Positions 1 to 64,000 of a stretch of DNA of 64,000 nt are shown in pieces. Source of the stretch: Gemmatimonadaceae bacterium (GTDB lineage Bacteria > Gemmatimonadota > Gemmatimonadetes > Gemmatimonadales > Gemmatimonadaceae); NCBI GenBank assembly GCA_020852815.1, contig JADZAN010000046.1, positions 1 to 64,000 on the forward strand, read 5' to 3'. A program made the translations under genes and the position numbers. Below the pieces are notes generated by a model. It searched no databases and had not been told where the DNA came from. It saw only the letters and a program-made list of their open reading frames with translations. Each line of letters opens with the position of its first letter. The stretch's first letter is position 1.

Positions 1-50
1 AGAAGACGAGAAGACGAGAGGCCTTCCCCAGCGAACCTGGGGACGAGACC
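1..50. repeat. Dispersed purine-rich repeat with inner hairpin (copy 1)
   Basis: GAAGACGA-type units lead into a short hairpin (CCCCAGCG, then CTGGGG) followed by GACGAGA. The same hairpin core between the same units recurs on the other strand at 50830-50886, and the core alone recurs near 35467. The copy runs off the left edge, so its full size is unknown. It lies about 110 bases before the first gene. Confidence 0.7.
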
Positions 51-159
51 AACGTGCGGGGGGGCGGCGGGCGGCGGAAGGTGTGCGTTCTCGTCCTGAC
101 TGGTCCACTCGTAGCCGGATGCTAGCTTGCACGCGTCTCATCATCTCGGGGGATGCGGT

Positions 160-1659
160 ATGTCGCGAATGGCGATAGTGGCGCTTGGCGCGCTGGTGGT
201 CGGGACACTCGGCTGCACGCCGGGGGCGCGCGGCGCGGCGGGGAATGGGCCGGTGACGGCTGCGGCGCCGCATCTCACGATCCTGCACTTCAACGACGTC
301 TACGAGATCACCCCGGTCGAGGGCGGGAAGTCCGGAGGACTGGCGCGCGTAGCCGCGTATCGCCGACGCCTCATCGACTCGGTGGGCCCGGTCCTCACCA
401 CGCTCGGCGGCGACTTCGTCTCGCCGTCGGCGCTCGGCACCTCGCGCGTGAACAACGAACCGCTCGCGGGCAAGCAGATGGTCGCCGTGCTCAACGCCGT
501 GGGGCTCGACTGGACCACGTTAGGCAACCACGAGTTCGACATCGGCGACCGCCGCCTGCGGCAGCGCCTCGAGGAATCCCGCTTCCAGTACGTCGCCTCC
601 AACGTCACCGACAGTGCCGGGCGCCCCTTTCCCAAGGTGCAGCCGCACGCCATCGTCCGTATTGCATCTGGCGGACGCACGCTCCGCGTCGGGCTGGTCG
701 GCGTCGTCATCCCATCCAATCCGCAGCCGTGGGTCAGATACGAAGACCCGATCGCCTCGATTGCCGCGCACGCCGCCATGATCCGCGACTCGGTCGACAT
801 TCTCATCGCGCTCACGCACCTCTCGGTGCAGCAGGACCAGCGCGTGGCCGAGGAGGTCCCCTCGATCGACGTCATCCTCGGCGGCCATGAGCACGAGAAC
901 TACCTCCTGCAACGCGGCCCCAACCTCACCCCCATCATCAAGGGAGACGCCAACGTGCGCACCGTGGCCGTGGTGCGCATCGAGCCCGGCCTGCGCGGCG
1001 GGCGCGCGCGCGTGAGCAGCACCCTCATCCCCATCACCGACCACACGCCCACCGACAGCGACGTGGCCGCCGAGGCGCAACGGTGGATCGACGCGGCCTT
1101 CGCCGGCTATCGCACGCAGGGCTTCGCCCCGGAAGCGGTGGTCGCCACGCTCCGCTCCGCGCTGGACGGGCGCGAGACAACAGTGCGCACGCGCCCCGGG
1201 CCGCTCAGCGATGCGATCCTCGCCGGGATGCGCGCCGAAGCCGCCGACGCCGAAGTGGCGATCTTCAACGGGGGCTCGATCCGCATCGACGACGTGGTGC
1301 CGCCGGGTGCCCTCACGCAGTACGACGTCATTCGAATCCTCCCGTTCGGAGGGGTCACCGTGCGCGCCGACCTCACCGGGCGGCTGCTCAAGCAGGTGCT
1401 CACCATCGGGAGGCAGAGCGCGGGGAGCGGCGGCTACCTGCACGCATCTGGTGCCAGCTTCGATGGCGGCGGCGTGCTGCAGGTGAACGGCGCGCCGGTG
1501 ACCGACGAGCGCTGGTACCGGGTCGTCCTCACCGACTTCCTGCTCAGCGGGAACGAGTCGCGCCTGGGCTTCCTCACGCGCACCAACCCGGAAGTGAAGG
1601 TGATTCGGGACATGCGTGACATCCGCCTCTCGTTCATCGATCAGCTACGCCGGATGTGA
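160..1659 (+). CDS. 5'-nucleotidase / UshA-type metallophosphoesterase, probable lipoprotein
   Basis: Predicted secreted hydrolase removing phosphate from nucleotides or related esters outside the cytoplasm. Calcineurin-like metal-binding motifs occur in order near the N-terminus: ILHFNDVYE, GGDF, GNHEFD, LTHLS and GGHEHEN. The C-terminal 5'-nucleotidase domain carries FNGGSIRIDD and YDVIRILPFGG, so both UshA domains are present and the ~500-residue length is normal. ATG at 160 is preferred over the TTG at 127: it has a GGGGGA Shine-Dalgarno about 7 bases upstream and gives a clean signal (MSRMAIVALGALVVGTLGC), with a slightly weak lipobox ending in Cys. The gene stands alone. The family is clear; the substrate is not. 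Confidence 0.88.
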   Translation: MSRMAIVALGALVVGTLGCTPGARGAAGNGPVTAAAPHLTILHFNDVYEITPVEGGKSGGLARVAAYRRRLIDSVGPVLTTLGGDFVSPSALGTSRVNNEPLAGKQMVAVLNAVGLDWTTLGNHEFDIGDRRLRQRLEESRFQYVASNVTDSAGRPFPKVQPHAIVRIASGGRTLRVGLVGVVIPSNPQPWVRYEDPIASIAAHAAMIRDSVDILIALTHLSVQQDQRVAEEVPSIDVILGGHEHENYLLQRGPNLTPIIKGDANVRTVAVVRIEPGLRGGRARVSSTLIPITDHTPTDSDVAAEAQRWIDAAFAGYRTQGFAPEAVVATLRSALDGRETTVRTRPGPLSDAILAGMRAEAADAEVAIFNGGSIRIDDVVPPGALTQYDVIRILPFGGVTVRADLTGRLLKQVLTIGRQSAGSGGYLHASGASFDGGGVLQVNGAPVTDERWYRVVLTDFLLSGNESRLGFLTRTNPEVKVIRDMRDIRLSFIDQLRRM

Positions 1660-1774
1660 CCGCCGGCCACTTCGGCGAGGCTCGTCGGCGCGGTGGCCGT
1701 CGCGCGCCACGAATTGAGATAAGCGCTGCGTTGGGAAGGAGTTGCCGAGCGCTCCGGTGTCGGCGTCTCGCGGG

Positions 1775-1803
1775 TTGACCCAGCGTGGGAGGCTGTCTAC
1801 TTT
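1775..1803 (+). promoter_or_regulatory. Sigma-70-type promoter for tRNA-Asn
   Basis: TTGACC (1775-1780) and TACTTT (1798-1803) are separated by exactly 17 bases. The predicted start falls about 5 bases before the mature tRNA end, the expected arrangement for a tRNA gene. Confidence 0.55.
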
Positions 1804-1814
1804 TCGCCCCCTGA

Positions 1815-1887
1815 TCCCGAGTAGCTCAGGTGGTAGAGCGGGTGACTGTTAATCACCATGTCGGGGGTTCGAGTCCCTCCTCGGGAG
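1815..1887 (+). tRNA. tRNA-Asn (anticodon GTT)
   Basis: A complete cloverleaf is visible. The 7-bp acceptor stem is TCCCGAG/CTCGGGA and the D stem is GCTC/GAGC. The anticodon stem GGTGA/TCACC encloses CTGTTAA, giving anticodon GTT. The T arm contains GGTTCGAGTCC. The discriminator base is G and CCA is not encoded, so it must be added by the CCA-adding enzyme. Confidence 0.95.
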
Positions 1888-1901
1888 CTGGCGAAAGCTC
1901 A

Positions 1902-1938
1902 CGACAAGGCCCGTCGCGGAAGCGGCGGGCTTTGTCGT
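1902..1938 (+). terminator. Hairpin terminator after tRNA-Asn
   Basis: CGACAAGGCCCGTCGC pairs, with two wobbles, with GCGGCGGGCTTTGTCG across a short GGAA-type loop, 14 bases after the tRNA. The trailing T tract is weak. Confidence 0.65.
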
Positions 1939-2054
1939 TCGAGCGACATCCCGGGGCAACTCGGGTAGAGGAGTGATCCGACCGCTCTCGCAGCGCCCAC
2001 GTTTGTACTTCGCTGCCCGCCGCGCCTCTCGCGGCAGTGTGCTGGGGCGCGAAC

Positions 2055-3242
2055 CTACCGGCTGCCGATTCTCCGCGCGCGTATGCTCTCGGATCCGCTC
2101 GTGAACAGCGTGTCGTGCAGGACGACGGGAGCGCCGTAGTATCGATTGGAGTCGCTCGCGCTGGAACCGGAAGGCGGATCGCGTCGGATGATAGCGCCCC
2201 GCGTCAGATCGTACTCCACAAGAACGCCGCCATGATTGACGGCGACGGAGGTGCTTCCCACCGCGGGCGGATCGAGGGGACTTCCCCGCTGTGACGCACG
2301 CCAGATCTCATGTCCGTCGACCGGCGAGAGCGCTTGAATGATGCCCAGATCGGACGTCGCGAGAAGCATGCCTGAGCCTGCAGCGGAGTAACGTCGATCG
2401 TCGAAGGGACCGGTCCCGGGACCGGAGGGATCTCCTGGCGGCGAATGCACCCGTGGAGCTGTCCACCGTATCGCTCCCGAGCCAGCGTCGTGTGCGAATA
2501 CGCGACCGTCGTCCTGTGCTTCGACGATCAGGTCTCCCGAGCGGGCCACGCGCGAGTAGCACTTGGAACTCTGTCCAGGTAGTTCCGGCGAGTACTGATG
2601 GCGCCACACAATCTGGCCGGTTGCTGCGCGCAGCGCGAAGAGTTCACCGGTCTCGACCTTCGTGCCGAATGTGTTGCCGCAGACGAAGAGCAACATGTCA
2701 ATGAGCGTCGGACCGAACGCCGCGAGGGTAGTATCGCCTCGTTGCAATCGTGCGCTCCAAAGCTCGCGCCCGCTTCTCGCGTCCAACCGCCGGACAATGC
2801 CTTCGCCACCTGCAACGAAGAAGGTGCTCCCATCCGTCGCGATGGTTCTTGTGCCTTCGTTCCCCGGCGTCGAAAGCTGCCACAGCGGCGTTCCGTCGTT
2901 GGCGTCCACAGCGAAGACGTCCACGTCACCCACGGCGGCGACACCGCCGGCGAGAGCGACGTTCTCGCCAAACGGCGCACCATCTCCATAGCGCCTCTTC
3001 CATCGCAGCCGTCCGGTATGCGCGTCGAGCGCAGCGAGTTCTCGCTGACCCGTCGTGACATAGAGGACGCCAGCAGCGGAGTCCAGCCCCGGCGTGACGT
3101 TGCTTCCGCGGAGACTGACCACCCACCCCCACTTGCCGTGACCCGACGATGGAACGGATGGACGGCCAGCGTCGCACGCACTGACTGCGAGCGAGGTTGC
3201 GACGAACCAGCGGAGGACACGCAAGAGGTCAGTGCGGGTCAT
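2055..3242 (-). CDS. PQQ-like beta-propeller repeat lipoprotein
   Basis: Secreted or membrane-anchored propeller protein of unknown role. Repeats of the type LYVTTGQRELAALDAHTGRLRW, roughly 40 residues apart, are the PQQ/BamB-like blade signature (aspartate, GxxxW). Start chosen at ATG 3242, giving MTRTDLLRVLRWFVATSLAV followed by SAC, a good lipoprotein signal; an upstream in-frame start at 3290 is possible. No PQQ-dehydrogenase catalytic or heme motifs are present, so the fold is probably structural or ligand-binding. Codon use is visibly less GC-biased than in most neighbours. It may share a transcript with the next upstream propeller gene, although a decayed fragment lies between them. 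Confidence 0.75.
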   Translation of the reverse strand: MTRTDLLRVLRWFVATSLAVSACDAGRPSVPSSGHGKWGWVVSLRGSNVTPGLDSAAGVLYVTTGQRELAALDAHTGRLRWKRRYGDGAPFGENVALAGGVAAVGDVDVFAVDANDGTPLWQLSTPGNEGTRTIATDGSTFFVAGGEGIVRRLDARSGRELWSARLQRGDTTLAAFGPTLIDMLLFVCGNTFGTKVETGELFALRAATGQIVWRHQYSPELPGQSSKCYSRVARSGDLIVEAQDDGRVFAHDAGSGAIRWTAPRVHSPPGDPSGPGTGPFDDRRYSAAGSGMLLATSDLGIIQALSPVDGHEIWRASQRGSPLDPPAVGSTSVAVNHGGVLVEYDLTRGAIIRRDPPSGSSASDSNRYYGAPVVLHDTLFTSGSESIRARRIGSR

Positions 3243-3293
3243 ATGATAGGGGCGGAGTAGGGTCGCACGTGGCGACCCTACCCGGTCCATGGT

Positions 3294-3503
3294 TCACGCC
3301 TGACACGGCGACGTACTGCATCGCACTGTAACCAACTTCGAGGCGGAGGTACTGCCACCCGCCGAATCCATGATCACCACCTGCAAGGTATAGGACGCAG
3401 CCGCGCCCCACGTGAAGCTACTGCTCGATCCAGTCTGCTTCGACACGCCGTTCACCTTCCACGCGTACGTGTAGGGCGTTCGTCCGCCGTTGCTCCCGAC
3501 GAC
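3294..3503 (-). pseudogene. Decayed PKD/Ig-like domain fragment
   Basis: About 69 codons read as a PKD or bacterial Ig-like domain C-terminus: PYTYAWKVNGV, then SSFTWGAAASYTLQVVIMDS and a final TVR..CQA before the stop at 3294. The frame is closed upstream by an in-frame TGA at 3504-3506, and there is no start codon with a ribosome-binding site. The preceding gene stops at 3509 in another frame. The piece is therefore a remnant of a larger surface protein, left by deletion or rearrangement, not a functional gene. Confidence 0.6.
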
Positions 3504-3508
3504 TCAGC

Positions 3509-4744
3509 TCAGCGCCCGGACAACGCGGTCCGCTCGATGCGCAACCGCACAAGTGTCGGTACCTCGTCCACGACCTCCTCTCCCCAAGCCATCCGATCGG
3601 ACACCCAGAGCAGGCGGGTACTGGGATTGCCTGAGGCCAGGCCGGTAAGGCTGCCATTCCGATCCAATACGTAGTAGCGGACGCTTCCTCCAGCGTCTGC
3701 CCCACGCAGCCAGGTGCTGCCGTCAGCGGCAACGATGGCCGCAGTCACCGGTGTGGCAAACTCGGGCAAGAAGAGTGCGCGATCGAGTTCGGCCGCGGCA
3801 AACCGGGGACGGATCGCACGCAGTACCGCCTCGCGCACACTATCGCGCGCTGTCCGGGAAATTGGCACGGGCGCGACGGGCACGACAGTGGACCACAACG
3901 TGTCGCCAAGCAAGTTGATCGCTGTGGCGCGGAACGACGCTGCACTTCGGCGGTCTGAGCTTGAACGCTGGATCACAATTACACGTCGATTGGCACCATC
4001 GCAGGCGAGCAAGGGATTGTCCGCAAACGGCTGAGCGCGATACATCATCGCAGATGCGGATCGGAGCACCATATCCGAGTGGCGAATGGACACCCACGTC
4101 AGCGTACCGATGACTGCTCCCGAGCGAGCCATGCGGTAGACGGGGCTAGCTGTCACACGCCCATCTGCAATCGCGCGCCCGGTCGTACCACCGAAGCCAA
4201 GCATCTCACCGTCGCTCGTGAGGGCGAGCGGCATGGAGAAGAAGGAATCCGCGCGCGCGCTTCCGGCTTGGCCAAGTTTGTCCAATGGCCAGGACCTGAT
4301 GAAGCGTCCATCCGAATTGAACATTGATACTCGGCGCTGAGCTACATCAATTGCCCAGAGGGTATCCGCGAGCGTACCGATTGCGAACAGGCCCTGAAAC
4401 TCGCCCGGCCCGGCTCCCGGGCGACCAACATTCCTAACGAAGCGACCGCCGCTGTCAAACTGGCGCACGAATTGGGAGCCCTCGTCGCGAACGTAGACCC
4501 GCTGGCCGTCGACGACAACGCCTGCAATTCGCACAAACTGAAAAGCACTTCCGTCCTCATCGTCACCGAGTCGGAGCTCCGGGACGAGTCTCAGCGCGGC
4601 GGACCGCTGTCCCTCCGGGACAGAAGCGGCGTCACAGGAGACAAGAAGCAGTAGGAGGACGGCGGGTGAGAACCGATGGCTCGTGTACGGCGCCCACAAT
4701 CTCCTGAGGACTCGCATTGTCGGCGTCATCCGCCGCAATCTCAT
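3509..4744 (-). CDS. Six-bladed beta-propeller (NHL-like) lipoprotein
   Basis: Predicted anchored propeller protein. Blade-like stretches such as YVRDEGSQFVRQFDSGGRFV, followed by GRPGAGPGEFQG, are typical of NHL/6-bladed families. A run of leucines ending LLLLLVSC is a strong lipobox. The start is uncertain: ATG codons at 4744, 4729 and 4717 all lie before the signal peptide and none has a strong Shine-Dalgarno; 4744 is taken as the longest that avoids the divergent gene. The gene is divergent to the aminotransferase. Its role is unknown; relatives are often linked to outer-membrane transport loci, which is weak guidance here. Confidence 0.68.
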   Translation of the reverse strand: MRLRRMTPTMRVLRRLWAPYTSHRFSPAVLLLLLVSCDAASVPEGQRSAALRLVPELRLGDDEDGSAFQFVRIAGVVVDGQRVYVRDEGSQFVRQFDSGGRFVRNVGRPGAGPGEFQGLFAIGTLADTLWAIDVAQRRVSMFNSDGRFIRSWPLDKLGQAGSARADSFFSMPLALTSDGEMLGFGGTTGRAIADGRVTASPVYRMARSGAVIGTLTWVSIRHSDMVLRSASAMMYRAQPFADNPLLACDGANRRVIVIQRSSSDRRSAASFRATAINLLGDTLWSTVVPVAPVPISRTARDSVREAVLRAIRPRFAAAELDRALFLPEFATPVTAAIVAADGSTWLRGADAGGSVRYYVLDRNGSLTGLASGNPSTRLLWVSDRMAWGEEVVDEVPTLVRLRIERTALSGR

Positions 4745-4897
4745 GACTTGAGTGCGGCTTCGACAGGTGCCCGCAAGGAGTCGACAGAGTCCTCGGGAGT
4801 GCGCAGCGACACTCTGGATGCCAGGTGCGTTGCTCCTTTGCCTACAAGTCATTGGAAGCTCTATCTTCTGCACATACCCGAGCGGTGCCAGCATACG

Positions 4898-6151
4898 ATG
4901 CGTGTTGAACCACAGGACCCATGCCAGCGTCGGGAATCCGACGTCATCAAAGCCGCGCGGCCGGATGACCTCCGTCCCGCGCCCTCGCTCTCGTCACGGC
5001 TTCAGGTCCTCTCCGGCGAGGGGGCCATCGACGTCTTCCGCCGTGCGGTCGCGCTCGAGCAGCAGGGGCGGTCGATCATCCATCTCGAACTCGGCGCGCC
5101 CGACGTGCCGGCGCCGCCGCACGCCACCGAGGCGGCGATCCAGGCGCTGCGCGACGGTGATGCGCGCTACGTGGCCGTCAACGGCATTCCCGAGTTGCGC
5201 GAGGCGATCGCCGCCGACCTGCGCTCGCGCGACGTGCACGTGGACGCCGACCAGGTGCTCGTGACGCCGAGCGCGAAGACCGCCGTGTTCTACGCCATCC
5301 TTGCCGCCGCGGAACCGGGGAGCGACGTCCTGGTTCCCGACCCGGGCTTTCCCATCTACCCCAGCGCCGTGCGCTTTGCCGGGGCCGTCCCGGTGGGATA
5401 CGGTGTCGACAGCCGCAACGCGCCGGATGTCGACGACATCGAGGCAAAAATCACGACGCGCACGCGCGCCCTCCTCCTCAACTCGCCCAACAACCCGACG
5501 GGTGGCGCGTTAGGCTCGGCGGCGCTGGCGCGACTGGCTGCCCTCTGCGCCCGGCACGGGATCGTGGCCATCACCGACGACATCTACACGCGACTGGTGT
5601 ACGATGCCCCCTTCGCCCCGACGCTGGCCGCGTTTGACGGGGCGCGCGACCGCACCATGGTCATCGATGGCTTCTCGAAGACGTATGCAATGACCGGGTA
5701 TCGCCTGGGCTACATCGCGGCGCCACGCCCGTTCGTCGAGCCGTTGCTCCAGTTGGCCACCAACGGCCACACCTGTGTGGCCCCCTTCATCCAGCGCGCC
5801 GGCGTGGCGGCGCTCACCGGACCGCAGGACGCGGTGCGCGCGCAGGTCGAGATCTACCGCGTGCGTCGCGACCGGTTGGTGAGCGGCCTCAACGCCATCG
5901 AGGGGGTCCGCTGCGCCACGCCGGACGGCGCGTTCTACGTCTTTCCCGACCTTCGCGCGGTGCTTGCAGCTCGCGGGATGTCCTCGGCGCAGTTCGCCGC
6001 ACGGTTGCTCCAGGACTTTGGCGTCGCGGCCATCGACGGCGCGGCGTTCGGCGCGCGCGGCGAGGGGCACCTGCGGCTCTCGTTTGCCTCGTCCACGGCA
6101 GAACTCGACGCGGCGCTGGCGCGCATTGCGTCGTGTGTCGCCTCGCTCTAG
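4898..6151 (+). CDS. Class I/II PLP-dependent aminotransferase
   Basis: Transfers an amino group between an amino acid and a 2-oxo acid in the cytoplasm, using pyridoxal phosphate. Family I signatures: NSPNNPTGG, DDIYTRLVYD and GFSKTYAMTGYRLGY, whose Lys is the Schiff-base residue; a C-terminal Arg in HLRLSFA binds substrate carboxylate. Length (417 residues) is normal. ATG 4898 is chosen because sequence before it has no family homology, although its Shine-Dalgarno is poor. The flavin oxidase follows after 7 bases, so the two are probably co-transcribed and may act on the same amine or amino acid. It resembles AspB-type enzymes, but substrate cannot be read from sequence. Confidence 0.88.
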   Translation: MRVEPQDPCQRRESDVIKAARPDDLRPAPSLSSRLQVLSGEGAIDVFRRAVALEQQGRSIIHLELGAPDVPAPPHATEAAIQALRDGDARYVAVNGIPELREAIAADLRSRDVHVDADQVLVTPSAKTAVFYAILAAAEPGSDVLVPDPGFPIYPSAVRFAGAVPVGYGVDSRNAPDVDDIEAKITTRTRALLLNSPNNPTGGALGSAALARLAALCARHGIVAITDDIYTRLVYDAPFAPTLAAFDGARDRTMVIDGFSKTYAMTGYRLGYIAAPRPFVEPLLQLATNGHTCVAPFIQRAGVAALTGPQDAVRAQVEIYRVRRDRLVSGLNAIEGVRCATPDGAFYVFPDLRAVLAARGMSSAQFAARLLQDFGVAAIDGAAFGARGEGHLRLSFASSTAELDAALARIASCVASL

Positions 6152-6158
6152 CACTTTC

Positions 6159-7460
6159 ATGGCCATCGACCGTCGCTCTGCCATCGCCGCGCTCGCGGCC
6201 CTCCCACTTGGACGTGCGCTGTCGGCACCGGAGTCGAGCGCCGACGCGACGCCGTACCCGAGGCCGCCAGCAGCAACGCCGCTGCTGCGCACCGACGGGA
6301 GCGCGCGGCATTTCGCTGTGATCGGCGCCGGCGCCTTTGGTGGCTGGACGGCCTGGCACTTGCGGCGCGCTGGTCATCGGGTGACGCTGATCGACGCCTA
6401 CGGAGCCGGCAACTCGCGCGCGTCGTCAGGCGGCGAGACGCGCCTCATTCGCGCCGTGTACAACGGGCAGCGCGAGTACACCGACCTTGTCGCGCGCGCC
6501 TTCGCGCTGTGGCGCGAGTACGAGCGCTCGTGGGGGGCGCGCTTCCTCACGAAGACGGGGGCGCTGTGGATGTTCGAGGGCGACGACGACGCCTTTGCGC
6601 GCCGGTCGCTCGAGCTCATGCGCGCGCATCGCCTCCCGCTGGAGGAGGTGGAGCTGGCGGCGGCCGCGCGCCGGTGGCCGCAGCTGTCGTTCGCTGGGGT
6701 ACGCCACGTCTGGTTCGAGCCCGAGGCCGGGGAGCTGTTGGCGCGCGCGGCGTGCGAGACGGTCCGCGAGCAGTTCGTGAAGGCAGGAGGCGAGTACCGG
6801 ACGGCGCTGGCGCGCCTCCCGGCATCGCTGGGGCGCCACCTCTCGGCGCTCCCGTTAGGCGACGGGTCGACGCTCACCGCCGACGCCTACGTCTTTGCCT
6901 GCGGCCCATGGCTGGGGCGCCTGTTTCCCGACGCGGTGGGGAAGCGGATCCGCGCCACGCGACAGGAGATGTTCTACTTCGGGACTCCGGCCGGCGACAC
7001 GCGCTTCCTCGACCCGGCCATGCCGGCGTGGGCCAACTTCGGCGACCGGTTGATCTACGGCATGCCCGGGAACGAGCGGCGCGGCTTCAAGGCGGCCGAC
7101 GATTCGCTGGGTGACGAGGTGGACCCCGACACGCTGGAGCGCCTGGTGCGCCCAGAGGCGCTGTCGCGCGTGCGTGCCTTCGTGGCCCGCCGCTTTCCCG
7201 CGCTGGCCAAGGCACCGCTGCTGGAGACACGCGTGTGCCAGTACGAGTACAGCACCGACGGCGACTTCGTCGTCGACCGGCACCCGGCGGTGGACAACCT
7301 CTGGATTGCCGGCGGCGGCTCGGGGCACGGCTTCAAGATGGGGCCGGCCATCGGCGAGCACATTGCCGCCGTGGTGCAGGGCGACACCCCGGTGCGCCCC
7401 AAGTTCTCGCTTTTGCGCCTGACGAACGCCAGGCCGGCGCCGGCCACGCGGCGGGGGTAG
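6159..7460 (+). CDS. FAD-dependent oxidoreductase, monomeric sarcosine oxidase-like
   Basis: DAO-family flavoenzyme that would oxidise a secondary or primary amine to an imine and release peroxide. The dinucleotide-binding motif VIGAGAFGGW is followed by a glycine-rich GNSRASSGGETRLIRAVY stretch like that of MSOX and SoxA. The C-terminal CQYEYSTDGDFVVDRHP block aligns by eye with the MSOX segment holding the covalent-flavin Cys, and that Cys is present. It ends GGGSGHGFKMGPAIGE. The N-terminus (DRRSAIAALAALPLG) resembles a Tat or other export signal, unusual for MSOX enzymes. It lies 7 bases after the aminotransferase. The substrate is unknown. Confidence 0.82.
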   Translation: MAIDRRSAIAALAALPLGRALSAPESSADATPYPRPPAATPLLRTDGSARHFAVIGAGAFGGWTAWHLRRAGHRVTLIDAYGAGNSRASSGGETRLIRAVYNGQREYTDLVARAFALWREYERSWGARFLTKTGALWMFEGDDDAFARRSLELMRAHRLPLEEVELAAAARRWPQLSFAGVRHVWFEPEAGELLARAACETVREQFVKAGGEYRTALARLPASLGRHLSALPLGDGSTLTADAYVFACGPWLGRLFPDAVGKRIRATRQEMFYFGTPAGDTRFLDPAMPAWANFGDRLIYGMPGNERRGFKAADDSLGDEVDPDTLERLVRPEALSRVRAFVARRFPALAKAPLLETRVCQYEYSTDGDFVVDRHPAVDNLWIAGGGSGHGFKMGPAIGEHIAAVVQGDTPVRPKFSLLRLTNARPAPATRRG

Positions 7461-7500
7461 CGCGACGATGCCGGCGCGCGGCCCCCCGCCGCCCGGCCCG

Positions 7501-8031
7501 TCAGATGAAGATCACCTGCGCCCCGTCCGACTTCTCGAAGAACTCCATCGCCGTGATCACGTCTTGCACCTGCGGCACCAGCTCCTCGCGCGCGATCCCC
7601 ATCATCTCCATCGCCATCTGGCAGGCGTACAACTCGGCGCCCGCGTCGCTGAGGGTCTCGAGCAGTTCGCGCACCGTGGGAACGTCGATCTCGGCGATCT
7701 TCCTCTTCATCATGTGCGTCGCCAGGCCCTCTACGCCCGGCAGCCCGGCGAGCATTGCCGGCATGTGCGCGCCGGGATTGCCCACCACGCCGGCGTGGAG
7801 CTTGTCCACCGTCGACTCGCGGATGATGTCCATCCCCCAGAAGGTGAAGAAGAGCACGGCGTCGATCCCCATCATGCGCGCCGCATTGGCCAGGATGAGG
7901 CCGGGGTAGGCCATGTCGAGGCTCCCCTTGGAGCAGATGATCGCGACCTTGCGGTTGGTGGCGCGGGCATCGTTGTTGGCGCCGCTCGTGGCGCCGGCCG
8001 GCACCGCCGCAGTCTCCAGCGCGGTAGTCAT
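7501..8031 (-). CDS. DsrE/DsrF/DrsH-like sulfur-relay protein
   Basis: DsrE2-type small protein thought to carry persulfide sulfur to partner proteins. After a low-complexity N-terminus, KVAIICSKGSLDMAYPGLIL starts the fold. FFTFWGMDIIR, MMKRKIAEIDVPTVRELLE and YACQMAMEMMGI follow, the last holding the conserved Cys likely to carry the persulfide. Last gene of a three-gene minus-strand operon after the SQR-like flavoprotein and the TusE/DsrC-like carrier, with a 40-base gap. ATG 8031 has a GAGG element upstream. Control is expected from the -24/-12 promoter at 9689-9703. Family assignment is good; the exact reaction is inferred from context. Confidence 0.85.
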   Translation of the reverse strand: MTTALETAAVPAGATSGANNDARATNRKVAIICSKGSLDMAYPGLILANAARMMGIDAVLFFTFWGMDIIRESTVDKLHAGVVGNPGAHMPAMLAGLPGVEGLATHMMKRKIAEIDVPTVRELLETLSDAGAELYACQMAMEMMGIAREELVPQVQDVITAMEFFEKSDGAQVIFI

Positions 8032-8071
8032 CGTTCGTCCTCGTCGTTAGGTGTCGTGGCTCGGCTGGCGC

Positions 8072-8386
8072 TCACACGCAGCTCTTGGGCTTGGTCAAAC
8101 CAGAGACCTTGGCCGCCAGGATGCCGGGGCCCTTCGGAAAGAGCTGGTACAACTCCTTGGTGGGGATCCCGGCAATCGCCGTGATGCGGCGCAGCCCGGG
8201 CGGCGTTCCCTGCTCTGCCGCGTCGCGCCGGCAGAACTCGATCACCTTCCAGTGGCGATCGGTGAGGGTGATCCCGGCGCGCTGCGCGAGCTCCTCGCCG
8301 ATTTCGGGAGTCCATTCCTGCGGGTTCGTCATGAAGCCGTCGTCATTGAGCTGCACCTCATGTCCCGCGATCAGTGCCATGGTCAT
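8072..8386 (-). CDS. TusE/DsrC-like sulfur carrier protein
   Basis: Sulfur-relay carrier. The C-terminal block KELYQLFPKGPG, then LTKPKSCV, is the DsrC/TusE/DsvC signature, and the penultimate Cys (residue 103 of 104) is the universal persulfide or disulfide carrier. The second Cys found about 10 residues earlier in true dissimilatory DsrC is absent, so this is a single-Cys, TusE-like form. An extra mid-protein Cys occurs in VIEFCRRD. Start ATG 8386 has a GAGG element. It follows the SQR-like gene by 18 bases, between an oxidoreductase and a DsrE protein, which points to sulfane-sulfur handling, not tRNA thiolation, but both remain possible. Confidence 0.87.
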   Translation of the reverse strand: MTMALIAGHEVQLNDDGFMTNPQEWTPEIGEELAQRAGITLTDRHWKVIEFCRRDAAEQGTPPGLRRITAIAGIPTKELYQLFPKGPGILAAKVSGLTKPKSCV

Positions 8387-8404
8387 CGTAACCTCACGGA
8401 TGGG

Positions 8405-9637
8405 TCAGCCCCGCTTCCCCGCCATGCTCATGCGCGGGCCGACGGTGGGGAGTTCGTGTCCCTTGAGCAGGACGTTCCAGTAGATCGACCGAAAGGCGAG
8501 CTTCCCCCAGTGGTTCACGCGCGTCTCCTCGAGGAGCGTGAATGGTCCAACGATGGGAAGCGGGAACCGGCCCGCGAGCGGCTCCACGTCGTAGTTGAAG
8601 TCGATGAGCGTCGCCTTGCCATAGCCCGTCTCGATGAAGCAGTTGGCATGGCCGTCGAAGCCGGGATCGAGCGGGAGGCCGGCGATGGCGCGACGCACGT
8701 TCCCGGTGAGCACCTCGGCCTGGAAGTGCGCCACCGACCCCGCCTTCGACGAGGAGAGATCGGTCGCGTCGCCAATCACGAAGACGTTCTCGAAAGCCCT
8801 GGACTGCAGCGTGTGCCGATCGGTGGGGACAAAGTCGAGTTCGTTGCCCAGCCCCGACGTGGCAATCGCTGCACTCCCGCGGTGCGTGGGGACGGTGACG
8901 AGGAGATCGTACGGGATCTCGCGCCCGTCCCAGCTCCTGAGCATGCGCGCCGAACCGTCCACTTCGCCCGTGTTGAAGGTCGTCTCGACCGCGATGCCCC
9001 GCTCCTCGAGCAGCCCTCCCATCATGTCGGAGCACCGCTTCTTGGTGAAGGCGCTGTCCAGCGGCGTGGCATACACCAGCTCGACGTCGTCGCGCATGCC
9101 GCGCCCCGCGAAGAACGCCTCGGCCAGGAAGAGAAACTCGAGCGGGGCCACCGGGCACTTGATCGGCATCTCGACCACGTTCACGACGAGCCGCCCGCCC
9201 TTCCATGTGCGCAACTTCTCGCCCAGGGCCGAGGCGCCGTCGAGCGTGTAGAAGTCGAACGCCGTATCACGCCAACCCTTGCCTGTCAGTCCCTCCGTCT
9301 CGGCGGGGACGATGCGACTCCCCGTGGCGATGATGAGGAAGTCGTAGGCGATCGATGCGCCTCCCAATAGGGTGACGCGGTTCTCATCCGGGACGATGCG
9401 GTCGACCACGGCGAGGATGAGCTTTGCGGCTGGCGGCAGCACCGCCGAGCGCCGCTTCACCAGCTCGGAGCGCGTGTAGTCGCCGAACGGAAGAAAGAGG
9501 AGTCCCGGCTGGTAGACGTGCTCGTCGTCCTGGTCGACGACGGCGATCTCCCAGTCATCCAGCGGGAGGACATGGACCAGCTTGGCCGCCATCATGGTGC
9601 CGGCGGTGCCGCCGCCAAGGATCAGGATCCGTTTCAT
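8405..9637 (-). CDS. Sulfide:quinone oxidoreductase-like FAD flavoprotein
   Basis: Pyridine-nucleotide-disulfide/SQR superfamily flavoprotein that would oxidise sulfide or a related thiol to polysulfide and pass electrons to quinone. GGGTAGTMMAAKL binds FAD, FLIIATGSRIVP is the second motif and NVFVIGDATDL the third. Candidate redox cysteines are in EMPIKCPVAPLEF, KKRCSDMM and ANCFIETGYGKA, so more than one Cys is available for a polysulfide cycle. First gene of the sulfur operon; ATG 9637 has GGAG upstream and lies about 40 bases after the predicted sigma-54 start. A non-sulfide substrate is possible, but TusE/DsrC and DsrE neighbours favour sulfur. Confidence 0.82.
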   Translation of the reverse strand: MKRILILGGGTAGTMMAAKLVHVLPLDDWEIAVVDQDDEHVYQPGLLFLPFGDYTRSELVKRRSAVLPPAAKLILAVVDRIVPDENRVTLLGGASIAYDFLIIATGSRIVPAETEGLTGKGWRDTAFDFYTLDGASALGEKLRTWKGGRLVVNVVEMPIKCPVAPLEFLFLAEAFFAGRGMRDDVELVYATPLDSAFTKKRCSDMMGGLLEERGIAVETTFNTGEVDGSARMLRSWDGREIPYDLLVTVPTHRGSAAIATSGLGNELDFVPTDRHTLQSRAFENVFVIGDATDLSSSKAGSVAHFQAEVLTGNVRRAIAGLPLDPGFDGHANCFIETGYGKATLIDFNYDVEPLAGRFPLPIVGPFTLLEETRVNHWGKLAFRSIYWNVLLKGHELPTVGPRMSMAGKRG

Positions 9638-9688
9638 CGCGCCACTCCGGGTTCGTAGTCCCAGCGTCCCGTTCGCGCGATTGGAAGG

Positions 9689-9703
9689 GCATCATGCGGG
9701 CCA
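9689..9703 (-). promoter_or_regulatory. Sigma-54 (-24/-12) promoter of the sulfur operon
   Basis: On the minus strand TGGCCCGCATGATGC matches the RpoN consensus TGGCACG-N4-TTGC at all positions but two, with invariant GG and GC correctly spaced. The predicted start is near 9677, giving a 40-base leader to the SQR-like ATG. A sigma-54 activator is encoded just upstream. Confidence 0.72.
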
Positions 9704-9789
9704 GCGCACGGTCCCGAGGCGAAGCGCAAGGGGGGCAACGCGTTAGGCACCCGGCCGCATGGGCGCGGCGCGCCCGAATGAAACGCGAC

Positions 9790-9827
9790 GTTGCAACAGG
9801 CGAAACATCGTGAAACTCGATGTTTCA
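9790..9827. promoter_or_regulatory. Palindromic upstream activating site for the sulfur operon
   Basis: The palindrome GTTGCAAC (9790-9797) is followed by a long inverted repeat: GAAACATCG (9802-9810) with CGATGTTTC (9818-9826), nested with TGAAAC-N5-GTTTCA (9811-9827). It is centred about 137 bases upstream of the predicted sigma-54 start, a normal enhancer distance. GTTGCAAC also occurs at 11679-11686 before the regulator. It also lies after the regulator's stop, so a terminator role is an alternative for the hairpin. Confidence 0.5.
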
Positions 9828-9879
9828 AGACGAACGCGCCGCGGCACCAGCCAGCGACGCTCATCGCCGCCGCGCGACG

Positions 9880-11667
9880 CTACAGCCGGTACTCCTTCAT
9901 CTTCCGCCACAGCGTCGTGCGGCTCATCCCCAGGGCGCGTGCCGCCTCGTCGCGGCGATAGCGCGCGCGCTCCAGCGCACCACGGATGCGCTGCATCTCC
10001 TCCTGCCCAGCCGGCGTTCCGGCCTCGCCAACCCCCACCCCGCCAGCTCCGCGCATCGCGCCATTCGCCGCCGGCAGCCGCAACGCGACGGGCGAGGCGG
10101 CGCGCGTATCCACGGCAATCCCCGGCGGCAGGTGCGTCACCTGCACCGTCTGGCCATCGCACAGCGCCGTGGCGTACTCCAGCGCGTTCTCCAGCTCGCG
10201 CACGTTCCCCGGCCAATCCCAGGAGACCAGGGCATCCAGTGCCGCCGGGGACAGGCGCAGCGCGCGCCCCCGACGCTGGCCAATGCGCTCGAGCAGGTGC
10301 GGAATGAGGAGCGTGAGATCGTCACGACGCTCGCGCAGTGGCGGCACGTGAATGGGGACGACGCGGAGACGGTAGAAGAGATCCTCGCGGAAGCGCCCTG
10401 CCGCCACCGCCGCCGCGAGATCCACATGCGTGGCGGCGATCACGCGCACGTCGGCGGTTCGCGTGCGCGACTCTCCCACGCGCTCGAACGTATGATCCTG
10501 CAGCACACGCAGGAGCTTGGCCTGCAGCGCCGGTGGCATATCACCGATCTCGTCGAGGAAGAGCGTCCCGCCCTCGGCGGCCTCGAAGCGCCCGGCGCGA
10601 TCGCGCAGTGCGCCAGTGAAGGCGCCGCGCACGTGCCCGAACAGTTCGCTCTCCAACAGCTCCGCCGGGAGCGCGGCGCAGTTCACCGCCACGAACGGTC
10701 CGCGCCGCCCCGATCGTGCATGCAGCGCGCGCGCCACCATCTCCTTCCCCGTCCCGCTCTCCCCCGTGACGAGGATAGTCGCGTCGTTGTCGTGCAGGAG
10801 TTCGATGAGTCGAAAGATGCGTTGCATCTGTGGCCCGCGCCCGACGATTCCCTCGAAGGCGGGGAGCGCATCGGCACGCGCCAGGTCCGAGCCCGGACGA
10901 ATCATGATCGCCGTTCTCGCCCCCGAGCTGCCGCAGTGCGTCGTGGCAGCGATGGGGCCGAGCGAGATGGAGACCGGGATCCCCTCGCCGTCGCGCGCGA
11001 CCAACTCGGCGGCGAGCCCTTCGCGTCGCACGCCGGCGTCGAGCGCCTGGCGCAATAGATCGGGGGCTCCATCGCGCGCATCGCGCAGGAGCAACGCCAG
11101 CGGCCGCCCGCGCAGCGCGTCAGGCGCAACGCCCAGCATCGCGGCCAACGCCGTGGATGCCGACATGACGCGCTGCCCGGCGTCGGCAATCACGTACCAG
11201 CGCCCCAGGCTGCCAAGGAGCGTCTCCAGCTGCTCGCGGCCGTCCATGACCTCGTGGACGCCGAGGGTGTGTGCCTCGGGGCTCCGCGTGTCCGCCAGGC
11301 GCAACGTCTCGATGGCCCCCGTCACGTTACCCTGCGCGTCGCGCACCACCTCGCCCGCGCGCACGACCTCGAGCTCGGCGCCGGTCCTGGTATAGACGGT
11401 GAGCGGTGTCTCGTCGACATGCCCGTGCCGGAAGACGCCACACCCCTTGAGGCACTCGCGGCAACGGATGAGCGAGATGCACGGCTTCCCGATCACGTCC
11501 GCCGCGGTAAAGCCGGTGATGCGTTCCAGCTGCGGGCTGACGGCGATGATGGTGCGGTCGGCGTCGACCTCGAACCAGCCGACACCGGAGAGCCTGGCAA
11601 TGACGTCGCGTGCGCGATCGGCTTCCGGCGGCGCCAGCGCCGGGCGATGTGGGGCGGCCTTCACCAT
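9880..11667 (-). CDS. Sigma-54-dependent activator, PAS-AAA-Fis, FisR-like
   Basis: Enhancer-binding activator that uses ATP to open sigma-54 promoters. An N-terminal PAS-type domain carries four clustered Cys (residues 63, 69, 72 and 76, in [17 protein letters not shown]), and a second PAS-like segment follows. The AAA+ domain has Walker A GESGTGKE (about 302-309), the sigma-54 contact loop GAFTGA (about 348-353) and [10 protein letters not shown]; a Fis-type helix-turn-helix ends the protein ([20 protein letters not shown]). ATG 11667 is preferred over 11703 because the later start leaves the palindromes at 11669-11696 outside the gene. FisR proteins that sense sulfane sulfur through cysteines and activate sqr are the closest known parallel. 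Sensing polysulfide here is inferred from the Cys cluster and neighbours. Confidence 0.88.
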
Positions 11668-11668
11668 G

Positions 11669-11696
11669 GCAACACGATGTTGCAACGAAACGTTGC
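11669..11696. promoter_or_regulatory. Tandem operator palindromes before the activator gene
   Basis: Two interlocked 15-base palindromes lie immediately upstream of ATG 11667: GCAACA-CGA-TGTTGC (11669-11683) and GCAACG-AAA-CGTTGC (11682-11696). Their half-sites resemble those at 9802-9826, suggesting the activator binds its own leader. No ordinary Shine-Dalgarno fits between site and ATG, so autoregulation may act on translation start as well. Confidence 0.5.
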
Positions 11697-12240
11697 GTCG
11701 CATCGGGGGATCTGCCTAAGCCGGAGGGCCGAAAGCCGGACCTCGGAAGTGAAACGCATTCACGTGCCGTCGCGGAAGGCGCGGGGGGAGGCGGTTCGGC
11801 GTCAGCGCTCGCGCCACCGCGCGGCGGGGGTGGCGTCGGTTGGTGGCGGTTGGAGGAAACGGCCGAGGCGTCGTCGCCTGGCGTGCGAATGGCGCGTGGC
11901 GAAACGGTTCAGGGGCCCATCCGCGCCCTAACGCGGAAAGGCCCCTGTGTTACGTGACCGCTCGGCGCGGTGCGCCAGACAGCCAGTGCGGATGTGCTGC
12001 GGGTCGTGCGGACGAATTGCGGACTTACTGCAGAGTTTCTGCAGACGTACTCAGTCCTGCGAGAACCCGATTACCAGCCTCTGGCGATCCGCGCCGTTCG
12101 TGGGTCAGTAGACAATGGATCACCTCCTCGTTTGCAGGTTGGGCGTTGAGGGTGCGATGGTGCGGAGAAGATATGGGGAGGCGCGCGGGACGCAATACGG
12201 ACGCTCGCCGCCGCGCGGCGCCTTGAGCGGGGCTGGCGCT
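11697..12240. other. Intergenic region with an isolated strong hairpin
   Basis: This divergent gap holds no convincing gene. Its one clear feature is a stem-loop at 11910-11947: CAGGGGCC pairs with GGCCCCTG around an inner CCGCG/CGCGG stem whose loop carries CCCTAACG, a variant of the enriched octamer. It could be the end of an unrecognised small RNA. The rest is GC-rich sequence without motifs I can name. Confidence 0.4.
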
Positions 12241-12269
12241 TTGACTGGGCGCGGCGCGAGGGATAGGAT
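12241..12269 (+). promoter_or_regulatory. Sigma-70-type promoter of the first BNR gene
   Basis: TTGACT (12241-12246) and TAGGAT (12264-12269) are spaced by 17 bases. The predicted start near 12276 leaves a leader of about 90 bases to the ATG at 12365. Confidence 0.6.
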
Positions 12270-12364
12270 CGTGGCGACCGCAACCGCCGATGGCCCCGCT
12301 ACCGCCTGCATGTCGCGAGCGGAGACGGCGAGGCTTTCATACGCGCCTTCCCCCAGAGGTCGTG

Positions 12365-15300
12365 ATGTCCGTTCGACAGTCCTTGCGCGCCTTCGTGGTC
12401 ACGACCACGACGCTCGTCACCGGAGCAGCCGCCACGTTTGCCCGCGCCCCCCTTGCTCCTGACGAGGCGCACGCCCAGGGGTCCGCCAGGGGCGCGGCGG
12501 CAGCGGCGCCGGCGCTGGCGATTCCCGCCGAGTCGTACCGTCAGCTACAATGGCGCACGATCGGCCCCGAAGGGAACCGATTCACCTCCGCCGCCGGCAT
12601 TCCCGGCGACCCGCTCACCTATTACGTGGGCGCGGCCTCGGGCGGCGTGTGGAAGACGAACGACGGCGGCACCAACTGGCAGCCGCTGTTCGATGCGCAG
12701 CCGGTGCAGTCCATCGGGGCGCTCGCCGTGTCGCGCTCCGACCCCAACGTGGTGTGGGCGGGGACGGGCGAGGCGCACATCCGGTCGCACATCTCGCTCG
12801 GAATGGGCGTGTATCGCTCCACCGACGCGGGGCGCAACTGGACGCTGATGGGCCTGGAGAAGACGGGACGCATCGCGCGCATCGTCATTCATCCGCAGGA
12901 CCCCAACACCGTCATCGTCTGCGCGCTGGGGCACGCCTATGGCCCGCAGCCGGAGCGCGGGATCTACCGCACCACCGACGGTGGCGTCACGTGGACGCTG
13001 GCCATGCACGTGGACGACAACACCGGCTGTTCGGACCTCGCGATGGACCCGCGCAACCCGCGCATCCTGTACGCGGGGATGTGGCAACTCGAGATCCACA
13101 CGTGGGGGCGCACGAGCGGCGGTCCGGGGAGCGGGCTCTTCACGTCACGGGATGGCGGTGCCACCTGGACGCGCCTCACCGGGCGCGGCCTTCCGCGCGG
13201 TCCGGTGGGCAAGGTCGCCGTCGCGATCGCCCCGTCCAACACCGACCGCGTCTTCGCCCTGATCGAGACGGGCGACGGAATTCCCTGGAACGGACAACCG
13301 ACAGAGAGCGGGCAGCTATGGCGCTCCGACGACGGCGGCCAGAACTGGCAGCTCATCTCGCGCGACCGCAATGCGATGGGGCGCGCGCACTACTACTCGC
13401 GCATGGCCGTGAACCCCGATGACCAGGACGAGGCGTACTTTCTCACGGCGTCGTACGCGAAGACGGTGGACGGCGGGGCAACGCTCCGCACGGTGCAGGG
13501 GCGCGAGGCGCCCGGCGGCGATCACCACGACATCTGGATCGATCCCACCAACGGCAACCGGCAGCTCGTGGCGCACGACCAGGGGCTGTCGATCACGCAG
13601 AACCGCGGGAAGACGTGGTACCGCCAGCGCCTGCTCAACGCGCAGATGTACCACGTCACGGTGGACAACGAGATTCCGTACAACGTGCTGGGCAACAAGC
13701 AGGACGAGCCGTCGTATCGCGGGCCGTCCAACTCGCGCGTGATGGGCGGGCGCGGCCAGGGGATCTCACGCGGGATGTGGCATTCGGTGGGCGGCGGTGA
13801 GAGCGGGTGGGCAACGCCCGACCCCACCGACTCGAAGATCGTCTGGTCCACCGCGTCGGGATCGGGAATGGTCGGCGGCATCGTGGTGCGCTTCGAGGAG
13901 GACCGCCGCCAGTTCCGCAACGTCGAGGTCTGGCCGCAGCAGTCGAACGGCCCCGCCGACGGGGTGAAGTACCGCTTTGTCTGGGACTCCCCCTTCCAGA
14001 TCTCGCCGCACGATCACAACACGATCTACGTCGGCAGCCAGCACGTGCACCGCACGACGAATGGCGGCCAGAGCTGGGAGGTCATCTCCCCCGACCTCAC
14101 GCTCAACGACCGCACGCGCATGGGAAGCTCCGGCGGGCTCACGCCGGACAACATCGGCGTGGAGTACGCCGGCGTGGTGTACGGCATCGCCGAGTCGCCC
14201 CGGGAGAAGGGGGTGATCTGGGTGGGGACGAACGACGGTCTCGTGCAGCTGACGAGGGACAACGGGAAGTCGTGGACCAACGTCACGAAGAACATCCCGA
14301 ACCTCCCGCCATGGGGGAGCGTGCGCTCCATCGCCCCCTCGCGCTTCGACGGTGGCACGGCGTATCTCACCGTCGACTTCCACCAGGTGAACAACCGCGA
14401 CCCGTTCATCTACAAGACGACGGACTACGGCGCGACGTGGAAGTCGATCACCAACGGGATCGCCAAGTCGCCGCTCAGCTACGCCAAGGTCATCACCGAG
14501 GATCCGGTGCGACGCGGCATGCTCTACGTCGGGACGGAGAACGCGATCTACGTCTCGTTCGACGCCGGGGAGCAGTGGCAGCCATTGCAGAACGATCTCC
14601 CGCACGCGCCGGTCTCCGGCATCGTCGTGCAGGAGCACTTCAACGACCTCGTGATCTCGACGTATGGGCGTGGCTTTTGGATCATGGACGACATCACGGC
14701 GCTGCGCCAGCTCAACGCGGACGTCCTCGCCCGTCCCTCGCACCTCTTCACGCTGCGCCCTGCCTATCGGTTCCGTCCCATCACCGCGCCGTCGACCACG
14801 TACGACGATCCCACGACGGGCGAGGACCCGGAGTACGGCGCCTCGATCAACTACTACCTCAAGGCTCCGGTCGCGGGCGGCGTGAAGCTCAGCGTGGCCG
14901 ACGCCAACGGACAAGTGATCCGCACCATCACGGGAACGAACGTGGCCGGGATCAACCGCGTGTACTGGGACCTGCGGCACGAGGCGTCGAAGGAGACGCG
15001 CCTCTTTACCTCCCCGCTGTACGCGCCGCACCTCATCGCCCCGCCCAACGGGCGCGTGGCACCGGGGACGGGGCAACTCGCGATCCTCGCCGCTCCGGGG
15101 CGCTACACGGTCACGCTTGCGGCTGGCGGCGACGAGCAGCGGCAGCCGCTGGAGGTTCGCAAGGACCCGAACTCCGGCGGGACGGAAGGCGACATCGAGG
15201 CGCAAACGCGCGCCCTGGTCGCACTCCGCACCGACATGAATGACGGGGCCGACGCCGTGCAGCGTATCGAGGCAGTGCGCGTGCAGCTCGAGGCGATCGC

Positions 15301-15658
15301 CAAGGTGGTCGACGACGCCGAGGTCCGCCGCGCGGCCGACGCGCTCCTGCAGCAGTTCGTCGACCTGGAGCAGAACCTCGTCGACTTGCGGCTGACGGGC
15401 ACGGGGCAGGACGGCGTGCGCTTCGGCTCCAGGCTCCTGGGCAAGCTCAGCTACCTCGCCAACGGGATGGCCTCCAGCGACCACCGCCCCACCGACCAGC
15501 ACCTCGAGGTCCAGGGGATCCTCGGCGGCGAACTCAAGCGGCACCTCGGCGCGCTCGACGCCCTCATCGCCAACCAGCTCGCCACCTTCAACAACCTCCT
15601 CAAGTCGCGCAACGTGCCTAACGTGATTGTCCGCCCCCGGTCGCCCATCAGCGACTGA
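12365..15658 (+). CDS. Secreted BNR/sortilin-like beta-propeller protein (paralog 1)
   Basis: A ~1,097-residue exported protein with repeated BNR/Asp-box motifs such as STDAGRNWTLMG, TTDGGVTWTLA, SRDGGATWTRL and SDDGGQNWQLI, filling most of the first 800 residues (two propellers in Vps10/sortilin fashion). A C-terminal Ig-like stretch (VKLSVADANGQVIRTI) and a helical tail follow. The signal peptide is MSVRQSLRAFVVTTTTLVTG. ATG 12365 has AGAGG upstream. Databases often label such proteins glycosyl hydrolase or sialidase, but no catalytic sialidase residues are evident. A close relative lies at 30616-33864. Its role is unknown; binding or processing of extracellular protein is a guess. Confidence 0.8.
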   Translation: MSVRQSLRAFVVTTTTLVTGAAATFARAPLAPDEAHAQGSARGAAAAAPALAIPAESYRQLQWRTIGPEGNRFTSAAGIPGDPLTYYVGAASGGVWKTNDGGTNWQPLFDAQPVQSIGALAVSRSDPNVVWAGTGEAHIRSHISLGMGVYRSTDAGRNWTLMGLEKTGRIARIVIHPQDPNTVIVCALGHAYGPQPERGIYRTTDGGVTWTLAMHVDDNTGCSDLAMDPRNPRILYAGMWQLEIHTWGRTSGGPGSGLFTSRDGGATWTRLTGRGLPRGPVGKVAVAIAPSNTDRVFALIETGDGIPWNGQPTESGQLWRSDDGGQNWQLISRDRNAMGRAHYYSRMAVNPDDQDEAYFLTASYAKTVDGGATLRTVQGREAPGGDHHDIWIDPTNGNRQLVAHDQGLSITQNRGKTWYRQRLLNAQMYHVTVDNEIPYNVLGNKQDEPSYRGPSNSRVMGGRGQGISRGMWHSVGGGESGWATPDPTDSKIVWSTASGSGMVGGIVVRFEEDRRQFRNVEVWPQQSNGPADGVKYRFVWDSPFQISPHDHNTIYVGSQHVHRTTNGGQSWEVISPDLTLNDRTRMGSSGGLTPDNIGVEYAGVVYGIAESPREKGVIWVGTNDGLVQLTRDNGKSWTNVTKNIPNLPPWGSVRSIAPSRFDGGTAYLTVDFHQVNNRDPFIYKTTDYGATWKSITNGIAKSPLSYAKVITEDPVRRGMLYVGTENAIYVSFDAGEQWQPLQNDLPHAPVSGIVVQEHFNDLVISTYGRGFWIMDDITALRQLNADVLARPSHLFTLRPAYRFRPITAPSTTYDDPTTGEDPEYGASINYYLKAPVAGGVKLSVADANGQVIRTITGTNVAGINRVYWDLRHEASKETRLFTSPLYAPHLIAPPNGRVAPGTGQLAILAAPGRYTVTLAAGGDEQRQPLEVRKDPNSGGTEGDIEAQTRALVALRTDMNDGADAVQRIEAVRVQLEAIAKVVDDAEVRRAADALLQQFVDLEQNLVDLRLTGTGQDGVRFGSRLLGKLSYLANGMASSDHRPTDQHLEVQGILGGELKRHLGALDALIANQLATFNNLLKSRNVPNVIVRPRSPISD

Positions 15659-15730
15659 CGCGGCCACGGCGACGCGCACTACCTTTCGGCCACACCTCCC
15701 CTGCCTCGCCCCGCAAGCCTGAGCCATCAC

Positions 15731-16096
15731 ATGTCCCTCCTCCTGCGCCTCCTCATCAATGCGGCCGCGCTGTACGTCGCGGCGCGGTTCGTCGACGGCA
15801 TCTCGTTCTCGGGCCCGCCCATGGCGCTCATCGCCGTCGCCCTCGTCTTTGGCGTCGTCAACACCTTCGTGAAGCCGGTCATCAAGCTGTTCTCGATTCC
15901 CGTCATCTTCTTCACGCTGGGGCTCTTTCTCGTGATCATCAACGGCGCGATGCTCCTCCTTACCTCGCGCCTCTCGATGACCTTGGGGCTCGGCTTCACG
16001 GTGCGCGGCTTCGGCCCCGCCTTGCTGGGCGCAATCGTCGTCTCGCTCACCTCCCTCGTTCTCGGGCAGTTCCTGGAGGACGAAGTCAGGGCGTGA
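15731..16096 (+). CDS. Four-helix membrane protein, phage-holin superfamily IV / YvlD-like
   Basis: A 121-residue inner-membrane protein with about four hydrophobic helices (LINAAALYVAARFVDGI, ALIAVALVFGVVNTFV, IPVIFFTLGLFLVIINGAML, and ALLGAIVVSLTSLVLG). The arrangement, with a conserved NTFVKP turn and the LGLFLVIINGAML helix, matches the PF04020 group. Despite the family name these are ordinary chromosomal proteins; nothing phage-like surrounds it. It lies 72 bases after the BNR gene and ends before a shared bidirectional terminator. Confidence 0.85.
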   Translation: MSLLLRLLINAAALYVAARFVDGISFSGPPMALIAVALVFGVVNTFVKPVIKLFSIPVIFFTLGLFLVIINGAMLLLTSRLSMTLGLGFTVRGFGPALLGAIVVSLTSLVLGQFLEDEVRA

Positions 16097-16154
16097 CGCC
16101 CGCCGTCCGGCGCGACCCCCGGGCACTCCGTCTCCCCAAACGCCAAAAAGGAGC

Positions 16155-16191
16155 AAGGCCCGCGGACGCCAGTACGGCGCCCGCGGGCCTT
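16155..16191. terminator. Bidirectional terminator between convergent genes
   Basis: AAGGCCCGCGG pairs perfectly with CCGCGGGCCTT, with an inner ACGCC/GGCG extension and loop AGTA. It sits between the membrane protein (+) and the SusD gene (-). AAAAAG before and TTCC after give weak U tracts both ways. Confidence 0.8.
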
Positions 16192-16219
16192 CCCCGTTGG
16201 ATGGTGGATCCGCGTCGCG

Positions 16220-17590
16220 TTAGGCGTTGCGGTCCAGGCACCCCTTGAACTTCGGGTTGTTCTGTTCGTCCTGGATGATCGGGAGATTGACGTCGTTGCC
16301 GAAGACACCGCCCTTGTAGTGCTGCCCGGTGGGGAAGACCGCGGTGGCCGCCCTCCCGTACTGGCGAATCAGGCGGCGCATGTCGCCCAACCGCTGGCCG
16401 CGGCTGAACGTCCACAGCGCCTTCTCGCGGAACATCAGGTTGATGCGCAGTTCATCCGTCCCCGGATCGGCCAGCGGCGCCATGGCGTTCACGGCGACCG
16501 CGTGGAGCGTGGGAGGCGCCGCGCGCAGGGCGTTGAGGATGGAAAGCCACTGCGTGTAGTTCTTGTCACGCAACGCCTTCTCGGCCTCGATCATGCGGGC
16601 GTCCACGCCGTTCACGATGTCGACGGCGGTCAACTGCCCGAAGATCTCCGTCGTGTTCATGAACGTCTGCCCGTCCTGCCCGGCGGTGGTGCGCTTGGTG
16701 ACCGGGACACGCGGATCGTTGAGCGTCGCGAACGGAATGGCGTTCGGGACGACGATGTTCCGCTGGTTGCCCTGCAGCGAGTCGCCCACGGTGTAGCGAA
16801 GCGCCGAACGTCCCAGCGACCAGAGGTTGTTCGTCTGCGTCGTGAGGGAGAAGAGCGACCGATGGGAGAAGGTCGTGGGGATCCCGGCAACCGTCGCCGC
16901 GGCTGCATCGACCTGGTTGAGCCCCAGTTGCGCGCGCGCCTTGGCCACGCGCGCCGCGCGGGAGAGCGCCACGGAGGTCGTGTCGGTCGCGCTGCCGATG
17001 GAGGCCAGCGCCGAGTCGAACGACGCGATGGCGACGTTGAGGACCTGGTTCACGGTGAGCGGATCGCCGTACACGGGCGTGGCACCCGAACCGTCGGAGA
17101 GCGGGATGCCGTTGCAGAAGTCAGACGCCAGCTGCAACTCCACGAAGCCGCGCGCGAAGTACTGCTCGCCGATGTTCGTGGTCGCGGTGGGCTCCCACTG
17201 CTTCAACCCGGCAATCGCCTGGTTGGCCGAGGTGCGTACCCGATACAGGCGGTACAGCATGTTGGAGATCTGGGAGTTGTTCTCCTGGATGCGGCGCTGG
17301 TCGGTCTCGTCGTTCTGGACGAAGGTCGAGCTGGTCGCCCATTCGTCGGCCAACAGGCCGCCGAAGAGCCACGTGCTCTCGTTGCCGCCGGTGGCGGCCG
17401 TGAGGCGCGACACCGTGCCGATGGCAAGACCACGCGCCCCTTCGAGCGAGTTGGCGTCGGACGGGTTGATGAGGTCGGGATCGATCGCCTCGAGCAGCGT
17501 GTCGGTCACGCTGCCGCAAGCGGTCGAAGTCGCGAGCGCGAGGGCCGCAACGGCCCTCAGGGAGCGCCCGCCGAAGGACATACGATGCAT
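16220..17590 (-). CDS. RagB/SusD-family outer-membrane lipoprotein
   Basis: Surface lipoprotein that captures substrate for the SusC channel. The signal ends in ATSTAC, a good lipobox. Helical TPR-like sequence follows, with family features EGARGLAIGTVSRL, ARGFVELQLASDFCNGIPL and LMFREKALWTFSRGQRLGDM, the last a recognisable SusD C-terminal element. ATG 17590 has AGGGGAA about 8 bases upstream; an earlier in-frame ATG would overlap susC. It begins 22 bases after the SusC gene and is surely in the same operon. The 456-residue length is normal. Substrate is unknown; the neighbouring secreted peptidase makes a peptide plausible but not shown. Confidence 0.9.
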   Translation of the reverse strand: MHRMSFGGRSLRAVAALALATSTACGSVTDTLLEAIDPDLINPSDANSLEGARGLAIGTVSRLTAATGGNESTWLFGGLLADEWATSSTFVQNDETDQRRIQENNSQISNMLYRLYRVRTSANQAIAGLKQWEPTATTNIGEQYFARGFVELQLASDFCNGIPLSDGSGATPVYGDPLTVNQVLNVAIASFDSALASIGSATDTTSVALSRAARVAKARAQLGLNQVDAAAATVAGIPTTFSHRSLFSLTTQTNNLWSLGRSALRYTVGDSLQGNQRNIVVPNAIPFATLNDPRVPVTKRTTAGQDGQTFMNTTEIFGQLTAVDIVNGVDARMIEAEKALRDKNYTQWLSILNALRAAPPTLHAVAVNAMAPLADPGTDELRINLMFREKALWTFSRGQRLGDMRRLIRQYGRAATAVFPTGQHYKGGVFGNDVNLPIIQDEQNNPKFKGCLDRNA

Positions 17591-17612
17591 GATCGAGTTC
17601 CCCTGTTGGGCG

Positions 17613-20600
17613 TTAGCGGTTGATGTTGACACGGAGGATGTAGTAGCTGGGAAGCCCGAGCCCCTGGAAGTCGCCGCCCGGCGTGTCGACGCCGGCCGTG
17701 ACCTGGTAGTCGTTCTCGGGATCGACGCCGCGATAGGCCGTCCAGCGGGCCAGGTTGCGCCCGGTGAGGAGGACGCTCACCGCGCGGCTCTTGAAGAAGC
17801 GCTGCGACCAGTCCTGGCTCAGGCTGTACTGGACCGTCAGTTCGCGGAAGCGAACGAAGTCACCCTTCTGCAGGAAGCCGTCGAGCGACGCCGACGGATG
17901 GTCGCGCGTGGCGACGACCATGGCCTGCTCCTCGAACGAGGCTCCCGGGCTCTGGAGCCCGTTGCAGTTCTGGCGCGAGACGCAGCGAATTCGCTCGGTG
18001 TTGTTGTACCACTTGTGGCCACCGCGATAGTCGAGCATGGACTGGATGCGGAGGCGACGCGAGAAGAAGTCGAAGCCGTTGGTCCACGTCACGAGGTTGC
18101 GCGGCTGGCCATAGCCACGGAACGAGAACGAGTCGGCAACGAAGACTTCGTTGAGGTTCGGGTCGGCGTTGTAGGTCAGGATCTTGTCGCCGTTCTTGTC
18201 CTGCCACCCGGTGATCGCGCGCGCCCACAGCCCAAACAGCGGATAGCCTTCCAGCGCGCGCGTCGTGGTGCCGATCTGCCGCGGCGTGCCGCCCAGCGAG
18301 ATGAGCTCGTTGGAGTACGTCGAGCCGTTGAGCGAGACGTCCCACGCGAAGTTCTTGTGGTCCATCACCTGCGCCGAGATGATCGCTTCCCACCCGTTGT
18401 TCCCCACCGAGCCGATGTTGACGCGCTGCGTCGTCGGCCCGCCAATGGACGGCGGCTGGATGGCGGAGATGATCGCGTCCTTCGTCTTCTTGGTGTAGTA
18501 CGTGACCTCGAGCGAGTACCGGTTGTTGAGGAACTTGGCGTCGAAGCCCGTCTCGAACTCGGTGGAACGCTCAGGCTTGAGGTCGGGGTTGCCGATCTGC
18601 GTGTAGACCGCGGCCGGCTGGTCGAGGCCGCGATAGTTCGCCGTCGTGGCGAGGTAGTAGCGCAACGCATCGTTTGGCCCGGGCTGCACGCCCGACGAGC
18701 CGTACGACGCGCGGAACCGGAACTGGTTGAGCCAGTCGAACTTGGGGAAGAACGACTCGTCGGACATGATCCAGGAGAGCGACCCCTTGGGGTAGTACAC
18801 CTGCTGGAAGTTTGTCCCGAAGGCGGAGTTCTGGTCGGTGCGCACGGCCGCGGTGAGGAAGAGGCGATCGTTGATCGCCGCCGCCTGCTCCACGAAGAGG
18901 CCGAGCGTCTTCTGGTACGTCGTCGCCTCGGCCGCATTGGGGACGGCGCCGGCACCGGCGGTCTGCGCCCCCGGGGCAAGCTGCGTCCCCGTCGCCGAGC
19001 CCAGTTCGAAGAGGTAGTTCACGTACTGCACGCCGCCTGTTGTCTTCAGGCTGAGCCACGGCATGGGCGTGTACGACGCCGTCGACCCGAGGTCGACCGT
19101 GAAGTTGCGGATGTCGGTCCGCGAGTTCTGCTTGAAGCCAAGGCGGTAGTTCGCGGTGATGGGCGGTCCCTCGCCGCGCAGCAGGAGGTTGTCGTCCACG
19201 CGGTTGGCATAATCGTTCCCCAGCGTGAGGCGGTTCTGCAGCCACGAGGTGGGGCGCCAGTTGGCGTTGAACGAACCAATGAAGCGATTCACGCGCTGTC
19301 CGGTCTTCTCCTGCCAGGTGTAGCCCGGCGTCCAGGCGCGGTACCCGTAGAGCGGCGTGGCCAGCCCTCCCGTTCCCACCAGGCGGTCCGGCGAACAGAT
19401 CTTGCACCCGGGTCCACCGAAGGCCTGCGACCCCAGGCCGGCCGTGGCGTTGGATTCCAGCGAGAAGCGCTGGTTGAGGTTGACGAAGCCGGTGGAGGCG
19501 GAGATGTCGAGCTTGGGGCTCACCGCGGCGTTGATGTTGGCGCGCACGCTGGTCTTGCCCAGCGCGTTGGGGCGCTCCGTCCAGTCGTGCAGCGGGAGGT
19601 TGAGCGTGTCGAGGCGGCGGCGCTCGAAATCCGGGATCTCGAGGAGCCCGGTCTCGTCCTCACGCTCGCCCGAGACGAAATACCGCACCGCCTCGGTTCC
19701 ACCCGACAGCTGCAACCCGTACTGGTTGCGGTTGCCGGTGCCGAGCGGCGTCACGTCGGGATCGGTGAAGAGGTTGTACTTCGCGACCGAGTCGATGGTG
19801 CAGAAGCCCGACGAGACGCGCGGCAGGTTGCAGCCGTTGATGGCCAGCGCCGCACCCGTCGACTTGTTGCGCCCGAAGATCGTGTAGTTGGTGGGATAGG
19901 TGTTCTGGTCCTTGATCACCCCGCCCTCGGCGTACACGGTCCAGCGGGCCGCGCCCGCGCGTCCACGCTTGGTCGAGATGAGGACGACGCCGTTGGCCGC
20001 GTCGGTGCCGTACAGCGTTGCCGCCGAAGGCCCCTTCACGATCTCCATGCTCTCGATCTCTTCCGGGTTGATGTCGCCGATACGGCTCGGCTGCGATCCA
20101 CCGGTGAAGAGGTTCGACGAGTTGGAGTTGTTCGACATGCGAACGCCGTCGATGATGAAAATCGGGTCGTTCGACAGCGACAGCGAGTTCTGGCCGCGAA
20201 TACGGATGCGGGCCCCCGCCCCCGTCTGCGTCCCCGACGTCACGGTGACGCCCGCCGTGCGCGAGTTGAGCATGTCGTTGACGTTCTGCACCGCGCCCGA
20301 CTCGGCGATCTTGGCCGCGTCGATCGACGCCACCGCGTTGCCGAGCTCCACGCGACGCGTGTCACCGGTGGCCGTCGTCACGACCGGCGCCAGCGTGAGC
20401 GCGACTTCCGACAAGGCAAACTCCAGGCTCGCCGCCTGTCCGGCGACGACGGTCACCGCCTTCTTCTGTTCCGAATAGCCAACGCGCAGCACGCGAACCG
20501 TGACCGCGCCAGGCGCAACGGAGCGGAACGTGAAGCGCCCATCGGCATTCGTCAGGCCGCCCAACGTCGTGCCGACGATCACGACCTGCGCCTGATCGAG

Positions 20601-20735
20601 GGGGCGGCCGCCAGCCGCCTCGGTGACGTGGACATTGATACTCCCCTGCGAGGTCTGTGCTCCGAGCGCACCGGCGCCTAACGCCAGCAACGCCCCGACC
20701 GTCCGCAGGGTTCGTCCGAACGAGACAGTACTCAT
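17613..20735 (-). CDS. SusC/RagA-type TonB-dependent outer-membrane receptor
   Basis: Outer-membrane channel that imports oligomers bound by SusD, powered by TonB. It has a signal peptide ending LGAQT, an N-terminal carboxypeptidase-regulatory-like domain (GRPLDQAQVVIVGTTLGGLT), a plug (VNDMLNSRTAGVTVTSGTQ, then RIRGQNSLSLSNDPIFIIDG), and a long beta-barrel ending in the hydrophobic YYILRVNINR. At 1,040 residues it has full SusC length. ATG 20735 follows the family start. The promoter at 20942-20970 would leave a ~200-base leader. No anti-sigma or sigma-factor genes lie nearby. Confidence 0.92.
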   Translation of the reverse strand: MSTVSFGRTLRTVGALLALGAGALGAQTSQGSINVHVTEAAGGRPLDQAQVVIVGTTLGGLTNADGRFTFRSVAPGAVTVRVLRVGYSEQKKAVTVVAGQAASLEFALSEVALTLAPVVTTATGDTRRVELGNAVASIDAAKIAESGAVQNVNDMLNSRTAGVTVTSGTQTGAGARIRIRGQNSLSLSNDPIFIIDGVRMSNNSNSSNLFTGGSQPSRIGDINPEEIESMEIVKGPSAATLYGTDAANGVVLISTKRGRAGAARWTVYAEGGVIKDQNTYPTNYTIFGRNKSTGAALAINGCNLPRVSSGFCTIDSVAKYNLFTDPDVTPLGTGNRNQYGLQLSGGTEAVRYFVSGEREDETGLLEIPDFERRRLDTLNLPLHDWTERPNALGKTSVRANINAAVSPKLDISASTGFVNLNQRFSLESNATAGLGSQAFGGPGCKICSPDRLVGTGGLATPLYGYRAWTPGYTWQEKTGQRVNRFIGSFNANWRPTSWLQNRLTLGNDYANRVDDNLLLRGEGPPITANYRLGFKQNSRTDIRNFTVDLGSTASYTPMPWLSLKTTGGVQYVNYLFELGSATGTQLAPGAQTAGAGAVPNAAEATTYQKTLGLFVEQAAAINDRLFLTAAVRTDQNSAFGTNFQQVYYPKGSLSWIMSDESFFPKFDWLNQFRFRASYGSSGVQPGPNDALRYYLATTANYRGLDQPAAVYTQIGNPDLKPERSTEFETGFDAKFLNNRYSLEVTYYTKKTKDAIISAIQPPSIGGPTTQRVNIGSVGNNGWEAIISAQVMDHKNFAWDVSLNGSTYSNELISLGGTPRQIGTTTRALEGYPLFGLWARAITGWQDKNGDKILTYNADPNLNEVFVADSFSFRGYGQPRNLVTWTNGFDFFSRRLRIQSMLDYRGGHKWYNNTERIRCVSRQNCNGLQSPGASFEEQAMVVATRDHPSASLDGFLQKGDFVRFRELTVQYSLSQDWSQRFFKSRAVSVLLTGRNLARWTAYRGVDPENDYQVTAGVDTPGGDFQGLGLPSYYILRVNINR

Positions 20736-20941
20736 TCCCGGACTCCAGGGTGTGGGGAGAGATGAGGGGTACAACCACCGCCATCGCGCACGACCGGAGC
20801 GTCGATGTCGGGGTCCTCTCTCACCACCCTGCGGCCCCCCCGTATCACCCGCGCACCAGCCTCGCGCGTACCGATCTCCGGCCGCTTCGTAGGGGGAAGA
20901 CGTGGGCCGGAATTCCGGATAAGGGCTTGGCGGATCGCGCT

Positions 20942-20970
20942 AGGTTAAGGGAGCAAAAAGCCCCCGTCAA
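20942..20970 (-). promoter_or_regulatory. Sigma-70-type promoter for susCD
   Basis: On the minus strand TTGACG (20970-20965) and TAACCT (20947-20942) are spaced by 17 bases. The leader from about 20935 to the susC ATG at 20735 is long (~200 bases) and could hold regulation. The rest of the 339-base gap (20736-21074) shows no gene or strong hairpin. Confidence 0.5.
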
Positions 20971-21074
20971 CGACGGATGTACGTGCGCACCCTTCCTCGC
21001 CCTTATGTAACCGGTTCCAATTGGTTGGCAGATGCGGCTGGCCCCTCACACGTGCCCGCCCGAGCATCGCCCGG

Positions 21075-23168
21075 TTACCGAAGCCGCCGCTGCAGGAATT
21101 CCGCCGCCGTGGTGAACGCCGCCTGCCATGACGTGTGCCGCAGGAAGGAGTGCACCTCGTCGGGGAAGACGAGCTGCTCCACCTCCACCCGGCGCTCGCG
21201 GAGCTGCTCCACCAGCGTGATGGTCTCCGCGAATGAGACGTTGCGATCGTCATCGCCGTGGATCACCAGCACCGGCGCCTTCCATCGATCGAGGTACGCC
21301 AGTGGCGACGACTCGCGCGCCAGGCGCGTGCGCGGCGGATCGAGGAGGATGTTCCAGTCGGGGACGAAATGCCGGATCCCCACGTTCCAGTCGTGCACGC
21401 CGTGGATGTCGACGCCGGTGGCAAACAGCTCCGGCGCGCGCGCCAGCCCCATCGCGGTGAGGTAGCCGCCGTACGACCCGCCCCACAACGCGATCTTCTT
21501 CGGATCGACGTCGGCACGATTGCGCAGGAAGAGCCCCGCCCCCACCACGTCGTTGAACTCGCTCGCCCCTTCGGCCCCGTAGCGCGGTGCCTCGCGGAAG
21601 GAGAGGCCGTAGCCAATCCCGCTCCGGTAGTTCACGGCCAGGACGACGAAGCCCCGGCTGGCCAGGTACTGGTTGAAGGCGTAGGCGTTGTGATAGTACT
21701 CGCCATAGTGGTAGCCCAGCAGCATCTGCCGGCGCGAGCCGCCGTGGAAGAAGATCGCCGCCGGGTGTCGCTCCCCCGCCCTGGCGTTAGGCGGCAGGAA
21801 GAGCTGCGCCGGCACCTGCATCCCGTCGGGGGCGGTGAACATGACCGCCTGCGGCACCACCAGTTGCGAGGTGGGAAAGCTCGCCAGCACCGCCGGCGCC
21901 AGCGCCACCGCCCGGTCACCCCCCGCCAGCCGCACCGCATGCGCCGGCGTGCGCGCGTCCGAACGCAGGTAGGCCAGCGATCCATCGCTCAGCTCCACCT
22001 GCCCCCACTCGATCCCGTCGCCACGCGTGACCGGGACCGGCGCCCCGCCCTTCACCGCCACGCGCCAGATGTGACGGCGATCGATGTCGCCGATGTTCGT
22101 GTTGTACAGCACCTCGCGCCGGTCGCGACTCAGGCGGACGTACTCCACCTCGCCATCGCCGGGCGTGAGGAGCGTGGCGCGCCCGCCCGCAACCGGGACG
22201 CTGTACAGGTGATTCCACCCGTCCTTCTCCCACGGGAAGACGATCACGTCGCCGTCGCCCCACAGGATCTGGTCGGGGGCCACCACCTCGTGCGGCACGC
22301 TCCCGTCTCCCGCGTCGGCGGTCCACACGGTGCGCGCGCTACCCGTGGCCACGTCACCCACGAGGATGGACCACGGACGCCCCGTGCGCTGCGCCTTGAA
22401 GAGATACAGCTCGCTCGACGCCGGCGTGCGCACGAAGGCGACGAATCGTCCATCGGGACTCCACACAGGCGCGTCGTCGGTGTCGACGCTCGGCGCGAGC
22501 CACGTCACGCGCTTGGTGGCCACCTCGACGACGGCGATGAAGGCATGATCGCCTCGGCTGCTGACGTACGCGAACCTGGTCCCGTCGGGCGACCAGCGCA
22601 CGTTCGACATCCCGCCGCGGATGTTGAGGAACTCGGTGAACTCACCCTTTTCCTCGGCCAGCGAGCGCCCCCACAGCTTGCCGCGCGACACGAGGAGGAG
22701 CTTGCCGTCTGGTGAGATGGTGGGAGCGGTCCCGCCACCCAGCCGCACCGGCGCCCCCCCGGCGAGTGCCACGCGATAGATCGCACTCTCCGCTCCCCCC
22801 GGAAGCTGCGCCGGGTTTGGGCTCTCCCCCGCGCGATTGCGCCCGCCACCGCGCACGAAGACGATCGATGAGCCGTCAGGCGCCCAGGTGAGCGTGTTGA
22901 TCTCCTGCCCGTCGTCCTCGGTGTAGCTCGTTAGGCGACGGCCGGCGTAGGCGGGCGCCTCGGCCACCCAGATGTTGCGGCGCCCGCGTTCGTTGAGCAC
23001 CCAGGCCACCGCACCGCCGCGCGGCGCCGCCGCAATCTCCAGCGGAAACGGCGCGGCGAGGAGCTGGTCGATGGTGAGCGGCGATGCCCCCTGCGCGGGA
23101 AGGGGGGCGGGAACGGCGGAGAGAGCGCACAGCAGGGCGAACAGATGGACAACTGTGGGGCGGTGCAT
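21075..23168 (-). CDS. S9-family prolyl oligopeptidase / acylaminoacyl peptidase, secreted
   Basis: Exported serine peptidase acting on short peptides. The N-terminal propeller is built from TolB/WD-like blades (LTWAPDGSSIVFVRG, VRWSPDGTRFAYVSS, PVWSPDGRFVAFVRT). The C-terminal alpha/beta hydrolase has the nucleophile motif WGGSYGGYLTAMG, the acid in HGDDDRNVSF and the His in DEVHSFLRH, so the triad is complete. A signal peptide (MHRPTVVHLFALLCALSAVP) supports ATG 23168 over an earlier frame start at 23261. The 697-residue length is usual. It lies upstream of susCD on the same strand across a 339-base gap with its own promoter. Confidence 0.9.
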   Translation of the reverse strand: MHRPTVVHLFALLCALSAVPAPLPAQGASPLTIDQLLAAPFPLEIAAAPRGGAVAWVLNERGRRNIWVAEAPAYAGRRLTSYTEDDGQEINTLTWAPDGSSIVFVRGGGRNRAGESPNPAQLPGGAESAIYRVALAGGAPVRLGGGTAPTISPDGKLLLVSRGKLWGRSLAEEKGEFTEFLNIRGGMSNVRWSPDGTRFAYVSSRGDHAFIAVVEVATKRVTWLAPSVDTDDAPVWSPDGRFVAFVRTPASSELYLFKAQRTGRPWSILVGDVATGSARTVWTADAGDGSVPHEVVAPDQILWGDGDVIVFPWEKDGWNHLYSVPVAGGRATLLTPGDGEVEYVRLSRDRREVLYNTNIGDIDRRHIWRVAVKGGAPVPVTRGDGIEWGQVELSDGSLAYLRSDARTPAHAVRLAGGDRAVALAPAVLASFPTSQLVVPQAVMFTAPDGMQVPAQLFLPPNARAGERHPAAIFFHGGSRRQMLLGYHYGEYYHNAYAFNQYLASRGFVVLAVNYRSGIGYGLSFREAPRYGAEGASEFNDVVGAGLFLRNRADVDPKKIALWGGSYGGYLTAMGLARAPELFATGVDIHGVHDWNVGIRHFVPDWNILLDPPRTRLARESSPLAYLDRWKAPVLVIHGDDDRNVSFAETITLVEQLRERRVEVEQLVFPDEVHSFLRHTSWQAAFTTAAEFLQRRLR

Positions 23169-23360
23169 GGGGATGACGTCGAATGGGGAAGACGCGGGGC
23201 GCAAGACGCGCGCCCCTCGTGCGGCGCAGCGGGCGAGAATATGTCCCCCATTCGCGCCCACCGCGCCCCCTTCACCGCGTTCCCCCTACGCCCCCTCACG
23301 ACCCCGGTCCATATTTCCGTCGCGACAGGCGATGAGCGCCACCTCCACCCTTTCCGTCCC

Positions 23361-23855
23361 ATGCCGCAATCGACCACGCCCCTCGTCGGGGTGGTGATGG
23401 GCTCCAAGTCCGACTACGAGCACATGCAGCACTGCTGCGCCATGCTCGACGAGCTGCAGCTCCCCTACGAAGCGCGCGTCGTCTCGGCGCATCGCACCCC
23501 CGACTGGATGTTCGAGTACGCCGAGTCGGCCGAGGGACGTGGGTTGCTCGTCGTCATCGCCGCCGCTGGGGGGGCGGCCCACCTCCCGGGGATGATCGCT
23601 GCCAAGTCGCTCCTCCCCGTCCTCGGCGTCCCGATCCCGGCAACGCTTCTCAACGGGAGTGACGCGCTGTACTCCATCGTGCAGATGCCGGCGGGAGTCC
23701 CCGTGGGGACGCTCGCGATTGGCAAGCCGGGGGCGATCAACGCCGCGATCCTCGCCGCCGAGATCGTGGCCGCGCGGCACCCCGAGGTGCGCGAGCGGCT
23801 TCGCGCCTTCCGCGCCGCGCGCCGCGACGAGGTGCTGGGCCAGGTGCTGCCGTGA
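23361..23855 (+). CDS. purE: N5-carboxyaminoimidazole ribonucleotide mutase
   Basis: Converts N5-CAIR to CAIR in purine synthesis, taking product from PurK. The class I motifs are present: VGVVMGSKSDYEHM at the N-terminus, RVVSAHRTPDWMFEY with the catalytic His, and VIAAAGGAAHLPGM. At 164 residues it has normal length. ATG 23361 matches the family start. Its TGA overlaps the purK GTG by 4 bases, so the two are translationally coupled. Confidence 0.97.
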   Translation: MPQSTTPLVGVVMGSKSDYEHMQHCCAMLDELQLPYEARVVSAHRTPDWMFEYAESAEGRGLLVVIAAAGGAAHLPGMIAAKSLLPVLGVPIPATLLNGSDALYSIVQMPAGVPVGTLAIGKPGAINAAILAAEIVAARHPEVRERLRAFRAARRDEVLGQVLP

Positions 23856-25003
23856 GCGTGATCCTTCCAGGCGCAACGATCGGGATCCTGGGGGGCGGGC
23901 AGCTGGGGCGCATGACGGGAATGGCGGCACGTTCGTTAGGCTACGATGTCCAGGTCCTCGACCCGGATCCCGACTGTCCCGCACGCGCGGTCGCATCGCG
24001 CACCGTCACGGCGCGCTTCGACGATGCCGACGCCGCCGCCGACCTCGCCCGCGAGTGCGATGTGGTCACGCTCGAGATCGAGCAGATCGCGCGCGCGTCG
24101 CTCGAGGCGGTGAGCGCGCTGGCGCCGCTGCGCCCGCGCGCCGAGGCGGTCTTCACGGTGCAGGATCGCATCCGGCAGCGCTCATGGCTCGACACGCACG
24201 GCTTTCCGGTGGGAGCGTATCGTGCCGTCTCGACCGCGGAGGAATGTGCGGCGGCGGTCGCCGCGCTAGGCCCCTCGATCTGCAAGGCCCCGATGGGGGG
24301 CTACGACGGGCGCGGCCAGGTGCGGGTGAAGTCGGCGACGGAGGGACGCGCGGCGTGGTCGGCGTTAGGCGGCGCTCGCGTGATCGTGGAGCAGTTTCTC
24401 GACCTCGACGTCGAGCTGTCGGTTCTCGTCGCGCGTCGTGAGGACGGCGAGAGTGCGACCTATCCGCCGTCGGTGAACCATCACGTGAACGGTGTCCTCG
24501 ACTGGGCCATCACCCCCGGAGGGCTCCCCGACTCGGTGGCGCGACACGCGCAGCAGGTTGCGCGCGCCATCGCCGATACGATGGGGGTCGTCGGGCTCCT
24601 CGCCGTCGAGCTCTTCGTCACGAGGGACGGGCGCCTCCTCGTCAACGAACTCGCCCCTCGCCCGCACAACACCTATCATCATTCCGAGCGCGCGCACTCC
24701 ACGTCACAGTTCGAGCAGCTGGTGCGCGCCGTGTGCGGGCTCCCGTTAGGCAAGGTCGACCTCGTCACGCCGGCGGCCATTGCCAACCTGCTCGGCGACC
24801 TGTGGGTCGAGGGAGATCTCCCCCACTTCACGCAGGCGCTCACCGTCCCCGACGTGCGTCTGCACCTGTACGGCAAGGCCACGGCACGCCCCGGCCGGAA
24901 GATGGGGCACCTCTCGGCGATTGCCCCCACGGCGCATGATGCGCTGGAACGCGTCCTCGACGCGCGGCATCGCCTCGCCACCCGCCCCATGATAGATGCC
25001 TGA
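23852..25003 (+). CDS. purK: N5-carboxyaminoimidazole ribonucleotide synthase
   Basis: ATP-grasp enzyme that carboxylates AIR with bicarbonate and ATP, making the PurE substrate. GILGGGQLGRMTGMAARSLG starts the Rossmann-like domain; VTLEIEQI, then KAPMGGYDGRGQ and the metal-binding NELAPRPHNTYHHSERA are PurK signatures. Starts at GTG 23852, overlapping the purE stop. It carries three copies of the enriched CGTTAGGC octamer (23934, 24363, 24744), the densest cluster in the window. Confidence 0.97.
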   Translation: MSVILPGATIGILGGGQLGRMTGMAARSLGYDVQVLDPDPDCPARAVASRTVTARFDDADAAADLARECDVVTLEIEQIARASLEAVSALAPLRPRAEAVFTVQDRIRQRSWLDTHGFPVGAYRAVSTAEECAAAVAALGPSICKAPMGGYDGRGQVRVKSATEGRAAWSALGGARVIVEQFLDLDVELSVLVARREDGESATYPPSVNHHVNGVLDWAITPGGLPDSVARHAQQVARAIADTMGVVGLLAVELFVTRDGRLLVNELAPRPHNTYHHSERAHSTSQFEQLVRAVCGLPLGKVDLVTPAAIANLLGDLWVEGDLPHFTQALTVPDVRLHLYGKATARPGRKMGHLSAIAPTAHDALERVLDARHRLATRPMIDA

Positions 25004-25055
25004 GTCCATGAGTCACCGCCGCGCCCGCCGCACTGACGCACGTGGCGCCAGCCGC

Positions 25056-25595
25056 ATGATTATCCGCGTTCGCATCGCGACGCTGGCCATGTCCGGGCTG
25101 CTCGCCAGCGCGTGCGCGACCTCGCGCCCCGCCCAGGGCGCCGCCGCCATCGCGACCGCCACGCTGCGCGCCGCCGACGGACGTGAGGTGGGAACAGCCA
25201 CCCTTCGCAAAGTCGATGATGCGCTCCAGCTCGAACTCGACGTCAACGGCCTACCCGATGGAACGCACGGGCTCCATTTCCACACGGTGGGCAAGTGTGA
25301 CGCGCCCGGCTTCGCCACCGCCGGCGGGCACCTCAATCCCGGCGGGACCAAACACGGCATGCAGAACCCGCAAGGGCCGCACGCCGGCGACCTCCCCAAC
25401 CTCGTGATTGCCGGCGGACAGGCCCGCGGATGGACGGCGCGCACCCAGCGCGTCGTCGCCGACTCCACGCCCGGCGGGCTCTTCGATGCCGACGGCACGG
25501 CGCTCGTGATCCACGCCAATCGCGACGACGACGTCACCGACCCCAGCGGGAACAGCGGGGCGCGCATCGCCTGCGGCGTGATTCGCCGCATGTAA
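25056..25595 (+). CDS. sodC: Cu/Zn superoxide dismutase, lipoprotein
   Basis: Converts superoxide to peroxide and oxygen in the periplasm. Metal ligands are visible in GLHFHTVGKCD, GGHLNPGG, HAGDLPNL and VIHANRDD, and the closing SGARIACGVI supplies the second disulfide Cys. The signal ends LLASAC, a lipobox, so it is probably anchored. ATG 25056 is chosen for the signal peptide; ATG 25008 is also possible. It lies 52 bases after purK and is followed by a terminator at 25668-25696. At 179 residues it has normal length. Confidence 0.94.
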   Translation: MIIRVRIATLAMSGLLASACATSRPAQGAAAIATATLRAADGREVGTATLRKVDDALQLELDVNGLPDGTHGLHFHTVGKCDAPGFATAGGHLNPGGTKHGMQNPQGPHAGDLPNLVIAGGQARGWTARTQRVVADSTPGGLFDADGTALVIHANRDDDVTDPSGNSGARIACGVIRRM

Positions 25596-25667
25596 CAGCG
25601 GGCGTGACCGTTGGTGGCGGCACGTGGGACGAGCCTACACACCAACGCCCGCTGGTAGGTGGAGGCC

Positions 25668-25696
25668 GGGGCGCTTCACCATTGGTGAGGCGCCCC
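25668..25696 (+). terminator. Hairpin after sodC
   Basis: GGGGCGCTTCACC pairs with GGTGAGGCGCCCC (one wobble) across a three-base ATT loop, about 70 bases after the sodC stop. It probably ends the purE-purK-sodC transcript. Confidence 0.7.
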
Positions 25697-25764
25697 TCGT
25701 CGTCAGGCACCCGTGCGGTGTCGCGTTTCGATCGATGGCCGCGCATAGCCTGTCACGCGCTCGA

Positions 25765-25792
25765 TTGACAGCGCAGGTCCCGGTAGTAGTGT
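25765..25792 (+). promoter_or_regulatory. Sigma-70-type promoter of the cysteine synthase gene
   Basis: A perfect -35 TTGACA (25765-25770), 16-base spacer and TAGTGT (25787-25792). The predicted start is near 25799, with a leader of about 87 bases. Confidence 0.55.
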
Positions 25793-25885
25793 GAGACGCT
25801 ACCTCCCGGGTCCCGCGCGCTCGTGGCGACGCCTGCCGCTCGCACCTGACTAACCCGGGAATCGCACCCTGGTGAGGACCCCTCC

Positions 25886-26971
25886 ATGACTTCGCACGCC
25901 CACCGCACGACCGATGGCCGCGGCCGCCTGTACGACAGCGTCGTCGACACCATCGGCAACACACCCTGCATCCGCCTCAACCGCATCGCACCGCCGCACG
26001 TGCGCGTGTACGTGAAGGCCGAGTACTTCAACCCTGCGTCGTCGGTGAAGGACCGCCTCGCGATCTCGATCATCGAGGAGGGCGAGCGTCGCGGCGAACT
26101 GAAACCGGGGCAGACGGTGGTCGAGGCCACGAGCGGCAACACCGGAATCGGGCTCGCGATGGTGTGCGCCGCCAAGGGCTATCCGCTCGTGGTGACGATG
26201 GCCGACTCGTTCTCCATCGAACGCCGGCGCCTGATGCGATTCCTGGGGGCCAAGGTCGTCCTGACCCCGCGCGCCGCCAAGGGGCTGGGGATGTACCAGA
26301 AGGCGCAGGAGCTGGCCGATGCCAACGGCTGGTTTCTCGCGCGCCAGTTCGAGACGGCCGACAACGCGAGCATCCACGAGAACACGACGGGGCGCGAACT
26401 CGTCGCCGACTTCGAGGGCGAACGTCTCGACTACTGGGTGACGGGTTACGGCACCGGCGGGACACTCACCGGCGTGGCGCGCGTGCTGCGCACCGAGCGC
26501 CCGGCGACGCGGATCGTCCTCGCCGAGCCGAGCATCGCCCAGTTGTTAGGCAGCGGGACGCCGCAGGTGCGCGCCGCCGATCATGCGCCGGCCGAGAGCC
26601 ATCCCGCCTTCACGCCGCACCCCATTCAGGGGTGGACGCCGGACTTCATTCCCTGGGTCCTGCAGGAGTCGGTCGATCGTCACTACTACGACGAGTTGGT
26701 CGCCATCGCCGGCCCCGATGCCATGGCCTGGTCGCGGCGCCTGGCGGCGGAGGAAGGGATCTTTACCGGGATCTCCGGCGGTGCCTCGTTAGGCGCGGCG
26801 ATGCAGGTCGCCCAGCGCGCCCCCGAGGGATCGGTCCTCTGCTGCATGCTCCCCGATACGGGCGAGCGCTACCTCTCCACGCCGCTGTTCGAGGGCGTGG
26901 CGTCCGACATGACCGACGAGGAAGTCGCGCTCTCGCGCTCGACCCCCGGATTCCAGCTCGAAACCGCCTGA
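25886..26971 (+). CDS. PLP-dependent cysteine synthase family protein (copy 1)
   Basis: Fold-type II PLP enzyme, most likely O-acetylserine sulfhydrylase or the first step of transsulfuration. NPASSVKDRLA holds the PLP Lys, [13 protein letters not shown] the substrate loop, and TGYGTGGTLTGVARVL the phosphate-binding glycines. At 361 residues it is a little longer than CysK (about 310) and lacks a C-terminal CBS pair. ATG 25886 follows a GGTGAGGA Shine-Dalgarno. The PLP decarboxylase follows after 30 bases, so they may share a transcript. A second, distinct member is at 39896-41041. Confidence 0.88.
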   Translation: MTSHAHRTTDGRGRLYDSVVDTIGNTPCIRLNRIAPPHVRVYVKAEYFNPASSVKDRLAISIIEEGERRGELKPGQTVVEATSGNTGIGLAMVCAAKGYPLVVTMADSFSIERRRLMRFLGAKVVLTPRAAKGLGMYQKAQELADANGWFLARQFETADNASIHENTTGRELVADFEGERLDYWVTGYGTGGTLTGVARVLRTERPATRIVLAEPSIAQLLGSGTPQVRAADHAPAESHPAFTPHPIQGWTPDFIPWVLQESVDRHYYDELVAIAGPDAMAWSRRLAAEEGIFTGISGGASLGAAMQVAQRAPEGSVLCCMLPDTGERYLSTPLFEGVASDMTDEEVALSRSTPGFQLETA

Positions 26972-27001
26972 CCGCACGCCCCCCTCGAAGGACGACGGAC
27001 C

Positions 27002-28495
27002 ATGACCAGCATCTCGCCGGCACTTGGCCGGCACGCCCCCATCGACATGTCGCCGGGGGACTTTCGCGACATCGGTCACGCCCTGGTCGATCGCGTGGCC
27101 GACCTCCTCTCCACGTTGCGCGACCGCGCGGTGACCGGCGGACTGCCGGTGGACGAGGTGCGCGCGCTCGTCTCGCGCTTCGGCGCGATGCCTGACGAGG
27201 GAGGCGACGCCGCCTCCATCGTCGCCGAGGCCGCCGACCTGCTCACGGCGCACTCGCTGTTCAACGGGCATCCGCGCTTCCTCGGCTACATCACCGCGTC
27301 GCCAGCGCCCATCGGCATGCTGGGCGACCTCCTGGCCGCCGCGGTGAACCCCAACGTGGGGGCGTGGGCGCTCTCCCCCGTGGCGACGGAGATCGAGTCG
27401 CAGACCATTCGCTGGATCGCCGAACTCCTTGGATATCCAGTGGGGTGCAGCGGCGTGCTGGTAAGCGGCGGCAACCAGGCCAACTTCGTCGGGCTCTATG
27501 CGGCGCTCCGTGCGCGCTTCCCGCGCGAGGACGCCGAGCGAACGGCGGGGCTCGCGCGCGCCACCATCTACGCCTCGCGCGAGACGCACACCTGGATCGA
27601 GAAGGCGATCGACATGTTCGGCCTCCCGTCAGATGCACTGCGATCGATCGACGTCGACGCCGAACGTCGGCTCCAGCTCGCCGACCTCACCGCGCAGCTC
27701 ACGCGCGACCTGGCGGCGGGGCGCATCCCGATCGCCGTCGTGGGAACGGCGGGGACGGTGAGCACCGGGGCGGTCGATCCGCTCGGCGCAATGGCGGCGC
27801 TGTGCCGCGAGCACGGGACCTGGTTCCATGTCGATGGGGCCTACGGTGGCTTTGCCGCCATGCTCGACGACGAGAAACTCGTGCCGGACGACCTGCACGC
27901 GCTCGCGCTCGCCGACTCGGTCGCCGTCGATCCGCACAAGTGGCTCTATGCGCCACTGGAGGCGGGGTGCGCGCTGGTGCGCGATGCGGCGCTGCACCGC
28001 GCCGCGTTCTCCTACCACCCGCCGTACTATCACTTCGGCGTGGAGGCGACCAACTACGTCGACCTGGGGCCGCAGAACTCCCGCGGCTTCCGCGCCCTCA
28101 AGGTGTGGATGGCGCTGCGCCAGGTGGGGCGCGCCGGCTACCGGCAGATGATCGGCGACGACATCGCGCTGGCGCGCGCACTGCACGAACGCCTGTCCAC
28201 CGACCCGCGCTTCGAGGTGGGCGCGCGTGGGCTGAGCATCACGACGTTCCGCTATGTGCCGCCCGGCCTGGCCAGCGACCGCTCGAGCGAGCGCGAGGCG
28301 TACCTCAACCGCCTCAACCGTGAGCTGCAATCGCGCCTGGAGCGGAGCGGTGAACTCTTCGTCTCCAACGCCGTGGTGGACGGCAGCTACCTGCTACGCG
28401 CCTGCATCGTGAACTTCCGCACGTCGATGGCCGACATCGACGCCATCCCCGACATCGTGGCGCGCCATGGCGAAGCGTCGGCACACTTCGTGTGA
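27002..28495 (+). CDS. PLP-dependent amino acid decarboxylase (group II, AADC/GAD-like)
   Basis: Removes the carboxyl group from an amino acid, probably aromatic or glutamate-type. NGHPRFLGYITASPAPIGML is the group II substrate-side motif; VSGGNQANFVGLYAALRARF and VDPHKWLYAPLEAGCALVR, which holds the Schiff-base Lys, are diagnostic. Length (497) is normal. ATG 27002 lies behind a GAAGGACGACGG region. Its stop codon TGA falls exactly at the edge of a dispersed repeat. It follows the cysteine synthase after 30 bases. Substrate cannot be read from sequence. Confidence 0.88.
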   Translation: MTSISPALGRHAPIDMSPGDFRDIGHALVDRVADLLSTLRDRAVTGGLPVDEVRALVSRFGAMPDEGGDAASIVAEAADLLTAHSLFNGHPRFLGYITASPAPIGMLGDLLAAAVNPNVGAWALSPVATEIESQTIRWIAELLGYPVGCSGVLVSGGNQANFVGLYAALRARFPREDAERTAGLARATIYASRETHTWIEKAIDMFGLPSDALRSIDVDAERRLQLADLTAQLTRDLAAGRIPIAVVGTAGTVSTGAVDPLGAMAALCREHGTWFHVDGAYGGFAAMLDDEKLVPDDLHALALADSVAVDPHKWLYAPLEAGCALVRDAALHRAAFSYHPPYYHFGVEATNYVDLGPQNSRGFRALKVWMALRQVGRAGYRQMIGDDIALARALHERLSTDPRFEVGARGLSITTFRYVPPGLASDRSSEREAYLNRLNRELQSRLERSGELFVSNAVVDGSYLLRACIVNFRTSMADIDAIPDIVARHGEASAHFV

Positions 28496-28626
28496 GAAGA
28501 CGAGAAGACGAGAAGACGGGAAGACGAGGGAGGTCACCATCGGGCATGAAAGTGGGGCGCCCGCACGCGAGTGCAGGCGCCCCAGCTTCTCGTCCTCTCG
28601 TCCTCTCGTCTTCTCGTCTTCTCGCC
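28494..28626. repeat. Dispersed purine-rich repeat, full inverted pair (copy 2)
   Basis: The whole gap between two convergent genes is repeat: GAAGACGA-type units on the left, TCTCGTCTTC units on the right, and between them an inner hairpin TGGGGCGCC/GGCGCCCCA. The arms could form a long hairpin or cruciform and act as a two-way terminator. The TGA of the decarboxylase is part of its left edge. Confidence 0.8.
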
Positions 28627-29385
28627 CTAGATCGCCTTCGACAGCCCGCCGAATCGCCGGTCCCGCGCGCGGAACTGGGCGACGCTGTCGTCGAAGTCGG
28701 CGTTGGAGAAGTCGGGCCACATGCGGTGCGAGAAGACGAGTTCCGCGTAGGCGCATTCCCAGAGCAGGAAGTCGCTCAGCCGCTGCTCGCCGCCGGTGCG
28801 CACCATGAGGTCGACGTCGGGGACGCCGCCCGGGCAATGGTTCACCATGGCGATGGCGCGCCCCAGATCGTCGCGCGAGAGCGCGGCCCCTTGCGGCACC
28901 ATCGTCGCCGCGCGCACCAGCGTGTCGCGCGACGAATAGTCCACCGCCAGGCGCAACACCATCCCGTCACAGGCCGCCGTCTCGCGCTCGGAGGCCTCGA
29001 TGGCCCGCCGGAGTTCCGGCGACAAGCGGTCGCGACGCCCGATCACGCTCAGGCGGATGTCGTTCTCCATCAGGCGCGGCGTCTCCGACGCCAGGTTGCG
29101 CCGGAAGAGCTTCATCAGCGCGCTGACTTCATCCTGCGGACGGTTCCAGTTGTCCGAGGAGAAGGCATACAGCGTGAGGTACTCCACCCCCGAGCGGCGC
29201 GCATGCTCCACGATGCGCCTGACGGTCTTGGCCCCCTCGATGTGCCCCATCGTGCGCCGCTTGCCGCGCTGCTGCGCCCAGCGCCCGTTGCCATCCATGA
29301 TCATGGCAACGTGACGCGGCATGTAACCGGGAAGGGGCGCCAGTTCCCGCCTCCCGTCTCCGGACTCGATTCTGCGTGTGGTCAC
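28627..29385 (-). CDS. uppS: Undecaprenyl diphosphate synthase (cis-prenyltransferase)
   Basis: Makes the C55 lipid carrier for peptidoglycan from farnesyl diphosphate and isopentenyl diphosphate. [14 protein letters not shown] is the catalytic P-loop-like motif, [14 protein letters not shown] the middle motif, and [19 protein letters not shown] the C-terminal metal-binding Arg/Glu block. At 252 residues it is normal. The start is GTG 29385, overlapping the regulator's TGA by 4 bases (GTGA). The N-terminal GDGRRE matches the translation of a dispersed GGGAGAC-type repeat and is not a family feature. The usual cdsA, dxr and rseP partners are absent. Confidence 0.94.
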
Positions 29386-29789
29386 CGCTCTCGCGTGTCT
29401 CGCGTGGCTTTGATGATCGCTTCCATGTGCCCGAGATAGCGCTCCAGCGCGGCCCGCCCGGTGGGCGTGAGCGCGTAGTCCGTCTTGGGCAAGCGTCCTT
29501 CAAACGACTTGGTGCAGCGGATGTAACCGGCTTCCTCGAGTTTGCGCGCGTGCACACTCAGGTTGCCGTCGGTCGTCCCCATGAGCGACTTGAGGGCGTT
29601 GAAGCTGAGCGACTCGTTCACGGCAAGTGCAGAAACGATGCCGAGCCGGATGCGCTCGTGGATCAGACGATCCAGCGACGCCGGAGTCGCATCGGCCATC
29701 TGGCCGTCGACGGGCGCCATTGCCGCGCGCCCAGTCGCCCCCTTCCCGGTCGCCCCGGGAGCGGAACTGCGCTTGGCTGCCTTAGCCAC
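29382..29789 (-). CDS. Winged-helix transcriptional regulator (HTH_34-like)
   Basis: A 135-residue DNA-binding protein. After a 35-residue Ala/Gly-rich tail, [20 protein letters not shown], then [20 protein letters not shown] is a winged helix of the PF13601 type found in small PadR/MarR-like regulators. GTG 29789 has an excellent GGAGGT element inside the upstream gene. It overlaps the membrane gene's stop by 8 bases and uppS by 4, so all three are coupled. It may regulate the membrane protein or the operon; no operator could be recognised. Confidence 0.75.
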
Positions 29790-30435
29790 CGTACCTCCTC
29801 GAAATCGCGAAGCCGAACAGGACGTGCAGCCCCCCGAAGCCGGCCGCCATGATCGCGTTGATCAGGACCCCGCGCATCTCGACCGGCCAGCCGGCAAAGA
29901 CGAGCGGGACCGCCAGCGCAATCGCCCCGAACCCCATGAACAACGCCCCCATGACCGGGATGACGGGGACCGACAGCGCCCCCCCAGCCATCACCGCCGC
30001 CCCGTACAGCATCAGCCACATCCCCGGCAGCGCCGCGTACCAGCCGGCGCGGAGCGCCACCGCCGTCAACACGGCCCCCGCCACCAGCGACGGGAAGAAG
30101 GCGAGCGCCAGCTTCCGGGCCAGCGCCGAGGTGAAGGCGGCGCGCGAGGCACGCGTCTTCTTCACCGTGAGGATGGTCGAGGCGGCGAAGGCCACCGGAG
30201 CCGCGGCCATCCAGGTGAAGAGCCACCTCGGCGACTCGAAACGCGCCCCCGCCACCAGCGTGGCCACCAGCGCCACGACACCGGCCAGGATGATCCCCAC
30301 CCCCGACACCGCGGTGAAGGTCCCCGCCGCCTCCATCGTCTCGCGAATGAAGCGGAGATTGTCCGCCGCCCGGTCCGAGAGGGCGGGTGGCGGCGTGGGG
30401 GGCTCGAGTCGAAGCGGGCGGTCCTGGCGCGTCAT
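29782..30435 (-). CDS. Polytopic membrane protein paired with winged-helix regulator
   Basis: A 217-residue integral membrane protein of unknown function. Hydrophobic helices include TAVSGVGIILAGVVALVATL, WLFTWMAAAPVAFAASTIL, LALAFFPSLVAGAVLTAVAL and ALFMGFGAIALAVPLVFAGW, with a positive loop (VKKTRASRAAF) between two of them. No catalytic motif is seen. ATG 30435 is chosen because it precedes the first structured sequence; the longer frame to 30561 reads as noise. Membrane protein plus small winged-helix regulator is a recurring pair in bacteria, but which controls what is unknown. Confidence 0.65.
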   Translation of the reverse strand: MTRQDRPLRLEPPTPPPALSDRAADNLRFIRETMEAAGTFTAVSGVGIILAGVVALVATLVAGARFESPRWLFTWMAAAPVAFAASTILTVKKTRASRAAFTSALARKLALAFFPSLVAGAVLTAVALRAGWYAALPGMWLMLYGAAVMAGGALSVPVIPVMGALFMGFGAIALAVPLVFAGWPVEMRGVLINAIMAAGFGGLHVLFGFAISRRYGG

Positions 30436-30549
30436 GACAGGAGAATCGCCTGTGTGAGGTGTTGTCGTCAAGTGCTTTGCCGTGTAAAGACGAGGCGAGT
30501 CCGCCACGGTCACACCGGGGGGGCCCGCCAAGGCGCCGCGGACGAGGAA

Positions 30550-30591
30550 GGGGGGGAGCACCGTCGGCCGACCGGCGCTCCCCCCCCCCCC
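30550..30591. terminator. GC hairpin with a 13-base C run after the second BNR gene
   Basis: GGGGGGAGC pairs with GCTCCCCCC around a self-complementary CGGCCG-rich loop. The right arm is a homopolymer of 13 C (30580-30592). It lies 24 bases beyond the stop of the minus-strand BNR gene. There is no U tract. The C run is a likely slippage site. Confidence 0.45.
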
Positions 30592-30615
30592 CGCTACCTC
30601 GGTCGGCGGCGCCGG

Positions 30616-33600
30616 CTAGCGCCCCGCCGCCGCCCCCGCATCGTCGTCATCGCTCACCGCCGGGGGGCCGAGCACCCTGCGAAGCTCCTGGATGCGCTCG
30701 TCGAGTTCCTTGCGCAGCACGCCGTACCGCGTGATGGCATCGCGCCCGATCTTCTGGTCCGCCTGCATCGTCATGCTGTACAGGTACTGGATGTGCGCCT
30801 GCAACTCCGGCTTGGAGTAGCGCACCGACGGCTGGACGACCTTGGCTCGCAGCGCCTCCAGCGCCTTGAGCGTGTCGGCCGCGCTCGCCGCGGAGGCCAG
30901 GCGCTTGCGCCCTTCCTCGATCTGCGCCGCCACCTGGTTCACCTCGGTCACCATGTCGCGCACCTTGAGGTTGTGCTGGAACTGCTCGCGCAGGTCGGCC
31001 AGCGTCACCCCGTCACGTGCAATGCGCGGGTCCATGCGCAGCTCGAGCGGCTGCGTCGCGGACCAGCTCCCGCTCGTCAGGCGCACGCTGTAGCGCCCCG
31101 GCACCACGCGCGGCCCGTTGCGACCGCTCCGCATCGGGTTCGCATCCCACGGCCCGGCCACCGTGAAGTCCCACGTGAAGCGGTTCACGCCGGCGGCCGC
31201 GGGCAAGCGCGGCGCCCCCGAACGCTCGGTGATCATCTGGCGCATCGACGGCTGCACCGTTTCGCGCTCGCCCTCACCCGCGCTGGAGAAGGAACGGATC
31301 ACCTTCCCGTTCGCATCGAGGATGTCGAGCGTGATCGGTGCCGACGGCGCGCTCGCCAGCCAGTAGTCGATGGCGGCGCCGTTAGGCGGATACTGCGGAT
31401 CGGCCGGGTCGGCGCGCGACGACTCCACGCCGCCGAACGATCCGGCATAGCGCTGCATGATCGCCGCGCGCGGCGTCAACAGCGCCGCCGGCGCCGAGAC
31501 GAGCTTGTCGGTGAGCTGGTGCAGCGACGACAGGTTGTGCATCACCCAGAACGAGCGCCCCTGCGTGGAGACCTGCAGGTCGCCGTACTGCACGCGCATG
31601 TCGGTGATGGGGACCACGGGGAGGTTGAGCTGGAACGGCTGCCATTGCTTCCCGTTGTCGAACGAGATGAACATCCCGAACTCCGTCCCCGCGTAGAGCA
31701 GCCCCTCGCGCGCCGGGTCCTCGCGCACCACGCGCGTCGGGTTGTCGGCGGCGATGCCGTTGGTCCCGTCGGTGAGGAGCGTCCAGGTCGCGCCGTAGTC
31801 GTCGGTGCGGTAGAGGAACGGGCGGAAGTCGCCTAACAAGTAGCAGTGCACCGCGTAGTACGCCGATCCCTTGCGATGCGGCGACGGCTCGATCTGCTGC
31901 GTGCGGCACCCGTCCGGCGGTCCCTTGAAGCCGTTGCGTGCGAACGCTCCCGACGTGGGCACAAGCCCGCGCGGGGTGATGTCCTTCCACGTCCGGCCAC
32001 CGTCACGCGTGATGTAGAACGGCCCGTCGTTGGCCCCCGTCCAGATCACCCCGGGCTCGAGTACCGACTCGCGAATGGCATAGATCACGGAGAAGTACTC
32101 CTCACCCGTGACGTCGATCGTGATCGGCTCGCCGCTGGGCGCGTCCTGCCGTTCCTTCGGGTTGAGCGTGAGGTCGGGCGAAATGGTCTGCCACGTCACA
32201 CCGCCGTCGCGCGTGCGATGCACGTACTGCGAGCCATAGTAGACGGTGTTCGGCTCGTTAGGCGAGACCTCCATCGGCGACACACGCTGGAAGCGCAGGA
32301 TGAGGTCCTTGCCAGGATTGCCGTAGAGCGACTGCCCGCCATTCCAGTAGGGTTGCTCCTGCCCGGTGCGCATGCTCATGCGCGAGAACTGCCCCTTGCA
32401 CGCGCCATAGACGGTGTCGGGGTTGGTCCGGTGCGGCATGATCGGCCCCGTCTCGCACCCCGGGCCCTGCATCCACTCCTGCATGGGCGAGTCCGGGCGC
32501 CCCGACGTGAGCGGGAGCGACGGAATGATGAGCGTGGAGTTGTCCTGCTGCGCCCCGTACAGGCGGTAGGGATACTGGTTGTCCGAGACGACCTGGTAGA
32601 TCTCCGCCGTCGGCTGGTTGTAGATCGACGACCAGGTGCGACCGCCATTGAGCGAGACCGTGGCCCCGCCGTCGTTGGCCTGCACCATGAAGTCCGGATT
32701 GCCGGGATTGATCCAGAGGTCGTGGTTGTCGCCGTGCGGGATGTTCTGCGCCCGGAAGCTCTTCCCGCCGTCTGTCGTCTTGTAGAATCCCTCGCTCATC
32801 ACCCAGACCGTGTTGGGGTCCCTGGGATGCGCGGCGATGTTGGCATAGTAGAACGGGCGCGTGAGCATCGGCGCGTAGTTCGACGCCAGCGTCCACGACT
32901 CACCCGCGTCGTCGGAGCGATAGAGCCCGCTCCCCGGCTTGGCCTCGATCACCGCCCACACCACGTTAGGCGCGGCCGGCGTCACGGCGACGTTGCTCTT
33001 GCCGAACAGCTCGTTGGGGAGCCCGTTGGTGAGCTTCTTCCACGTGCTCCCGCCATCGGACGACTTGTAGATCCCCCCTTCTCGCGCCCCCGAGATGATC
33101 GTCCACGGCTTGCGTTCGGCGCGCCACATCGAGGCGTACACGACGTTGGGATTGCCGGGCTGGAACTCGACATCGACCGCCCCCGTGGAGTCGGAGATGA
33201 AGAGCACGTTGGTCCACGTCTTCCCGCCGTCGGTGGTGCGATAGATCCCGCGCTCCTTGTTGGGGCGGAACGGGTTGCCGATGGCGGCGACGAAGACGAT
33301 GTCGGGGTTGCCGGGATGAATCTCGACGCCGCCGATGTTCCCGACGTTGGCGAGCCCGACATGGGACCACGTCGCGCCGGCATCGGTCGACTTGTAGACT
33401 CCGATCCCGATCGCGACGTTCGAGCGCAGGCCGTCGGAGCCGGTGCCGGCGTAGATGACCTTGGGGTCCGAGTCGGCCACGTCGATGTCACCCATCGACC
33501 CGACCTTGAAGTACTTGTCGGAGATGTTGAACCAGGTCTGCCCGGCGTCGGTCGTGCGCCAGACGCCACCGCCCGTGGAGCCCATGTAGAAGGTGAACGG

Positions 33601-33864
33601 TTCCTGCGCGACGCCGGTCACCGTGGTCACGCGCCCACCGCGCGCGGGACCCACGTTCCGGTACTGCAGGTTCCGCAGGAGCGAGGGGTTCACCTGCGTG
33701 AGCGGCGCCACCGGCGCCGGACGGGATTGACGGGCGGCGGGCGAGCTTGCCGGGCGAGCGGCGGCCGTTGCCTGTGCGCCGCCCTCGGCGGCCACGAGCG
33801 AAACGGCGAGCAGCGTCGCTCCGGCCATGCCGCGGCGCGCGAAGAACGGACTGCGTTGGTGCAT
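30616..33864 (-). CDS. Secreted BNR/sortilin-like beta-propeller protein (paralog 2)
   Basis: A 1,082-residue exported protein with BNR/Asp-box repeats (TTDAGQTWFNIS, STDAGATWSHVG, TTDGGKTWTNV, SSDGGSTWKKL, RDGGVTWQTI) through the first ~800 residues, a C-terminal Ig-like stretch and a helical tail. Architecture and length match the protein at 12365-15658, but the residues differ enough that duplication is old. The signal region (MAGATLLAVSLVAAEGGAQA) and a GAGG element support ATG 33864 over the long frame to 34047. It is divergent from an exported M24 peptidase. Function is unknown; database labels of sialidase or glycosyl hydrolase are not supported by catalytic residues I can see. Confidence 0.8.
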   Translation of the reverse strand: MHQRSPFFARRGMAGATLLAVSLVAAEGGAQATAAARPASSPAARQSRPAPVAPLTQVNPSLLRNLQYRNVGPARGGRVTTVTGVAQEPFTFYMGSTGGGVWRTTDAGQTWFNISDKYFKVGSMGDIDVADSDPKVIYAGTGSDGLRSNVAIGIGVYKSTDAGATWSHVGLANVGNIGGVEIHPGNPDIVFVAAIGNPFRPNKERGIYRTTDGGKTWTNVLFISDSTGAVDVEFQPGNPNVVYASMWRAERKPWTIISGAREGGIYKSSDGGSTWKKLTNGLPNELFGKSNVAVTPAAPNVVWAVIEAKPGSGLYRSDDAGESWTLASNYAPMLTRPFYYANIAAHPRDPNTVWVMSEGFYKTTDGGKSFRAQNIPHGDNHDLWINPGNPDFMVQANDGGATVSLNGGRTWSSIYNQPTAEIYQVVSDNQYPYRLYGAQQDNSTLIIPSLPLTSGRPDSPMQEWMQGPGCETGPIMPHRTNPDTVYGACKGQFSRMSMRTGQEQPYWNGGQSLYGNPGKDLILRFQRVSPMEVSPNEPNTVYYGSQYVHRTRDGGVTWQTISPDLTLNPKERQDAPSGEPITIDVTGEEYFSVIYAIRESVLEPGVIWTGANDGPFYITRDGGRTWKDITPRGLVPTSGAFARNGFKGPPDGCRTQQIEPSPHRKGSAYYAVHCYLLGDFRPFLYRTDDYGATWTLLTDGTNGIAADNPTRVVREDPAREGLLYAGTEFGMFISFDNGKQWQPFQLNLPVVPITDMRVQYGDLQVSTQGRSFWVMHNLSSLHQLTDKLVSAPAALLTPRAAIMQRYAGSFGGVESSRADPADPQYPPNGAAIDYWLASAPSAPITLDILDANGKVIRSFSSAGEGERETVQPSMRQMITERSGAPRLPAAAGVNRFTWDFTVAGPWDANPMRSGRNGPRVVPGRYSVRLTSGSWSATQPLELRMDPRIARDGVTLADLREQFQHNLKVRDMVTEVNQVAAQIEEGRKRLASAASAADTLKALEALRAKVVQPSVRYSKPELQAHIQYLYSMTMQADQKIGRDAITRYGVLRKELDERIQELRRVLGPPAVSDDDDAGAAAGR

Positions 33865-34067
33865 ACAGCGCCTCGAGGTCTGGGGAGAGAGGTGTGCCAG
33901 TAGAACGTGCGGGGAGAGAGGCGCGTTGGCGCGCCTCCGAGCCGCACGCCCCGACGTGCGCACACCGCAATCTGCCGAGGCGCGCCCGCGGAGGCGAGTC
34001 GTGGGGCGCCCTTGCGCCTGCGCCGCATGCGGGATTGCGTTGCGCACTCCTCACGACGCCGACTTCG

Positions 34068-35450
34068 ATGCACAACGCCCCGCGACAACGCCCCGCGCTC
34101 GCCGCGCCCACTGCCCACGCTGCGCGCGCCGCACACACCGCGCGCCTTCTCACGCTCGGCGCGCTCGCCGCGTCGATGCTCGCATCACCGCTGCGCGCAC
34201 AGGCCACCAACGAGGCGCGCACGCGCTGGGAACGGCTGTGCCAGATCCGCAAGGACAAGTTCGACCTCATCCTCCCCGAGGCGATGCGGGAGAACGGGAT
34301 CGACATGTGGATCGTGGCCATGAAGGAGGGGCACTACGACCCGCTCTGGGCGCTGCTGGGGCGCGGCTACGCGGGGAGCATCGGGTACTTCGTCTTCACC
34401 GACCGGGGCGATCGCATCGAGCGCGCGGCGTTAGGCATCGAGGATCACCACCGCGAGGCCTGCGGGGCCTACGACATCGACGACGGTGGCAACGACCTGG
34501 CCGCCTTCGTCAAGGCGCGCAACCCGCGCCGGATCGGGCTCAACATGTCGGAGGAGATGGGAATGGCAGACGGCCTCACCCACACGCTCCACCGGCACAT
34601 CGTCAAGACGCTGGGCGATCCGTACGCCGCCCGCCTCGTCTCTGCCGAGAAGCTCATCTCGGACTTTTCCTCACGCCGCACCGCGAGCGAGATCGTCGCC
34701 TTCGGCCAGGCGGGGGAAATCGGGCGTCAGGTGGCCGAGCGCGCGCTGTCGAACGATGTCATCACGCCAGGAGTGACGACGCTGGCCGACGTGTCGTGGT
34801 GGATCGAGGACGAGATGCTGCGGCGCGGGCTGGGGAGTTCGTTCGAGGTGCCGTCGATCTACGTCACCGGGCCTAACGGGATCGAGGCCACGTCGAACGA
34901 GCGCATCATCCAGCGGGGCGACATCCTGATGATCGACTTCGGCGTCGGCTACCTCAACATGTGGACCGACCAGAAGCGCATCGCCTACGTCCTCAAACCG
35001 GGAGAGACGAAGCTCCCGGAGAGCTACCAGCGCGCCTTTGACAACGCGCGCAAGGTGCGCGCCGTGATCCGGCAGACCGCCAAGGCCGGCAAGACGGCGC
35101 AAGCGATGATGGACGAGGTGAACTCGGCGATTGCCAGGAGCGGCGTGCTCCCGATGCGCGGCTTCAACCAGGTGCGCGCCGACGACTCGATCGAGTTCAT
35201 CATCGGCTGCCACTCGGTAGGCGATTGGGGGCACGGCATCGGCCCGTCGATGGCCTTCTTCAACCCCACGCGCCTTACCTTCGAGATCCGCCCCAGCAAC
35301 CTCTTCTCGATCGAGCTCTTCGCCTACACACCAATCCCCGAATGGGGTGGAAAGAAGCTGCGCATCCCACTCGAGGACGATGCGATCGTGACATCGCGCG
35401 GCGTGGAGTGGGTGTATCCGGTGAACGAACGAGTGCTGCTCGTCAGGTAG
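34068..35450 (+). CDS. M24-family metallopeptidase (Xaa-Pro aminopeptidase-like), secreted
   Basis: Pita-bread-fold peptidase, probably removing N-terminal residues from Pro-containing peptides. The metal-site pattern is visible: IDFGVGYLNMWTDQKR (two Asp), GDWGHGIGPSM (His), FSIELFAYTP (Glu) and PLEDDAIV (Glu). A creatinase-like N-terminal domain precedes it. The signal peptide (LLTLGALAASMLASPLRAQ) implies export, unlike cytoplasmic PepP. ATG 34068 is chosen for that signal. It is divergent from the second BNR gene across 203 bases and convergent with the tricorn-like protease across a repeat-filled gap. Some M24 members are not peptidases, so substrate is unsure. Confidence 0.83.
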   Translation: MHNAPRQRPALAAPTAHAARAAHTARLLTLGALAASMLASPLRAQATNEARTRWERLCQIRKDKFDLILPEAMRENGIDMWIVAMKEGHYDPLWALLGRGYAGSIGYFVFTDRGDRIERAALGIEDHHREACGAYDIDDGGNDLAAFVKARNPRRIGLNMSEEMGMADGLTHTLHRHIVKTLGDPYAARLVSAEKLISDFSSRRTASEIVAFGQAGEIGRQVAERALSNDVITPGVTTLADVSWWIEDEMLRRGLGSSFEVPSIYVTGPNGIEATSNERIIQRGDILMIDFGVGYLNMWTDQKRIAYVLKPGETKLPESYQRAFDNARKVRAVIRQTAKAGKTAQAMMDEVNSAIARSGVLPMRGFNQVRADDSIEFIIGCHSVGDWGHGIGPSMAFFNPTRLTFEIRPSNLFSIELFAYTPIPEWGGKKLRIPLEDDAIVTSRGVEWVYPVNERVLLVR

Positions 35451-35451
35451 C

Positions 35452-35605
35452 GGACGGGGGACGGGGGAACGCTTGCCCCAGCGGAGACTGGGGGGGGACG
35501 GGAGTGCGAACGGCGCCGATCGGCGCCGTTCGCGAGTCGTGCGCGGTTGCGGGTTCCGTCGCCGGCGCGCATCGCGCGCCGGCACTCCCGTGTCCCGTGA
35601 TCAGT
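35452..35605. repeat. Composite repeat with nested palindromes (copy 3)
   Basis: The gap between two convergent genes contains GGGGGACGGG units, the shared hairpin core (GCCCCAGCG, then CTGGGG, near 35467-35490), a perfect 26-base palindrome centred on CGCCGATCGGCG, a second hairpin GCCGGCGCGC/GCGCGCCGGC, and an outer pair GACGGGAGTGC ... GCACTCCCGT. It can fold into a cruciform and probably terminates both genes. Confidence 0.75.
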
Positions 35606-35606
35606 T

Positions 35607-38600
35607 CTAGCCTTTCCGCTTCCCCCACAGCGGCGGCGGCGGCTCCGTCATCATCCGCTTGGGTGCGTTGGGCAGCAGGCGCAACGCTTCCTGCACGGCG
35701 CGCTCGAGTTGCGGGTCGTGGCCGGCAATCACTTCCTTTGGCGTGTTCTCGACGTCGATGTCGGGGGCCACGCCTTCGTTCTCCACCGCCCACTTCCCGT
35801 CGCGCGTGAAGAAGCCGCCGCGCGGGGCGATCATCGTGCCGCCGTCGATCAGCGCTGGCGTGTCCCACGTTCCCACGAGCCCGCCCCACGTCCGCTTCCC
35901 GACGAGCGTCCCGACCTTGCGCCGCTTGAACATGTACGGCATGAGGTCGCCGCCGGAGCCGGCCATCTCGTTGATGATCATCACCTTCGGACCCCAAATA
36001 CCGGCAGCCGGCGAGGTGAACGGGACGCGGTCGCCTTCCCGATTGTTGAAGTAGCCGTCAAAGTCGCGTTGCAGGATGTCGACGATATAGTCGGCCGCCG
36101 AGCCACCGCCATTGAAGCGTTCGTCGATGATCGCCCCCAGCTTGTGCTGCTGCGCGAAGTAGTAGCGGTTGAACGAGGTGTAGCCCGGCTGCCCGGTGTT
36201 GGGGACGTACACGTACGCCAGCCGTCCCTGCGACAGCGAGTCGACCAGGCGCCGGTTCCCCTCCACCCAGGCGCGCTGGCGCAACCCCTGTTCAGTCGGC
36301 ACCGGGACCACGGTCACGCGATGTGCGCCGGCCATCTCCGGTGACGCATTCACCATCAGTACCACCTGGCGGTTCGCCGTCCCGTCGAGCAGGCGGAAGA
36401 TGTTGTCGGGGGCGCGCAGCTCCACGCCGTCGATCGAGAGGATGTAGTCGCCCACCTTCACGTCGATGCCGGGGCCGCTGAGCGGGGCGCGGAGTTCCGG
36501 GTTCCAGCTCTCGCCGTCATAGATTCGCGTGATGCGATAGCGCCCGTTCTCCACCGAGAAGTCGGCGCCAAGCGTCCCGACATTGGCCGGCGGCACTTCG
36601 GGGAGGTCGCCGCCGCGCACGTACGAGTGTCCCACCGCCACTTCGGCCCCCGTCATGTCCAGCAGGTAGCCGAAGTCCTCGCGATGTGCAACGTGCGCGA
36701 CCATCGGCTCGTACATCGCCTTCACCTTCTCGTAGTCCGCGCCCTGCATGTTGTCGACGTACAGGTACTCACGCTGGTTGCGCCACCCTTCGGCAAACAT
36801 CTGCCGGTACTCGGCGCGCGGATCCACCAGCATGCGGATGCTTGTGTTGAGGCGTCCCTGCGCGCCCTGCGGGACGGGCCCCTCGGTGTTGACGATCGAC
36901 AGCCCACCCTGCGGCCCAGCGTTCCGCAGCAGGAGCTTCTTCCCGTCCTGCGAGATGGTGTACTGCACGACGCCCTGCGCAAAGACGCTCGCCTTGCGCT
37001 CGCGCAGCGTGTAGCGATGCAGCACATCCCCCCCGCCCTGCGCCCCCGCCGCCTGCGTCCCGACATCCGGGGTGTTCTCCAGGACGAAGATCGTCCCCGC
37101 CCCACCCGCCTTGAGCGCCGAGTAGTCGCGCGGCACCACCCCTAACGAGACAACACGGTTCGCGAGACCATCGAAGTCGATGGCGACCGATGGACCGACC
37201 GGTGCCGCATCCCGATTGCCGGCCGCAGCCCCCGGCGCCGCCTGCGGCGGCGCCACTCCCGTCTCCCGTCTCCCGTCCCCCGCCCCCTCTTCATCACTCT
37301 CCGGCGCGAGCGGCGACGCATCCGACTTCTTCAGCACGGCCGCATAGATCGCGCGCGTCGTCGGATGATCGTACGACGACATGTCCAACCATCCCGTGCG
37401 GGGGCCGTAGTCGGTGGACGCCAGCCAGTAGAGGTACTTCCCGCTCGCGTCCCACGCCGGCCATGTGGCGTCGGCCATTCCGTCCGTCAGCTGCTTCGTG
37501 CTCCCGCCCTGCACGTCGTAGACGAAGATGGCGCGGAAGAGCGATGGGAGGCGCTTGGCGTACGCGATCCACTTCGAATCCGGGCTCCACACCGGATTGA
37601 TCGACCGATCGGGCTGCATGTAGGGATCGGTGTCGATCCTGGTCGACCGCCCCGAGACCACTTCGGTGACCCACAGGCGCAGGTGCGCATCCGTGTAGAG
37701 GATGCGCGAGCCATCAGGCGACCAGGCCGGCGTGTAGTAGAACGAGGGCTCGGGGAGGGCGATGGTGCGCGGGGGCGTGATCCCGTCCTGCGCCTCGATC
37801 ACCAGCTTGTAGGTCCCGCCGGCATCGGAGAAGTAGGCCACCGACTTGCCATCCGGCGACCATGCTGGTGTACGCTCGGCGCTGCCGCTGGCACGCGTGA
37901 GGTTGCGCCAGTCGCCCTTCTCGGCGGGGATCGTGAAGATCTCGCCGCGCGCCTCCACCGCCGCACGCTTTCCCGTGGGCGAGAGCGCGAGGTTCGTGAT
38001 CCGGTTGCCCACGTCGCGCCACTGCGGCACGAGCCACGGGAAGTCGCCGCGCACCGTGATGTCGAGCCGCTTGTGCTGTTTGGTGCGCGGGTCGAGGGTG
38101 TGCAGGTAGCCCCCCTGCTCGAAGACGACCAGCCCGCCGCCGGCATCGAGCGACTTCACGTCGTAGTCGGTGAACTTCGTCAGCTGCTCCAGCGCCTTGG
38201 AGCGTGTGTCGTACGCCCAGACGTTGTGCACGCCGTCGCGATCGGAGGCGAAGTACACCACGTCGCCGATCCACGCCGGGTCGATGTCCTTTGAGTCGGT
38301 CCACGCCGGCGCGGTGACGTCGTGCGTGGCGAGGTCGAAGATCCAGATCGCCCGGTTTTGCCCGCCGCGGTAGTTGCGCCGTTCGTCGTCCCACGAACCG
38401 TTCATGCGGTAGGCCACCCGCTTGCCGTCAGGCGCAATCTTCCCCTGCGCCGCGCGCGGCATGGGCATCGCCACCTCGATGTCGCCTTGCGGCGCGACGG
38501 TCCAGAAGCGGGGCTGCCCGTTAGGCGAGGTGCGCGACGACGAGAAGACCACGCGCGCGCCGTCCGGCGTCCACCCCTGGACCACGTCGGCGCCGGGGTG

Positions 38601-38915
38601 CCACGTGAGCCGTTTCGGCTCCCCACCCTCCGCCGCCACCACGTACACGTCGGTGTTGCCCGCGTACTGCCCGCTGAACGCGAGCCACTTGCCGTCGGGG
38701 GAAAACTTGGGATTCGTCGTCACCCCCTGGAACGAGGTCACGCGCCGCGCATCGCCGCCATCGCGCGCGGCAACCCAGATGTTGTTGGCGTAGGTAAAGG
38801 CCACCTGCGTGGCACTAATGCTGGGCTGCCGGAGAAGGCGGGTCTGCGCGCGGGCAGGAGCGGCAGGCATGGCGGCCAAGCCGCCCCACACCGCAAGGAG
38901 AATTCGACGGTCCAT
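35607..38915 (-). CDS. Tricorn-type S41 protease with PDZ domain
   Basis: Large peptide-degrading protease. Residues 1-650 form TolB/WD-like blades (FSPDGKWLAFSGQYAG, AWSPDGKSVAYFSDAG, VWSPDSKWIAYAK). A C1/PDZ region follows (PLSGPGIDVKVGDYILSIDG), then the S41 catalytic domain: DERFNGGGSAADY, the nucleophile Ser in NEMAGSGGDLMPYMF, and the Glu in VENEGVAPDID. The expected His lies in VGHSYVRGGD. The signal peptide ends in PARAQT, so this is exported. Residues near 550 (GDGRRETGVAPP) coincide with an embedded GGGAGAC-type repeat, apparently an insertion in a linker. At 1,102 residues it is full length. Confidence 0.88.
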   Translation of the reverse strand: MDRRILLAVWGGLAAMPAAPARAQTRLLRQPSISATQVAFTYANNIWVAARDGGDARRVTSFQGVTTNPKFSPDGKWLAFSGQYAGNTDVYVVAAEGGEPKRLTWHPGADVVQGWTPDGARVVFSSSRTSPNGQPRFWTVAPQGDIEVAMPMPRAAQGKIAPDGKRVAYRMNGSWDDERRNYRGGQNRAIWIFDLATHDVTAPAWTDSKDIDPAWIGDVVYFASDRDGVHNVWAYDTRSKALEQLTKFTDYDVKSLDAGGGLVVFEQGGYLHTLDPRTKQHKRLDITVRGDFPWLVPQWRDVGNRITNLALSPTGKRAAVEARGEIFTIPAEKGDWRNLTRASGSAERTPAWSPDGKSVAYFSDAGGTYKLVIEAQDGITPPRTIALPEPSFYYTPAWSPDGSRILYTDAHLRLWVTEVVSGRSTRIDTDPYMQPDRSINPVWSPDSKWIAYAKRLPSLFRAIFVYDVQGGSTKQLTDGMADATWPAWDASGKYLYWLASTDYGPRTGWLDMSSYDHPTTRAIYAAVLKKSDASPLAPESDEEGAGDGRRETGVAPPQAAPGAAAGNRDAAPVGPSVAIDFDGLANRVVSLGVVPRDYSALKAGGAGTIFVLENTPDVGTQAAGAQGGGDVLHRYTLRERKASVFAQGVVQYTISQDGKKLLLRNAGPQGGLSIVNTEGPVPQGAQGRLNTSIRMLVDPRAEYRQMFAEGWRNQREYLYVDNMQGADYEKVKAMYEPMVAHVAHREDFGYLLDMTGAEVAVGHSYVRGGDLPEVPPANVGTLGADFSVENGRYRITRIYDGESWNPELRAPLSGPGIDVKVGDYILSIDGVELRAPDNIFRLLDGTANRQVVLMVNASPEMAGAHRVTVVPVPTEQGLRQRAWVEGNRRLVDSLSQGRLAYVYVPNTGQPGYTSFNRYYFAQQHKLGAIIDERFNGGGSAADYIVDILQRDFDGYFNNREGDRVPFTSPAAGIWGPKVMIINEMAGSGGDLMPYMFKRRKVGTLVGKRTWGGLVGTWDTPALIDGGTMIAPRGGFFTRDGKWAVENEGVAPDIDVENTPKEVIAGHDPQLERAVQEALRLLPNAPKRMMTEPPPPLWGKRKG

Positions 38916-38936
38916 CGGGGGTGCCGGTGAGCGAGA

Positions 38937-38965
38937 AGGCCCCCGGCCATCGTGGCCGGGGGCCT
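38937..38965 (-). terminator. Hairpin after the Arg/Asp-rich gene
   Basis: AGGCCCCCGGCCA and TGGCCGGGGGCCT pair perfectly around TCG, between the stop of the 39026 gene and the start of the tricorn-like gene. It likely separates the two transcripts. Confidence 0.75.
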
Positions 38966-39025
38966 CCTATCATGCGCGCTCGGGCGATCGTTGGCGAGGA
39001 GCTCGCCGTCCGTTGCGTGCCGATC

Positions 39026-39502
39026 CTACCAGCGAGATACCCGGTTCTCGCAGTAGTCGCGGATCCGGCGACGCTCCCGCAGCTCCTCCCAGCGCGAGTC
39101 GATCCGGTCCCAGCGATCGCGGCTCACGCGACGCCACATGTCGCGCTCGCACTCCCGAAACGCATCCCACTGATAGCGGTTCCAGCGCCGAGACCGGCGA
39201 TCGAAGTCACGCTGCTCACGCCCCCACGCCCGCTGTTCGCGTTCCCACGCATCGTTGTCGCGACGACGATCGCGGTCGTTGCGGTCGACCCGACGGTCGC
39301 GGCTCCGATCCCAGTCCCACCGGTCATCGCGACCGCGCCCGTCGCGGCTGCGCGCGCGATCGTTGCGATCGCGGTCCATCTGGGCGTCGCGGGTGCGGCC
39401 GCGGACCTCGTCCTGGCTGGGCAAGCGCGACTGGGCGACACTCACGCGCGGCGACAGGGCCAGGATCGATGTGGCCATCAGGGCGAACACGGTGTTGCGC
39501 AT
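39026..39502 (-). CDS. Secreted Arg/Asp-rich protein of unknown function
   Basis: A 158-residue exported protein. A clear signal peptide (MRNTVFALMATSILALSPRV, then SVAQS) and a perfect AGGAGG before ATG 39502 show that this is a real gene. The mature part is dominated by Arg and Asp, with Trp repeats (RDDRWDWDRSRDRRVDRNDR, then WEREQRAWGREQRDFDRR), and ends in an Arg/Trp-rich helix with two Cys (FRECERDMW and DYCENRVSRW). Such a strongly mixed-charge sequence would be extended or helical and could bind polyanions or metals, but no family is recognised. It has its own terminator downstream. Confidence 0.75.
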   Translation of the reverse strand: MRNTVFALMATSILALSPRVSVAQSRLPSQDEVRGRTRDAQMDRDRNDRARSRDGRGRDDRWDWDRSRDRRVDRNDRDRRRDNDAWEREQRAWGREQRDFDRRSRRWNRYQWDAFRECERDMWRRVSRDRWDRIDSRWEELRERRRIRDYCENRVSRW

Positions 39503-39895
39503 GGTGCCTCCTGCGTGTTGGTCATTCGACCGGTATGCCTTCACGGAGCCCGGACGCTTGCTCGCGTCGCTCCGACGCTTCAGGGGGCAGCTTCGATGCC
39601 ATTCGATGTCGCCATCCCGGGCCGCGCGTAAGTCGTTGCGGCCGCTCGCCGTGCGAGATCGGCCACCGCTCTCGCTCCCCGCTGTGTGTCGCCACGGGTG
39701 GACGCTTCGCTGTCCTCCGGCAGGCGAGGTTCCCGTCGCGCCCACGCGCAACGCCCCCCGAGCCGCCGGAGGACTGCCCGGTCCTGTGGCGCGCTTGGCG
39801 ACTCCCTGACATTGTTGACGCACACAAGCCGATAGATGACGCCGGGCGGGGCGCGCATCATCTCTGCACGACCTCTCCGCCCAGGAGACCTAACG
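39503..39895. other. Divergent intergenic region, no gene seen
   Basis: This 393-base gap separates two divergently read genes. It has the AGGAGG element of the minus gene at its left edge and an AGGAG element (near 39885) of the plus gene at its right. I find no convincing -35/-10 pair, hairpin or small gene between them. Confidence 0.5.
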
Positions 39896-41041
39896 ATGGC
39901 GTCGAGCGTTCCACCCCGCCCCGGCCACCGCACGCTGCGCGATCCCGTCTACGCGGAACGGCTGCGCTCCCTCGCGCTCCTCATCGGCAACACCCCGCTC
40001 CTCGCCGTCGACTTCACCTTTGGCGGCGAGTCGCGCACGGTATACGCCAAGCTCGAGTCGATGAACATGACGGGGAGCGTGAAGGACCGCATGGCGCTCC
40101 ACATCCTCCGCACGGCCGCCGAGGAGGGGACGCTCACGCCGGCGTCGCTGATCGTCGAAGCCACCAGCGGCAACACCGGCATCTCGTTCTCCGCACTGGG
40201 ACGCGCGCTGGGGCATCCGGTCGCGATCTACATGCCGGACTGGATGAGCAGCGAGCGCATCAACCTCATTCGCTCGTTCGGTGCCGACGTGCGGCTCGTG
40301 TCCCGCGCCGACGGCGGCTTCCTGGGTTCCATCGCGCTGGCCGAGGGGCACGCGGCGCGCACACCGGGCGCCTTCCTCCCGCGCCAGTTCGCCAACCAGG
40401 CCAACTGCGCGGCGCACGAACTCACCACCGGCCCCGAGCTGTGGTGGCAACTGGCGCCGCACGGCCTCGCTCCCGACGCCTTCGTTGCCGGCGTCGGCAC
40501 CGGCGGGACGATCATGGGAACGGGACGCTACCTGCGCTCCAACGATCGCTCGGTGGCGCTCTACCCGGTGGAACCGGAGAACTCACCCACGCTCTCCACC
40601 GGGCACAAGGTCGGGCATCATCGCATCCAGGGGATCTCCGACGAGTTCATCCCGTCCATCGTCGACCTCGACTACCTCGACGATCCCATTGCCATCGACG
40701 ATGGCGACGCGATCATCATGGCGCAGAAGCTGGCGCAGGACGTGGGGCTCGCCGTGGGGATCTCGTCAGGTGCAAACCTCCTGGCCTGCATCGTGGCGCA
40801 GGAGCGGCTGGGGCGCGACGCCGTCGTCTGCACCGTCTTCTCCGACAGCAACAAGAAGTACCTGTCGACGGACCTCATGCGCGAAGAGCCGGTGCGCGCC
40901 GACCACCTCTCGCGGCATGTGAAGGTGCATGGCTTCCGCGTGATCCCGCGCGCCTGCGCGCTGTGCAATCACGGCTCCGACGCGCTCATCGAGCCGGACG
41001 AGTCCACACCCGCTTCGTCGGAAGCGCCTCCCGATCAATGA
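39896..41041 (+). CDS. PLP-dependent cysteine synthase family protein (copy 2)
   Basis: Fold-type II PLP enzyme. [17 protein letters not shown] contains the PLP Lys, [16 protein letters not shown] the substrate loop, and [18 protein letters not shown] the phosphate site; [15 protein letters not shown] closes the fold. At 381 residues it is longer than CysK and adds a C-terminal tail with a Cys pair (RACALCNHG). ATG 39896 follows AGGAG. Its last 56 bases overlap the convergent amidohydrolase gene. It differs clearly from the copy at 25886 and is not a recent duplicate. Likely an O-acetylserine or phosphoserine sulfhydrylase, but cystathionine synthase is possible. Confidence 0.86.
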
Positions 41042-42596
41042 TCGCCCCGCGCGCCACGACGGTGTCGAGGCGCCGGATGTTCCTGATGTCGGCCAGCGGG
41101 TCGGCGCCCAGCACCAGGAGGTCTGCCGACTTGCCGCGCTCCAGCGTCCCGTACTCCGCGAGCGCCTTGCTGGCCAGCGCGCCATTGCGCGTGGCGGCGA
41201 CGAGCGCTTCCATGGGCGTCATCCCCAGCTCCACCAGCCCCTCGATCGCGGCGATCGAGCCGCTCCCCGGATCCTGCCACGCCGGCTTGGGGTCGCGCCG
41301 GAACTCGGGGGCCAGCCCCAGGTAGTTGTCGGTGGCGATCGTCGTCACGCACCCCGCCTTGATGAGCTTCTGCGCGTTGGCGCGCCGGATGGCCATGCCG
41401 CGATCGCCCTGGTCGCGCCGCTTCTCGGCCTCGGTGAGGTCGCGCTGCGCGGTGCCCCGGGCGCGCGCCGAGTCGACGCGTGCCTGACGAGTGGAGTCGT
41501 CGCGCCGCCGCTTGGTCTCGTATTCCATCCACGGCGCGCCGGTCATCGTGTTCACGAGCATGGCACAGACGACCTTGCGATCGACGAACTCGCGCACGAC
41601 CTCGTCGGACATCGGGACGTCGAGCACCTCCGGGTGCTGCACGAGATCGACGCCGGCGCGCAGCGAGATCAACAGCCCCTCCGGCGTGGTGGAGTGCGTC
41701 TCGGCCACGAGGGCGCGCTTGTGCACTTCGTCCACGATGGCGCGCTGTGCCCGCTCGCTGAAGCCGATGAAGACGGGAAAGCCGAAGTGCGACGTTCCGC
41801 CGAACTTGAGGAAGTCGACGCCCTTGTCGAGATAGCGGTTGATCGCGGCGCGCAGCGAGTCGGGCTCGAGGTTCACGAGCTCCTCGCCGGCCCCCTGCGC
41901 GATGGCGTCGTTCATCTGCTCCTGGAAGAGCGACAGATTCTCCTGTGGCCGCCCGGTGAAGGAGAACGAGAAGGGACCGCCCCAGCCAACGATGTTCCCC
42001 GCCACATACATGCGCGGCCCGGGCACCTCGCCGCGCCGGATTGCATCGCGCGCGGCAATGAGCGGCGCCAGCATCCCGTACGAGTCGCGCACCGTCGTCA
42101 CGCCAACCTTGAGGTGCGCCTGCGCCGCCTCGATCGCCACGTCGGTGAAACGATCCTGGTAGCGTGCGAAGTTCTCCAGCCCGCTGTAGATGGAAGCGTG
42201 GATGTTGGCGTCCACGAAGCCCGGGGTGATCCACCTGCCCGCGACATCGATGACGCGCGCCCCGCGAGGAATGGGCGTCGTGGCGCGCGCGCCCACCGCG
42301 TCGAGACGCGCGCCGCGCACCACCACCACGCCATCGACGATCGGCGCGCGCCCCGTGCCATCGATGACCGTGGCCCCGACGAAGGCAAGCAGCGTATCGG
42401 GGCGAGCCGGCCGCCCTCCGCTCCCCTGCGCGCCTAACGCCGAGCCGGCGAGCGACAGGAATGGCGTCACCACGAGCATGCGGCGGAGCGCGCGAGGTGC
42501 GAGAATCGCGCGAGGTGCGAGAATCGCGCGAAGCGCGCGAAGCGCGCGAAGCCCAGGAAGCGCGCGAAAACGGGCGAAAGACGAGCGTCGATTCAT
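40986..42596 (-). CDS. Secreted metal-dependent amidohydrolase (imidazolonepropionase/prolidase-like)
   Basis: TIM-barrel hydrolase, likely cleaving a cyclic amide or a dipeptide outside the cytoplasm. [19 protein letters not shown] starts the composite domain; [10 protein letters not shown] stands where most members have HxH, so the first His is Asn here. [11 protein letters not shown] supplies the Lys; ETHSTTPEG and LVQHPE supply His ligands; TIATDNYLG supplies the Asp. ATG 42596 is used, but an ATG closer to the signal peptide ([19 protein letters not shown]) is possible. Between them lie short tandem repeats encoding ALR and ILAPRA units. Its 3' end overlaps the convergent cysteine synthase gene by 56 bases. 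Confidence 0.82.
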
Positions 42597-42693
42597 GAGG
42601 CACAGTGCGGAAGGATCGCGAGAACATGCCCCCCACGAATCCCGTCCACAACCCGCGCCCTTGACAGGAAAGAGACAGCAGCGGCAATTGCCA

Positions 42694-42741
42694 CACGCTG
42701 CCCCGCACTCACGCTGCCCCGCACTCACGCTGCCCCGCACA
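42694..42741. repeat. Three tandem copies of a 16-base unit
   Basis: The unit CACGCTGCCCCGCACT is present three times head to tail (42694-42709, 42710-42725, 42726-42741, the last with one change). It lies in the divergent gap between the amidohydrolase and the M28 peptidase. Repeat slippage is the simplest origin; a protein-binding array is possible. Confidence 0.9.
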
Positions 42742-42773
42742 CGCGCAAAGCCGCCGCGCCGACGCCCATAGAA

Positions 42774-42822
42774 CTCCCGTCTCCCGTCTCCCGTCTCCCG
42801 TCCCCGTCCCCGTCCCCGCCCC
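42774..42822. repeat. (CTCCCGT)n / (CCCCGT)n repeat before the M28 gene (copy 4)
   Basis: Four CTCCCGT units run into CCCCGT units and end two bases before the GTG start of the M28 gene. They are the pyrimidine strand of the GGGAGAC unit seen at 35452 and inside the tricorn gene. There is no purine-rich Shine-Dalgarno before the GTG. Confidence 0.8.
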
Positions 42823-42824
42823 AC

Positions 42825-44570
42825 GTGCCCCTCTCTCCCGAGCAGTCCGCCGCCACCGCCGCCGTTACCCTCGACGAGCCCTGGTCCCTCATCGAGCGCT
42901 TCACGACGCTCAAGCGCGAGCACCCGGACGACGTGAACACCGCGGCCGAGGAGATCGTTGCACGCCTAACGCGACTCGGCGTTCCGGTCGAGGTGCACCG
43001 CCCCTCGCTCTTCCTCTCCCTCCCGGGAACGGCCAATGTCGCCGTGGGGGCGCAACGCTTTCGCGCCAAGCCGATGGCGATGTCGGTCCCTTATCCCGAG
43101 GGCGTCACCGCCCCGCTGGCCTACGTGCCGGCACGCTACGCCCGCAACGCCGACGAGATGTTCACCAAGGGCTTCGTGAGCGACGCCGAGGTGGACCTGC
43201 GCGGCAAGATCGTACTCAGCGAAGGGTTCGGAATGCCCGGCAAGGTGTCGTACTTCCAGGAACGCGGCGCCATCGGGATGATAGCCGTGAACCCCGGACA
43301 CAATCCGCACTGGGGGATCTGCACCACGGTGTGGGGGACGCCCGACCTGCGTGACCTCCCGCGCAAGCCACGCATGGCCGTCGTCGCGGTGAACAACCCC
43401 GATGGACAGGCGCTCATCGAGATGGCCAAGGCCGGCGCCAGCGTCACGCTCACCAGCAACGTCACCGAAGGGTGGTGGGAATCGCCCATCCCCGTCGTCA
43501 CGATCCCCGGAACCGAGGAGCCGGAGAGCTTCGTCCTCCTGCACGGGCACTACGACTCGTGGGACTACGGAATCGGCGACAACGCGGTCGGCGACGCCAC
43601 GCTCCTCGAGATCGCCCGCGTCCTGTGGGCACAGCGCACCTCGCTCAAGCGCAGCGTGAAGATCGCCTGGTGGCCCGGCCACTCCACGGGACGCTACGCC
43701 GGGAGCACCTGGTTCGCCGATCACTTCGCCCTCGAGCTCTACGAACACTGCATTGCACAGGTGAACTGCGACTCCCCCGGATGCCGCTGGGCCACCGAGT
43801 ACAAGGACATCTCGTGGATGGACGAGACCGAGGCGTTCTGCCAGGGAATCATTCGCGATGTCACGGGCCAGGAGTCGCAGGGCGAGCGTCCGCACCAGGC
43901 GGGAGACTACTCATTCAACAACATCGGGATCTCGTCGTTCTTCATGCTCCTCTCGACGATGAAGGATTCGCATCGCGAGGAGCTGGGCTACTACGCCGTC
44001 GGCGGGTGCGGCGCCAACATCGCCTGGCACACCGAGGAAGACCTCATCCACATCGCCGACCGCGAGATCCTGCTCAAGGACATCAGGATCTACCTGGCAT
44101 CGGTGATGGGGGTCGCCAACGCGACCATCGCCCCGTTCAACTTTCGCAAGACGCTGGCGACGTTTTCCGGTACGCTGGACAAGTACCAGGCGCCGGTGAT
44201 CGGGATCCACGACTTCGCGCGTGCCCGCGCCGCCATTGCCGCGCTCGACGCCTCGCTCGAGACGTTAGGCACGTTCGCGTGCAAGGCCGCGGCGGGGCGC
44301 GTCACGGACCCCGGCGTGCGCAAGGTGAATCGCGCCCTGCGGCGACTGGCACGCCTCCTGGTCCCCGTGAACTACACGCGCGGCCCCGCCTTCTTCCACG
44401 ATCCCGCGGAGACGACGCCGGCACTCCCCGACCTCTCGCCGGCGCTCACCGCCCCCTCGATGTCGCCGTGGGAGCAGGGCTTCCTGCGCACGCAGCTCCT
44501 GCGCGGTGAGAACCGCCTCGTGGCCGCATTGCGCGACGCGCGTCGCGAGGTGGAGGAGGCAATGGCGTGA
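42825..44570 (+). CDS. M28-family zinc aminopeptidase-like protein with PA domain
   Basis: Probable cytoplasmic or atypically exported peptidase; no signal peptide is visible. An N-terminal domain and a PA-like insert (GKIVLSEGFGMPGKVSYFQE, then RGAIGMIAVNPGH) precede the M28 core: LLHGHYDSWDYGIGDNAVGD gives the first His and both Asp ligands. The usual EE-G-GS element is replaced by WWPGHSTGRYAGSTWFAD, and HTEEDLIH ends the site. The Glu base is therefore not obvious. Starts at GTG 42825, with no Shine-Dalgarno because a repeat abuts it; a later start is possible. Its stop overlaps the SBP gene's GTG, so both are coupled to the peptide transporter. Confidence 0.78.
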   Translation: MPLSPEQSAATAAVTLDEPWSLIERFTTLKREHPDDVNTAAEEIVARLTRLGVPVEVHRPSLFLSLPGTANVAVGAQRFRAKPMAMSVPYPEGVTAPLAYVPARYARNADEMFTKGFVSDAEVDLRGKIVLSEGFGMPGKVSYFQERGAIGMIAVNPGHNPHWGICTTVWGTPDLRDLPRKPRMAVVAVNNPDGQALIEMAKAGASVTLTSNVTEGWWESPIPVVTIPGTEEPESFVLLHGHYDSWDYGIGDNAVGDATLLEIARVLWAQRTSLKRSVKIAWWPGHSTGRYAGSTWFADHFALELYEHCIAQVNCDSPGCRWATEYKDISWMDETEAFCQGIIRDVTGQESQGERPHQAGDYSFNNIGISSFFMLLSTMKDSHREELGYYAVGGCGANIAWHTEEDLIHIADREILLKDIRIYLASVMGVANATIAPFNFRKTLATFSGTLDKYQAPVIGIHDFARARAAIAALDASLETLGTFACKAAAGRVTDPGVRKVNRALRRLARLLVPVNYTRGPAFFHDPAETTPALPDLSPALTAPSMSPWEQGFLRTQLLRGENRLVAALRDARREVEEAMA

Positions 44571-46234
44571 CCCTCGCCCCTACGCACGGCGTGCAGCGTC
44601 ACGCGCGACCCGGCGTGCCGGCGTTGCGCCGCGCGGGCGCGACGCGACGCCTGGGCGCAATGGCCGCACTCGCGCTCCTGGGGGCGTGCGGCGGGGGCGC
44701 GGCGAGTGACCGGGACAGTGGCGCCAGCGGGTCGAGCGTCGCCAGCAGCGGCGGGACGCTTCGCATCCCGATCATCAACGACCCGATCCTCGATCCCGTC
44801 ATCGCGCCGGACATCGGGTCGGTGATGGTCAACAAGGTCCTCTTTCCCGGGCTGGTACGCCCCGACGAGGAGCTGCGCCCCGCCCCCGACCTCGCGCTGA
44901 GCTGGACCACGAGCGACGACGGCCTAACGACGACATTCAAGCTTCGCCCCGGCGTCACCTGGCACGACGGCAAGCCGTTCACCGCCGACGACGTCAAGTT
45001 CACCTTCGACCAGATCCTCGACCTGTCGTCGGGGTCACGGCTGCGGTCGGACTTCGCGGCGCTCGCCGGCGTCGAGGTTCTCGACTCGCTCACCGTCACC
45101 TTTCGCTTCAAGGCGCCGTTCGCGCCGTTCCTCACCCTGCTTGGCTACAACGCCGGGATCCTCCCCAAACACCTGCTGCAGGGGCGGCCGCTGAGCGCAT
45201 CGACCGACTTCAACCGGCGCCACCCGGTGGGGACCGGACCGTTCAAGGTCGCGAGTATCGCCCCCGGCGCCTCGATCACGATGGTACGCAACCCGACGTA
45301 CTACGGTGACACCCCGCGGCTCGATCGCATCGTCTTCAAGGTCGTGCCCGACCTCAACGCGCAGGTGGCGCAGCTGCGCGCCGGGGAACTCGACATCATC
45401 ACGCTGGAGCCGGCCAACCTCGCCAGCGTCCAGGGCGTGCGCGGCGTCGACGTCCTGCAGGTCCCGGTCGTGCAGCACTACTACGTTGGCTTCAACGTGG
45501 CCCGGGCGCGCTTTCGCTCGCCGCAGCTGCGCCGAGCGCTGGCGATGTCGGTGAACCGCGACGCGATCATCAAGGGGGTGCTGCGCGGCTATGGCGACCT
45601 GGCGCGCGGGACAATCCCCGTCGCGCTCAAGGACTACTTCAGCGACTCGGTCGCCCCGCTCCCGTTCAATCCCGATTCGGCGACGGCGCTCTTTGCAGCT
45701 GCCGGCTGGCGCCGCGGCGCCGACGGGATGCTGCGCGACGCGTCGGGTGCCCCGTTCGCCTTCGAGTTGCTCCTGGACAAGGGGAACCCGACGCGCGAGC
45801 AGACCGCGCTCGCCGTGCAGCAGGACCTGCGCAAGGCGGGGATCGACGTCACGCTGCGCACCATGGAGTTTGCCGCGCTCGTGCGCGATCGCATCCTCCC
45901 CGGCACCTTCGACGCCATCCTCACCTGGTGGACGACGCCGCCCGACCCCGACCAGTACGCCTTCTATTACACGGGGCAGGACAACAACAACGTCCACTGG
46001 TCCAACCGCCGCGCCGACTCGCTCCTCGCGCTCGGGCGCTCCACGCTCGACACCGCGGCTCGGCGCGCGGTCTACCGCGCCTTCCAGTCGCTGGAGACCG
46101 TCGACCCGCCAGTCCTCGTCCTGTTCTATCCGCGCGAGATCCAGGCGGTCTCGTCGCGGCTGCAAGGGCTCCCGACGCTCGGCATTCGCGATGCGCTCCG
46201 CCACAGCGAGCGCTTCGCGATGCGCGCCCAGTAA
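44567..46234 (+). CDS. Peptide/nickel ABC transporter substrate-binding lipoprotein (DppA/OppA-like)
   Basis: Family 5 solute-binding protein that delivers oligopeptides or similar substrates to inner-membrane permeases. The signal ends LALLGAC, a lipobox. Family signatures: FKLRPGVTWHDGKPFTADDV, HPVGTGPFKVASIAPG and RALAMSVNRDAIIKGVLRG. At 555 residues it is full length. Starts at GTG 44567, overlapping the M28 stop by 4 bases. Two permease genes follow, but no ATPase genes (DppD, DppF) do. Co-location with M28 and an amidase suggests peptide or amide uptake. Confidence 0.92.
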   Translation: MTLAPTHGVQRHARPGVPALRRAGATRRLGAMAALALLGACGGGAASDRDSGASGSSVASSGGTLRIPIINDPILDPVIAPDIGSVMVNKVLFPGLVRPDEELRPAPDLALSWTTSDDGLTTTFKLRPGVTWHDGKPFTADDVKFTFDQILDLSSGSRLRSDFAALAGVEVLDSLTVTFRFKAPFAPFLTLLGYNAGILPKHLLQGRPLSASTDFNRRHPVGTGPFKVASIAPGASITMVRNPTYYGDTPRLDRIVFKVVPDLNAQVAQLRAGELDIITLEPANLASVQGVRGVDVLQVPVVQHYYVGFNVARARFRSPQLRRALAMSVNRDAIIKGVLRGYGDLARGTIPVALKDYFSDSVAPLPFNPDSATALFAAAGWRRGADGMLRDASGAPFAFELLLDKGNPTREQTALAVQQDLRKAGIDVTLRTMEFAALVRDRILPGTFDAILTWWTTPPDPDQYAFYYTGQDNNNVHWSNRRADSLLALGRSTLDTAARRAVYRAFQSLETVDPPVLVLFYPREIQAVSSRLQGLPTLGIRDALRHSERFAMRAQ

Positions 46235-46243
46235 CCCGGGGCA

Positions 46244-47194
46244 ATGGTCGCCTTCCTCCTGCGACGCCTCGCACACGCGCTCCTCGTCCTGTTCGTCGTC
46301 GCCACGGTGACGTTCGGCATCGTGCACGCCGCACCTGGCGGCCCCTCGCTCCTCGCCGACCCCAAACTGAGCGTTGCAGAGCGCGCCGCCATCGCGGCGC
46401 GACTGGGCGTCGACCGACCGCTCCCCGAGCAGTACCTGCGCTGGCTGGGCGCGCTCGCCCGCGGTGATCTGGGCAATTCGTTCCTCTACGAAACGAGTAC
46501 GCTCTCCACCATTGGCGACCGTCTCCCCACCACGCTTCTCCTGGCCGGCGCGGCGCTCCTGGTCACGGTGCTCGTGGCGGTCCCGGTCGGGGCGGCGAGC
46601 GCGGCGCGCCCCGGGGGGTGGATCGACCGCGTGGGGAGCGTCTTCGCCATCAGCGCCATCTCCATCCCCGTCTTCTGGCTGGGGATCGTTGGGATCCTCC
46701 TCTTCGCCGTCCACTGGGGCCTCCTCCCGGCGGGCGGCGCCGAGACGGTTGGCGGCGACGGGTCGCTCGCCGATCGCCTGCAGCACCTGGTCCTCCCCAC
46801 GCTCGTGCTGTCGGCGGCCGGCACGGCGGAGTTGATGCGCTACACGCGCGCCAGCGCCCGGCGCCAGCTCGCGCGACCGTTCGTGCGCACCGCGCGCGCC
46901 AAGGGCGTGGGCGAGCGCGCGGTGCGCTGGCGCCACGCGATGCGCAACGCCCTCATCCCGGTGGTCACGGTGCTGGGTTTGCAGCTGCCGAGGCTGGTCG
47001 GCGGGGCCGCCATCACCGAGACCGTCTTTGCCTGGCCCGGCATGGGACGGTTGGGGATCGAGGCGGCGCTGGCACGCGACTATCCGCTGGTCATGGCCAT
47101 CACGCTCGTCGTCTCCGGCGGGGTCCTCCTCGCCTCGCTCCTCGTCGACCTCGCCTATCTCGTGCTCGACCCCCGCATCCGCCTGGAGGCATAG
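46244..47194 (+). CDS. ABC transporter permease, DppB-like
   Basis: Inner-membrane permease with about six helices and BPD_transp_1 fold. AFLLRRLAHALLVLFVVATV starts it; GDLGNSFLYETSTLSTIGDR and the EAA-type loop RTARAKGVGERAVRWRHAMR contact the ATPase; VVTVLGLQLPRLVGGAAITE and FAWPGMGRLG are typical of DppB. ATG 46244 lies 9 bases after the SBP stop, so the genes share a message. At 316 residues it is normal. Confidence 0.95.
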   Translation: MVAFLLRRLAHALLVLFVVATVTFGIVHAAPGGPSLLADPKLSVAERAAIAARLGVDRPLPEQYLRWLGALARGDLGNSFLYETSTLSTIGDRLPTTLLLAGAALLVTVLVAVPVGAASAARPGGWIDRVGSVFAISAISIPVFWLGIVGILLFAVHWGLLPAGGAETVGGDGSLADRLQHLVLPTLVLSAAGTAELMRYTRASARRQLARPFVRTARAKGVGERAVRWRHAMRNALIPVVTVLGLQLPRLVGGAAITETVFAWPGMGRLGIEAALARDYPLVMAITLVVSGGVLLASLLVDLAYLVLDPRIRLEA

Positions 47195-47225
47195 CGGTGC
47201 GCCGACCCCTTGCCGGCACCGCGCC

Positions 47226-48029
47226 ATGACTCCGCGCCGACGCGTGCAGCTGACGGTGGTGGTCATCGCCCTGCTCGTCCTCGCGGCGCTGGCGGGGCCG
47301 CTCGTGTACCGCACAGACCCCGATGCGCTCGACTTCGGCGGTGCGGCTGCCCCTCCCGGCGCCGGCCATCCGCTGGGAACCGACGAGAGCGGGCGCGACG
47401 TGCTGGCGCGCCTCCTCGTGGGCGCACGCGTCTCGCTCGCCGCCGGTGCGGCGGCGATGCTCCTCTCGGTCGCGCTCGGAACGCTGGTCGGCTCGTGTGC
47501 CGCCATGTCCGGCCCGCGGACCGACAGCGTCCTCATGCGCTTCACCGACGCCGCGCTGGCCATTCCCGCCATCTTCGTCGTGATCACCGTGCTCACCTTC
47601 GTGGGGCCATCGGTCCCCACGCTGGTGATCGCCATCGGCGTCACGTCGTGGATGGGGCTCGCGCGCCTGGTGCGCGGCGAACTGCTCGCGCTCAAGCACC
47701 AGGACTTCGTGGAAGCCGCCGTGGCGCTGGGCGAGCGCCCCGTGCGCCGCTTCGTGCGCCACCTCCTCCCGCACCTGTGGCCCACCATCCTGGTGAACGC
47801 CACGTTAGGCATGGGAAGCGCGCTGCTCACCGAGTCGGCGCTTTCCTTCCTTGGGCTCGGCGTGCAGCCGCCAGCCGCCAGCTGGGGGAACATGCTCAGC
47901 AGTGCCCAGACCTCGATGTTCAGCGCCCCCTGGCTCGCCGTGATCCCGGGATTGCTCATCCTCCTCGCGGTGGCCTCCATCAACGTCCTGGGCGACGCGC
48001 TGCGCGACGCCCTCCACGCCGGCGAGTGA
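47226..48029 (+). CDS. ABC transporter permease, DppC-like
   Basis: Second permease subunit. HPLGTDESGRDVLARLLVGA is the DppC N-terminal signature; ALKHQDFVEAAVALGERPVR is the EAA loop, and SALSFLGLGVQPPAASWGNM closes the family pattern. Five or six helices are seen. ATG 47226 is chosen to fit the family start; the gap after dppB is 31 bases. At 267 residues it is slightly shorter than DppC because the N-terminal cytoplasmic stretch is small. ATPase genes would normally follow but an amidase is next. Confidence 0.94.
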   Translation: MTPRRRVQLTVVVIALLVLAALAGPLVYRTDPDALDFGGAAAPPGAGHPLGTDESGRDVLARLLVGARVSLAAGAAAMLLSVALGTLVGSCAAMSGPRTDSVLMRFTDAALAIPAIFVVITVLTFVGPSVPTLVIAIGVTSWMGLARLVRGELLALKHQDFVEAAVALGERPVRRFVRHLLPHLWPTILVNATLGMGSALLTESALSFLGLGVQPPAASWGNMLSSAQTSMFSAPWLAVIPGLLILLAVASINVLGDALRDALHAGE

Positions 48030-48049
48030 GCCGGAGCGACCGGCCAATC

Positions 48050-49642
48050 ATGACGTCGAGTTTTCCCCTGCCGCACCCTTCCCTGCTGCTCGCGCTCGCC
48101 TTCCCCCTCGTGGCGCGCGCCCAGGCCGCGCCGCCGCCAGCCGCAACGCGCTCGGCGCCGCCCTTCGTCATCGAGGAAGCTACCATTGCCGACGTCCACG
48201 CCGCCATGCAGCGCGGCGCCCTCACCTGCCGCGACCTCGTGGCCGGCTACCTGCGGCGCATCGAGGCGTACGACCGCAACGGCCCCGGCATCAACGCCCT
48301 CATCGTCGTCAACCCGCAGGCGCTCGCCACCGCCGACTCGCTCGACCGGCGCTATCAGCGCAACGGGTTCGTGGGGGCGCTGCACTGCATTCCCGTCATC
48401 GTGAAGGACAACTTCGAGACGGTCGACCTCCCCACCAGCGCCGGGACGCTCGCCCTCAAGGGGTGGCAGCCCACGCGCGATGCCTTCCAGGTGCAACGCA
48501 TCCGCGCCGCCGGCGCCATCGTCCTCGCCAAGGCCAACATGGCGGAGCTGGCCTTCTCCCCTAACGAGACCGTCTCCTCGATCCTGGCCGGCTACACGCG
48601 CAATCCCTACTCGCTCGATCGCGTCACCGCCGGCTCCAGCGGCGGGACGGCGGCCGCCGTGGCGGCGTCGTTCGGCACCGTGGGACTGGGGAGCGACACC
48701 GGCAACTCGATCCGCGGCCCCTCCGCGCACCAGGCGCTCGTCGGGATCCGCTCGACCATGGGGCTCACCTCGCGCACCGGCGTCGTCCCCCTCTTCGACT
48801 CGCAGGATATTGCCGGCCCCATGGCGCGCACTGTCGCCGACGCCGCCGCCGTCTTCCAGGTGGTCGCCGGGGAGGATCCGCTCGACCCCGTCACCGCCGC
48901 CGCACGCGCTCGTGTCATCCCTCGTTATGCAGACTCGCTCCGCGCCGATGGGCTGCGCGGCGCGCGCATCGGCGTCCTCCACGCCGCCTACGATACCCCA
49001 ACGCTCGACAGCGAGGTGCAGGCGGTCTTCCAGCGCGCCCTCGCCGACCTCGCACGACTCGGCGCCACCATCGTCGACCCGGTCGCCATTCCCGCCCTCG
49101 ACTCCATCCGCCGGCTGCAATCCGGCGCCTGCTCGCCCTTCCGGTACGACTTCGACCGCTACATGGCGCGCGTTGCCGACTCGCACCCCCCGGTGAGCAC
49201 CGTCGACGAGATCCTCAAGTCGGGGCGCTACCACCCCTCCATCCAGGCGCGCCTCGAGGCCGCGGTGCGCGTCACCGAGTCGCCGGCCGAAAGCCCGGGG
49301 TGCCAGGCGCGCGAGCGGTATCGCGAGGCGCTGCGTCTCGCCCTGCGACAGCTCATGGACTCGCTCAAGCTCGACGCCGTCGCCTACCCCACGTGGAGCA
49401 ACCCGCCCCGCCTCATCGGCGACCTCAACACACCGGGGGGCGACAACTCGCAGGTCTTCTCTCCCGCCACCGGCTTCCCCGCCATCACCGTCCCCATGGG
49501 CTACACCCGCGCCACCCTCCCCGCCGGGCTGCAGCTCCTCGCCCGCCCGTTTGCGGAAGGGACGCTCTTCCGCCTGGCGTTCGCCTACGAGCAGGGCACG
49601 CACCATCGCCACCCTCCCGCCACCGTCCCCCCGCTTCGATAG
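48050..49642 (+). CDS. Amidase-signature family hydrolase, exported
   Basis: Ser-cisSer-Lys hydrolase that cleaves amide bonds. The catalytic Lys is in PVIVKDNFETVDLPTSAG, the cis-Ser in TAGSSGGTAAAVAAS and the nucleophile in GSDTGNSIRGPSAHQALVG; all three residues are present. Unlike GatA, it has a Sec-type signal peptide (LLLALAFPLVARAQA), so it works outside the cytoplasm. ATG 48050 lies 20 bases after the permease stop. It is probably part of the peptide-uptake operon, releasing ammonia or amino acids from amidated substrates. Substrate is unknown; a peptide amidase is a reasonable guess. Confidence 0.88.
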   Translation: MTSSFPLPHPSLLLALAFPLVARAQAAPPPAATRSAPPFVIEEATIADVHAAMQRGALTCRDLVAGYLRRIEAYDRNGPGINALIVVNPQALATADSLDRRYQRNGFVGALHCIPVIVKDNFETVDLPTSAGTLALKGWQPTRDAFQVQRIRAAGAIVLAKANMAELAFSPNETVSSILAGYTRNPYSLDRVTAGSSGGTAAAVAASFGTVGLGSDTGNSIRGPSAHQALVGIRSTMGLTSRTGVVPLFDSQDIAGPMARTVADAAAVFQVVAGEDPLDPVTAAARARVIPRYADSLRADGLRGARIGVLHAAYDTPTLDSEVQAVFQRALADLARLGATIVDPVAIPALDSIRRLQSGACSPFRYDFDRYMARVADSHPPVSTVDEILKSGRYHPSIQARLEAAVRVTESPAESPGCQARERYREALRLALRQLMDSLKLDAVAYPTWSNPPRLIGDLNTPGGDNSQVFSPATGFPAITVPMGYTRATLPAGLQLLARPFAEGTLFRLAFAYEQGTHHRHPPATVPPLR

Positions 49643-49705
49643 CCCCCACGTCGCACTGGGCGCTCCCCACTTCGGAGTCGCGCTCGCCGGCACATATTTC
49701 GGCGC

Positions 49706-50788
49706 ATGTCCATCGTCCCGATTCACGGTCACGACGCGCTTCGCGCGCGCCTTTCCGATGCGCTGGCCAAGGGGCTTCTCCCCCAGAGCCTCCTCCTGCA
49801 CGGAGCCGGCGGGATCGGGAAGCAGCGCCTGGCCCTCTGGCTCGCGCAGACGCTGCTGTGCGAAGGGGCCATCTCGCCATGCGGACAGTGCCGGCACTGC
49901 CGCTACGTCCTCGACCTCACGCACCCCGACCTGATCTGGGTCTTCCCGCGCCCGAAGCTCAAGGACGCCGACCCGTCGCTCGCCGACATCAGGCAGGACC
50001 TCAGCGAGGGCGTGCAGGAGCGGGCGGCGGCAGACGGGCTCTATGCACCGCCGCCGGGAAGCGACGCCATCTTCGTCGCCACGTCGCGGCTCCTGGTCCA
50101 GATGGCCGCCGTCACCCCCGCCATGGCTCGGCGCAAGGTCATCATCGTCGGCGAGGCCGACCGCATGTCGCCGCCACAGGAGAACGCCGAGGCGCCCGCG
50201 GCCAACGCCTTCCTCAAGCTCCTTGAAGAGCCGCCGGCGGATACCAACATCATCCTCACCTCCAGCGCGCCGGGGGCCCTCCTTCCGACCATTCGATCGC
50301 GCGTTGTCGCGGTCCGCGTCGCTCCCCTCGCCGATTCGGCCATTCGGCAGTGGCTCGCCGAGCCACCGGTCAAGGAGGCGCTGGACAAGGCGAAGCTCCC
50401 CGCCAACGTCGATGAACGCGTCCGTCTGGCCGGCGGCGCTCCCGGGCGACTCCTCGCCGCCCAGGAGACCAGCGCCGCCAGCGAGGCCGCGCGGCGGATC
50501 CTGGAGGTAGCCGCCAGCGGCGACAAGAGCCGCGCCTTCAAGCTGGCGCTTGCCCAGGGGAGCGCCGGCGCCCGCGGCACCTTCACCGACATCCTCGAAG
50601 CGCTGAGCGTCGCCCTGCACGACCGCGCCCGCCAAGCCGTCCAGCGCGCCGACGAACGCACCGCCCGCAACGCTGCCCGCGCCATGTCGCTGGTGGAAGA
50701 GTCGAAGCTGATGGCCGGCGGCAACGTGAACCCGCAGCTCATCACCACCACCCTGCTCGCCGACCTGACCCGCATCCTGAACGCCTAA
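49706..50788 (+). CDS. holB: DNA polymerase III delta' subunit
   Basis: Clamp-loader subunit of the replicative polymerase. LLLHGAGGIGKQRLALWLAQ is the P-loop-like motif; CGQCRHCRY is the zinc-binding cluster; NAFLKLLEEPPADTNIILTS, then TIRSRV (sensor and arginine finger) is diagnostic of delta'/DnaX-like AAA+ proteins. At 360 residues it is normal. A GCGG-type element precedes ATG 49706. The stop codon lies in a CGTTAGGC octamer (minus orientation, 50783-50790). Tmk, which often precedes holB, is not nearby. Confidence 0.9.
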   Translation: MSIVPIHGHDALRARLSDALAKGLLPQSLLLHGAGGIGKQRLALWLAQTLLCEGAISPCGQCRHCRYVLDLTHPDLIWVFPRPKLKDADPSLADIRQDLSEGVQERAAADGLYAPPPGSDAIFVATSRLLVQMAAVTPAMARRKVIIVGEADRMSPPQENAEAPAANAFLKLLEEPPADTNIILTSSAPGALLPTIRSRVVAVRVAPLADSAIRQWLAEPPVKEALDKAKLPANVDERVRLAGGAPGRLLAAQETSAASEAARRILEVAASGDKSRAFKLALAQGSAGARGTFTDILEALSVALHDRARQAVQRADERTARNAARAMSLVEESKLMAGGNVNPQLITTTLLADLTRILNA

Positions 50789-50829
50789 CGCCAGCCCCAC
50801 AGCTCTCCCCCCCCTCACCCGCGCCCAAT

Positions 50830-50886
50830 CTCGTCTTCTCGTCCCCAGCCTTCGCTGGGGCAGGCCTCTCGTCCTCTCGTCTTCTC
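50830..50886. repeat. Dispersed purine-rich repeat (copy 5), abutting moaC
   Basis: Minus-strand copy of the family: TCTCGTCTTC units flank the hairpin CCCCAGCC-TTCG-CTGGGG, the same core as at 1-50. It ends directly against the ATG of moaC and so occupies the place of its ribosome-binding site. It may also end the holB transcript. Confidence 0.85.
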
Positions 50887-51363
50887 ATGAAGAGTCTGAC
50901 TCACATCGACACCGCCGGCGCCGCCCGAATGGTCGACATCTCCGCCAAGCCGCCGACGCTCCGAATGGCCCGCGCCCGCGGCGCGATCACGATGCGCCCC
51001 GAAACGCTGACCGCCATCCGCGAGAACCAGATCGCCAAGGGTGATGTGCTCGCCGTGGCGCGGATCGCCGGGATCATGGGGGCCAAGAGGACCTCCGAAC
51101 TGGTTCCGCTCTGCCACCCGATCGCCTTGTCCGACATCCAGTTACAGCTATCACTTGACGAAGAACTTCCGGGCGTGTGGGTCGAGGCGACCGCGAAAAC
51201 GAGCGGTTCCACCGGCGTCGAGATGGAGGCGATCGTGGCCGTAAGTGTGAGCTTGGTCACGCTTTACGACATGGCCAAGGGGGTGGATAAGGGGATGGTG
51301 ATCGGTCAGATTTCCCTCATCGAAAAGCGCGGCGGGAAGAGCGGGGACTGGGTAAGGACTTAA
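50887..51363 (+). CDS. moaC: Cyclic pyranopterin monophosphate synthase
   Basis: Second step of molybdenum cofactor synthesis, acting on the product of MoaA. The N-terminus matches MoaC (SLTHIDTAGAARMVDISAKP), followed by KGDVLAVARIAGIMGAKRTS, then LVPLCHPIALSD and the C-terminal YDMAKGVDKGM, which contains catalytic residues. The 158-residue length is normal, so ATG 50887 is right; yet the upstream 20 bases are pyrimidine-rich repeat without Shine-Dalgarno. A patch around 51139-51175 uses rare codons (TTA, CTA, TCA, CTT), unlike its neighbours. No other moa gene is near. Confidence 0.96.
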   Translation: MKSLTHIDTAGAARMVDISAKPPTLRMARARGAITMRPETLTAIRENQIAKGDVLAVARIAGIMGAKRTSELVPLCHPIALSDIQLQLSLDEELPGVWVEATAKTSGSTGVEMEAIVAVSVSLVTLYDMAKGVDKGMVIGQISLIEKRGGKSGDWVRT

Positions 51364-51448
51364 GGCCCCCGCCGCTTTCATCAGGCGCCGGTCATCCGAC
51401 TGCTCGTGGGGTTTAGGACAAACCGGCTGACGATAGAGGACGGCATAC

Positions 51449-52141
51449 ATGCAGGATCTCAGCAAGTCGTACGTGCACCGCGGCGACGCGGAGCGACGAA
51501 AGCGGAGAGTCCGAGGGGCGATCATGCTGGTGGGAGTCATCACCGCCGGCACCATGGCCGCCCGGAATTGGGAGCCCGCTGAAGCCACCGCGACCCCGCT
51601 CCGGCGCACCCTGGCCGATCGCGCCGAGGTCCAGCGACTCCAGCGCCAGATCGAGGAGGCGCGCGGGGACCTGCGACTCGCCACGGCCCAGCTCGAGCGC
51701 TGGAACCGCATCTTCCATTACTCGCACAAGTTCCGGATTCCGGCCGACATGGCCGGCGCCGTGTACGATGCCGCCATTGCCGAGCGCATCGACCCCGAAC
51801 TCGCCTTCCCGCTGGTCAAGCTGGAGAGCGACTTCAAGGAGTCGGCGCTGAGTGAAGTGGGGGCCATCGGCCTCACGCAGCTCATGCTGGCGACGGCCAA
51901 GTACTACGACCCGACGCTCACGCGCGCGCGCCTGCACGATCGGAACACCAACCTTCACATCGGCTTCCGCTATCTCCGCGACCTGATCCGGGAGCAGCGG
52001 GGCGACATCCAGATGGCGCTCCTGGCCTACAACCGCGGCCCGGCGGCGGTCGAGGTGGCGAAGGAACTCGACCTGGACGCGTCCAACGGCTACGACCGCA
52101 TCGTCCTGAAGGGATACCGCGGCAAGGGGATTCTCGACTGA
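51449..52141 (+). CDS. Membrane-anchored lytic transglycosylase (SLT domain)
   Basis: Cleaves peptidoglycan glycan strands. A short basic N-terminus and one hydrophobic segment (AIMLVGVITAGTMAA, residues 24-38) anchor it, a coiled coil follows (about 58-85), and then the SLT domain: VKLESDFKESALSEVGAIGL, with catalytic Glu 126, then TQLMLATAKYYDPT and LAYNRGPAAVEVA. At 230 residues it is a compact single-domain form. ATG 51449 is the first Met of the frame with acceptable spacing. It may be co-transcribed with moaC across 85 bases. It is convergent with a larger LysM transglycosylase, a second enzyme of the same activity. Confidence 0.88.
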   Translation: MQDLSKSYVHRGDAERRKRRVRGAIMLVGVITAGTMAARNWEPAEATATPLRRTLADRAEVQRLQRQIEEARGDLRLATAQLERWNRIFHYSHKFRIPADMAGAVYDAAIAERIDPELAFPLVKLESDFKESALSEVGAIGLTQLMLATAKYYDPTLTRARLHDRNTNLHIGFRYLRDLIREQRGDIQMALLAYNRGPAAVEVAKELDLDASNGYDRIVLKGYRGKGILD

Positions 52142-52168
52142 CAGAACTCGGTAGCCGTAGCGCCACGA

Positions 52169-53950
52169 CTATCGGGCGGTCGTCCCCTGTTTGGGGGCGG
52201 CCGCCCTCTTCTTGGCCGTGGCGCTCGACTTGGCCCGGGACGACTTCGCCGCGGCCGACTTGCGAGCGGTCGACTTCTTCGCAGAGGCCTTAGTCGACTT
52301 CTTCGCCGCCGACTTCTTCGCAGTCGACTTCCCGGCCGACGCCCTGCGGGCCGTCGCGCTGCGCCCCTTTGACGAGCGCGAGGCGACGGCGCTCCGTGCG
52401 GCACGCGACGACCCCGCCCGCACCGCGCCACCCTTCACGATGATAGTCTGCCCGGGGTAGATCACCGCCCGCTTGAGGCGATTGAGGCGAACCAGCGACG
52501 AGACGCTGGTCCTGTATCGCTTGGCAATCGCCCCCAGCGACTCGCCGCGACGCACGACATGGGTCACGCGCCCGCCGACTGAGGCACCGCCCGGCCCGTA
52601 GCGCTCGATCGACGGATCGGGGACGTCGAACGCCCCCTGCACCACCAGCGCCGTGGGGACCAGCAGCGTCTGTCCGGCGACCAGCCGCCCCTTTCGCGTC
52701 GCGATCTTCCGGTTGAACCATTGGAGGTGACGCACCTGCGCGTCGTGGTCGCGGGCGATGGATGCCAGCGACTCCCCCTTCTTCGTGGTGACGCGGGCGA
52801 AGGCGACCCGTTCGTTGGACGGCAGCTTCGCGAACGCCGAGTCGAAGGAGGTTCCGGAACCTGCCGGAATGCGCACGGCGACCTGTGCGTCGGGAGGCGT
52901 TACCCCGCGCAGCAGGTGCGGGTTGAGCGTCTGCACCTCGCGCACGGTCACGCCAATCGCCTTGGCGACCGCGGCGACCGGCGTGAGCGATGGTACCATG
53001 ACCGAGTCGTACGCATAACGCGGGACCGAGTCCAGTCGGATGCCGTACTTCTCCGGCGTCTTGCCTATGAGCGCCGCGGCGATGAGCTGCGGGACGTAGT
53101 TCTTCGTCTCTGCCCGGAGGTAGTCCTGCTCGGCGAGGGCAAAGAAGCAGTCTTCGCCCTCGATGGCCGTCAGCTCGTCGTCGAACTTCTTGAGCCCGCG
53201 CGAGACGCGCCCCGGGCCACCGTTGTACGCCGCCGCGGCCAGGTAGAGTGAGCCGAACTGCCCGCGCAGGTCGCGGATGAAACGCGCCGCCGCATCGGTC
53301 GACTTCATCGGGTCGCGACGCTCATCGACCCACCAGTCGACGCGGAGCCCTACCCCGCGCGCCGTGGACGACATGAACTGCCACATCCCCACGGCCGCGG
53401 CGCGCGAATAGGCGTGCGGGTCGTAGCCGCTCTCGACCAACCCCAGGAAGTACATGTCCTCGGGGATTCCCGCAGCGCGGAACTTCTCGCGAATCATCGG
53501 CTCGTACTGCTTGCCGCGCTGCAGCCGCTCCACGAAGCGCCCGCGCGCGTTGCCAAGGAAGAGCTCCATGTAGTGCGCCACCTTCTCCTGCGTGGCGTAC
53601 GCATCGACCTCGATGTCCCACGCCGGCTCGCTTCCCGTGTTGGAGATGGAGTCGACATCGATGATGCGCGAAGACACCAGCCCGCTCACCACCGAGTCGG
53701 GGACGTCGAAGACCGAGCTGACATTCCTGATCGCCGCGCGAAGCGTTGCGTTGACGGAATCGGGGACGGCGAGCGAGTCAGCCTTCGCATCGCGCGACGA
53801 CACCGGCAACGTCGCAGCACTGTCGCTCACCGCCACGGGCGTTCCCCTATCGGGGAGCGGCGCGTTAGGGGGAGGAGTGGGACGGATGGCCGGTGCGCAC
53901 CCGGCCAGCAGCGAGAACGTCATCGCCGCGAGGCATTGCTGGAGACGCAC
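52169..53950 (-). CDS. MltD-like LysM lytic transglycosylase with histone-H1-like tail
   Basis: Peptidoglycan transglycosylase. After a lipobox (MTFSLLAGC) and a Pro-rich linker comes the SLT-type domain: LGLVESGYDPHAYSRAAAVG (catalytic Glu), MWQFMSSTARGVGLRVDWWV and YLAAAAYNGGPGRVSRGLKK. At least two LysM repeats follow, the clearest being VVRRGESLGAIAKRYRTSVS. The last ~70 residues are almost entirely Ala, Lys, Ser and Arg (AKKSAAKKSTKASAKKSTAR), like histone H1 or AlgP tails. GTG 53950 is chosen to give a proper signal (MRLQQCLAAMTFSLLAGC); a much longer frame to 54220 and a shorter ATG start are possible. Such a basic tail is not usual for MltD. Confidence 0.8.
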   Translation of the reverse strand: MRLQQCLAAMTFSLLAGCAPAIRPTPPPNAPLPDRGTPVAVSDSAATLPVSSRDAKADSLAVPDSVNATLRAAIRNVSSVFDVPDSVVSGLVSSRIIDVDSISNTGSEPAWDIEVDAYATQEKVAHYMELFLGNARGRFVERLQRGKQYEPMIREKFRAAGIPEDMYFLGLVESGYDPHAYSRAAAVGMWQFMSSTARGVGLRVDWWVDERRDPMKSTDAAARFIRDLRGQFGSLYLAAAAYNGGPGRVSRGLKKFDDELTAIEGEDCFFALAEQDYLRAETKNYVPQLIAAALIGKTPEKYGIRLDSVPRYAYDSVMVPSLTPVAAVAKAIGVTVREVQTLNPHLLRGVTPPDAQVAVRIPAGSGTSFDSAFAKLPSNERVAFARVTTKKGESLASIARDHDAQVRHLQWFNRKIATRKGRLVAGQTLLVPTALVVQGAFDVPDPSIERYGPGGASVGGRVTHVVRRGESLGAIAKRYRTSVSSLVRLNRLKRAVIYPGQTIIVKGGAVRAGSSRAARSAVASRSSKGRSATARRASAGKSTAKKSAAKKSTKASAKKSTARKSAAAKSSRAKSSATAKKRAAAPKQGTTAR

Positions 53951-54331
53951 GACGTCACGCGTAGTCGCGCGACGCAGATGACACGCGAGAGCGGCGTGCG
54001 TCAGGCGGTTGATGGTGAATAGCGGAATGCCGACCTCCAACGGGAGGTGTGGGACGAGGCGGAACGGCGAGAGGATGCGTGTGCAACGCGACGGTTCTGT
54101 GGCGACCCGCGGCGCGGGCCCAACGTCGCTCGCCCTGAAAGGGCGCTGCAATCTCGCACGCGGTCCGGAGCTTGGGAACCTCGTACCCGGGTGACGTTCA
54201 TCTGTTGCGTCCCCACGCATGAGGGCTCGCTCATGCGAGCGCGCTCGTGCGCCTGGCGTCGAGAAGATGCGCTCGTGCCGAGTGCCGGGCGAGTGTGCCT
54301 GACGAGTGCCGTGAGAACGCCTGACGAGTGC
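53951..54331. other. Intergenic region with short direct repeats
   Basis: This gap upstream of the transglycosylase contains direct repeats of CCTGACGAGTGCC and variants (54288-54343), the last copy running into the 3' end of the neighbouring gene. Otherwise no gene or promoter is convincing; the reading frames here are shadows. Confidence 0.5.
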
Positions 54332-54832
54332 CTAGCGAGTGGCGATCGCGTTTCCGAGGAGTCGATTCGTCGCCTGCAACGTCGCGATCACCGCGCCGCG
54401 CAGCGGATCGTCACCCGCCAGGTGGCAGCCCAGGAGGCGACGCTCCTTCGCGCGGTCGCCGCTCCCCAGATCGCCAGCCAGGCAGTGCACGCTGACAATC
54501 ACGACGTTGGCGTCGAACGCCCGCATCTGCTTGACCCCCAGCAGCTCGAACCGGAGCGTCCCCCGCGAGAACTCCTCGATGGCCCGCAGCGTCGCCTCGG
54601 CGGCGAGGCGGATGTCTCCCAGTGGGGCCGAGATCCCCTCGGCGCGCCCCACCACCGCGTCGCCCGACTGGTACTCGAGTTCCACCTCGGCCACGCAGCG
54701 CGCGTTGGGGGTGCGCTCGAACGAGAAGCGCGTGAAGCGCAGGCGCTCGCGTCGCGCGGCGCTCGTGGAGGCGCGGTCGTCCAGCGCGCCAACGACGAGG
54801 GAGATGTTCAGGTCATCCACGGGAAGTCGCAT
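54332..54832 (-). CDS. Conserved-looking hypothetical protein
   Basis: A 166-residue cytoplasmic protein without signal peptide or membrane helices. Its internal pattern (CVAEVELEYQSGDAVVGRAE, AEATLRAIEEFSRGTLRFEL and GAVIATLQATNRLLG) looks like a compact alpha/beta domain of the kind seen in small ligand-binding or regulatory proteins, but I cannot name a family. Codon bias is like its neighbours, supporting a real gene. ATG 54832 lies in the divergent gap before the beta-lactamase-like gene. Function is unknown. Confidence 0.6.
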   Translation of the reverse strand: MRLPVDDLNISLVVGALDDRASTSAARRERLRFTRFSFERTPNARCVAEVELEYQSGDAVVGRAEGISAPLGDIRLAAEATLRAIEEFSRGTLRFELLGVKQMRAFDANVVIVSVHCLAGDLGSGDRAKERRLLGCHLAGDDPLRGAVIATLQATNRLLGNAIATR

Positions 54833-55049
54833 GTGTCCCGGCCGACTGGAGGTGTGAGGTCGCTTGCTTGAAAGGGGAGTCCCCTGTCACACGACTGTCC
54901 CCCATGAGAGGCAACACACCGGGTGCCGCACCGACTGCGACGCCCGCCGAGTCCGGCGTAGCGGGCGCAGCGGGCGCCGGGGGCGCCTTGAGACGCCGAC
55001 GCTCCACACACCGATTGCCCGCGGCCGCCGGGAAGTGGATCTTCGTCCC

Positions 55050-56018
55050 ATGCCTTCGTCACGCCGGTTGGTCCAGCCCGCCACCGCCCGCCCGCGGGGC
55101 CTCGCCCGTAGCCTTTTGCTCGCCGTTGTGGCAGCCTCGACGCTGCACGTCGCTGGCGCCAGAGCCCAGGCGCCGTCGGCAACACACGCGCTGCAGCGAC
55201 GCATCCAGGCACGGGTCGCCGAGCTACCCGGCGTCACGGCGGCGGTCTACTACCGACACCTCGGAACCGGGGAGACCGTCAGCTGGAACGCCGACACGGT
55301 CTTTCACGCGGCGAGCACGATGAAGGTCCCGGTGATGATCGAGTACTTTCGCGCCATCGACCAGGGGCGCCTGGTGCCCAACCAGCGCGTGACGCTCGTG
55401 AACCGCTTTGCCTCGATTGTCGACGGATCGCCCTACACGCTGGATGCTGGCGACGACTCGGACAGTTCGCTGTACCAGTCAGTGGGGCGCGAGGTCCCCG
55501 TGCGCGAGCTGGTCGAGCGGATGATCACGCGCTCCAGCAACCTGGCCACGAACGTCGTCATCTCACTGGTCGGGGCGCCGCAGGCGCAGGCAACGGCGCG
55601 CGCCCTGGGGGCGTCCACCATCAACGTGCGACGCGGGGTGGAGGACAACCTCGCCTTTCGCGCGGGGCTCAACAACACGACCACCGCGCGCGACCTGGGG
55701 GCGTTGTTCGAGGCGCTGGCGCGCGGGACGGCCGCGTCGCCGGCGTCGACCGCCGAGATGCTGGCCATCCTCGAGCGGCAGGAGTTCAACGAGGAGATTC
55801 CCGCCGGGCTCCCGGCCGGCACGCGCGTGGCGCACAAGACGGGCTGGATTACGGCCACCATGCACGACGCGGCGCTCGTCTTCCCGGCCAGGGGCTCGCC
55901 CTTCGTGCTGGTCATCCTCACGCGCGGCCTGCCTGACGAGAAGACGGGACAGCGCCTCATCCAGGACATTGCGCGCGCCGTGTGGGAGCACGCCACCGCG
56001 CCGGGCGGGGGTCGTTAG
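55050..56018 (+). CDS. Class A beta-lactamase-like serine hydrolase, exported
   Basis: Penicillin-binding-type hydrolase (beta-lactamase2 fold). After a signal peptide (SLLLAVVAASTLHVAGARAQ) the motifs are Ser-x-x-Lys at S89-K92 (AASTMKVPV), SSN at 162-164 in place of the usual SDN, a Glu at about 198 in GVEDNLAF, LNN at 207-209, and KTG at 263-265. The core layout is class A. The changes at SDN and around the Glu make true beta-lactamase activity uncertain; an esterase or peptidase role is possible. ATG 55050 is chosen for the signal. Its stop TAG lies in a CGTTAGGC octamer. No AmpR-type regulator is beside it. Confidence 0.8.
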   Translation: MPSSRRLVQPATARPRGLARSLLLAVVAASTLHVAGARAQAPSATHALQRRIQARVAELPGVTAAVYYRHLGTGETVSWNADTVFHAASTMKVPVMIEYFRAIDQGRLVPNQRVTLVNRFASIVDGSPYTLDAGDDSDSSLYQSVGREVPVRELVERMITRSSNLATNVVISLVGAPQAQATARALGASTINVRRGVEDNLAFRAGLNNTTTARDLGALFEALARGTAASPASTAEMLAILERQEFNEEIPAGLPAGTRVAHKTGWITATMHDAALVFPARGSPFVLVILTRGLPDEKTGQRLIQDIARAVWEHATAPGGGR

Positions 56019-56041
56019 GCGCCGGCGCTACGAGTGGTTGC

Positions 56042-56099
56042 AGAACCGGGCGCCGCGCCGTTGCGGGCACCGTGCGCCGGCGTTGCGGCTACCGGTTCT
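56042..56099. terminator. Possible stem-loop between convergent genes
   Basis: AGAACCGG (56042-56049) and CCGGTTCT (56092-56099) pair perfectly, with a long GC-rich inner region that can pair further. It lies between the beta-lactamase-like gene and the histidine kinase gene, which converge. Confidence 0.45.
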
Positions 56100-56163
56100 C
56101 GAACCGCCTCTAGCCGACGAACATCCCCGCCACCGCCCGGTTCACCTTGAGCCGGGCCGCCCC

Positions 56164-58083
56164 CTACGCTCCCTCCCTGGGGAGTTGGCCAAAGACGAGG
56201 CGGAACGACGAGCCCTTCCCCAGCTCGCTCTCCACGGCAAGGGAGCCGCCCAGCATCTCGGCCAGGCTGCGACAGATCGCCAACCCCAGCCCCGTCCCGC
56301 CAAAGCGACGCGACGTGCTGCTGTCGGCCTGCTCGAAGGGGAGAAAGATCGACTCCAGGCGCGTGCGCTGGATGCCGATCCCCGTGTCGTGCACGCCGAT
56401 GGCGGTCACCACCCCGGCGGCATCGGTCTCGACGCGCACGAGCACCGCGCCGCGCTCCGTGAACTTGATCGCGTTCCCCACCAGGTTGATCAGGATCTGC
56501 CGGACCTTGGCCACGTCCGTCAGCATCAACGGGACGTGGTTCGGCCCTTCGTAGCGCAGCACCACCGGCTTGCCGGCCGCCTGCCCCTCGAGCTGCGAGA
56601 GCGTCTCGTGCGCGAGCGCCACGAGATCCGCTTCCTCCACATCGAGCACCATGCGCCCCGCCTCGATCTTCGAGATGTCGAGGATGTCGTTGATCAGCGA
56701 AAGCAGGTGCTTCCCGTTGGCGAGGATGCGCTCGATCAGGTCCAGTTCCGAGCGCGACAGCCGTCCCGCGCGGTTCTTGAGCAGGACGGAGGAGAAGCCG
56801 ATCACCGAATTGAGTGGCGTTCGCAGCTCGTGCGACATGTTGGCCAGGAAGCGCGACTTGGTGACGCTGGCCTCCTCGGCGCGGCGCAGCGCCTCTTGCA
56901 GCTCGGCCGTGCGCGCCGCCACGCGCGCGTCCAGCTCGCGCAGCACGCCGTTGAGCTGCGTGTTGAGCGTCTGCCGTTCGCAGGCCGTGCGTTCCACCTC
57001 TTCGTACGAGGCACGCAGGCGTTCGCCGAGGATCCCCATGGCCGATATCACCTCGCGAATCTCGATCGGGGTGTTGGCCGGGACCTCGGGCGGCGAGCGA
57101 TCCACACGCACGTCGAAATCGCGCAGCCAGTCATGCACGCTCCGCAGCGGACGCCGGATGTTGCGGATCAGCAGGAAGGAGAAGAAGACCCCCAGCAGCA
57201 ACGAGAAGCCCGCCGCGCGCAGCGCCGCGAGGTGTCCCGCGCGCGACTCGGCCAGGACCGAGGCCATCGGGCGCTCGACGACCACCTGCCACCCATCCGC
57301 CAGCCGCAACCGGGCGACCAGCCAGTCCGGTGTCGTGAGGACTTCGCCCGTGCTTCCGCTGGTGGGCACGGCGCCCCAGCGTGCGCGCATTGCCCGCGCA
57401 TCGAGCGTGTCGAGCGGCTGGATGGGAATGTCGCCCGCCGACGCGGCCACGACCCCAGCCGGGTCGACGATGACGTAGGCGGCGCCGGAGTGCTTTCCTC
57501 GTTGGACCAGCGCGCCGGAGAGCGTGAGGTTGAGCGACGCCTGCACCACGCCGCGCACCTTCCCCGACCGGTCGCGGATCGCGCGCCCGAAGGCCACGAT
57601 CACGTGGTTGCCAATACTCCGCTGCCGATAGACCGTGCTCGTCACCGTCGAGCTGTCGCGAATGGCGCGCTGGAAGTAGTCGCGATAGGCAAACGACTGG
57701 CCCACGAACGACGTGGTGCCGTTCGCGCCCGGCTCGACAGGTTCCACTGCGCGGAGAACTCCCTCGGCGTCGAAGAGGGCGGCCGTGCGGAACTCGGGAA
57801 ACTCCTTGTGCAGGAGGCGCAGCGCGTCGCGATTGATGTCGGCGTCGAGCGGTCTCTCGGCGTTGATCAGGCGCGACGCGAGCGTGACGGCAGCGCGACG
57901 CGGCTCGAGGTAGCGATCGAGTCGATCGGAGACTTCGCGCGCGACGTCGTTCAGCTCACCCGACGCGGTGATGAGCAGGGCGCGCCGCGTCGTCCACGCA
58001 TCCCACGCCGTCACCGTCGCGATCGGAACGATTGCGACGACGAGGAAACCGATCAGGATGCGCCGGGAGAGCGATCGAAGCAC
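56164..58083 (-). CDS. Membrane sensor histidine kinase (dCache-HAMP-HisKA-HATPase)
   Basis: Two-component sensor with 639 residues. One helix at about 9-27, a periplasmic dCache-like domain (about 35-285) and a second helix (about 290-306) precede HAMP, a coiled coil (about 355-405), and the kinase core. HisKA has NMSHELRTPLNSVIGFS with phospho-acceptor His about 418. HATPase has LINLVGNAIKFTERGAVLVR, then HDTGIGI and FGGTGLGLAICRSLAEMLGG. No receiver domain is fused and no response regulator lies next to it, so the partner is elsewhere. The signal is unknown. Confidence 0.93.
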   Translation of the reverse strand: MLRSLSRRILIGFLVVAIVPIATVTAWDAWTTRRALLITASGELNDVAREVSDRLDRYLEPRRAAVTLASRLINAERPLDADINRDALRLLHKEFPEFRTAALFDAEGVLRAVEPVEPGANGTTSFVGQSFAYRDYFQRAIRDSSTVTSTVYRQRSIGNHVIVAFGRAIRDRSGKVRGVVQASLNLTLSGALVQRGKHSGAAYVIVDPAGVVAASAGDIPIQPLDTLDARAMRARWGAVPTSGSTGEVLTTPDWLVARLRLADGWQVVVERPMASVLAESRAGHLAALRAAGFSLLLGVFFSFLLIRNIRRPLRSVHDWLRDFDVRVDRSPPEVPANTPIEIREVISAMGILGERLRASYEEVERTACERQTLNTQLNGVLRELDARVAARTAELQEALRRAEEASVTKSRFLANMSHELRTPLNSVIGFSSVLLKNRAGRLSRSELDLIERILANGKHLLSLINDILDISKIEAGRMVLDVEEADLVALAHETLSQLEGQAAGKPVVLRYEGPNHVPLMLTDVAKVRQILINLVGNAIKFTERGAVLVRVETDAAGVVTAIGVHDTGIGIQRTRLESIFLPFEQADSSTSRRFGGTGLGLAICRSLAEMLGGSLAVESELGKGSSFRLVFGQLPREGA

Positions 58084-58185
58084 GGTCCGCGAAATGGTGG
58101 TCGGCGCCGCGGGGTGGGGGGAGGCGCCTGACCAGAGTTTCGACAGAGATTAGAGGAACTTGACCGTGCCGTGCAGCATTGCTCA

Positions 58186-58258
<73 letters not shown>

Positions 58259-58411
58259 GTGCTCGACGACTGCGATCATGTTTCGTCGCTGTCGCGCGCT
58301 GAATGTATCGCCGCGCCATTCGGGATTGTACCGACCCGCGCGGGGGGGTGGGGGGGCGCGGTGGCGCGCTTGGTGAGGAGAGTTGGCTACGGCGCATTGG
58401 GTGTCAACGCA

Positions 58412-58440
58412 CGAGGGCCCCGGCGCTGCCGGGGCCCTCG
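58412..58440 (-). terminator. Terminator after the OmpA-type gene
   Basis: CGAGGGCCCCGGC and GCCGGGGCCCTCG pair perfectly around GCT, about 95 bases after the stop of the OmpA-family gene on the minus strand. The surrounding gap 58259-58533 holds no gene. Confidence 0.8.
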
Positions 58441-58533
58441 TGGTCCATCGATGTGACGCGTCTACTCCTGCCTACTCCTGCCTACGCGATAGTTGCCTTC
58501 TCTGCGGAGGCGGCAGGGCATTCCGCGTGTTGC

Positions 58534-59181
58534 TTACTGCACCGAGGCGGTGGTCGCCTCGCCGCCCTTCGTCTCCACGACGAAGACGACGCGACGGTTG
58601 GCCTGCGCACCGGGCATGTCGCGCTCGGCGCCCTGCACCACCTGGCGGACTTCACCCAGGCCGATCGTGCGCATCGAGATGCCCTGCACACCCGCCTGCG
58701 TCAGGTACGACGCCACCGACTCCGCGCGGCGCTTCGAGAGCGCCTCGTTGTAGCGCGGCGAGCCCGCCGGATCGGCGAAGCCCTCGACGGTGACGAGCGC
58801 GCCGCCGTAGTACTTGTTCACGACCTGGACAAAGCGATCGAGCTGCGGGCGGTCTTCATCGCGAACCGACGCGTCGTCGAACGCGAAGGTGACGGGGAAG
58901 GCGAACTTCATCCCGTTCTCCATCGCCGTGATCTTGGCGCCGAACTCGGTGCGGAGCGCCGTGAGGTCACGACGCAGCGCGGCAACGTCGGTCTTGAGGG
59001 TGGCAACTTCGGACTTCACCGACGTGATGTCACCGGACAGCGCGCTGTCTCCCTGGGCGCGGGCCACGCGCTCCGCGGACAGGCCGGTCTCCACGGTGTT
59101 GCGGACGTATCCCTTGGTGGCGCAGGCGCTCAGGGCCATCGCCGCGAGCGCTGCTGCGGACAGCTTGCGAATACCGCTCAT
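58534..59181 (-). CDS. OmpA-family lipoprotein with coiled coil
   Basis: A 215-residue envelope lipoprotein binding peptidoglycan. The signal ends in LSAC. A coiled coil (about 35-90, ITSVKSEVATLKTDVAALRR) resembles trimeric Lpp-like stalks. The C-terminal OmpA domain has TVEGFADPAGSPRYNEALSK, then RRAESVASYL, with an Asp and Arg suited to diaminopimelate binding. ATG 59181 has GAGGAG upstream. Transcription probably starts near 59268 from the CRP-controlled promoter at 59275-59317. It probably tethers the outer membrane. Confidence 0.9.
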   Translation of the reverse strand: MSGIRKLSAAALAAMALSACATKGYVRNTVETGLSAERVARAQGDSALSGDITSVKSEVATLKTDVAALRRDLTALRTEFGAKITAMENGMKFAFPVTFAFDDASVRDEDRPQLDRFVQVVNKYYGGALVTVEGFADPAGSPRYNEALSKRRAESVASYLTQAGVQGISMRTIGLGEVRQVVQGAERDMPGAQANRRVVFVVETKGGEATTASVQ

Positions 59182-59274
59182 GATGTACTCCTCAGGTAGG
59201 CTGAGTTTTCGGTTGGATGTGCCGCGCTGCCCATCAGGTGGGCCGGCCGCGAGGGCAGCGTTCAGGCGAGGGGT

Positions 59275-59317
59275 AGTATAGCAGCGGCAGGGATTTCCGC
59301 GTGTGACTGCTATCACA
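59275..59317 (-). promoter_or_regulatory. Promoter with class II CRP-like site for the OmpA gene
   Basis: On the minus strand -10 TATACT lies at 59280-59275, predicting a start at 59268. A perfect CRP-type palindrome TGTGA-N6-TCACA lies at 59302-59317. Its centre, 59309.5, falls at -41.5, exactly the class II activator position. The -35 region is poor, as expected for an activator-dependent promoter. Confidence 0.65.
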
Positions 59318-59359
59318 CCCTAACCAACGACTAATCCAGCGGGAGGTTCAGCCGCCCAA

Positions 59360-60202
59360 TCAGGTAGCGGTGCCCGGTATTTGGGGCTTCCATAGCCACT
59401 CGCCCCCGTCGACCACGAGGATTGCTCCTGTGATCCACGACCCGGCATTCGAAGCAAGGAACGCCACCGCGTTCGCGATGTCGGCGGGCTCGCCCCAGCG
59501 ACCCAGCGGGATCGTCTTCGCGGCGTAGTCGCCCATCGCGCGCTGCACGGCGAAGACGTCGGCTGCGCCGCTCCCGCCAGGCGGCGTGAAGGCCTTGCGC
59601 ACGCCCTCGGTTGGGATGGGCCCGGGGGCAATCGCGTTCACGCGGATGTTGTGGCGCGCCCACTCCACGGCCAGCGTCCGCGTCAGCGCGTCGATGCCCG
59701 CCTTGGCGGCGGTGGCGTGCGCCATCAGCGGCCAGCCGCGGTAGTGCAGCGTCATGGAGATGTTGATGACGTTGCCGCCACCGGCACGCTGCATGTAGGG
59801 GAAGACCGCTTGCGTGCAGAAGAAGGTCCCGGACAGGTCGATGTCGAGCACGGCGCGCCACGCATTGGGCGACATCTGGTCCGAGGGGACGTAGAAGTTC
59901 CCCGCGGCGTTGTTCACGAGGAGGTCGATGCGGCCGTGGGTGTCGGCGATGCGCGCCATGGTCGCCTTCACCGCCTCTGGGTCGCGCACGTCCAGCGGCG
60001 CGGTGTGCACGCCCCCCGTCCCGCCGGCGTCGCGCAGCCGCATGGCCGCCGCCTCGAGCCGCTCCGCGTTGCGGCTGGCGATCACGACCGTCGCACCTAA
60101 CGAGTGGAGGAGCGAGGCGATGCCGAAGCCGATCCCGCTCCCGCCGCCCGTGATGACGGCGACGGAACCGGCGTACAGGTCGGGACGAAAGACCGAGGTC
60201 AT
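59360..60202 (-). CDS. SDR-family oxidoreductase, 2,4-dienoyl-CoA reductase-like
   Basis: NAD(P)H-dependent reductase, 280 residues. The Rossmann motif VITGGGSGIGFGIA and NNAAGNFYVPSDQMS resemble 2,4-dienoyl-CoA reductases (peroxisomal DECR2 and bacterial relatives), which have AAGNF where ordinary SDRs have NNAG. The usual YxxxK is replaced by a segment with Lys (HATAAKAGIDALTRTLAVEW), again as in DECRs. A likely role is beta-oxidation of unsaturated fatty acids. ATG 60202 overlaps the rnhB TGA by 4 bases (ATGA), so the two are coupled although their functions look unrelated. Confidence 0.85.
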   Translation of the reverse strand: MTSVFRPDLYAGSVAVITGGGSGIGFGIASLLHSLGATVVIASRNAERLEAAAMRLRDAGGTGGVHTAPLDVRDPEAVKATMARIADTHGRIDLLVNNAAGNFYVPSDQMSPNAWRAVLDIDLSGTFFCTQAVFPYMQRAGGGNVINISMTLHYRGWPLMAHATAAKAGIDALTRTLAVEWARHNIRVNAIAPGPIPTEGVRKAFTPPGGSGAADVFAVQRAMGDYAAKTIPLGRWGEPADIANAVAFLASNAGSWITGAILVVDGGEWLWKPQIPGTAT

Positions 60203-60906
60203 GATGGCGGCGCGATGAGGGTGTGGATGGGGGCCTGGGGCGGCGCCCCCGCGTCCCCCACGAACAACGACAGCTGCTTCACGCAAAACGACCGCCTGTG
60301 ATGCGGCGTCGCCCCCAGCGCATCCAGCGCCCACAAGTGCGCCGGCGTCCCGTAGCCGACGTTCTGCTCCCAACCGAACCCCGGATAGCGCACCGCCAGG
60401 CGCGCCATCAGCCGGTCGCGCGTCACCTTGGCCACGATCGACGCGCAGGCCACCGCGTAGCACTTCCCATCGCCTCCCACCACCGCGGTGTGCGCCACCC
60501 CCAGCGTGCGGATCGGCTTCCCGTCGAGAATCACGTGGTGCGGCGTGACCCCCGCCCTCGCCAGGCGCGCCAGCGCCCGGCGCATCGCCAGCGCCGTCGC
60601 CTGGTAGATGTTGATGCGGTCGATCTCGCGCGGCGACGCGGCCCCCAGCGCCACTCCGGTGGCGCGCCGAAGGATCTCGCTTGCCAACACCTCCCGCTCC
60701 GCTGGGCGCAGCTTCTTCGAGTCGTCCACCCCGGCGATGCGCCGTCCGGCTGAGGGCATGACGACGGCGCACGCGACAACGGGGCCCGCCAGGGGGCCCC
60801 GTCCGACCTCATCGATCCCGGCGATCAGCTCGCCGTATGTCTCCCGGGCATCGCGCTCGACGCGCGACCAGCGTGCCGTACGCCGGTGCGATCGGCGAGC
60901 CGGCAT
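60199..60906 (-). CDS. rnhB: Ribonuclease HII
   Basis: Removes RNA from RNA/DNA hybrids, including single ribonucleotides. AGIDEVGRGPLAGPVVACAV carries the first catalytic acids, GVDDSKKLRPAERE is the second motif, and ASIVAKVTRDRLM the third. Length (235) is a little above average because of an N-terminal basic stretch. It follows rplS by 18 bases, as in many bacteria where rplS-rnhB ends the ffh-trmD cluster. Confidence 0.96.
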   Translation of the reverse strand: MPARRSHRRTARWSRVERDARETYGELIAGIDEVGRGPLAGPVVACAVVMPSAGRRIAGVDDSKKLRPAEREVLASEILRRATGVALGAASPREIDRINIYQATALAMRRALARLARAGVTPHHVILDGKPIRTLGVAHTAVVGGDGKCYAVACASIVAKVTRDRLMARLAVRYPGFGWEQNVGYGTPAHLWALDALGATPHHRRSFCVKQLSLFVGDAGAPPQAPIHTLIAPPS

Positions 60907-60924
60907 GCGCCCGCGTCCAGCCCC

Positions 60925-61302
60925 TTACGCCTTGCCGCCCTCGGCGCCCGGCACCGCCACGCGCGCCTTCTTCTCCTTGATGCGCGTCGCCTTGCCGGCC
61001 AGGTGGCGGAGATAGTAGAGCTTCGCGCGGCGCACGCGCCCGCGACGCACCACAGTGATCTCCGAGAGCATCGGCGAGTGCACCGGGAAGATGCGCTCGA
61101 CGCCCACGCCGTTCGAAACCTTGCGCACCGTGAACGTTGCGCTCACGCCGCTGCCGCGGCGGGCAATGCACACGCCCTCGAACGCCTGCAGGCGCTCCTT
61201 GTCGCCTTCCTTCACGCGCACGTTGACGCGCACCGTGTCGCCGGCACGAAACGGCGGCACTTCGCGGAGCCACTCCTTCTGGGTTTCGATGAACGGATGC
61301 AT
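60925..61302 (-). CDS. rplS: 50S ribosomal protein L19
   Basis: Large-subunit protein at the 30S-50S interface. [20 protein letters not shown], the [10 protein letters not shown] turn and the C-terminal [20 protein letters not shown] are the L19 signature. At 125 residues it is normal. The start ATG 61302 follows a short direct repeat GCGTCATAGCGTCATA and has no clear Shine-Dalgarno. It lies between a CHRD-like gene and rnhB. Confidence 0.97.
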
Positions 61303-61403
61303 ATGACGCTATGACGCTCGGGTCGGTGGGGCTGCGCCCGGTCTGGGTCGGTTTTCGGGAGACCCGTAACGTAAACGGGGAGCGTGCCTTCCGCTACCCT
61401 TCC

Positions 61404-61931
61404 CTACTCCACCGTCCCCCAGATCGCCGCAACGCTGGGCGCGGCGGCCGTGTGGAACGTGACCGAGAAGGCGCGAGGGTTCTCGCGCAGTTCCTCGGCC
61501 AGCAGCGACGCCTGCGCGTCCCGCGCCACCGAGACCGTCCCTCGCAGCTGGATGTACGGCGTGCGCAGCGTCAGGTCCGAGAACAGCGTAGCCAGCACCG
61601 CGCCCACGTCCCCTCCCCCCTGCCGGCGAAGGAACGCCGCGCTGAAAGTCTCACCCGTTGGGTTGTAGATGGTGGCCAGGTACTCGAAACGGTCATCGTC
61701 CCTGACCACGATGCGCACGGTCCCCCATGCCGACGACGAGCGGGCGCTTGGCGAGACCGACGGACGCTCGTCAACGGCGCTTACGCGCGACGTGAAGACC
61801 CGGCGCTCGCGCGAGACCGGATGCCCCCCGATCTCGGACGCCGCCAACGCTGCCCCTCCCTGCGTGGCCATGGTGGCGCAGGCAGGGCAGAACGCAGCGA
61901 TGGTGAGTGCGAGGGCGAGGGTGCGACGCAC
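61404..61931 (-). CDS. Secreted protein with a CHRD-like domain
   Basis: A 175-residue protein of unknown function. The signal (MRRTLALALTIAAFCPAC) ends in a lipobox-like CPAC. The mature part resembles the CHRD domain fold: VRDDDRFEYLATIYNPTGET, then LATLFSDL, and ELRENPRAFSVTFHTAAAPS before a final IWGTV, which echo the CHRD ending (dL..nP..y.v.vHT...PgG.i.G). The histidine of the usual AHIH element is not seen. GTG 61931 is chosen for the signal; an earlier GTG at 61994 exists. It interrupts the trmD-rplS pair, which are normally adjacent. CHRD assignment is by pattern only. Confidence 0.6.
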   Translation of the reverse strand: MRRTLALALTIAAFCPACATMATQGGAALAASEIGGHPVSRERRVFTSRVSAVDERPSVSPSARSSSAWGTVRIVVRDDDRFEYLATIYNPTGETFSAAFLRRQGGGDVGAVLATLFSDLTLRTPYIQLRGTVSVARDAQASLLAEELRENPRAFSVTFHTAAAPSVAAIWGTVE

Positions 61932-62046
61932 GCGGCAGGGGCGGGGGGATGGGGAACGGGGAGGCCTTTCCAGCAGACGCCACAGTATGCACACAGCAGG
62001 CCAACGCGTCCAGCATGAAAAACGCTCTGCGATCTACCGAGATTCC

Positions 62047-62808
62047 CTACGGCGAGTTTCGCTCGCCTCCCGGCAGTTGGAGTCCCGAGGCCTGCGCCTC
62101 GCCTTTCTCCCGCTCCGCGCACGCGCCCCGCGCACGCGCCAATGCCTCGTCACGCGCCGCGGTGAGTCGCTCTCCCTCGGCCCGGCGCCAACGCGCGATC
62201 TCGCCGTGATTGCCCGAGAGGAGGACCTCGGGGACCGTGAGTCCGCGGAAGTCCGGCGGGCGTGTGTAACTCGGCGCACTGATCATCCGTGTCTCGTGGA
62301 ACGAATCGGTGCGCGCGCTCTCGTGATCCGACATCGCCCCGGGGAGGAGCCGCACCACGGCATCGACGATCGCGAGCGCCGCCGGCTCCCCGCCGCTCAG
62401 GACGAAGTCGCCGAGCGAGAGTTCTTCGGTAGCCAGGTGCTCGGCCACGCGCTGGTCCACGTCCTTGTAGTGCCCACAGAGGAGCGTTAGCTCGTCACCC
62501 GCGGCGAAGCGCGCCGCGTCCTGCTGAGCGAACGTTCGCCCGCGCGGCGAGAGGAGGACGATCGGCGCCCGGCAGCCTAACGACTCCACCGCCTCGAAGA
62601 ACGGCCCCGGCTTCATCACCATCCCGGCGCCACCGCCGTACGGATAGTCGTCCACCGTGCGGTGGCGGTCGTGCGTGTAGTCGCGCAGGTCCACCAGGCG
62701 ATACTCGACGCTCCCCGCGGCCGCCGCCTTGGCCGGGATGGACAGTTCGAGCGGGATGCGGAAGAAGTCGGGGAAGATCGTGACGATCGTTATGCGGAGC
62801 GGGCTCAC
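62047..62808 (-). CDS. trmD: tRNA (guanine-N1)-methyltransferase TrmD
   Basis: Methylates G37 of tRNAs beside the anticodon to prevent frameshifting. ITIVTIFPDFF starts it; DDYPYGGGAGMVMKPGPFFE, LCGHYKDVDQR and LSLGDFVLSGGEPAALAIVD form the SPOUT knot and AdoMet site. Length 253 is normal. The start is GTG 62808, whose last two bases overlap the rimM TGA (GTGA). It is followed by the CHRD-like gene instead of rplS. The C-terminal ~30 residues are charged and less conserved. Confidence 0.97.
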   Translation of the reverse strand: MSPLRITIVTIFPDFFRIPLELSIPAKAAAAGSVEYRLVDLRDYTHDRHRTVDDYPYGGGAGMVMKPGPFFEAVESLGCRAPIVLLSPRGRTFAQQDAARFAAGDELTLLCGHYKDVDQRVAEHLATEELSLGDFVLSGGEPAALAIVDAVVRLLPGAMSDHESARTDSFHETRMISAPSYTRPPDFRGLTVPEVLLSGNHGEIARWRRAEGERLTAARDEALARARGACAEREKGEAQASGLQLPGGERNSP

Positions 62809-63356
62809 TCGAACAGCCCCTCCGGCGCGTCGACGACGAGCACGCCGCGCTCCACGTCCACGCCGGCGATGAACTCCTCGCGATACGGCATCAGGACGGT
62901 GTCGGTCGCGCCGGTGCGCCGGATCTCCAGCAGGAGCCCATGCGCCAACTCGAAAAAGCCGGAGACCGTGCCGATCGTGCTGCCGTCCGTGCGCTGCACC
63001 TCCAGTCCAACGAGCTGGTGCAGGTAGACCTCGTCGTCCTGGAGCGGCTCGAGTTCCTCCATGGGGACCAGGAGGTAGCGCTCGCGCCACAGCTCCGCCT
63101 CGGTCCGGTCGGTGATCTCCTCGAAGGTGACGAGGAGGCCGTCCTTGAAGGGGCGCGCGTCGTCCACGTGCAACGCCTTCCCGTTCGGCGCCAGGTCGCC
63201 GGCGGTCGTGCCGGCTAAAAGACGTGCGCCGGGCGCGAAGATCGCGTCCGGCGCATCCGTCATCACTTCGACCACCAGCTCCCCGCGCACCCCGTGGGCG
63301 CGGCGCACACGTCCAACGATGGCGTGCGTGGCGCTCCCGCGGGACGACGAGGACAT
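62805..63356 (-). CDS. rimM: 16S rRNA processing protein RimM
   Basis: 30S maturation factor that binds S19. The N-terminal barrel has IVGRVRRAHGVRGELVVEVM, and the PRC-like C-terminal barrel has HQLVGLEVQRTDGSTIGTVS and VLMPYREEFIAGVDVERGVL. Length (183) is normal. It lies 6 bases after rpsP and overlaps trmD by 4 bases, so the three genes are tightly coupled. Confidence 0.95.
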   Translation of the reverse strand: MSSSSRGSATHAIVGRVRRAHGVRGELVVEVMTDAPDAIFAPGARLLAGTTAGDLAPNGKALHVDDARPFKDGLLVTFEEITDRTEAELWRERYLLVPMEELEPLQDDEVYLHQLVGLEVQRTDGSTIGTVSGFFELAHGLLLEIRRTGATDTVLMPYREEFIAGVDVERGVLVVDAPEGLFE

Positions 63357-63362
63357 GGCCCC

Positions 63363-63683
63363 TTACTCGGCGCCCTTCTCGCCCTCGGCCAGCGGGACGG
63401 CGGCGGCCTGCAGCTTCGTGGCCAGGCGCGCCTCGTGGCGAGCCTTCAGGATCCCTGCACGACGGAGGATCGAGCGCACCGTGTCGCTCGGCTGCGCGCC
63501 GACGTCGAGCCAGTAGTTGGCGCGATCCTGCTTGAGCTCCACCGCCCCCTCGGACTTGCGGGGCTGGTAGGTCCCGATGATCTCGATGAAGCGCCCTTCG
63601 CGCGGGGAGCGCGAGTCGGCGACGACGATGCGGTACATCGGGCTCTTCTTGCGTCCTTCGCGGCGGAGTCGAATGCGAACCAT
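63363..63683 (-). CDS. rpsP: 30S ribosomal protein S16
   Basis: Small-subunit assembly protein. [20 protein letters not shown] is the S16 N-terminus; [15 protein letters not shown] and [20 protein letters not shown] follow. Length is 106, with a slightly extended acidic C-terminus. ATG 63683 has GAGGT upstream. It is separated from ffh by a repeat element, so its promoter may lie in or after that repeat. Confidence 0.97.
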
Positions 63684-63768
63684 GTCAAACCTCGGTTGGT
63701 GCGTGGATCCTGCTACCCTGAGCTCCTCGCGACTCGCGGCATTTCCGGAGCGCGCCCAGGCCAATCTT

Positions 63769-63848
63769 GAGAAGACGAGAGGACGAGAAGACGAGAAGAC
63801 GAGGAGGGGCTCGTTGTGGATCTCGTCTTCTCGTCTTCTCGTCATCTC
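63769..63848. repeat. Dispersed purine-rich repeat, inverted pair (copy 6)
   Basis: GAAGACGA-type units (63769-63806) and TCTCGTCTTC units (63821-63845) face each other across a short spacer, between rpsP and the end of ffh. The TGA of ffh is part of the repeat's edge. The arms can form a long hairpin and could attenuate read-through from ffh into rpsP. Confidence 0.8.
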
Positions 63849-64000
63849 CCCATAAGTCCCGGTGGCATACCCATCCGGCCGCCACTCGCGGCCTTCTTCA
63901 TCATCTTCTGCATGTCGCGGAACTGCTCCAGCAGGCGATTGACCTCGTTGATCGGGCGCCCGCTCCCCTTGGCGATGCGGGCGCGGCGCGAACCGTTGAT
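63842..64000 (-). CDS. ffh: Signal recognition particle protein Ffh (C-terminal part)
   Basis: The visible 52 codons encode the end of the SRP54 M domain: [20 protein letters not shown], then [14 protein letters not shown] and a Gly/Met-rich tail ending in GMPPGLMGR. The SRP M domain binds signal peptides with such Met-rich helices and binds 4.5S RNA with the [10 protein letters not shown] segment. The gene continues beyond the right edge. Its stop TGA lies at the border of the repeat element, and it begins the conserved ffh-rpsP-rimM-trmD order. Confidence 0.93.

Follow-up and report, generated by a model that had tools for sequence, protein, structure and literature searches.

A predicted FisR-like sigma-54 activator loop at an SQR-DsrC-DsrE2 operon in Gemmatimonadota

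A FisR-like sigma-54 activator loop very probably controls the SQR-DsrC-DsrE2 operon in the window, by which we mean the whole 64,000-nucleotide stretch of DNA that was analysed. The evidence is comparative sequence: promoter, sites, spacing, protein architecture and the presence of rpoN, from which we infer binding, signal and autorepression. An earlier note on this DNA had proposed a sigma-54 promoter with a palindromic enhancer, and the comparison with relatives supports that interpretation in outline. The most interesting point appears to be that full and AAA-less regulators repeatedly occur with one and the same operator.

The genes of the locus lie on the minus strand in the order enhancer-binding protein (EBP), a 242 bp gap, SQR-like, DsrC/TusE-like and DsrE2-like (Table 1). 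The SQR-like protein scored 585 bits against NF049943 in an NCBIfam search (cut-off 525). NF049943 is the 'selenoprotein subtype' model of type III SQR; the window SQR exceeds its cut-off, reads through in the standard code and is apparently the cysteine form (EMPIKCPVAP). The DsrC-like protein (8386-8072, minus) has the penultimate cysteine (SCV). At the second DsrC position it has, by eye, alanine rather than cysteine (AAKVSGLTKPKSCV), and it therefore looks TusE-like.

Table 1. Coordinates of the features at the window locus and of the short regulators in relatives
Feature	Position	Strand	Remarks
DsrE2-like sulfur carrier protein gene	7501..8031	-	PF13686; NF047629 below cut-off
DsrC/TusE-family sulfur-relay protein gene	8072..8386	-	PF04358, TIGR03342
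Type III sulfide:quinone reductase-like (SQR) gene, Cys form, operon gene 1	8405..9637	-	NCBIfam NF049943
Predicted sigma-54 promoter TGGCCCGCATGATGCC	9688..9703	-	GG-N10-GC exact; equivalent site in 8/8 EBP-linked loci
UAS1, putative proximal site TGAAACGCGACGTTGCA	9779..9795	.	exact TGMAAC-N5-GTTKCA; 92 bp to first -24 base
Extra half-site GAAACATCG between UAS1 and UAS2	9802..9810	.	part of 9-bp inverted repeat
UAS2, putative distal site TGAAACTCGATGTTTCA	9811..9827	.	exact TGMAAC-N5-GTTKCA; 32 bp from UAS1
EBP gene, PAS(Cys4)-PAS-AAA+(GAFTGA)-Fis HTH	9880..11667	-	Pfam PF13426, PF08448, PF00158, PF25601, PF02954
Two overlapping UAS-like sites (11668-11684, 11681-11697)	11668..11697	.	1 mismatch each; at activator gene 5' end
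Short Cys-PAS + Fis-HTH regulators heading SQR operon	L140:6631-7143, L141:6896-7417, L142:6468-7025, L143:6157-6699, L146:2768-3265

The string that the earlier note had read as an RpoN promoter, TGGCCCGCATGATGC, is present at 9703-9689 on the minus strand, within TGGCCCGCATGATGCC. The GG/GC spacing is exact as claimed; the fit to the consensus is only partial, since 9/12 specified positions agree and, when the upstream region is shuffled by dinucleotides, the element alone gives p 0.056. The -12 part (ATGCC) is poor, and the element ranks about 20th of 127,970 positions, with about 20 in 64 kb matching equally well or better. It ends 51 nt before the SQR ATG. The 40 bases given previously are instead the distance from that ATG to the predicted transcription start near 9677.

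The match in the window is significant because of the comparison with relatives and not by itself. EBP loci were found by searching the phylum with the sensor half of the EBP and then searching the hit families for SQR, which gave eight loci, the window and seven relatives with the EBP gene beside SQR. Orthologues without the activator, from an order-level SQR search, served as controls. 8/8 EBP loci have a sigma-54-type site 66–86 nt before the SQR ATG, at 66 nt in the window and at 71–86 nt in the seven relatives (CGGCACGATCGCTGCA, TGGTACCGGTTCTGCA, TGGTCCCGCCGTTGCC, CGGCATCGCTGTTGCT, TGGCACGGCTTGTGCT, TGGCCCTTCCCTTGCC and TGGCACCGACGTTGCA). GG and TGC are invariant in all eight, and the EBP-SQR gaps are otherwise almost unalignable, with one 19-bp match in all pairs. 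With sigma-54 weights and a UAS motif that were chosen after some of the sequences had been viewed, the combined p for the sigma-54 site is about 1e-9 (Fisher) and the Mann-Whitney p against orthologues without EBP is 7e-8. The mean score was 12.0 in EBP loci, 3.4 in no-EBP orthologues and 2.5 in short-regulator orthologues; these scores are relative, because the matrix was built on approximate published-type frequencies. Of 25 orthologues lacking that activator, none reaches the eight-locus mean. Conservation of the GG/GC element, proposed earlier as a test, is thus seen in 8/8 loci that keep the activator, and the element is absent from orthologues that lack it.

SQR might instead be expressed mainly by read-through or from a sigma-70-type promoter, the palindromes being a local repressor-type operator of the same protein and the -24/-12 match a product of chance. 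EBP and SQR stand in tandem, and a search of the gap between them found no terminator and no T-run, so read-through could contribute to SQR expression. The window -24/-12 match is non-significant alone, and the AAA-less PAS-Fis proteins that head the operon in five relatives imply that the family can work without sigma-54. We nevertheless consider this explanation improbable. Exactly the eight full-EBP loci have the -24/-12 site, spaced in helical phase with the UAS, and the short-regulator loci all lack it; the same search of the gap found no sigma-70-like promoter hexamers. Moreover, in L156 the EBP gene is divergent from SQR, which precludes read-through, yet the promoter TGGCACCGACGTTGCA is near-consensus.

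The proposed enhancer consists of two sites. A direct-repeat search returned TGAAACGCGACGTTGCAA (9779) and TGAAACTCGATGTTTCAA (9811), 32 bp apart, which mark UAS1 and UAS2. A third half-site resembling GAAACATCG is also found in L138. The strings from which the enhancer had originally been proposed, GTTGCAAC (9790-9797) and the 9-bp repeat GAAACATCG/CGATGTTTC (9802-9810/9818-9826), are all present. Conserved palindromes do occur there, but those strings are fragments of the TGMAAC-N5-GTTKCA sites. Nor do the palindromes lie about 137 bases upstream; they are 76–123 bp from the -24 end, and 137 is the distance from their far edge to the -12 end.

The exact motif occurs only twice in the 5.38-Mb genome, both times at this locus, and 17 more sites have one mismatch, including the overlapping pair at 11668-11697. 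UAS sites are present in the gaps of 8/8 EBP loci (Fisher p 9e-10) and are not above chance in 20 no-EBP upstream regions. Pairs are spaced 32–33 bp apart in 6 of the eight loci (the window and 5 relatives). From the proximal UAS to the -24 element the eight distances are 92, 92, 92, 92, 91, 90, 101 and 103 bp, which keeps helical phase, two loci having an extra turn (Rayleigh-type p 4e-4). Conservation of the palindromes in relatives had been suggested as a check, and they prove both conserved and in phase with the promoter. The exact motif has 14 copies in 16 genomes, 10 of which sit at genes for this family's EBPs or short regulators, or at the associated SQR operons; because most copies are at these loci, the regulon looks local. 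The four off-locus copies were considered as regulon members and rejected, as they lie in coding sequence or at gene starts and have no sulfur link. They look like chance matches.

An RNA hairpin, an attenuator or a terminator of the activator transcript would be another use for the palindromes, as nucleic-acid structure rather than enhancer. The 9-bp inverted repeat at 9802-9826 comes after the stop codon of the activator gene and, in the activator transcript, would fold into a hairpin. However, the motif also stands ahead of the activator and short regulator genes, it is phased to the promoter, it is followed by no T-run in the gap, and in L156 it lies between divergent genes. We regard this explanation as highly unlikely.

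The motif pair at 11668-11697, beside the activator start, was missing from the earlier note. In 10/11 other regulator genes tested, a UAS-like site lies 26–54 nt ahead of the regulator start; with the window included, 11/12 carry such a site a short way upstream. No -24/-12 site was found before the eleven regulator genes in which it was sought. A UAS-like site without a -24/-12 element suggests that the regulator gene is transcribed via another sigma factor and is autoregulated, and the 11668-11697 sites are probably autoregulatory.

The start of the EBP gene is uncertain. The ATG at 11667 abuts the palindrome directly, leaving no room for a ribosome-binding site, and an alternative upstream ATG at 11703 would place the palindromes within coding sequence. 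The start at 11703 is less likely. A conserved RTTNTCCCCGACA-like element was also noted about 25–50 bp upstream of the autoregulatory palindrome, at about 11704-11712 (minus) in the window and before the regulator genes of L135, L137, L138, L140, L142, L143 and L146. In its strict form, RTTNTCCCGACA, it was counted 14 times in eight genomes, and the reversed control gave 0. It is possibly a promoter element of this phylum.

The neighbouring gene does encode a predicted sigma-54 enhancer-binding protein, in line with the earlier claim. A Pfam search matched PF00158 with E 9.5e-70, GAFTGA and Walker A (GESGTGKE) are both intact, and the Fis-type HTH is a PF02954 match. Absence of rpoN had been named as grounds for abandoning the interpretation; rpoN was found, as a single gene in the genome (PF04552, E 3.9e-63). 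In the EBP-bearing relative G417, whose assembly is in about 580 contigs, rpoN was not matched. Against all NCBIfam equivalogs every score of the EBP is well under cut-off, and a scan of genome contigs with the full EBP returned mostly AAA+ matches to unrelated bEBPs. In one genome, G306, further EBP copies lie away from its SQR operon, in L134 (G306:C91) at 7800-6061 and in L139 (G306:C87). The L134 copy has GAYTGA in place of GAFTGA, and the gene after it looks phosphatase/rhodanese-type.

The first PAS domain of the EBP contains a four-cysteine cluster, C-x5-C-x2-C-x3-C, that is conserved in relatives. Among aligned relatives Cys59, Cys65 and Cys68 are invariant and Cys72 is nearly so (L143 numbering); the fourth cysteine is lost in L146. 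This cluster probably senses sulfane sulfur or other reactive sulfur species, which would release the AAA+ ATPase. An unlikely alternative, though one of some weight, is that promoter and enhancer are real and the signal is redox state, oxygen or a metal acting through the Cys-PAS (e.g. Fe-S), or a ligand of the second PAS. The regulatory cysteines of Cupriavidus FisR are reportedly C53, C64 and C71, a spacing unlike that of the conserved cluster in the window EBP. Four clustered cysteines could also bind metal, and the A. baumannii FisR, which lacks the Cupriavidus cysteines, is sulfide-responsive (PMC7315123), so that family resemblance leaves the chemistry unfixed and sensing chemistry cannot be assumed here. 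Against a different signal, the regulator is repeatedly linked to SQR-DsrC-DsrE2, and the incomplete conservation of the fourth cysteine argues against a four-Cys metal site.

With reactive sulfur as the probable signal, the activator loop would work as follows. RNA polymerase-sigma54 would transcribe SQR-DsrC-DsrE2 from the 9703-9688 element. EBP oligomers would bind the two palindromes, 32 bp or three helical turns apart, form an AAA+ ring and loop about 92 bp (about nine turns) to the sigma-54 polymerase. Once activated, the EBP would switch on sulfide oxidation and sulfur relay, and it would probably damp its own synthesis via the 11668-11697 sites.

In relatives from other families, EBP orthologues matching at 52–56% along the greater part of their sequence adjoin SQR-DsrC-DsrE2. 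The rest of the operon follows SQR in six of the seven relatives; in L156 it is cut by the contig end. In the SQR tree, the window SQR clusters with loci of the EBP and short-regulator types from other families of its class (support 100/98) and lies apart from its genus-mate G038 and most other order-level orthologues. The phylum search with the EBP sensor half found no EBP in G038 or these order-level relatives. This grouping and the absence of EBP from close relatives indicate probable acquisition of the operon together with its predicted sigma-54 switch, or else retention of both as an old paralogue.

The order-level SQR orthologues without EBP (L013, L016, L017, L019, L020, L021, L022, L024 and L025) were also inspected. 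An ArsR-like gene is directly upstream of SQR in L021, L024 and L025 (by eye), and several other order-level loci have an AT-rich CATAT/ATATG-type palindrome about 70–110 nt before SQR. These features suggest a different, SqrR/BigR-like control mode in the order-level relatives.

In five relatives the SQR operon is headed by a short regulator of 165–185 aa with one PAS domain, which carries the same Cys cluster, and a Fis HTH. These proteins have no AAA+ domain and no second PAS. Their palindromes (TGAAACAGTTCGTTTCA, TGAAACACAACGTTTCA twice, TGAGACGAAAGGTTTCA and TGAAACAGCCCGTTCCA) are found only about 30–45 nt before the regulator start, and the regulator-SQR gap contains neither a UAS site nor a -24/-12 element in any of the five loci. 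Proteins without AAA+ cannot remodel sigma-54 polymerase. By their predicted architecture, the short regulators must therefore repress or activate from a promoter-proximal position, as PpsR/CrtJ do. A tie between short regulators and loss of rpoN was rejected, as rpoN is present in all five genomes (partial in G402).

EBP and short loci are interleaved on the SQR tree, and its well-supported branches require the 'short' label to have changed three times or more. These changes may reflect transfer of either gene; the tree of Cys-PAS + HTH regulators is too weak to count events or to give the direction of AAA+ change. Both regulator types retain a Cys-PAS sensor and a Fis domain for DNA binding, along with the TGAAAC-N5-GTTTCA site. 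We put at about even the chances that a single sulfide-sensing regulon has moved from one transcription mechanism to another, possibly more than once, with sensor and operator kept and rpoN still encoded. If so, a sigma-54 enhancer-dependent activator and a PpsR-like promoter-proximal regulator have been interchanged, in either direction. Such a regulator shift is rarely observed while its binding site stays conserved, and the occurrence of EBPs alongside AAA-less PAS-Fis regulators that share operator and operon amounts to a natural experiment on switching control.

Several known systems resemble parts of this one. In A. baumannii the sigma-54 activator FisR is needed for sulfide induction of the SQR/PDO operon (PMC7315123), and FisR of Cupriavidus pinatubonensis JMP134 is the founding case (Li et al. 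2017, Mol Microbiol 105:373, cited in PMC12170894). By description, FisR is likewise a sigma-54 activator with an N-terminal regulatory domain, an AAA+ core and a Fis HTH, and it adjoins a sulfide-oxidation operon with SQR and a predicted sigma-54 promoter. The window EBP shares the hallmark of FisR, linkage to an SQR operon with such a promoter. It differs in several ways: a pair of PAS domains carrying a C-x5-C-x2-C-x3-C cluster forms the sensor, the adjoining operon encodes type III SQR, DsrC and DsrE2 and contains no persulfide dioxygenase gene, the phylum is another, and a two-site UAS is defined. Literature searches of open-access papers found no sigma-54/SQR report in this phylum. What appears to be new is the occurrence of a FisR-like system in this phylum, together with the definition of its candidate enhancer unit. 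FisR-type sigma-54 control of sulfide oxidation would thereby extend to the unrelated Gemmatimonadota, with a promoter and enhancer unit defined finely enough for site-directed tests.

NorR, PrpR and NifA share an AAA+ core with GAFTGA, a UAS about 100 bp upstream and a -24/-12 promoter, and differ in binding motif and target genes. SqrR and BigR also control sulfide-oxidation operons, via persulfide-reactive cysteines (PMC12170894), but they are ArsR-family repressors and belong to another protein family than the EBP. The short regulators are most similar to PpsR/CrtJ, which combine PAS and a Fis HTH without an ATPase and use a palindromic site of about 17–18 bp. This similarity is one of architecture alone, as the short-regulator HTH scored 25–32 bits against TIGR02040 (PpsR/CrtJ), below its cut-off of 275. 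PpsR/CrtJ have several PAS domains and act on photosynthesis genes, whereas the short regulators have one Cys-PAS in 165–185 aa and are linked to SQR.
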